Shown here: positions 1 to 23,492 of the stretch, piece after piece
How positions within the stretch are numbered: position 1 is the stretch's first letter
Layout: each line of letters starts with the position of its first letter
Source of the DNA: a virus
Direction: 5' to 3' (one strand)
Virus record (IMG/VR): IMGVR_UViG_3300049827_000049
Location: 1 to 23,492 of that record
Length of the DNA stretch: 23,492 nt
Translations under genes and position numbers: made by a program
Notes under the pieces: model-generated
What the model was told of the DNA's origin: nothing
What the model saw: the letters and a program-made list of their open reading frames with translations, nothing else
Databases searched by the model: none

Positions 1-274
1 TCAGCCGCTTCGCGCCAAAGATCGTTTTGAACTCCGGCAACTTGGTGTTGCGGCTGCGGCTGGCTGCGTAATGCTCTTTCAGTTCATTGAACAGCGTCTT
101 CGCATCGGCATCGTTCATATCGAAAGCTACCGACCATGCTGCGTTGCTGGCCGTCGGTGCGCATGGTTCGCTGCGCTGGGTTGATGTGTTGAAGCGATGC
201 GTCTGATGCAGCTTAGGGAATTGCAGTGTGACGTTTTTCGCCAGCACTTTCTTGAAGTCGGAAGTATCTGCCAT
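1..274 (-). CDS. Putative phage ssDNA-binding protein (partial, C-terminus off window)
   Basis: The frame opens at ATG 274 behind GGAGAACATC and stays open to the left edge, giving 91 residues without a stop. The N-terminus (MADTSDFKKVLAKNVTLQFP) followed by a polar stretch, a segment WSVAFDMNDADAK and then LPEFKTIFGAKRL resembles small phage proteins of the DUF2815/gp2.5-like single-strand DNA-binding type, in which a strand with an FPxL motif begins an OB fold. That family call rests on remembered pattern only; no diagnostic residue proves it. It lies directly downstream of the RecE-like nuclease with a 24-bp gap, and a recombination exonuclease next to an SSB or annealing protein is a common phage pairing. 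An annealing protein is the main alternative. No regulatory signal of its own is seen, so it is read as part of the leftward early operon. Confidence 0.5.
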   Translation of the reverse strand, partial: MADTSDFKKVLAKNVTLQFPKLHQTHRFNTSTQRSEPCAPTASNAAWSVAFDMNDADAKTLFNELKEHYAASRSRNTKLPEFKTIFGAKRL

Positions 275-298
275 GATGTTCTCCTCGTATTGGCAGTT

Positions 299-1102
299 TC
301 AGAAATCAGTGAATACGTCTTCTTCGGGTTGTGCGGTCTGCCAGCGGGGCAGGTCGATCACGTTACACAAAGGCCAGCCCGTTGGGTAGTCATTGGCGGC
401 TTCTGCGTTGGCGATTTTGTGCAGGGTTTCCGTCACCTTCAAATCGGCGGCTGCAAGATATTCTTCGGTCAGCGCATGGACGCAGACAGCGTGTGGCGCG
501 TCTTTTTCCACGCAGACAAAATAGAACGCCAGATCACCAGCGCCGTGCAGCTTCATTACGCGACGGTAGAAGGACGCCTGTAAATCATACCCATACTTGC
601 GCAGATCACGCGGGAAGCCGTCTGGGCTGGCATCCTGCGTTGTCTTGATGTCAAACATGATGCCTAACTGTGGAAGATAGCCGTCTGGGCGGCATTTTAG
701 CTTAACGCCTGTCTGAGGATCGTCGGCAAAGAAGCTGCCTTCTGCGACCATCTCCGGCGCTTTGAGCCACATTGTAGCCACTGGATGTTCAAACACCGCA
801 GCGGCCATTGCCTGTGCCAAATCATAGTCACTTTCGGTCAACAGGGTCTTGCCGTCGATGTCAGCGGCCAGCTTTAATTCTTTCCAGCGGTTGCCACGGC
901 GATCTTCTGGCCCACGCATTACCAAATCCTTTTCAGGTTCCAGCAACATCGCGTGAACAGCCGTGCCAAGGTCGAAGGCTGTGCTGGATTTGTAAACCTT
1001 GTTCTTCCAGTGCAGCAAAGACTTCAACGCAACAGCTTTGACATCGCTGCTGCTGATCTCTGGCCGAGCGTGATAATCGGAGTTCGTTAGGTCTAACTTC
1101 AT
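299..1102 (-). CDS. RecE/lambda-exonuclease-like PD-(D/E)XK nuclease
   Basis: A 267-aa protein with the hallmarks of phage exonuclease VIII-type nucleases (putative exonuclease family, PDDEXK fold). The N-terminal SSSDVKAVALKSLLHW is the usual opening helix. GTAVH (about residues 46-50) is the conserved helix with the active-site His. CRPDGYL (137-143) and FDIKTT (150-155) supply the D...(D/E)xK catalytic core, and YDLQASFYRR follows as the conserved Q-x3-Y helix. The length fits a stand-alone exonuclease domain. The expected activity is 5'-to-3' resection of double-stranded DNA to feed single-strand annealing. ATG 1102 overlaps the stop of the upstream gene as ATGA and has GGGGTGA about 6 nt upstream. 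Together with the resolvase upstream and the SSB-like gene downstream it forms a recombination cassette. Family confidence is high; the exact polarity of digestion is inferred from the family. Confidence 0.85.
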   Translation of the reverse strand: MKLDLTNSDYHARPEISSSDVKAVALKSLLHWKNKVYKSSTAFDLGTAVHAMLLEPEKDLVMRGPEDRRGNRWKELKLAADIDGKTLLTESDYDLAQAMAAAVFEHPVATMWLKAPEMVAEGSFFADDPQTGVKLKCRPDGYLPQLGIMFDIKTTQDASPDGFPRDLRKYGYDLQASFYRRVMKLHGAGDLAFYFVCVEKDAPHAVCVHALTEEYLAAADLKVTETLHKIANAEAANDYPTGWPLCNVIDLPRWQTAQPEEDVFTDF

Positions 1103-1302
1103 TTTTCATCACCCCTAGCGTGATTAACTGTAAATCTCACCGACCCATCCAAAGGACCGCTGGGCGGGCAAACGCGGTAGGATGTAATCGGGCCAGCCCT
1201 TACTACCCCGCTGGCAAATTGATAGACAAAGTTCGCAGACATTTGCCCGCCATGCACTTCATGCAGTGCATCAACGATGCTTTTCAATTCGTCTAACTTC
1301 AT
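1099..1302 (-). CDS. Small protein of unknown function in recombination operon
   Basis: A 67-aa protein, MKLDELKSIVDALHEVHGGQ followed by SANFVYQFASGVVRAG and a basic C-terminus. I do not recognise the family. I chose ATG 1302 over the in-frame ATG 1314 because 1302 forms an ATGA overlap with the resolvase stop and has GGGGAAAG about 3 nt upstream. The 1314 start would lie inside the resolvase gene without a clear ribosome binding site. Its stop again overlaps the exonuclease start as ATGA, so it is translationally coupled on both sides. The first 20 residues predict an amphipathic helix, and no catalytic motif or membrane segment is visible. A role with the flanking recombination enzymes is suggested only by position. 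Confidence 0.7.
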   Translation of the reverse strand: MKLDELKSIVDALHEVHGGQMSANFVYQFASGVVRAGPITSYRVCPPSGPLDGSVRFTVNHARGDEK

Positions 1303-1742
1303 TTCTTTCCCCATCCATAATAAGCAATCAAAGCCGCTTCGGCCCTTCCGTCATCCTTCACCCGCGCCCACTGATCGCTGGCATCGGGAAAGTATTGGCT
1401 TGCCAGCGCACGGCTGGCGCTCTTGTCGGTTGTCAGGTGCATGGATTTCTTCCACGCGCTTGGGTCAACCTCGAAGGTCGGGATGCCCGCGAAGAACAGG
1501 CAAGCTTTCAGTTCACCGTAAGCTGTGGCGATGGTGACGGCGTTCTTGATGCCGATCATGCGCGGGAAGAACGGGCGCTCCAACCATGCGCATTTTACGA
1601 CACCGATGTCGCTTATAAGCTGGCGCTTGCCGTCCAAGGTTCCCGGCATATCATAGGTTTTGACCGACAGATCGGATTCGTAATCATCCATGACCGCGAA
1701 TGCGCCCTGCTTGCCGGGATCAATGCCGATGAGGCGGGTCAT
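1299..1742 (-). CDS. RuvC-like Holliday junction resolvase
   Basis: A 147-aa protein with an RNase H/RuvC-type fold. GIDPG at residues 6-10 carries the first acidic residue (D8), WLERPFF gives E55, and DDGRAEAALIAYY near the C-terminus (130-142) gives the last acidic cluster (D130/D131 and E135). The segment AYGELKACLFFAGIP is the conserved core helix-strand, and VDPSAWKK is typical of phage RuvC-like resolvases. The length is near the usual 150-170 aa. It should cleave four-way junctions or branched replication intermediates before packaging. The start at ATG 1742 is chosen because it overlaps the upstream stop as ATGA and has GGGGAA 3 nt before it; an earlier in-frame start at 1772 would be buried in the upstream gene. 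Its stop overlaps the next gene. Confidence 0.85.
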   Translation of the reverse strand: MTRLIGIDPGKQGAFAVMDDYESDLSVKTYDMPGTLDGKRQLISDIGVVKCAWLERPFFPRMIGIKNAVTIATAYGELKACLFFAGIPTFEVDPSAWKKSMHLTTDKSASRALASQYFPDASDQWARVKDDGRAEAALIAYYGWGKK

Positions 1743-2008
1743 GAGTTCCCCGTCGCGATCTCGCCGCCGCAAGCCAGATAGCCGCAGCCGTCGATCCAGT
1801 TTTCAGGGTTGCTCATGTTGCCCTTGGCGCGGGCCAGCTTGAACAGCGTCATCATTATGGCGATATCTTCTGGCCCGACGAAGCAATCAAGGTGAGCCGA
1901 CCAGTATGTGGCGATCAGACCGAAGTTGGCTTCGGCATCGCCGTGGGTGGCTGCGCGGTCTTTGGTTACATATTCTTTAGCCGTGTCCAAAATCTCAGAC
2001 CGATTCAT
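1739..2008 (-). CDS. DUF6378-like phage protein
   Basis: An 89-aa protein. The pattern ILDTAKEYVTKDRAATHGDA, then NFGLIATYWSAHL, then PEDIAIMMTLFKLARAKGN and NWIDGCGYLACGGEIA matches a widespread small phage family I recall as DUF6378, whose function is unknown. The conserved HGD, W, R and NWxDxxGY positions are all present, so the gene looks intact. ATG 2008 is preferred over the upstream in-frame start because GGAGA lies 7 nt before it. It overlaps the end of the HTH gene by 14 bases. Members commonly occur in early operons beside replication genes, as here. The distribution of acidic and histidine residues is reminiscent of MazG/HD-like all-alpha proteins, but I do not assign an activity. 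Confidence 0.75.
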   Translation of the reverse strand: MNRSEILDTAKEYVTKDRAATHGDAEANFGLIATYWSAHLDCFVGPEDIAIMMTLFKLARAKGNMSNPENWIDGCGYLACGGEIATGNS

Positions 2009-2174
2009 TGAATTTCTCCACATATTTGGTCAGGGCGATCAACGTGCTTTCCTTCGGGTCTTGGTTGTCGTTGAAAATCCGCCACATTGTCGAATATGAC
2101 ATTCCGCAGAATCGCGCAGCATCGGCGATCTGGTTTGGGATGATCTTCTTCAGTTCTTCCACAGTGTAGATCAT
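1995..2174 (-). CDS. Small helix-turn-helix protein, first gene of leftward early operon
   Basis: A 59-aa protein starting MIYTVEELKKIIPNQIADAA. Residues about 14-45 fit a Cro/XRE-type helix-turn-helix: IADAARFCGMSYSTMWRIFN, with Ser/Thr in the recognition helix. The start at ATG 2174 has GGAGTG 6 nt upstream. The longer frame, opening 45 bases earlier, lacks such a site. As the promoter-proximal gene beside a divergent spacer it is well placed to act as a Cro-like autoregulator of one or both operons. That role is inference. It has no partner repressor in the window. Confidence 0.7.
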   Translation of the reverse strand: MIYTVEELKKIIPNQIADAARFCGMSYSTMWRIFNDNQDPKESTLIALTKYVEKFNESV

Positions 2175-2202
2175 GGGTGTCACTCCTATCGTGTTCTGGC
2201 AA

Positions 2203-2229
2203 CTTATGCGCGGGCGCAAATGCCGTCAA
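2203..2229 (-). promoter_or_regulatory. Candidate leftward early promoter
   Basis: On the minus strand TTGACG (2229-2224) and CATAAG (2208-2203) are separated by 15 bases and sit about 30 bases upstream of the HTH start codon. The spacing is one or two bases shorter than ideal for a sigma-70 site. Support comes mainly from a matching element in the opposite orientation at 2265-2291, with 18 of 27 positions identical. Confidence 0.5.
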
Positions 2230-2264
2230 GGTGGATTATTTTCGTCATGTGGTGATTTTCCATC

Positions 2265-2291
2265 TTGCAGGTTGTTGCGTTCGCGCATAGC
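2265..2291 (+). promoter_or_regulatory. Candidate rightward promoter
   Basis: TTGCAG (2265-2270) and CATAGC (2286-2291) are separated by 15 bases and precede the 30-aa membrane peptide gene by about 44 bases. The -35 and -10 matches are weak taken alone. The shared TTGCG, CGCG and CATA blocks with the leftward element make a common promoter or operator architecture plausible. Confidence 0.4.
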
Positions 2292-2334
2292 CTCTGCATC
2301 ACGAACTAGCAAATCGCAAAAAAAGGAAAACCCA

Positions 2335-2427
2335 ATGCGTGAATTTCTCGAAGACCTGATCGGCTGCTTGTGCCTGTTTGCCATGATCCCCGGCCTGTGG
2401 TTTCTGCTTTACGGCTTCGGGTGGTGA
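2335..2427 (+). CDS. 30-aa single-pass membrane peptide
   Basis: ATG 2335 follows AAGGAAAA with 4-5 nt spacing and encodes only 30 residues. An acidic N-terminus (MREFLEDL) is followed by a hydrophobic helix (IGCLCLFAMIPGLWFLLYGF) that fills the rest. It is the first gene after the candidate rightward promoter, and its stop is 2 bases before the next start. The strong ribosome binding site and tight spacing support a real gene despite its length. Function is unknown. Very small early phage membrane peptides often modulate host envelope proteins, but nothing here shows a target. Confidence 0.55.
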   Translation: MREFLEDLIGCLCLFAMIPGLWFLLYGFGW

Positions 2428-2429
2428 CG

Positions 2430-2609
2430 ATGGCGATCAAACTTAACTCTAAGGACACAAAGCTAGTTTTGATTGGCCTAAAGGTTTACCGCCTTTACGT
2501 TGCCGACGAACCTGACACGCCAGCCAAGGCAACTGAGTTGGCAGACATTGACCGCCTGTGCGCGACTTACTTGCGGTCGGGTAGGGCGTTGGTCAGGGTG
2601 GGCAAATGA
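2430..2609 (+). CDS. Small protein of unknown function
   Basis: A 59-aa protein beginning MAIKLNSKDTKLVLIGLKVY and ending [12 protein letters not shown]. The start at ATG 2430 lies two bases after the membrane-peptide stop, and its TGA overlaps the methyltransferase ATG as ATGA. It is basic overall with no transmembrane segment or recognisable motif. The middle (TPAKATELADIDRLCATY) should be helical. Translational coupling to the methyltransferase suggests co-expression with it. Confidence 0.6.
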   Translation: MAIKLNSKDTKLVLIGLKVYRLYVADEPDTPAKATELADIDRLCATYLRSGRALVRVGK

Positions 2610-3769
2610 CAGCTTATTACAACGAGTATGATCCCAAGGCCGCTGCATGGCTGCGGGAATTAATCAAACAAGGTCACATCGCAGATGGCGTAGTTGACGA
2701 GCGGAGCATCGAAGATGTCACACCAACTGAGCTTGCTGGATTTACTCAGTGCCACTTCTTCGCCGGCATTGGCGTCTGGTCCTACGCCCTGCGCCGCGCA
2801 GGATGGGCCGATGATCGTGCTGTATGGACAGGATCATGTCCGTGCCAGCCTTTCAGCGCGGCAGGCAAAGGAGCGGGGTTTGCTGATGAGCGGCACTTGT
2901 GGCCAGCCTTCCACCACCTCATCAGCCAGTGCCAGCCTGCAATCGTCCTTGGTGAGCAAGTTGCAAGCAAAGACGGCCTTGGTTGGCTCGACCTTGTATT
3001 GTCTGACTTGGAAGCAACGGGATACGCCGGGGGGGCGGTCGATCTCTGCGCTGCGGGCGTCGGTGCGCCGCACATCAGACAACGCCTCTGGTGGGTTGGA
3101 GAAAGGCTGGGCAACGCCAACAACCCACGACGCGAAGGGGACGTTTTACACCCGCTATGGGGAGGACGGGATAGAAGCGGGCCGGATGGCGGCGCTTCAG
3201 GATCAAGTAAAATTGGCGACATGGGCAACCCCGACAACGCGGGACCACAAGGACAGCGGCAACTTGGAAACGTCGATGCACCGTCAGAGTGGTCAACTGC
3301 GGGACGATACAGTGCCACGGCAAGCATGGATGGCGGGCTGGCCGACAGCACAAGCGTCAGACGGGTCGAAGGGGTCACGCACGATGGAAGGCTGCGAGGC
3401 GGAGATAGCGCGGAAGGGTCGGCTGGACGATCTACCGTCAACGGTGACTTGGGCAGCGGGTTGGCCGACACAGATGACGCAGACGGGCGCGGGCAATTCG
3501 GACTTCACGCGCAAGACAGAGGGTTTGTGCGGGAGGGACATAGCAGGTCACAATTTGGACCTTCCAGCGGAGTGGAGCGGCCCGGCCCGACTAACGGCCA
3601 CTGGCGAGATGCTGACTGGCTCTTCTGCCGGGATGGAAAGTGGAGGCCAGTTGAACCCGGCACATCCCCGTTGGCTCATGGGGCTGCCGCCCGTGTGGGA
3701 CGATTGCGCGGTTATGGCAATGCCATCGTCGCTCAAGCCGCGCAAGCCTTCATCGAAAGTGTGATGTGA
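2606..3769 (+). CDS. dcm: DNA (cytosine-5) methyltransferase
   Basis: A 387-aa C5 methyltransferase. Motif I is FFAGIGVW (51-58, AdoMet binding) and motif IV is [12 protein letters not shown] (76-87), with the catalytic Cys at 80. The motif VI position reads GEQV (116-119) instead of ENV, as I recall for phage enzymes. Motif VIII is [12 protein letters not shown] (154-165). Motif X is RGYGNAI near the C-terminus. Between VIII and X lies a glycine/aspartate-rich stretch with repeats of the type GLADT, GLGNAN and GDMGNPD, then [20 protein letters not shown], which I recall as strongly conserved in phage Dcm-like proteins. It probably modifies phage DNA to evade host restriction. ATG 2606 overlaps the upstream stop (ATGA). 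Oddly, a second long frame runs through almost all of the gene from 2715. Confidence 0.9.
2715..3764 (+). CDS. 349-aa overlapping-frame protein nested in the methyltransferase gene
   Basis: This frame lies in the +1 frame relative to the methyltransferase and stays open for 1050 bases, ending 5 bases before the host gene's stop. ATG 2715 has GGAG 8 nt upstream. The protein ([20 protein letters not shown]...) contains four spaced copies of a Trp-x-Thr-Pro-like motif: [12 protein letters not shown] (131-142), [12 protein letters not shown] (169-180), [13 protein letters not shown] (208-220) and [10 protein letters not shown] (249-258). Its C-terminal block is [16 protein letters not shown] (313-328). 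I recall proteins with WPTPT..D.K repeats and an LNPxxxxWLMGxPxxW ending beside or inside phage cytosine methyltransferase genes, also as separate genes. That supports real coding rather than chance, but no enzymatic role is known to me. The caution is that this region is open in a minus-strand frame too. Confidence 0.6.
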
Positions 3770-4002
3770 TGGAAACCAGCTATCAGGCCATGCTGGACCG
3801 CTACACAGTGGCTGATTGGAACGCGGTCATTGCACTACACCGCGCCGACATAGTGCGCCTACAGGCCCGCTACGGGTCACAGGCGGGCATCGCATGGGTG
3901 GGCGAGGAAATAGATATGCTGCGGTTCAGAATACAACAGGCCGAAACCCGCAAGGCCGCGCTGATTGCGCTGGCAAATGGAGACAACAGTGCAGACCTCT
4001 GA
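3769..4002 (+). CDS. Small coiled-coil protein of unknown function
   Basis: A 77-aa protein, [20 protein letters not shown], then LHRADIVRLQARYG and EEIDMLRFRIQQAETRKAAL, predicted largely helical with coiled-coil character in its second half. ATG 3769 overlaps the methyltransferase TGA by one base (TGATG), which favours it over the GTG one codon earlier. No domain is recognised. Its end overlaps the next gene's start by about 14-26 bases depending on which start that gene uses. Confidence 0.6.
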   Translation: METSYQAMLDRYTVADWNAVIALHRADIVRLQARYGSQAGIAWVGEEIDMLRFRIQQAETRKAALIALANGDNSADL

Positions 4003-4420
4003 AATCATGGTTATCAATCGGCTGGATACGAACACAGCCTTTGCCGCGACAGTTGACGGCAATCAATCCGTTTTTATCCCAGCCAAAGTTGCGTCCAGCT
4101 TGGACATTCAGGTTGGCGAACGCTTCAACGCCATCTTGATTGCAAACACAACGCATCCCGAAAAGACGCCTTGGATGGCGATCCGCATCATTCGGATTGA
4201 TCCATCGCAGCGGCCACAGGTGCAGGACGATTTGACCAAGATGATCTTGGCAGACCTGAGCGAAGGCGGGCGGGCCAGCGTGGAGGATGTGGCTGAGAGC
4301 ATCAACTATCCGTTGATTAGCGTGATTGCCAAAATGCAGGAAATGGCGCGTGGCGGCATGATTAAACGGCGGACATTCTACGCCATCGACGAAGCTGATT
4401 TTTATGATGGCGACGAATGA
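3977..4420 (+). CDS. Putative DNA-binding protein with C-terminal winged helix
   Basis: Up to 147 aa. The first 70 residues are strand-rich with a small beta-barrel look (NTAFAATVDGNQSVFIPAKV, GERFNAILIANT, MAIRIIRID). The last 60 fit a winged helix: MILADLSEGGRASVEDVAES, then YPLISVIAKMQEMARGG and the wing MIKRRTFYAI. This is likely a transcription factor or nucleic-acid binding protein of the rightward operon. The start is uncertain. ATG 3977 gives the longest form, while GTG 3989 has GGAG 6 nt upstream and would give 143 aa, which I consider at least as likely. Its stop overlaps the next gene as ATGA. Confidence 0.6.
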   Translation: METTVQTSEIMVINRLDTNTAFAATVDGNQSVFIPAKVASSLDIQVGERFNAILIANTTHPEKTPWMAIRIIRIDPSQRPQVQDDLTKMILADLSEGGRASVEDVAESINYPLISVIAKMQEMARGGMIKRRTFYAIDEADFYDGDE

Positions 4421-4638
4421 GTGTCCAACGCAGGCCAAGAGAGCATGACGAGCAATTGCTGTATATTTTGAAACTTCGGCAACGATACGGCGCGGTAAGG
4501 GTGGCTGATTATTTGGGCCTTGCCAGCGCAAGGGTTCGCACGATCTGCAACCGCATCGTTGACGATGATGTCAAATGCAGCACCAAAGATGGCATCGAAA
4601 GCAAAGGTCAGGTGATGGCTCAATATTGGAGACGATAG
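4417..4638 (+). CDS. Small helix-turn-helix protein
   Basis: A 73-aa protein. A basic N-terminus (MSVQRRPREHDEQLLYILKL) is followed by YGAVRVADYLGLASARVRTI, a clear helix-turn-helix with the turn at LGL, then CNRIVDDDVK. The spacing resembles MarR/GntR-like or sigma-region-4-like HTH units that determine whether a unit fires. The start overlaps the preceding stop (ATGA). The operon thus has three adjacent small DNA-binding candidates, which suggests control of phage or host transcription. The target is unknown. Confidence 0.6.
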   Translation: MSVQRRPREHDEQLLYILKLRQRYGAVRVADYLGLASARVRTICNRIVDDDVKCSTKDGIESKGQVMAQYWRR

Positions 4639-4809
4639 GTGGCTGACCGATACGGAAACCGAACCATCATCAAGATGTTCAACCAGATCAACGCGCTTCG
4701 CAAGGCTATCCGCAGCGAAGGCACACCAGCAATCCAAGATGCGTGGGATAAGGTCGAGGAACATATCGACTTCATTTACATACAGAGCGAGGCGAAGAAT
4801 GTTGATTAA
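4639..4809 (+). CDS. 56-aa GTG-initiated protein of unknown function
   Basis: Directly after the TAG of the HTH gene, GTG 4639 opens a frame of 56 codons to TAA 4807-4809. GGAG lies 7 nt upstream, inside the end of the HTH gene. The product (MADRYGNRTIIKMFNQINAL, then AIRSEGTPAIQDAWDKVEEH and IDFIYIQSEAKNVD) is all-helical and amphipathic, and is packed between its neighbours. The next gene's ATG (4799) overlaps it by 11 bases. No family is recognised. Tight packing, a ribosome binding site and sensible composition make it a credible small gene easily missed by ATG-only or length-filtered calling. Confidence 0.55.
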   Translation: MADRYGNRTIIKMFNQINALRKAIRSEGTPAIQDAWDKVEEHIDFIYIQSEAKNVD

Positions 4810-5101
4810 GATTAGGGGCGTGACATATCCCAGCGTCAAGGCGGCGGCAGAGGCGCATGATGTGCGTATTGATGCCATCTATTCGGCTTTGAATCGCGGC
4901 AGGATTGATGAGGTTGGCACGGGTAAGTCCAGAAGAAAGCAGATCACCCTAAACGGCTTTACCTTCCCGTCGATTTCCGCTGCCAGCGTGGCCTTGGGTT
5001 TCGGTCGGACGTATCTGGGCAAGGCTTTGGTCAACGGCAGCGAAATCAGCCGAAACAGGGTGCAAAACGCAATCAAGGTTTATGAGGAGAAAACCAAATG
5101 A
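4799..5101 (+). CDS. Tandem NUMOD1-like DNA-binding protein
   Basis: A 100-aa protein built from two copies of a roughly 45-residue unit. Copy 1 is IRGVTYPSVKAAAEAHDVRI with IYSALNRGR. Copy 2 is LNGFTFPSISAASVALGFGR with LGKALVNGS. The pattern strand-(Y/F)PS-x2-AA-helix-turn-helix resembles NUMOD1-type modular DNA-binding domains, which normally sit behind HNH or GIY-YIG homing-endonuclease domains. No nuclease domain is present here, so it is a free-standing tandem version. ATG 4799 follows GAGG with 6 nt. The earlier in-frame start at 4739 is rejected because it would lie inside the 56-aa gene. The C-terminus (NRVQNAIKVYEEKTK) is basic. Its stop overlaps the next start (ATGA). Confidence 0.65.
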   Translation: MLIKIRGVTYPSVKAAAEAHDVRIDAIYSALNRGRIDEVGTGKSRRKQITLNGFTFPSISAASVALGFGRTYLGKALVNGSEISRNRVQNAIKVYEEKTK

Positions 5102-5304
5102 AACTTCTCGCCATCCTGCTGATCACATGGATCGACGGGTCGCAGTCTGGCTACAACGTGCCGACCGATATGATCTGCGGCGATCTGATGGACGAAGCCA
5201 TAGCCTTAGCCCATGAGCATCATATGAGATACTCAGTTATGCGCTGTATTTACACGGATCAGATAGTTGTATCGCCAAGACCACCAAAGCGTCCAGTGGG
5301 TTGA
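5098..5304 (+). CDS. Small protein with N-terminal signal-like segment
   Basis: A 68-aa protein and the last gene of the rightward operon. MKLLAILLITWIDG is a short hydrophobic segment that could be a weak signal peptide or anchor. It is followed by a region with Cys pairs (MICGDLM, MRCIYTD) and a Pro-rich basic tail (SPRPPKRPVG). Two cysteines outside the hydrophobic start would suit an exported protein. No family is recognised. The start overlaps the previous stop (ATGA), and GAGGAG lies about 10 nt upstream. The transcription terminator follows 7 bases after the stop. Confidence 0.5.
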   Translation: MKLLAILLITWIDGSQSGYNVPTDMICGDLMDEAIALAHEHHMRYSVMRCIYTDQIVVSPRPPKRPVG

Positions 5305-5310
5305 AAATCA

Positions 5311-5338
5311 GAAGGCCGAAGGTTGCCCTTCGGCCTTC
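5311..5338. terminator. Bidirectional rho-independent-type terminator
   Basis: A perfect 12-bp stem (GAAGGCCGAAGG, 5311-5322, pairing with 5327-5338) has a 4-base loop. It lies in the 49-bp gap between the end of the rightward operon (5304) and the end of the leftward endolysin gene (5354). T-rich tracts are modest: CTTGTTTC on the plus side, TGATTTTC on the minus side. Its position between convergent genes suggests that it ends both units. Confidence 0.85.
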
Positions 5339-5353
5339 CTTGTTTCTGGGCGA

Positions 5354-6187
5354 TCAGGCAAGCAGTTTAGCCAGCGTCTTCGGCCCAGCAACTCCATCAG
5401 CAGCCAGCCCGTTGGCTGTTTGCCATTTCTTCAGCGCAGCCTCTGTGGCAGGGCCAAACGATCCGTCAGCTTCCAAGCCAAGTTCAGCTTGCATCCGTTT
5501 CACGTTTTCGCCCGTGGAGCCTTTTTTCAACACGCCGGGAATGGCAGATGCGTGTGTGATCGGGGCTGGCACAGCGCCACCGAGGACAGCCAAGGCTTGC
5601 TCATAGTGCTTCTTGCGGTCATCGAGGCCAATCGTGCCGCCGTTCACCAGCTTGGTCATCTTCACGATGTCGCGCTCGTCGCAAGCAATGTTGATCTTTC
5701 GGCTGTTCCAATACCAGCAAGCCGATTCCAATGCTCCCTTCTTGGTCTGCAGATAGTCGATGGCTTGTTCTGGCGTCATGCCAACACTTTTTCCAAACGC
5801 AGTAATATTGTCACGCCCAGTCAACTGGACGATCCCTCTGCCTCTGAACTTAAAGCCATCCCCAGATGCCGTATCCCCATTGCCAAGACGATTGGCATAA
5901 ATGAAGTTGGCGATTTTTTCAGGCTGCTTTTCGTAGTCGGCTGCATTGCGCCCAGCCTTGGAAAAATATTTGCTGAACAGCTTTTCCAGTGTTTCCTTCC
6001 GATAGCTCAGGTTCTCAGAGAGAACCGAAAAATTCATGCTCTCATGGCACGTTTGAGCGAAGAAGCCAGCGATGCGGTTGGGGGTGTTGATCTCGTACTT
6101 CGGCAGGATTTCCAGCGCGGCATCGGCCCACGCAGCGGCATCAGCGTTGCCGTGCAGTATATGGATGATGTGGTCTTTGGTCAGCAT
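5354..6187 (-). CDS. Endolysin: GH19-type muramidase/chitinase domain plus peptidoglycan-binding domain
   Basis: A 277-aa protein. The N-terminal about 200 residues are a glycoside hydrolase family 19-like lysin. FFAQTCHESMNF carries the catalytic Glu (E49) and SENLSY the second (E58). KFRGRGIVQLTGRDN (113-127) is the conserved substrate loop, and VNGGTIGLDDRKKHY (181-195) completes the fold. The last 60 residues are a PG_binding_1 domain: LKKGSTGENVKRMQAEL, then DGSFGPATEAALKKWQ and DGVAGPKTLAKLL. It cleaves the glycan backbone of peptidoglycan at lysis. No signal peptide is present, so it needs a holin to reach the wall. ATG 6187 has AAGGAGA about 6 nt upstream. It is the last gene of the late operon. 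Domain order (catalytic, then binding) is one of the two usual arrangements. Confidence 0.92.
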   Translation of the reverse strand: MLTKDHIIHILHGNADAAAWADAALEILPKYEINTPNRIAGFFAQTCHESMNFSVLSENLSYRKETLEKLFSKYFSKAGRNAADYEKQPEKIANFIYANRLGNGDTASGDGFKFRGRGIVQLTGRDNITAFGKSVGMTPEQAIDYLQTKKGALESACWYWNSRKINIACDERDIVKMTKLVNGGTIGLDDRKKHYEQALAVLGGAVPAPITHASAIPGVLKKGSTGENVKRMQAELGLEADGSFGPATEAALKKWQTANGLAADGVAGPKTLAKLLA

Positions 6188-6198
6188 TTACATTCTCC

Positions 6199-6606
6199 TT
6201 ATTCGCACCAAGATTGTTTCGCATCGCCTTTGTATGGACGGGCAAGGCCAGCAGAGATCAGGCTATCCGATAGGCTGACCCCGTCTAAAACGACCATGCC
6301 CAGCACGCGGCCCCCATACTTATCCCAGCCCTTGATGTGAATATCGACTTCTTTTGCCTTGGCAACGGCACGTTGTGTAAAGCGTGTTGCTTCCACTGCC
6401 TTCTTTGCCTCAGCTTCGCACTTAGCGCGAGGGGCTTTCTCTGGGGTGTCTACGCCGATCACCCTGATCGACAGCTTCGGCGGCAGAGTTTCGGGCAGGA
6501 AGTCCACCGCGATCTCGACAGTGTCGCCGTCAATGACGCGGCTAATTTCATAGGGAGTTGCGGCAAGTGGGCTGGCTGATAAAAGCAGGGCAACGAGCCA
6601 CTTCAT
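6199..6606 (-). CDS. Exported staphylococcal-type nuclease (SNase/thermonuclease family)
   Basis: A 135-aa protein. The signal peptide MKWLVALLLSASPLAA is followed by the SNase core. VIDGDTVEI (24-32) holds the Ca-binding Asp. IRVIGVDTPE (47-56) provides the equivalents of the catalytic Arg, Asp-Thr and Glu (R48, D53, T54, E56). DKYGGRVLG (95-103) supplies the second catalytic Arg (R100), and LISAGLARPY is the C-terminal conserved block. All key residues are present, so it should be an active Ca-dependent nuclease acting in the periplasm or outside. The mature part has two cysteines (C63 and C134) that could pair. Its start overlaps the stop of the 59-aa gene (ATGA), and it ends 11 bases before the endolysin. 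Placement in a lysis cassette is uncommon; possible jobs are degrading extracellular DNA after lysis or attacking incoming DNA. Confidence 0.88.
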   Translation of the reverse strand: MKWLVALLLSASPLAATPYEISRVIDGDTVEIAVDFLPETLPPKLSIRVIGVDTPEKAPRAKCEAEAKKAVEATRFTQRAVAKAKEVDIHIKGWDKYGGRVLGMVVLDGVSLSDSLISAGLARPYKGDAKQSWCE

Positions 6607-6782
6607 TTCTTCTTCCCCACACCTTTGGCCACAGCGCCGATCACATCGGTCACATCGCCCGTGACGGCGGTTTTGATAAGGCCTTCCACTTGCGGCGGCA
6701 AATCCACCTTGTCCAGCACCGCATCCGCGATCTGCCCTTTGATCTTTTTGCCAATCAGCGCACCCACCAGTTTACCGATCAT
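6603..6782 (-). CDS. 59-aa small basic amphipathic protein in lysis cassette
   Basis: ATG 6782 follows GAGGAGAAGACAGA and encodes 59 residues ending at TGA 6603-6605. It has ATGA overlaps with both the holin candidate upstream and the nuclease downstream, so the gene is well supported despite its size. The protein starts MIGKLVGALIGKKIKGQIAD and ends VIGAVAKGVGKKK. It is Gly/Ala/Val-rich and Lys-rich, with a glycine-zipper-like GxxxG spacing at its start but no segment hydrophobic enough for a sure transmembrane helix. It could bind membranes as an amphipathic helix and assist or time lysis. I recognise no named family with confidence. Confidence 0.65.
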   Translation of the reverse strand: MIGKLVGALIGKKIKGQIADAVLDKVDLPPQVEGLIKTAVTGDVTDVIGAVAKGVGKKK

Positions 6783-7042
6783 TCTGTCTTCTCCTCAATT
6801 GGTTTGCTGCGGTTGTTGCCAGCGGCCATCACTCCGCCAAGAGCGCCAACGATGAAGCTGGCAATGGGTGTCAGCAGTTCGAAGAACTTGCGGTCGTTCT
6901 CGCTGCTTTCGCCCATAGGCTGGGTCACAAAAACCAGCGAATACAGGATCGTGAAGATGACGCCCGCGAGGATCACGACCAACGCGCAGCCGATAAAATA
7001 TCGCAGCTTGGCTTCCAGTTCATCAGAATCAGTCTTAGCCAT
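6779..7042 (-). CDS. Putative holin (two transmembrane segments)
   Basis: An 87-aa protein with a short charged N-terminus (MAKTDSDELEAKLR). Transmembrane segment 1 is YFIGCALVVILAGVIFTILY, continuing to VFV. A polar loop with MGESSENDRKFFE follows. Segment 2 is LLTPIASFIVGALGGVMAAG, and the C-terminal tail (NNRSKPIEEKTE) is charged. Length, two segments and position just upstream of the small peptide, nuclease and endolysin fit a class II-type holin, which would form lesions that release the endolysin. AGGAGG with 5-nt spacing precedes ATG 7042. The family is not certain, because another transmembrane protein (77 aa, near 10.5 kb) could also serve as holin or antiholin. Confidence 0.65.
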   Translation of the reverse strand: MAKTDSDELEAKLRYFIGCALVVILAGVIFTILYSLVFVTQPMGESSENDRKFFELLTPIASFIVGALGGVMAAGNNRSKPIEEKTE

Positions 7043-7223
7043 TTGTTCCTCCTAGCAAATCTTGTGGACATTGTTTCGTCGCCGTGCAGATCGGCGGCAG
7101 GCATTCTGGATTGGTCCAGTTGTCTGGGTTTTGGCAGGGATAACGATAGAAGCCATCCTTGCTGATCACAAAGACGGCAACGATGGCACAAGCAAAGACC
7201 AGCCAAAGCAGTTTCTCTTTCAT
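7035..7223 (-). CDS. 62-aa membrane-anchored cysteine-rich protein
   Basis: The N-terminal segment MKEKLLWLVFACAIVAVFVI is a transmembrane anchor or signal. The remainder has four cysteines in a compact pattern (YPCQNPDNWTNPECLPPICT, then KQCPQDL), consistent with a small disulfide-bonded periplasmic domain. I recall a similar Y-P-C-Q-D/N-P-x-N-W signature in late genes of marine podoviruses and siphoviruses, of unknown function. A spanin-like or envelope-perturbing role is possible but unsupported. The stop overlaps the holin candidate's start region by 8 bases. Confidence 0.7.
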   Translation of the reverse strand: MKEKLLWLVFACAIVAVFVISKDGFYRYPCQNPDNWTNPECLPPICTATKQCPQDLLGGTNG

Positions 7224-7233
7224 CTCACCATCC

Positions 7234-7734
7234 TCATTGTGCCAACGGGTTGTCTAAAGCCCGTTGCAGTTTGCCGTTTAGCCGATCTTCCAACTCTTTC
7301 ATGTCTTGGTCTTGCGACATCCGAAGCTGGTCGCGCCTTGTCTCGAACCGTTTTTCAGCATCGTCGATCAGGCTGCGAACCTTTTCCTCATTGGTCCTTA
7401 CCGCATCTTCTGCCCGATCCACCTGTTTTTCAAGTTGGATGATGTCATCCTTCAGCCCGTTTTTGATGTCGCGGGCATAGTCCAAGGCTTCCTGCACCTT
7501 GGCATCCATCACTTCCATCTGTTGCTGATACGCGCCAAGGTCCATGCCAGCGACAGCTTCAACCTTTTGATACATCAGAAAGCCACCATACAAACCGCCG
7601 CATATAGTAGACAGCATGGCAACAGTCGCAGCGATGGTGGCTGGTGTCATCTCAATGCCAAGGATTGTAAAAGCCTTATCCTTTAGGCCGTCAATCCCAT
7701 CTAGCTGATCACCAAGGTTGCGTGGCGTTTTCAT
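7234..7734 (-). CDS. Membrane-anchored coiled-coil protein
   Basis: A 166-aa protein. Residues about 30-55 (MTPATIAATVAMLSTICGGL and YGGFLMYQ) form a single transmembrane helix with a cytoplasmic-like N-terminus. From about 60 to the end it is a long charged coiled coil (KVQEALDYARDIKNGLKDDI, IQLEKQVDRAEDAVRTNEEK). The layout (anchor plus extended periplasmic rod) recalls inner-membrane spanin subunits, but those are usually shorter, and no outer-membrane lipoprotein partner is evident. ATG 7734 overlaps the preceding stop (ATGA). Other possibilities are a structural late protein or an oligomeric envelope scaffold. Confidence 0.7.
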   Translation of the reverse strand: MKTPRNLGDQLDGIDGLKDKAFTILGIEMTPATIAATVAMLSTICGGLYGGFLMYQKVEAVAGMDLGAYQQQMEVMDAKVQEALDYARDIKNGLKDDIIQLEKQVDRAEDAVRTNEEKVRSLIDDAEKRFETRRDQLRMSQDQDMKELEDRLNGKLQRALDNPLAQ

Positions 7735-8135
7735 GGTTCAAAATTCGTCTGATCTTCTTGCAATGCCTTCATGGCATCAAGTTCGGATTGCAGTTGCTGT
7801 ATCTCTAAGCGCCGTTGCTGAAGTTCAAGAAGGTAAAGCTGGTTGCAGTCGATCCGCGATTTTGGCGCATTTAACGGAATGACAATGCGGGCAAACAAGC
7901 CGATGTCTTTGGTTTGAGGCAATAGGCCAGTGCCGCCAACATTGTTGACACCGCCAAGCACACCCAATTCAAGGTTGGTGCTGCCACCGATAGCCATGGT
8001 GCAATCCAACTCACCAGCGCGAAAGCTGTCGCTTTGGTAACTCATGGGTGACGTAGGTAGCTGCAAAGCCAACGAACTGCTGTCAGCCTGTGCGGCGCCG
8101 CTAACTAATGCCAAGATGACAGCCAGCCGCTTCAT
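7731..8135 (-). CDS. Exported protein with C-terminal coiled coil
   Basis: A 134-aa protein. The signal peptide MKRLAVILALVSGAAQA with an AQA cleavage site is followed by a glycine-rich, strand-rich middle (GGSTNLELGVLGGVNNVGGT) and a C-terminal helix with heptad character (LLELQQRRLEIQQLQSELDA). The mature protein has exactly two cysteines (ELDC and RIDC), which probably form a disulfide. It is coupled by 4-base overlaps to both neighbours. I recall small proteins of this layout in marine phage late regions without a known function. The coiled coil could pair with that of the downstream membrane-anchored protein. Confidence 0.7.
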   Translation of the reverse strand: MKRLAVILALVSGAAQADSSSLALQLPTSPMSYQSDSFRAGELDCTMAIGGSTNLELGVLGGVNNVGGTGLLPQTKDIGLFARIVIPLNAPKSRIDCNQLYLLELQQRRLEIQQLQSELDAMKALQEDQTNFEP

Positions 8136-8515
8136 GCCTTTTCACCATCCAGACGCGAACAGATGCGCGATGAGACGATGGTGTTATCTTCTTGCCCAGC
8201 CTTTAACATTGACGTTGTGCAGACATAAACCACACGCTGCACATCGGCTTGCCTGATATAGATTTCAAAGGCTTTTCTGGCCCCTGATGGAACGTGCATA
8301 ACACGCTGTGCCGATGCGAAGGCAATAGGTTGCCATTCGGCATCAAAAACGCCGACAGCAAAATACTCAACATCGTCACGCGCATTGAACAGCGATAGAT
8401 CAGCTTGCATGATTTCTGGCACAGATGATGAATGCAGCTTTGGATAAGCTGGCGTCATTTCATGTGCCGCAACCGCAGTTGACATAAAGATCAACGCTGA
8501 TGCCATCCGTATCAT
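8132..8515 (-). CDS. Exported beta-sandwich protein, possibly chaperone-like
   Basis: A 127-aa protein. MIRMASALIFMSTAVAA is a signal peptide. The mature chain is beta-rich (ADLSLFNARDDVEYFAVGVF, EWQPIAFASAQRVMHVPSGA, RKAFEIYIR, RVVYVCTTS) and its strand-by-strand run recalls the N-terminal domain of PapD-type periplasmic chaperones. That is a weak structural impression, not a family match. Two cysteines (VYVC and SRIC) could pair. ATG 8515 overlaps the preceding stop (ATGA), which I prefer over the GTG at 8527. The gene directly follows a pilin-like exported protein. Confidence 0.65.
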   Translation of the reverse strand: MIRMASALIFMSTAVAAHEMTPAYPKLHSSSVPEIMQADLSLFNARDDVEYFAVGVFDAEWQPIAFASAQRVMHVPSGARKAFEIYIRQADVQRVVYVCTTSMLKAGQEDNTIVSSRICSRLDGEKA

Positions 8516-9006
8516 TTTGCGATGCACTCAGCTTGAATGATGGCGCGATAGGTCCCCGCGGGGAAGGCTTTGTTGAATCCGTATTCGGCGGTTGAATCGA
8601 CCTTGAAGAAGGTTGTGCCAGCGGTGGTTAGGTCAAACTCAGTGGTGGCATCATATTCAACTTTGTCGGCATCATAGGCCGACATATCAGGGTCAGAGAC
8701 GTTTGATACAGATGTTCCGCCTGTCCATGTGACAGTATCAATTAAGGTTGGGCTGGTTGAAAACGATGTCGGATGCGTGATGCGGGCGATGTAGTAGCCA
8801 GCCAGCGCAACATCATATCTGATGCTTGGCGTAACACCGCCATCAGCAGGGCTGGCACTCAGCTTGCTTGGTGTAGGGTTGCCGTAAACTCCAGTGCGGT
8901 CGGTGCGGATGATGCACTTGGCCTGAACATTGCCTTCGATCTGGACGTTATCAGCCAGCGCAATTTGTGGCAGCAAGGCCAGTGCAATGATTGCAAGATG
9001 TTTCAT
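8512..9006 (-). CDS. Exported pilin-like/spore-coat-U-like beta protein
   Basis: A 164-aa protein. Signal peptide MKHLAIIALALLPQIALA is followed by NVQIEGNVQAKCIIRTDRTG. The chain is Ser/Thr-rich and strand-rich and closes with FPAGTYRAIIQAECIAK. A cysteine near the start and one in the last strand, with the G-x-Y-x-A-x-I-x-A-x-C ending, resemble fimbrial subunits and spore-coat-U-type proteins, where those cysteines form a disulfide. This is pattern recognition only. ATG 9006 has AAGGA 7 nt upstream and is preferred over the longer frame from 9036. Located among other exported proteins of the late operon, it may decorate the cell or virion or act in the periplasm. Confidence 0.7.
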   Translation of the reverse strand: MKHLAIIALALLPQIALADNVQIEGNVQAKCIIRTDRTGVYGNPTPSKLSASPADGGVTPSIRYDVALAGYYIARITHPTSFSTSPTLIDTVTWTGGTSVSNVSDPDMSAYDADKVEYDATTEFDLTTAGTTFFKVDSTAEYGFNKAFPAGTYRAIIQAECIAK

Positions 9007-9016
9007 GTCAACGTCC

Positions 9017-9886
9017 TTACTGATATTGCAGATCAATCATCTGCTCATGCAGCACTTGCTGCGCTAGGCCATTCCGCAGCCCACGGCGGTTTTCTGGCAG
9101 TTTGCCATCGACCAACATGGGTGCATCCGCGTAAGAGCCGCCATCAAGTTCTGCGGCATAATAGGCGCTCATCTCAGAAGTATAACCCATTGCGACCAGA
9201 ATAGCATCCTGAGAAATGCCATTGACCAAGGCCAGCGCGTTCTTGGATGCAGCTAGGCCACGCTCTAGCCTTGCTTTGCGTTCCTTATCATCGTTTTGAT
9301 CTTCTTTGGCTGCTTCTTCGTCTTGATATTCCTGATCTGTTTTCTGGGTTGCGATGCGATATGCTTCATCTTTCAAGGCATCATAGCTTGCCTGTTCTTC
9401 CACAGTCACAGGCACAGTCGGCGGTTCATAGCCTTCGCAAGATGGGCTGGATTGCGGATTGGCGCACTGATCAACGCGATAGGCATAGATCACAGACGCA
9501 TCCGAAATCGTGCCTTCGCCTTCGACCTCAATTGAGCCGATGCCCCAATACTCCAATGGGATGTTAGAAACTGGAATGCCTCTGGTGATGGTATTGCCAG
9601 CAAGGCCAGACCAATCATCTGTTTCGCGGAAAATGTAACCGCTGCCCAACGCGTTTTCGTTTTGCACATGGACCAAGGCATCTGCGGCTGGGTCTTTGCC
9701 GATGGTATAGCGGTAGTAAACGCCAGTGACATCTAGGCCAACAACATCGGGCATGATGTTCACCATGTCCCACGTTATGCCACTGGATGCGGCATTCCCG
9801 CTTGTGCCGTAGCTATAGGGGTCAGAGTGCGATAAGGATGCCCAAGACGCCAAGCAAAGCGCCAATGCCCATTTTTGTTTTGCCAT
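9017..9886 (-). CDS. Exported protein of unknown function with central charged helix
   Basis: A 289-aa protein. The signal peptide MAKQKWALALCLASWASLSH is followed by an N-terminal beta-rich domain (WDMVNIMPDVVGLDVTGVYY, VIYAYRVDQC). A conserved-looking cysteine pair (DQCANPQSSPSCEGYEPP) leads into a highly charged helical linker (TDQEYQDEEAAKEDQNDDKE), and the C-terminus is helical. ATG 9886 has AGGG about 8 nt upstream. The gene overlaps the end of the preceding gene by 65 bases, unusually long for this operon. The TVP..VPVTVEEQ linker suggests two domains. I do not recognise the function. It could be a virion-associated or periplasmic structural protein. Confidence 0.7.
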   Translation of the reverse strand: MAKQKWALALCLASWASLSHSDPYSYGTSGNAASSGITWDMVNIMPDVVGLDVTGVYYRYTIGKDPAADALVHVQNENALGSGYIFRETDDWSGLAGNTITRGIPVSNIPLEYWGIGSIEVEGEGTISDASVIYAYRVDQCANPQSSPSCEGYEPPTVPVTVEEQASYDALKDEAYRIATQKTDQEYQDEEAAKEDQNDDKERKARLERGLAASKNALALVNGISQDAILVAMGYTSEMSAYYAAELDGGSYADAPMLVDGKLPENRRGLRNGLAQQVLHEQMIDLQYQ

Positions 9887-10415
9887 CAATGCGGCCCTTC
9901 TGGTTGCCTTCGGCGCGGTCTGGGTCGGCTTCCCATGCCGCCTTTGCTTCCTCGCCGATCATGCCATCGTATGGGCATGGTGTGCCAGCATCTAGCATGG
10001 ATTGGAAAACCCGTTCATCTTGGCACATGGTTGAAACTGCGGCGACCTTCATGCCCATATCATACAGGGCTTTGGCATTCTTGAGGCGCTCACAGTTCAT
10101 ATCGCGCACAGTCTTGCCCGCCGACAGGCCGAGGATTTGAGTTTGCACTGCGCCAGCGATGCCGACAGTGCAGAGATCGTTTCCGTTGCCCGCGCTGAAC
10201 TGAGGCGAAACTGCCGTTGGCGGGGGCGAAATCACAGTGGTGGTCATCTCGCCTGTGGTGTTCACAGAGCCGTCAGAGCCTGACCATGTGCATATGTAGC
10301 CTTCTGGGCATTCTATTGGTGCGGTCTGTGAATGCGCGATGGCAGCGGCAAAAAGGAAACCTAGCACAATGATGCAAATGACGATGATCTGATCTTTGTC
10401 TGGCTTCAGCTTCAT
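9822..10415 (-). CDS. Exported cysteine-rich protein with terminal membrane helices
   Basis: A 197-aa protein. The N-terminal signal-anchor (IIVICIIVLGFLFAAAIAHS) is followed by six cysteines in the mature part (IECPEGYICTW, NDLC, MNCERL, TMCQDE, GTPCPYDG), an acidic/Pro-rich region and a C-terminal hydrophobic helix (MGIGALLGVLGILIAL) that may anchor it in the membrane. The segment GAVQTQILGLSAGKTVRDMN, continuing CERLKNAKALYDMGMKVAAV, reminds me of a family common in marine phages near tail-fibre genes, with no assigned role. The start overlaps the upstream stop (ATGA). The even cysteine count and export signals point to a disulfide-stabilised envelope protein. Confidence 0.7.
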   Translation of the reverse strand: MKLKPDKDQIIVICIIVLGFLFAAAIAHSQTAPIECPEGYICTWSGSDGSVNTTGEMTTTVISPPPTAVSPQFSAGNGNDLCTVGIAGAVQTQILGLSAGKTVRDMNCERLKNAKALYDMGMKVAAVSTMCQDERVFQSMLDAGTPCPYDGMIGEEAKAAWEADPDRAEGNQKGRIDGKTKMGIGALLGVLGILIAL

Positions 10416-10645
10416 TTTCTCAGCACCGCTTCGATGGTATCCAGCTTCTCAAAGATGCGGCGAAAATTCTCCCGCATTTCAATCGACTCTTTATCATGGG
10501 CTTGCTTGGTTGCCTCATGCACAGCTTGCAGCACGGCGATCTGGGTCGCATGGCTTTGCTGGGTGCGATACATCATCAGCACACCAGCCGCGATGGGGGC
10601 GACGATCCACTGCATGGTTGTGTTGATTACGTCCAGAAATTCCAT
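10412..10645 (-). CDS. Small transmembrane coiled-coil protein (possible holin/antiholin)
   Basis: A 77-aa protein. MEFLDVINTTMQWIVAPIAA and GVLMMY form one transmembrane helix with a short periplasmic N-terminus, then a charged coiled coil (HEATKQAHDKESIEMRENFR, RIFEKLDTIEAVLRK). AGAGG stands about 7 nt before ATG 10645. The ATG at 10651 would form an ATGA overlap but places that sequence too close, so the start is uncertain by two codons. A single membrane helix followed by a coiled coil is common among phage proteins encoded near lysis genes, so an antiholin-like or lysis-regulating role is one possibility. Confidence 0.6.
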   Translation of the reverse strand: MEFLDVINTTMQWIVAPIAAGVLMMYRTQQSHATQIAVLQAVHEATKQAHDKESIEMRENFRRIFEKLDTIEAVLRK

Positions 10646-10647
10646 GC

Positions 10648-10974
10648 TCATGCCTCTGGATAGGGAAAGCGGGTTTTGATCTCTGCGACCTTGGCTTGCC
10701 ATTCTTCAACAGTTGCTTCACCGCGTTGCGACATAAAAAACAGCGGGTCGGCCTCTGCGCGATATGCTGCCGCACGGGATGCTTGCTGTTGTTCCAATGT
10801 CGGCGGTTCAGGTTCAGGTTCAGGCAACGGGATGAACACGCCATCCACATAGCTGCCGCCAATCTGACAACCTTCAGTGGCTTCAGGCCAATCAGCGCAC
10901 CAATCTGGGATGTTAGTTGGATCAATGGCGATGATGTTCGTGACGATACCGTTTTTTATCTCAGCTTTATTCAT
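10648..10974 (-). CDS. Tail-fibre companion protein (phage tail/assembly-like)
   Basis: A 108-aa protein. MNKAEIKNGIVTNIIAIDPT and the region around DWCADWPEATEGCQIGGSYV form a small N-terminal beta domain. It is followed by a Pro/Glu linker (PLPEPEPEPPTLEQQQ) and a helical C-terminal block (AYRAEADPLFFMSQRGEATV ... EIKTRFPYPE). The last block is very common in proteins encoded beside tail-fibre genes of siphoviruses, usually annotated only as tail fibre assembly or hypothetical. Direct coupling to the fibre gene (TAATG) supports a role in fibre assembly or as a fibre-associated subunit. Confidence 0.7.
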   Translation of the reverse strand: MNKAEIKNGIVTNIIAIDPTNIPDWCADWPEATEGCQIGGSYVDGVFIPLPEPEPEPPTLEQQQASRAAAYRAEADPLFFMSQRGEATVEEWQAKVAEIKTRFPYPEA

Positions 10975-11864
10975 TATTTGAACTCCATGATCATAATGAC
11001 GCCAGCCGCGCCAGAAAAACCAGAAGAAGTAGTGCTGCCGTTTCTTCCGCCGCCACCATTACCATATAAAGTTGCTGCTTGGCTTTGCTTGGTTGGACCG
11101 CCCCAGAAAGAACCCCCACCCAGACCGCCAGAACTTGTAGTGAAAGCATTCGCCCCAAAACCACCTTCTATGTTTATGATTCCACCAGAAGCCGTCCCTC
11201 CACTGCCGCCACCAGCGCTGCCTTGACCACCACCACCTGTAAGACTTGATAAAGTTGATGAGCCTCCATCGGAACCATGACCAGTGCCAGATGCACCACC
11301 AACCCCCGCTGCCCCAACAGTTGCAGTTACTGCTCCAAGAGTTGTTAGGTTTAAAACACCAATTGCAGTTGCACCACCACCACTACCAGCTCTTGCGTTG
11401 CTGGTGTTGCTTGTTCCCTGCGTTCCGCCACCCCCTCCCGTAACAAAGGCAATGCCATACTTATAACCAGAAGTTGGCGTATATGTTCCAGTTGCGGTAA
11501 AGACTTGGATGTTTACGCCAGCGGCGGGGTTTAAAGCAGTAATAGCCTGAGCCACCCGCAAAGCCGTCATGCCTTTAACATTGTTTGTCCCAGCCTCCGC
11601 TTCGGCCTGTGTCGCTGGCAGGAAGTTTGGGTTAAACACGTTGTTGGTTTGGTCAACAGTGCCAAGCGTGATCCAGCCAGAGTTGGCCTCGTTACGCATT
11701 TTTAGCAGATCGTTGGCAGTGTCATACCAGATCATGTTGGCGTAAGTTGTGGTTGGCGCGGTCGCACCGCTATTCTGGCTTGCGATGGCTTGGAACAAGC
11801 TGTTTAGATCAGCGCGGGCCGCTGCTGATGCTTGGTTGTCTATCACATAGTCATGCTGTGCCAT
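10974..11864 (-). CDS. Tail fibre with glycine-rich receptor-binding tip
   Basis: A 296-aa protein. The N-terminus (MAQHDYVIDNQASAAARADL, then NSLFQAIASQNSGATAPTTT and YANMIWYDTANDLLKMRNEA) is the conserved attachment domain of many marine phage fibres. A short linker (PNFLPATQAEAEAGTNNVKG) leads to the tip domain from about residue 120: VFTATGTYTPTSGYKYGIAF, then many glycine blocks (GGGGG, GSGGG, GGGGQG, GGGGR) and the closing strand GAAGVIMIMEF. Glycine-rich tips of this type form polyglycine-II-like sandwiches in T-even-type adhesins; similarity here is by composition and the closing motif. It should contact the host receptor. GAGGACAAC precedes ATG 11864, which lies 7 bases after the hub gene's stop. 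Confidence 0.85.
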   Translation of the reverse strand: MAQHDYVIDNQASAAARADLNSLFQAIASQNSGATAPTTTYANMIWYDTANDLLKMRNEANSGWITLGTVDQTNNVFNPNFLPATQAEAEAGTNNVKGMTALRVAQAITALNPAAGVNIQVFTATGTYTPTSGYKYGIAFVTGGGGGTQGTSNTSNARAGSGGGATAIGVLNLTTLGAVTATVGAAGVGGASGTGHGSDGGSSTLSSLTGGGGQGSAGGGSGGTASGGIINIEGGFGANAFTTSSGGLGGGSFWGGPTKQSQAATLYGNGGGGRNGSTTSSGFSGAAGVIMIMEFK

Positions 11865-11871
11865 GTTGTCC

Positions 11872-14649
11872 TCAGTATTGAACGCGGGCGGTCAGCCCTG
11901 TGATGCTAGGCGTGACACCAGCCGATGCTGATGCCAACTCTATCTTAAATTTGAAGGCACGTCCATAAAAGTCGCCAGCAATGATTTTCTGCCATGCTGA
12001 CCATGTTGGAGTGCCAGCAGGGTCTTGCTGGGTGACGGATATGTAAGCCACCACATCAACATCAGCGATGCCTGATGATCCGCTCCAATCATCCCAAAGC
12101 CCCGTCCACGAATCCCACAAGATGCTTTGAGAAAACATCGTATCCCAGTTAGTCGAATTGCTGTCTAGGCGAACCAAGTTTATATCAACCCGCGATCTAA
12201 CGCGACGAACCGCAAGAGTGTCGATGTATCCCGTGAACTCATAGGTTGCCAATGCCAGAGTTATTTTGCCAGCAACAGTTTGCGATCCAGTTGCTGTGCT
12301 GGCATAAGAGACAGTCGTAGTTGTGCAAGCTGTTACAACAAAAGTGCCGTTATAGGCTATAGGTGTAACCCCGCCAACAATGATTGTTGATCCAATTGGG
12401 AAAGGTGCGCTTGCCTGAACTGCAAAAGTTAGCGTTGCCACGCTGCCATTTCCAGAAGCGGCAGTTGTGGTCATGTTATTTATTCTCAGCGAACTCGATG
12501 TGACCGAACAGCCAGTTTTTGTCCCTGCAAAGGTCGGGCTTTCCACATCCGTCAGGTTATTAGTGAATGTCTCCAAAGCAGCCGCTGGAACCACGATGCT
12601 GGTATATGCCGCCGATCCGTTGCCTGTCTTGTCGTAGGCTTTTATCATGTATGTGCCAGCCCGTGTCGGCACAGCCACCGATGTGGCGGGTCGGGAAACC
12701 TTTGGCACAGCCGTTGTCGCGCTGCCGAAGGTTGCCCCCGATTCTTCCAAAGCATGGCGCACAAGGTAATAAGACAGATCAAGGCTTCCCAGTGCTGCCC
12801 AATTCAGATTGATCGTGCTGCCGTTAAGGTCTGCCGATAGGCCCGTGACATTATCAGGCGGAGTAATGATGCCAGCGACTTGGAAGTTGGAAACAGTTGA
12901 CCAAGCCGATTTAACGCCAAGCTGGCTGATCGAACGAGCGCGAAGGTCATAATAATCAGAGGTGACATCAACCCATTCATAGATGCCCAAAGGTCCAGAA
13001 CCGATAGGAACCCATGCTGATGCCGATGACAATTTGCCTTCGACCTCAACGCGATCAATAAAGTTGACCTCGCTTGCTGTGGTCGTGATTTTGATTACGC
13101 TGGTGACTTTTTCGCGGAACACGCGCACTTCGGAAACAACAGACATACCGACAGTTTGAGCCGCGAAAGGCGATGGCAAGTTTGTATTGTTGCCTATGAT
13201 TGCGCTTTCTTCCGCCGTCCAATCAAACGCAGCTTCGCTTGTCTCGCGCAGTTCAAGGTTAACCCGCAGATCACCAGCATCTTGGTTAGCGTAGAAACGC
13301 CAGCCAACCACCTCAAACTCTTTTGCCGTCCAGCCGTATCGGTCATTCGTAAATGCCACGATGTCGCCAACCTGAACTTCAAAACCAGCCATTCCAAATT
13401 CGGCGGTCAGCGTCATCTGCTCTCGCCCACGGAACAGCGTTAGCTTGGAGATACGCTGTGCGCTGGCTGCGGATGTCGTAAAAGGCAAAGCCAGATCAAT
13501 CGGGCTGTCAACGCCGTTGTCTTCAGACAAGAACGTGGCGCTTGTCAGCTTTGGATAGTCAACTGTGATATAGCCCTGCGCCGCATCGTTGAACGTGCCG
13601 ACCACAGAGTTAAAGATTGATCCCATAGATTGCCGTGTTTGCAGTGAGATAGGCCCACGCAGATCATCTAGCGTAAAGGTCTTAACCGCTGGCGTGTAAT
13701 AACCGACCTTTAGCTGCCAATCGCCTTGGCCCCAGAATGTCGTGCCAGCGCAACAGGTCATCATTTGCTGCAAGATGTCGCTTGGCGTTTGATCCGCATT
13801 GATCACGCCATTCATCGTGTAACGCTTTTCTGTGCCGCCGACAGCCAATGTCACGTTCTCATCGCAGACGTTAGCTGATGCGGAGAATGTTGTGTTATTT
13901 ACCGCAGCGTCACCAAGCCCACGGCTGTCTGTGATGTAATCACGCACACACAAAGCCGCGTTGGCTGAAAAGCCAGTTGTGGTTGTGCGCGGGTCATAGA
14001 CCTTCTTGCCCTGCACAATCGCGGTGAACATAGGGATGCCGTTGGGGAACACATCCTGATCGTATTCAAGGCGAATGTATAGATAGGCGATGCCGTTGCC
14101 GACAAAGGTGCTGTTGATCTGGCTGCTTTCAGCCAACAGCAACGCGGGGGCAGTTGTCTGGCTTCCCGTGTATTTGATAATTCTGATCTTGCTGGCCCAA
14201 GACTGCGATGTGACAAAACCGCTGCCGTTGATTGTGGCGATCTGGTCATCAATATAGATGTCATTGATGGCATTAACTTCATGCCCAGCCAGCGTCAGGA
14301 TGATGTGCAAGAACTTGTTGCTGCCCCCCGTGGCCTCCATGTAAGTGATCGTGCCGCCCTTGCGAACAGTGCCATAGATGTAATCATGCGGTGCGGCGGC
14401 TGACCGAGCGTTGACCAACGTGCCTTGGCTGCTCATGCTGTCTAATGATGGCTTCGGAGCCAAAGCCTTGGTTGCCCAAGATGTCACCAATGTAGTGGCA
14501 ACATAGCCAACAGCATATGTGACAACTGCTCCCGCGCTAATGCCAACCGCACCAAGGATTGCAGCACCGACAACCTGTGGCATACGGGGGGCAACTGCCC
14601 AGATCGACAAGCTGGTTGACCCAGTAAGCAGCTTCTTGAGAGGTGTCAT
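11872..14649 (-). CDS. Tail-tip central hub, lambda J-like host-specificity protein
   Basis: A 925-aa protein. After a hydrophobic Gly/Ala stretch (20-70) comes the hub region (NARSAAAPHDYIYGTVRKGG; FLHIILTLAGHEVNAINDIY; VCDENVTLAVGGTEKRYTMN; DDLRGPISLQTRQSMGSIFN; VGDIVAFTNDRYGWTAKEFE) that matches gpJ-type tail attachment proteins. It is followed by a fibronectin-III-like domain (TPPDNVTGLSADLNG to KAYDKTGN) and a C-terminal beta domain ending SITGLTARVQY. Inside that last domain a module of about 75 residues (SVATLTFAVQASAPFPIG ... STATGSQTVAGKI) looks inserted. It forms the tail-tip hub and probably the initial host contact. ATG 14649 overlaps the peptidase stop (ATGA). Length is somewhat shorter than lambda J (about 1130 aa). 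Confidence 0.88.
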   Translation of the reverse strand: MTPLKKLLTGSTSLSIWAVAPRMPQVVGAAILGAVGISAGAVVTYAVGYVATTLVTSWATKALAPKPSLDSMSSQGTLVNARSAAAPHDYIYGTVRKGGTITYMEATGGSNKFLHIILTLAGHEVNAINDIYIDDQIATINGSGFVTSQSWASKIRIIKYTGSQTTAPALLLAESSQINSTFVGNGIAYLYIRLEYDQDVFPNGIPMFTAIVQGKKVYDPRTTTTGFSANAALCVRDYITDSRGLGDAAVNNTTFSASANVCDENVTLAVGGTEKRYTMNGVINADQTPSDILQQMMTCCAGTTFWGQGDWQLKVGYYTPAVKTFTLDDLRGPISLQTRQSMGSIFNSVVGTFNDAAQGYITVDYPKLTSATFLSEDNGVDSPIDLALPFTTSAASAQRISKLTLFRGREQMTLTAEFGMAGFEVQVGDIVAFTNDRYGWTAKEFEVVGWRFYANQDAGDLRVNLELRETSEAAFDWTAEESAIIGNNTNLPSPFAAQTVGMSVVSEVRVFREKVTSVIKITTTASEVNFIDRVEVEGKLSSASAWVPIGSGPLGIYEWVDVTSDYYDLRARSISQLGVKSAWSTVSNFQVAGIITPPDNVTGLSADLNGSTINLNWAALGSLDLSYYLVRHALEESGATFGSATTAVPKVSRPATSVAVPTRAGTYMIKAYDKTGNGSAAYTSIVVPAAALETFTNNLTDVESPTFAGTKTGCSVTSSSLRINNMTTTAASGNGSVATLTFAVQASAPFPIGSTIIVGGVTPIAYNGTFVVTACTTTTVSYASTATGSQTVAGKITLALATYEFTGYIDTLAVRRVRSRVDINLVRLDSNSTNWDTMFSQSILWDSWTGLWDDWSGSSGIADVDVVAYISVTQQDPAGTPTWSAWQKIIAGDFYGRAFKFKIELASASAGVTPSITGLTARVQY

Positions 14650-15074
14650 TCTTTAACCCATGCGCTGTCGATGTATTCTATGGGGTAATATACCACACCC
14701 GTGTCGGAAAGAAACGCCGCGCTTGACCCTACGGATATTCCAAAGCCAGACCCCAAATATCCCGCGTTCAAGAATGTCTCGCTGGATGTCACAAGTGCGC
14801 CTCTTGGCGGCACATCATATGACCGATCCAAACGATCAGTAAGCATATCTTCAAGGCTTTCATATCCATATTCGCGCCTGATCTGAACCCGCGTCATAGG
14901 TGCGCCACTGATCATGTATCGGTTCAACAGATCGTCGGCCCAGCCTTCGCCGTCCATGCGCCTGAAGGCTTCATTCGTGAAGATCAAGCAATCCCAAACG
15001 CCCCATTCAAACGGCCTATCTTTGACCTCTTTGAGAAATGAGTGCAGTTGGCTTATGCGGTTTTCCGACCCCAT
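14646..15074 (-). CDS. Tail-tip NlpC/P60-like peptidase (DUF6950-like)
   Basis: A 142-aa protein. FEWGVWDCLIFTNEAFRRMD holds the nucleophile Cys in a WDC context typical of phage-tail NlpC/P60-like and DUF6950 proteins. The later strands (PPRGALVTSSE, GFGISVGSSAAFLS and GVVYYPIEYIDSAWVKE) follow the pattern of that family. The canonical catalytic His is not obvious, and GYLGSGFG replaces the usual H-(V/I)-(A/G) segment. The protein may therefore be a structural derivative that has lost activity, or it may use another residue. Gene order (after the DUF2163-like gene, before J) matches tail modules where this protein helps cross peptidoglycan. AAGGA stands about 7 nt before ATG 15074. It overlaps the upstream gene by 22 bases. 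Confidence 0.75.
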   Translation of the reverse strand: MGSENRISQLHSFLKEVKDRPFEWGVWDCLIFTNEAFRRMDGEGWADDLLNRYMISGAPMTRVQIRREYGYESLEDMLTDRLDRSYDVPPRGALVTSSETFLNAGYLGSGFGISVGSSAAFLSDTGVVYYPIEYIDSAWVKE

Positions 15075-15604
15075 ACAATGTCCTTGTCCTGAAGGTCAGC
15101 CACATAGCTAAAAAATGTATCTGTAGGATAGCGCGATTTCTGGCTTTCATGGGTGTAACGGCGAACACGCGGGCGGTTTAGTTCCACCAACTTGCTTTCG
15201 ACTGTCAGCGTGATGTTGGATGTTTCACCGCTGTCTTCGATTGACATGGTGTTCATGTAGCCGCCAAATATCTCCACAAAGTCGCTGACGTTTGTGACGC
15301 CCCATAGGATGCGGCAAACACGCCGCTGGTAAGGTTCACCAAGCGCAAGCGATACGATACTGCTTGCGATGCCATTAAGCGAAATTGTCGCAGCCTTAGC
15401 CGACAGATCGTTGACCTCATCAATGCCGCTGATTGAAATAAGGTTGCCAGCGCCAAGATAGGTCTGACCATCAATTGTGCGGTCGGTGTAGCCCGTCCAA
15501 AGCCTGACGGCGCCGCCGTCAAACAGCATTTCGACTGCGTAGAAAGGGTAAACTTCAGGCTGCGTTAAAGCTGCAAGGATTGCGGCTGGGATTGAACGTG
15601 CCAT
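15053..15604 (-). CDS. Tail-tip assembly protein (DUF2163-like)
   Basis: A 183-aa protein. MARSIPAAILAALTQPEVYP, then FYAVEMLFDGGAVRLWTGYT, GAGNLISISGIDEVNDLSAK, VSLALGEPYQRRVCRILWGV and SIEDSGETSNITLTVESKLV match a widespread siphovirus tail-tip protein recalled as DUF2163-like, equivalent in position to the hub-adjacent proteins of gene transfer agents. The C-terminus (RRYTHESQKSRYPTDTFFSY) is the most conserved part and looks intact. It is coupled to the upstream gene by TGATG. Role: part of the distal tail and hub complex, by family and position. Confidence 0.75.
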   Translation of the reverse strand: MARSIPAAILAALTQPEVYPFYAVEMLFDGGAVRLWTGYTDRTIDGQTYLGAGNLISISGIDEVNDLSAKAATISLNGIASSIVSLALGEPYQRRVCRILWGVTNVSDFVEIFGGYMNTMSIEDSGETSNITLTVESKLVELNRPRVRRYTHESQKSRYPTDTFFSYVADLQDKDIVWGRKTA

Positions 15605-16224
15605 CAGACAGCCTCCATCGCGCCAAATGTCATGCCGTATATAGCCGATTCATTGATTGAAAAGGCTTGCTCGTTGCTGGATAGCCTGAATAGCCCCTTG
15701 GAATTGCTAACAGTGACAGTGGCATTGTCGGCTGGTGCAACACGAATGTGAGGCCAGATGTCTAGAGTTACGTTGCCGCTGCCGTCGCTGTTTGCGTCAG
15801 CCAGCACCTTGTGCAGCCGTGACGAACTGCCGCTGCCAAGTTGGATATAGTCACCAGCTTTCAGCCAGCCCGTTGTGCTGTTTGTTGCCCCATCAATAAC
15901 CAGCGTTCCACCCGTTTGCGATCCGCCATTAACTAGCGGTGTGCCTGTTGCAACACCTCTAGCAGTTGCGCCCATCGGATCACCCATTAGGAATGTTCCA
16001 AGCTGCCCACGCAGGCTGATCAGCCATGCCACCCACTGTTCAGCATCGGCCCGTTTCATTGGCGGCAGGGTGATGTCTGCCGTCCACATCTGGCCCGGAT
16101 AGGCAAAGGCTTGTCCAGAGAAGGTGAACGGCGATCTGCTGTATGCCACCGCGTTTATGGCCCGCAGTTCAATTTGAGTTAACCCTGTGTGCGTGGGGAG
16201 AGCCAGAGGATAGGATATCGTCAT
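15604..16224 (-). CDS. Distal/minor tail protein
   Basis: A 206-aa protein. MTISYPLALPTHTGLTQIEL, then NAVAYSRSPFTFSGQAFAYP, GQMWTADITLPPMKRADAEQ and GTFLMGDPMGATARG form the N-terminal domain. The rest (GTLVIDGATNSTTGWLKAGD, YIQLGSGSSSRLHKVLADAN, GNVTLDIWPHIR) is a beta-rich domain typical of siphovirus minor tail proteins placed between the tape measure and the hub. That position corresponds to distal-tail or lambda M/L-type proteins, which cap the tube and attach the hub. It overlaps the tape-measure stop by 4 bases (ATGA). Confidence 0.75.
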   Translation of the reverse strand: MTISYPLALPTHTGLTQIELRAINAVAYSRSPFTFSGQAFAYPGQMWTADITLPPMKRADAEQWVAWLISLRGQLGTFLMGDPMGATARGVATGTPLVNGGSQTGGTLVIDGATNSTTGWLKAGDYIQLGSGSSSRLHKVLADANSDGSGNVTLDIWPHIRVAPADNATVTVSNSKGLFRLSSNEQAFSINESAIYGMTFGAMEAV

Positions 16225-17879
16225 GCAAAGGCACTCCCATAGCTGCCACCGCGCTGCTTGGCATCCAGCACAGCCCGCTTGGCGCTGTCAGCGATCTGCG
16301 GCATCAGCGACTTGATCTCTGCACGAACCGTCTGCTGAACGCCAGTGGTGATGTTGATGTTTTGAACAACAGTCACGCCGCCGCCGCCAAGCTGGTTGTT
16401 AGGAACAACGCTGCCATTCCGCGACGGCACGATGATCTCAGGCCCACGCTCACCGACCATGTAGGGCTGGCCGCCAGTGACCGGGCCACCCATTGCCCGC
16501 ATTCCGAACAGGCGACCGATGCCGCCGAGCAAGCCAGTTCCCGCGCTGGTGGCACTGCCAATTTGTCCAACCAAACGCTGCACGACAAGCACTCGATACA
16601 GTTCCTTGATGATCTCAGCGGCCATGCTGCGGAAGGCATCTTTGGCGCTTGTCGTGCCATCGACGATGCCCATAAATGCGTCTTCCATGCTTGACTTGAT
16701 CGATTCGCCGATCTGCTTTTGCACTTCAGAAATACGGTTCAATTCATTCATCTGCTCAATCTGTTGCGTCAGACCTTCATACGTCGTTGCACCGTATTTT
16801 TTCCAATCAATGCCAAGCGCCTGAATGACCCTTTGCTGGGCTTCGGTCTTGCCAAGCAATTCTGTCTCAAGCGCAAGCTGATCACGCAGGGTTTTCAGAG
16901 GGTCTTCTTTTGCAGTCTTTGCTTTTGGAGCCTCTGGGGCAACGTCTGGCGCTGCCATCCGAGTTTGAGCATAAAGTTCATAAGCCCCACGAAGCTTAAA
17001 CTCCTGTGGGTTTATGTTAGCCAAATTTTGCGCTTGCGCTGTGATCTGTCCATAAAGCGAGTATTGTTGGATCAGCAGTCCAACAGAAATCTCTTGCGAT
17101 TTTATGTATTCAGCATTCGCGTTCTGAATAGCAATCATCTGCTTATAGATGTCGTTTCCAGTTGCGATGCGCTCTCGCTCTGCATTGCCGATATTTGTGT
17201 AATATGCCATTTGAACGGCAAGCAAACCCTCTTCGACTATCTTGGCTTGAGCCAAGGCATCGCGCTTTTTATTAATTTCATCAAGGATTGCTTGTTGCGC
17301 TGCAATCTGAGCCTTCAAAGCTGACATTTCTGTGATCAGTTCTGACTTGCTTGCATCGGCCCTGCTTTTCGCAACATCGCTGTTCAAAGCCATTTGCTTC
17401 TGCGCTATTTCAATTCGCAGAGCCAAAATGCTTTTTAGAGCAGTTGCTTCAGCTTCAGTCTCAACATTAAAGTTTAGCATATCCATCTGAGCAGATAGGT
17501 CTTTGCTCATATTCTTCAGTTCGCTCATCGCATTTGTAAGGTCTTTCGAACTTACGGCAGACTTCTCCATAACAACTGAAAACGCAGCAAAAACAGCAAC
17601 ACCAGCACCAACCAAAGAGCCAATTGGCCCAAATATCTGCAAAAGTTGTGGCGCTTGCTGGCCGAATGCCTGCATTTGGTTTGTGCCGTTTGCCAACTGA
17701 ACGGCAAAGTCACCAACTTGGAAGCCTGCTTGCTGCAAGCCACCAAGTGCAAATTTACGAAAGTCTTTTGTTACGGACCCGGCAATACCAGCGGTGCGCT
17801 GAAGTTCGTTCTGCACTTGGCGGAGCGGAGCGGTGGCGTTATCGACCGCCTTGAGTTCAAAGAGAAGTCTTTCGCTCAT
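16221..17879 (-). CDS. Tail tape measure protein
   Basis: A 552-aa protein. The helical N-terminus (MSERLLFELKAVDNATAPLR) is followed by hydrophobic membrane-active stretches (LLQIFGPIGSLVGAGVAVFA). A long coiled-coil region with many Ala, Gln and Lys comes next (SELITEMSALKAQIAAQQAI). The C-terminal block includes DALMGIVDGT-type wording (MEDAFMGIVDGTTSAKDAFR, SMAAEIIKELYRVLVVQRLV), a Gly-rich segment and VNINTTGVQQTV-like strands, the usual tape-measure ending. It sets tail length and is ejected at infection. By the general relation of about 0.15 nm per residue the tail would be near 80 nm. ATG 17879 has GAGAG 6 nt upstream and overlaps the end of the frameshift extension (ATGA). The longer frame from 17921 is rejected for that reason. 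Confidence 0.9.
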   Translation of the reverse strand: MSERLLFELKAVDNATAPLRQVQNELQRTAGIAGSVTKDFRKFALGGLQQAGFQVGDFAVQLANGTNQMQAFGQQAPQLLQIFGPIGSLVGAGVAVFAAFSVVMEKSAVSSKDLTNAMSELKNMSKDLSAQMDMLNFNVETEAEATALKSILALRIEIAQKQMALNSDVAKSRADASKSELITEMSALKAQIAAQQAILDEINKKRDALAQAKIVEEGLLAVQMAYYTNIGNAERERIATGNDIYKQMIAIQNANAEYIKSQEISVGLLIQQYSLYGQITAQAQNLANINPQEFKLRGAYELYAQTRMAAPDVAPEAPKAKTAKEDPLKTLRDQLALETELLGKTEAQQRVIQALGIDWKKYGATTYEGLTQQIEQMNELNRISEVQKQIGESIKSSMEDAFMGIVDGTTSAKDAFRSMAAEIIKELYRVLVVQRLVGQIGSATSAGTGLLGGIGRLFGMRAMGGPVTGGQPYMVGERGPEIIVPSRNGSVVPNNQLGGGGVTVVQNINITTGVQQTVRAEIKSLMPQIADSAKRAVLDAKQRGGSYGSAFA

Positions 17880-18363
17880 TTTTTCTCTCGCTCTTCCAAG
17901 ACCATGAAGTAGGCAACCCACTCATTATACTCATCAAGCGAGATATTCTCAATCTCCGCGATGGTGCGGCCCAACCTGTCAGCCAGTGCTATCACGTTGA
18001 GCCTAAATGGGTTGCTCCTCAGTTTTTTGCGTGATCCTCAGATGACTCCGCATTGAATACAGAATTGAACACGCGGGCGATTAGCAACGGCGGTTCACTC
18101 ATCAAGATCGGCTTGTCTTCCAAGGTGAACGCGCTGGTTCCCTTTTCGTCTTCGCACTTTTCGATGATCATTTCGATCATGCCACCGAGCGATGAAGACA
18201 CAAGGAAATCCTTGTATTTGCGCTGCACCTTTTCGATGTCACGGGCGTTGACCTGTGTGAAAAACAGGCGAAGAGGTTTGCCCCCTTCGCCCCATTCTTC
18301 AACATCAACAAAGCCACGCGGCTGGGCGGCACGATTGGCTGCGATGCGCTTCGCGATACTCAT
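17876..18363 (-). CDS. Tail assembly chaperone GT, made by -1 frameshift (fusion product)
   Basis: A -1 shift at the slippery site lets ribosomes leave the 114-codon G frame and read 48 further codons. The extension runs LRSNPFRLNVIALADRLGRT to FMVLEEREKK and ends at TGA 17878-17876, exactly overlapping the tape-measure ATG. Total length is 162 residues. The T part has the typical L-A-x2-LG-(R/K)-T-x2-EI...E-x4-W-x-A-Y-(F/Y) pattern of lambda GT-type domains. In lambda, G and GT bind the tape measure and the tube protein during tail assembly. The precise end at the tape-measure start and the family match make this assignment strong, though the shift itself is inferred. Confidence 0.88.
18019..18363 (-). 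CDS. Tail assembly chaperone G (unshifted product)
   Basis: A 114-aa protein (MSIAKRIAANRAAQPRGFVD...) with the usual beta-then-helix layout: WGEGGKPLRLFFTQVNARDI, EKVQRKYKDFLVSSSLGGMI and PPLLIARVFNSVFNAESSED. Position between the tube protein and the tape measure, together with the slippery site in its last codons (GCA AAA AAC TGA), identifies it as the lambda gpG equivalent. ATG 18363 overlaps the tube-protein stop (TAATG). It is made in excess over GT in the lambda paradigm and guides tail assembly without entering the virion. Confidence 0.85.
   Translation of the reverse strand: MSIAKRIAANRAAQPRGFVDVEEWGEGGKPLRLFFTQVNARDIEKVQRKYKDFLVSSSLGGMIEMIIEKCEDEKGTSAFTLEDKPILMSEPPLLIARVFNSVFNAESSEDHAKN
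18022..18028 (-). promoter_or_regulatory. Programmed -1 frameshift slippery heptamer A_AAA_AAC
   Basis: On the minus strand the last codons of G read GCA AAA AAC TGA, giving the heptamer A_AAA_AAC directly before the stop. GAGGA (18039-18035) lies 6 bases upstream of it and could act as an internal Shine-Dalgarno stimulator, as in dnaX. The -1 frame is then open for 48 codons. No clear downstream hairpin was found by eye. Confidence 0.88.
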
Positions 18364-18755
18364 TAAGCAGCCGTCGCTTGAGTTAGAGCGCCAGAACCTT
18401 GACAGGTGATCGACATCTCGACCAAGCCGTCATAAGACGCCGTGATCGTGCGACCCGTGACGATGGCAGACCCCGTGTAATAGATGTCACCAGCGGTCGC
18501 GCCTTCGGGGTAGAGGTTGAGCGTGACCGTCGCACCGACAGTCAAAGCGCCTTGACCAGTTGTGTTGGTTTCATCCCATAGGCAATCAATAGATGCCGTG
18601 TAGGTTTTCAAACCAGCCAGATAGGTCCGAGCGGTATCGCCCATTGTGCTATCATCAATGGTGTCGCCCGTCTCTTCTACCGAGAACGAACGGATTTCTG
18701 CGATTGCGTTAGCGCCGACCTTGACGGTCCCTTCAACGCCTGAGTGAGTAGCCAT
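18363..18755 (-). CDS. Major tail tube protein
   Basis: A 130-aa protein. MATHSGVEGTVKVGANAIAE, then IRSFSVEETGDTIDDSTMGD, TARTYLAGLKTYTASIDCLW and SYDGLVEMSITCQGSGALTQ follow the pattern of short siphovirus tube proteins (Phage_tail_2/TP901-1-type), including the conserved D-D-S-T-M-G-D-T-A loop. It polymerises into the tail tube. A near-consensus AAGGAGG stands 7 nt before ATG 18755, consistent with the high expression a tube protein needs. The position just upstream of G/GT is standard. Confidence 0.88.
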   Translation of the reverse strand: MATHSGVEGTVKVGANAIAEIRSFSVEETGDTIDDSTMGDTARTYLAGLKTYTASIDCLWDETNTTGQGALTVGATVTLNLYPEGATAGDIYYTGSAIVTGRTITASYDGLVEMSITCQGSGALTQATAA

Positions 18756-18765
18756 AGGAGCCTCC

Positions 18766-19209
18766 TTATCTGGCCGATTCTACGTCATCGACGCTAGTGA
18801 TATACCGAATGGTAAACGTCAATCTGGCGATCCCGACGGGTTGTTCAGTTTCACCAGAAAAGTCGATGCTGGTCGATGTTAGCACCGATTGCTTTGCAAG
18901 ACCATTGAGTGTGAAGTCCGCACCAATGGTTTCTTCGATCTGCACCGCGATGGCATCCAAGTTGTCATCGAGCGAAGCATTCGCGTTCTCATATACGTCA
19001 ATGGACACTTCCAGATCACGCATCAATGTCTTAACGCCAATCGTCATCAATCCAGACGATTCCGACCCAACGTAGACCGTGACAGCAGGAAGCTTTGCCT
19101 GTGACAGCGGATAAACCCGCGTCTTGTAGACGCGGCTGGAAACCAAGGTCACGCCGCTGGTCAATATGGTGGCAATCCTGTCGCGGATTTGCTTGCGGAC
19201 GTGCGACAT
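18766..19209 (-). CDS. Tail terminator/completion protein
   Basis: A 147-aa protein. MSHVRKQIRDRIATILTSGV, then RVYPLSQAKLPAVTVYVGSE, MRDLEVSIDVYENANASLDD and NLDAIAVQIEETIGADFTLN match tail terminators of the lambda gpU/HK97 gp10-like kind, an alpha/beta fold that caps the tube and joins the head. ATG 19209 is preferred over the frame from 19260 because it overlaps the preceding TAA (TAATG). A lambda Z-like completion role is the other possibility. A gap of 10 bases separates it from the tube gene. Confidence 0.72.
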   Translation of the reverse strand: MSHVRKQIRDRIATILTSGVTLVSSRVYKTRVYPLSQAKLPAVTVYVGSESSGLMTIGVKTLMRDLEVSIDVYENANASLDDNLDAIAVQIEETIGADFTLNGLAKQSVLTSTSIDFSGETEQPVGIARLTFTIRYITSVDDVESAR

Positions 19210-19505
19210 TATTGCTTCTCCAATTGAACGGATGTTGACCCAGTGCCGTCGTGTATCCACGCACGGACCTTGTAGGTCACGCCGCCGATAACCATGCTCT
19301 GATCTTCCGCAATGGCCGGCACATCAACTGTGCGACAGGTCAGCCGTGGCTGCTCTTGGTGAACCGTAACAAACCCGCCCGCCGAGACAGGAACGGTGTC
19401 ATTGTCAAAAATGCCGTTGATCGTGCCGCCACTGTAAGTGACCGCAGCCGCAAACTCATTGACATTGAACATCGCCGCCAGATCAGCAGCAAACGGGATT
19501 GCCAT
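19209..19505 (-). CDS. Head-tail joining protein (lambda FII-like)
   Basis: A 98-aa protein. MAIPFAADLAAMFNVNEFAA, then VTYSGGTINGIFDNDTVPVS, EQPRLTCRTVDVPAIAEDQS and MVIGGVTYKVRAWIHDGTGS form a small beta barrel seen in head-tail attachment proteins (Phage_attach/gpFII type). It would bridge the head connector and the tail terminator. It starts at ATG 19505, one base before the end of the 69-aa gene, and is coupled to the terminator gene downstream. Confidence 0.75.
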   Translation of the reverse strand: MAIPFAADLAAMFNVNEFAAAVTYSGGTINGIFDNDTVPVSAGGFVTVHQEQPRLTCRTVDVPAIAEDQSMVIGGVTYKVRAWIHDGTGSTSVQLEKQ

Positions 19506-19506
19506 A

Positions 19507-19716
19507 TCAAACCTTCTTGCGCGTTGTCAGTTTCGGCGCATCGCTAGTTTCCAATGCAACACTGCGGTCAGCAGGCGCTTCCTTGGTAACCGTAACTTCC
19601 TGAACACGGCCCATTGCCGTGAGGCTTTTGCCTTCCTGCTCAGACAACTCGATAACATCGCCAACGGAGCGAGATTCACCGCCAGCAACACATCCTCTCA
19701 GAACCAGATAAGACAT
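19507..19716 (-). CDS. Small head-region protein (FI/DUF7210-like)
   Basis: A 69-aa protein. MSYLVLRGCVAGGESRSVGD, then VIELSEQEGKSLTAMGRVQE matches small head-region proteins in which a V-x-x-GD-V-(I/L)-x-L-S-x-x-E-(A/G)-x-x-L-x-x-x-G-(R/L)-(V/A) motif folds as a short beta unit. The remainder (VTVTKEAPADRSVALETSDA) is a flexible basic tail. Such genes sit between capsid and connector genes, and some are likened to lambda FI. ATG 19716 follows GGGGTTAAG, and the longer frame from 19770 is rejected for lack of support. A hairpin lies just upstream. Confidence 0.7.
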   Translation of the reverse strand: MSYLVLRGCVAGGESRSVGDVIELSEQEGKSLTAMGRVQEVTVTKEAPADRSVALETSDAPKLTTRKKV

Positions 19717-19735
19717 CTTAACCCCCTGTTGAGAT

Positions 19736-19759
19736 TGGGGGCGACCTACGCCGCCCCCA
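19736..19759 (-). promoter_or_regulatory. G/C-rich hairpin between capsid gene and next head gene
   Basis: A perfect 8-bp stem (TGGGGGCG, pairing with CGCCCCCA) with an 8-base loop lies 13 bases after the capsid stop and 20 bases before the next start codon. There is no T tract after it on the minus strand, so it is unlikely to be a full terminator. It could instead be an attenuator or a 3' stabiliser that raises capsid mRNA over downstream messages. Confidence 0.45.
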
Positions 19760-19772
19760 TTCCATTTCATTA

Positions 19773-21008
19773 TTACACGCCGTCGTTGTTGTAGGCAAAC
19801 GACACGGCATTGCGCACAGCCACATCGACGGTCTGCAATGCGCGGATGCGCACGTTGCCCGAAGAGGCGCTGCTGTAGGGATCGACCAAGATGTCGAGGC
19901 CACCATACATACCGATCAACAGGTCAGCGAAGTTGCCGAAGAACAGGTCGCCAGAGGTGACTTGGTTCGACACAATCGCACGGTAACCGTTGATCGTGTT
20001 GCCGGGCTGCTCAACCACAAACAGACCTTGGCCGGAAGCCTTGGCGGTGGTCTTCAGCGCGCCATACATACCAGCGGGCAGGATGTAGGCGAGGTTGCCC
20101 AACAGAGCGTTATCTTCGGCGACGAAGGTTTCAAGCGCCACAACTTCAGCGAAGGTCGGGTTGACCGCAGCGAAAGAAGAAGGCTTGTTGACGCCGGAGA
20201 CGTTCTTGATGCCCGTGGGCTGGCCCGAAGAGCCGGAGCCTTGCAGGGCGCCCAAGTCGATAGCCAAAGCGATAGCGCGGGACAGATCGTCACGAACCAA
20301 AGCTTCAATATCAAGCGAGGACTGCATCATCATCAAGCGGGTCAGATCGGTGAACGCGCCGAGGGTGCGCGGAGTCATCGTCACCGAACCGTCGGAGAAC
20401 TCAGATTCCGAAGCAGCGCCGCCTTCCGTCGAAATCCAGCCAGCGGACGATGCTGCCGTTTTCTTCGGAATGGTTACGTTACCCTTCAGACCCGACAGCA
20501 TCGTCGCGCCAGCCTGCATCACCGAGGATGCGTTGCGCAGAACGTCGATGAAGTCGCCACCACGGTAATCCTGCTGAACCAGCGCCGAATCGTCAGTGGT
20601 GTTCAGGTCGCGCTTGGACCAAGTGCGCAGAACGTCAGTCGGGATCATCAGACCACGGGCTTCGGTTCCGTTGGCACGTTGGGCAGCAGCCGAAGCTTCA
20701 AACTCGAAGCGGGCTTCTTCCTGAGCGCGGCGGTCGGTGGGGTTAGCCATCGCACGGATCGCGGTCATCAGCGAGAACTTACGGACTTCCTTGGCGGTTA
20801 GGCCAACGTCCTGCGTGTCCAAAGGCTTGTTGCCGATGGCGTCCAGCAGTTCGCCACGGAACTCTGCCAGAGAGCGGCCAGCGGCCACAGCTTTGTCAGC
20901 CAGTTCACGCTTGTTGTGGGCTGCGGCGAGACGGAACATCTCCGCAGTTTCCTTCGAGGCGGTGCGGGCGGCTTCAGCCTTGACCGCATCCATATCAAAA
21001 TCAGCCAT
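19773..21008 (-). CDS. Major capsid protein (HK97 fold), internal-start product
   Basis: ATG 21008 is in frame within the fusion gene and has AAAGGAGG 5 nt upstream, the best Shine-Dalgarno in the window. It would give 411 residues (MADFDMDAVKAEAARTASKE...). The N-terminal about 80 residues are a helical delta-like scaffold (AAAHNKRELADKAVAAGRSL). The rest is an HK97-type capsid: RGLMIPTDVLRTWSKRDLNT, DDSALVQQDYRGGDFIDVLR, SGLKGNVTIPKKTAASSAGW, SEFSDGSVTMTPRTLGAFTD and GDLFFGNFADLLIGMYGGLD. Length agrees with HK97 gp5 (385 aa). It would supply the abundant shell subunit while the longer fusion supplies a minority of protease-bearing subunits. Confidence 0.82.
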   Translation of the reverse strand: MADFDMDAVKAEAARTASKETAEMFRLAAAHNKRELADKAVAAGRSLAEFRGELLDAIGNKPLDTQDVGLTAKEVRKFSLMTAIRAMANPTDRRAQEEARFEFEASAAAQRANGTEARGLMIPTDVLRTWSKRDLNTTDDSALVQQDYRGGDFIDVLRNASSVMQAGATMLSGLKGNVTIPKKTAASSAGWISTEGGAASESEFSDGSVTMTPRTLGAFTDLTRLMMMQSSLDIEALVRDDLSRAIALAIDLGALQGSGSSGQPTGIKNVSGVNKPSSFAAVNPTFAEVVALETFVAEDNALLGNLAYILPAGMYGALKTTAKASGQGLFVVEQPGNTINGYRAIVSNQVTSGDLFFGNFADLLIGMYGGLDILVDPYSSASSGNVRIRALQTVDVAVRNAVSFAYNNDGV

Positions 21009-22490
21009 TGTGGCCTCCTTTATAGGTGTTGCGTTTACGGTGGTGGTCAGGTTGTCAGCCGCCGATCTACCAACGCCGACTGTCCTGTCGGCAGGGATAG
21101 ACACGATGGAAACTTCCATAGGCATCCAAGAAACGGCGCGGAATGTCTCCTTGCCTTCCTTTTCGAGTTTGTTGATCTGATAGCCGACCGAGATATTACC
21201 CCGGATGCCATCTTCAACATCATCAAACACATCTTTGGCGAGTCCGTTCTTTCCGAACCGAACAGTCGCACGGAGACGCCGTGCCGAGCCATCCAAGGTG
21301 ACTGATTCCACAACGCCGATCTGCTGTGTCGGATCATGATCCAACAGCAGAGGCGCTCGACCAGAGTTCAAGAACGACAGGTCAATGCTGCCGGGCTTGT
21401 GGTCGAGAATTTCAATTCCGAAGCTGCGTTCAACAGGCTCTTCCGAAGACACAGCAACCTTCACCCGGCGCTTGCCCGCGTCAACAACCTGATCGTCCAT
21501 GTGCATGGAGCGAACCTCAAGGCCATCACGGGAATACCGTTCAGATTCCATCTCAAGATCATCATCCTGAATTTCGATTTCGCCAGCCATCGCTGCTTCC
21601 TCCATTTCACGGGAGATCATATCAAACTCACCCCCGTCTTGCATAGAGCGAGCATCTTTTGTCGCAGGCTCAAACTCAATCGGGTCAAAGTTGTTGCGCT
21701 TCAACCAAGCTTTAGCCTCATCAACAGTGAAAAACTGCGTCCGAAAGCGGATAGCCTGAATTTCGCTTGTGCCATCTTTGATACCGAAGATGAAATCAAT
21801 GCCATCGCCGCCAGCGTCATTGCGACGGCTCAGTGCATCATACTTGCGTGGATCATGGATGCGGGCTGCGTGTTCGTTGGGATATGGCCGAGCGCCAGCC
21901 GAGCGGATCGGGCTGATCTTCTTCAGTGTCGAAAAACGATGCCCAACCAGAACTTCTGTTGCCTTGTCATCGCGGAAAATGCGGATCAACGCGGCTGGGT
22001 CTTCTTCCGTTGCGTCAACCGAAAAGTCGCTGTCTGGAATGCCTAATGTGCCTTCCGTCATAATATGTTCGATCTGGCCCATAGCCATGCCACCAGAAGA
22101 GTTCCATTCGACAAAATCGCCAAGCTTCAGTTCGTCAGGTGCAGCACGATTTTCTTCGTCCATGTCCATGTCTTCCTGATCCATCACGTCTTCCACAATG
22201 TCATCAGCCCAAGACTTGCCAGCGTCCCCGCCCCACAATGCCCATGCGATCCGGCCATTGGACGGGTAGCCATCTTCGCCGGGACGGAAACCTTGGGCTT
22301 CCTTGTCAACCTCATGGCGGGCAAAGAAGCTGCGCATCCGCTTTACCGTGTCTTCCGACAGGTTCTTGCCGTTCACAATGTCACGGGCGCGGGCGATGCC
22401 AACCTCAGTGCCGCCACGGCCAAACTCGCTGCGCCAATCAAGCCCACGCTGGGCTTCTTCCTTCATCTCAGATGTCGGCTCATACGGCAT
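19773..22490 (-). CDS. Prohead protease-major capsid fusion with N-terminal extension
   Basis: One 905-codon frame. Residues 1-105 are a basic-helical unit (KEEAQRGLDWRSEFGRGGTE; VKRMRSFFARHEVDKEAQGF; NGRIAWALWGGDAGKSWADD) found beside portal and capsid genes in other phages. Residues 119-197 are a Tudor-like barrel (LKLGDFVEWNSSGGMAMGQI...VGHRFSTLKKISP). Residues 229-277 are a small unit (QAIRFRTQFFTVDEAKAWLK). Residues about 318-475 are an S78-type prohead protease with catalytic His385 (LLLDHDPTQQ) and Ser434 (GNISVGY). Residues 495-905 are the capsid. It should cleave itself and the delta region during maturation. Its start (ATG 22490) overlaps the portal stop by 11 bases; an ATG at 22499 would add three residues. 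Protease-capsid fusions are known, but this N-terminal extension is long. Confidence 0.88.
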   Translation of the reverse strand: MPYEPTSEMKEEAQRGLDWRSEFGRGGTEVGIARARDIVNGKNLSEDTVKRMRSFFARHEVDKEAQGFRPGEDGYPSNGRIAWALWGGDAGKSWADDIVEDVMDQEDMDMDEENRAAPDELKLGDFVEWNSSGGMAMGQIEHIMTEGTLGIPDSDFSVDATEEDPAALIRIFRDDKATEVLVGHRFSTLKKISPIRSAGARPYPNEHAARIHDPRKYDALSRRNDAGGDGIDFIFGIKDGTSEIQAIRFRTQFFTVDEAKAWLKRNNFDPIEFEPATKDARSMQDGGEFDMISREMEEAAMAGEIEIQDDDLEMESERYSRDGLEVRSMHMDDQVVDAGKRRVKVAVSSEEPVERSFGIEILDHKPGSIDLSFLNSGRAPLLLDHDPTQQIGVVESVTLDGSARRLRATVRFGKNGLAKDVFDDVEDGIRGNISVGYQINKLEKEGKETFRAVSWMPMEVSIVSIPADRTVGVGRSAADNLTTTVNATPIKEATMADFDMDAVKAEAARTASKETAEMFRLAAAHNKRELADKAVAAGRSLAEFRGELLDAIGNKPLDTQDVGLTAKEVRKFSLMTAIRAMANPTDRRAQEEARFEFEASAAAQRANGTEARGLMIPTDVLRTWSKRDLNTTDDSALVQQDYRGGDFIDVLRNASSVMQAGATMLSGLKGNVTIPKKTAASSAGWISTEGGAASESEFSDGSVTMTPRTLGAFTDLTRLMMMQSSLDIEALVRDDLSRAIALAIDLGALQGSGSSGQPTGIKNVSGVNKPSSFAAVNPTFAEVVALETFVAEDNALLGNLAYILPAGMYGALKTTAKASGQGLFVVEQPGNTINGYRAIVSNQVTSGDLFFGNFADLLIGMYGGLDILVDPYSSASSGNVRIRALQTVDVAVRNAVSFAYNNDGV
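21014..21021 (-). promoter_or_regulatory. Strong internal Shine-Dalgarno for capsid translation
   Basis: AAAGGAGG on the minus strand with 5-base spacing to ATG 21008, located inside the protease-capsid fusion exactly at the boundary between the protease part and the delta/capsid part. Its strength and position favour use as an internal start, so that free capsid protein outnumbers the fusion. Confidence 0.75.
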
Positions 22491-23492
22491 TTTCACCATC
22501 CACAGTCGCAGGCACAGGAGCCTTGTTACCGAATGGCTCATAAGCCATCGTCAGACCAAATATCTTAGCCATCTCTTTGTCGCGCTGGATTTGCGCAAAC
22601 GTCTCTTCCGCATCGCGGCCATAGGTGGCTGCGATGTCAGTGTGGCTGATGATGCCATTTTGTAGGCCGACCACTGCCGCGTTGATCTCCTTCAGCGGGT
22701 CAACCCACTGGAATCCACGCGCCCGCCACGAAATGCCCAAGGCGAACTTCTCGAACTTGCCTACGCCGTTGATCGGGATCAGGGCGAAATCCATGACATG
22801 ACGCATCCAAAGCCGGAACATTGGGTCGATGAAGTGTTCGATCATAAACCGCTGCTGGGTCTTATAGAAGTCGCGTTCTTCCAGCGCACCTTGGCGGATC
22901 GACGAATAGCTGGTTCCCTCAAGGTCGTTGGCAATTGCCGTATAGCTGACGCCCAAACCACCAGCGATGCCGCGCAGGATAGCCTTCTCGAAATCAGCAA
23001 ACGCCGTTGTCGGGTGCGTCGGATCGAATGCCTTGAAGTCAACGCCAGCCGGAAGCTGATGGAACGTGCCAGCCTCTGCGTCGTAAAGCGGTGTGAAGGT
23101 GTCTTCATATCCATCTGCGGTGAAGCCGTCGCCAGCGGGCGATGTGAAGAAGCCCATTTTAGCCGCGCCAACGCGGGCAGCGACCAATTCAGCCTCACGA
23201 TAGCCGTGCAACATCTTCAACGCTGGCATGGCCGTCACTGTCCACGGCACACCTCGCGTCTGATCGGCCCGCTCCTGAACGTAAACGTGCAGCACTCTAT
23301 CAGCCGGAATCCGTTGACGGAATGTGCCAGTGGTTGTGGTCGCGTAATCATAGTCGCCGGGGTTGTTCACCAGCACATGGTAGGCCGCGACACGGCGCGT
23401 GGATGAATCCAGTTCGATGCCCATGCGCACCTGATTGCCATCGCGCAGCGTCTCGTTCATCTGATCGTCAACGCGGTCAGGCTCAATGATCT
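22480..23492 (-). CDS. Portal protein, lambda B-like (partial, N-terminus off window)
   Basis: 337 codons are open to the right edge (IIEPDRVDDQMNETLRDGNQ at the edge), so the 5' end lies outside. The sequence matches lambda-family portals. MGIELDSSTRRVAAYHVLVN, RIPADRVLHVYVQERADQTR and GVPWTVTAMPALKMLHGYRE form the clip and wing region. FDPTHPTTAFADFEKAILRG, IAGGLGVSYTAIANDLEGTS and YSSIRQGALEERDFYKTQQR are the most conserved block, and WVDPLKEINAAVVGLQNGII with RDAEETFAQIQRDKEMAKIF is the C-terminal helix region. The typical full length is about 500-530 aa, so roughly a third is missing. It forms the dodecameric DNA channel at the capsid vertex. The stop overlaps the fusion gene. Confidence 0.92.
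   Translation of the reverse strand, partial: IIEPDRVDDQMNETLRDGNQVRMGIELDSSTRRVAAYHVLVNNPGDYDYATTTTGTFRQRIPADRVLHVYVQERADQTRGVPWTVTAMPALKMLHGYREAELVAARVGAAKMGFFTSPAGDGFTADGYEDTFTPLYDAEAGTFHQLPAGVDFKAFDPTHPTTAFADFEKAILRGIAGGLGVSYTAIANDLEGTSYSSIRQGALEERDFYKTQQRFMIEHFIDPMFRLWMRHVMDFALIPINGVGKFEKFALGISWRARGFQWVDPLKEINAAVVGLQNGIISHTDIAATYGRDAEETFAQIQRDKEMAKIFGLTMAYEPFGNKAPVPATVDGENAV

Follow-up and report, generated by a model that had tools for sequence, protein, structure and literature searches.

An open reading frame of 349 codons lying within a phage C5-cytosine methyltransferase gene is a real, conserved gene, and the two nested genes very probably encode the two chains of one heterodimeric C5-cytosine DNA methyltransferase of the M.EcoHK31I type. 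The window, which spans all 23,492 bases of an IMG/VR virus record, carries portal, head, tail tape-measure, tail fibre, endolysin, exonuclease and resolvase genes. The outer gene, here called alpha (2606-3769, + strand), encodes 387 amino acids with methyltransferase motifs I-VIII and X and without motif IX. The inner gene, beta (2715-3764, + strand), lies in the +1 frame of alpha and runs from ATG 2715, with an in-frame TTG upstream at 2694, to a stop at 3764, 5 nt before the end of alpha; its product of 349 amino acids contains variable-region repeats and a block assigned to motif IX. A preliminary description of this DNA had given the same coordinates, lengths, +1 frame and 5-nt distance to the end of the host gene, all of which were correct on recheck. 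Elsewhere in the window, a 120-amino-acid open reading frame (4739-5101, + strand) contains two repeated segments, GVTYPSVKAAAEAHDV / GFTFPSISAASVALGF, resembling DNA-binding repeats found beside phage endonucleases; it had no PHROG match.

Methyltransferase motifs in the two reading frames

Alpha carries motifs I, IV (PCQ), VI and VIII in the order typical of C5-cytosine DNA methyltransferases. Motif I (FAGIG, 2759-2773, +) and motif X (GYGNAI, 3710-3727, +) are near-invariant in the alpha alignment, while motif IV with the catalytic cysteine (GSCPCQPFS, 2831-2857, +) and the motif VI position (2954-2962, +), which reads EQV instead of the usual ENV, were identified by alignment with M.HhaI. 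The variable region, motif IX and motif X that a one-chain enzyme holds together are not united in alpha, whose sequence before motif X contains nothing resembling motif IX; they are found together only in the alpha-beta pair. Alpha matched PHROG 363 (3.2e-87) and the Pfam family DNA_methylase (1.4e-12), the latter over residues 75-173 only. In the AlphaFold model of alpha, residues 1-167 and about 370-387 were confident and residues about 178-335 disordered, and a Foldseek search with this model matched M.HaeIII and M.HhaI over about 185 columns. Alpha is predicted to be disordered where the DNA reads as repeats in the beta frame; as the preliminary description had noticed, the GLADT stretch of alpha is the other reading of the DNA of the GWPT repeats. 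Alpha also has a conserved block before motif X. Target recognition may reside in the beta repeats, in this block, or in both.

The beta chain contains an N-terminal block (LQSSL..LTWK..TPGGR..ALRAS, 2919-3065, +) that overlies alpha motifs VI-VIII, is conserved in the beta alignment and was modelled by AlphaFold as a helix (residues 70-90) and two strands (95-103 and 109-117). It is followed by repeats 1 (GWATPTTHD, 3105-3131, +), 2 (TWATPTTRD, 3219-3245, +) and 3 (GWPTAQASD, 3336-3362, +), all evident in the sequence and the beta alignment, and by a degenerate fourth repeat seen in the sequence (GWPT, 3459-3470, +). Four WxTP-type motifs had been described previously: the tryptophans are present at beta residues 132, 170, 209 and 250, but the third and fourth copies read WPTA and WPTQ, which leaves two strict WxTP motifs. 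The terminal LNP..WLMG block, also described previously, was found at residues 312-328 (LNPxxxRWLMGxPxxW, 3648-3698, +) and is near-invariant in 62 homologues. Beta matched the profiles PHROG 31772 (9.2e-39) and PHROG 1008 (6.9e-37); no family was found for it in Pfam or NCBIfam, and searching solved structures by sequence, with either beta or its alignment as the query, returned chance matches only. The AlphaFold model of beta alone was poor and mostly of low confidence (pLDDT 54, pTM 0.24), so that beta is a candidate for a small domain.

The nature of beta emerges from homologues that lie outside the nested layout. PHROG 1008 matched Paenibacillus phage Shelly gp56 (8.2e-74), which is nested and annotated as 'g55 internal gene', but also Mycobacterium phage Relief gp77 (1.7e-79), the product of a separate gene that overlaps gp78 by 23 nt and carries the repeats, motif IX and motif X. 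It further matched the C-terminal part of the single-chain enzymes Babsiella gp54 (1.9e-81), Leonard gp5 (7.5e-60) and Spartoi gp40 (1.1e-33). The independent homologues that the preliminary description had proposed to look for thus exist, both as a separate gene in Relief and as the C-terminal part of single-chain actinophage enzymes. Spartoi gp40 aligns to positions 3-321 of the 324 of Pfam DNA_methylase, with LNPEFSEWMMGLPKGW and GNGVVPQQ in one frame. When the beta alignment was compared with the three single-chain enzymes by hhalign, the region from the repeats through motif IX was aligned (94.3%, E 1e-7). Judged by these profile matches, the C-terminal two thirds of beta is homologous to that part of single-chain phage methyltransferases which comprises the variable region and motif IX. 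Motif IX was not recovered when the profiles of beta and E. coli Dcm were compared directly, and the three single-chain enzymes themselves aligned with Dcm only through motif VI; the motif IX assignment is therefore based on the single-chain phage enzymes, the full-length Pfam match of Spartoi gp40 and the visible likeness to Dcm RRLTPRECARLMGF.

Given that alpha has no motif IX, that beta has repeats and a motif-IX-like block, and that PHROG 1008 is also found on single-chain C-termini and on separate downstream genes, the pair most likely represents the alpha and beta chains of one enzyme. Alternatively, beta could be a protein with a different role, for instance a regulator or an anti-restriction factor, that merely shares the DNA of the methyltransferase. 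Its N-terminal block (LTWK..TPxGR), not seen in the single-chain enzymes examined, could hold such an extra function. This alternative is improbable, as the C-terminal two thirds of beta corresponds to just that part of single-chain methyltransferases that is missing from alpha, and an alpha match was present at every locus with a beta match in the later locus set. The preliminary description had left the function of the nested product open: its guess of a link to methylation agrees with these data, while its other guess, an anti-restriction role, found no support.

Translation start of beta and arrangements across phages

As described previously, a GGAG sequence precedes ATG 2715 by 8 nt; this putative ribosome-binding site lies at 2703-2706 (+), within Arg-Ser codons of alpha. 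Codons spelling GGAG were used in 55 of 65 genes that have the equivalent of ATG 2715 as their only candidate ATG, the comparison being taken where alpha reads Arg-Ser upstream, versus 3 of 65 genes without that ATG (p = 3.5e-22, uncorrected for shared descent and inflated because related sequences are not independent). In many relatives a stop codon just upstream of the beta start bounds the start position.

In the proposed heterodimer, the catalytic domain (motifs I-VIII) and the helix of motif X would come from alpha. Translation of beta would begin at its own ribosome-binding site within the shared mRNA, and beta would add the variable-region repeats and motif IX, which in a single-chain enzyme are placed between motifs VIII and X. 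The order along the DNA, with motifs I-VIII in alpha, repeats and motif IX in beta and motif X again in alpha, would be that of a single-chain enzyme. We infer that alpha and beta are each translated, that they associate, and that neither can be dispensed with; they would assemble into one active enzyme that methylates the phage DNA, and this methylation probably protects the phage genome from restriction.

The same motif order would also be expected if the beta frame were used mainly in a fused product, in which ribosomes leave alpha for the +1 frame once motif VIII is translated and return before motif X, remaking a single-chain enzyme; some actinophage relatives moreover show a short +1 overlap between the two halves. 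Such a product would require two opposite shifts and would lack the conserved N-terminal block of beta, and beta has a conserved start and ribosome-binding site of its own, so that we consider a fusion of this kind very improbable.

A small profile HMM of motif IX served to assign each locus to a nested (+1), tandem (+1) or single-chain arrangement; sorting by regular expressions was abandoned, as it missed many variants of motifs IX and IV. Nested loci numbered 115, 69 and 75 in three sets of the window family and 61 of 80 in a set collected around a Paenibacillus alpha, and the actinophage set comprised 55 single-chain and 17 tandem loci out of 80. In a tree of the catalytic domain the nested forms grouped strongly (3 changes versus a shuffled mean of 28.6); the tree does not set the direction of change because the branch to the Dcm outgroup is very long (3.96). 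At one locus inside the nested group (L309) alpha is short, and beta includes motif X as well as motif IX. At two further loci within the nested clade (L367:2461-3418 and L368) the repeats and motif IX are back in the alpha frame, with no motif X after them, and the beta N-terminal LTWK block can still be read in the +1 frame. The layouts of L309 and L367 support the colinearity of the two halves.

We lean towards a scenario in which the nested pair arose when a single-chain methyltransferase was split between frames and its halves then overprinted each other: the N-terminal block of beta would have arisen over the catalytic DNA of alpha, and the disordered linker of alpha over the DNA of the beta repeats. 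Single-chain, tandem-split and fully nested forms coexist in phages, and the birth of a kilobase-scale nested gene could therefore be traced stepwise.

Conservation of the nested frame and selection on both readings

When the gene was shuffled among synonymous codons, 8 of 20,000 shuffles reached the length of the +1 frame (p = 4e-4; null median 129 codons, observed 356). All 92 distinct methyltransferase homologues examined, a set mostly picked by a scan with the host (alpha) protein, had an open +1 frame, which covered a median of 90% of the gene and was in every case longer than the mean of its own synonymous-shuffle null; the +2 frame showed no excess. Stop codons in the second frame of close relatives, named in the preliminary description as evidence that would speak against a gene, were not found. 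In tblastn searches of phage records the nested protein gave 197 matches and the host protein 418, the best records being the same loci. At further loci, picked with the nested-frame profile from bacterial genomes and viral contigs and supplemented by phage and plasmid records, alpha and beta matches lay in the same +1 register wherever both were present (161/161).

Selection was evaluated on 51 independent gene pairs (13,889 codons) by classing sites according to their effect in both frames. The excess purifying selection on the second frame that the preliminary description had proposed as a check is present: dNN/dNS was 0.56 for the beta frame (95% CI 0.53-0.59), compared with 1.37 for the +2 control frame and 1.07 for alpha outside the overlap. 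By region, beta dNN/dNS was 0.58 where it overlies the catalytic domain, 0.47 in the variable region and 0.45 along the final 75 alpha codons; the corresponding alpha dNN/dSN values were 0.16, 0.84 and 0.39. Over the variable region the nested frame (0.47) is therefore the constrained reading and alpha (0.84) is almost neutral. A codon-column shuffle of beta-frame identity gave similar z-scores for the +1 (1.86) and +2 (1.43) frames and did not separate them; the near-equal scores probably stem from uneven rates along the gene, and the test was set aside.

Long alternative frames are common in high-GC genes, antisense frames of up to about 240 codons occur among the homologues, and the column shuffle did not single out the +1 frame, but the notion that the open frame is a mere by-product of the composition and repeats of alpha is already refuted by the synonymous-codon shuffles, by the retention of the frame in every homologue, by the dNN/dNS contrast with the control frame, and by homologues of beta encoded in the frame of alpha itself or as separate genes.

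Several individual loci depart from the common pattern. Two loci in bacterial genomes (L144:3892-5100 and L191:3856-4900) have one internal stop in alpha and an open beta, and are possibly decaying prophages or assembly errors. Two others (L198:3160-4858 and L260:2892-4539) contain an insertion of several hundred bases inside the overlap, with alpha and beta both staying open; in the beta frame the L198 insert encodes an endonuclease VII/HNH-like domain (PHROG 3322, 1e-28), as if a homing endonuclease gene had landed in the nested gene. In Pseudomonas phage LPPA33 (L131:1134-2606) alpha is without its N-terminal part and starts in frame directly after the stop of a ParB-like gene, and a shorter beta is annotated as a gene.

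Relation to known systems and significance

The bacterial enzyme M.EcoHK31I consists of two polypeptides and is specific for YGGCCR, and M.EaeI is a relative. Lee, Kam and Shaw reportedly found in 1995 that the gene for the small chain of M.EcoHK31I lies inside the gene for the large chain, in another frame. The large chain carries motifs I-VIII and X and a predicted target recognition domain, and the small chain carries motif IX (PMC3404938). The preliminary description had missed both this precedent and the role of the nested protein as the motif-IX half of an enzyme. Compared by described layout, the phage locus resembles M.EcoHK31I in having motifs I-VIII and X on the large chain, motif IX, here assigned by homology to single-chain enzymes, on a separate smaller chain, and a nested small-chain gene. 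It differs in that the variable-region repeats are read in beta, while alpha is disordered and nearly neutral there, yet keeps a conserved block before motif X. In M.AquI (CYCGRG), likewise a two-chain C5-methyltransferase split between motifs VIII and IX, the small chain carries motif X together with motif IX (PMC3404938), whereas the phage locus has motif X on alpha and one gene wholly inside the other; the layouts of Relief gp78/gp77 and L309 are nearer to that of M.AquI.

Among phages, the same two frames with the same motifs are already annotated in K1G, K1ind2 ('Mte8-like'), PhiXhv-18 and Paenibacillus phage Shelly (gp55/gp56), the role of the inner product being given only as 'DNA methyltransferase' or 'Mte8-like'. 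Babsiella gp54, Leonard gp5 and Spartoi gp40 share the kind of catalytic domain, the TPxxxD repeats (one copy in Spartoi), motif IX and motif X, but hold everything in one frame of one gene. PHROG 363 and PHROG 1008, which cover both frames and the single-chain parts, are all labelled 'DNA methyltransferase', so that automatic annotation conceals the overlap. In the openly searchable literature, which leaves most subscription papers outside its scope, no paper was found that explains the annotated nested phage pairs. The kind of arrangement is already known, and the present loci show it to be widespread in phages; within the same literature we did not find the extent of its conservation, the evidence for selection, the series of single-chain, tandem and nested forms, or the extra stretch that each chain places over the working part of the other.

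In hundreds of phages and prophages, more than 1 kb of DNA codes for both chains of the enzyme at once; for two genes on the same strand, this overlap is unusually large and well conserved. Most of the records examined name one frame only, so that a subunit is missed in most annotated genomes; where the annotation misses beta, alpha may be tested alone and appear inactive. The coexistence of single-chain, split and nested forms offers a testable case for the origin of nested genes, and nesting may also fix in what ratio and when the two chains are made.
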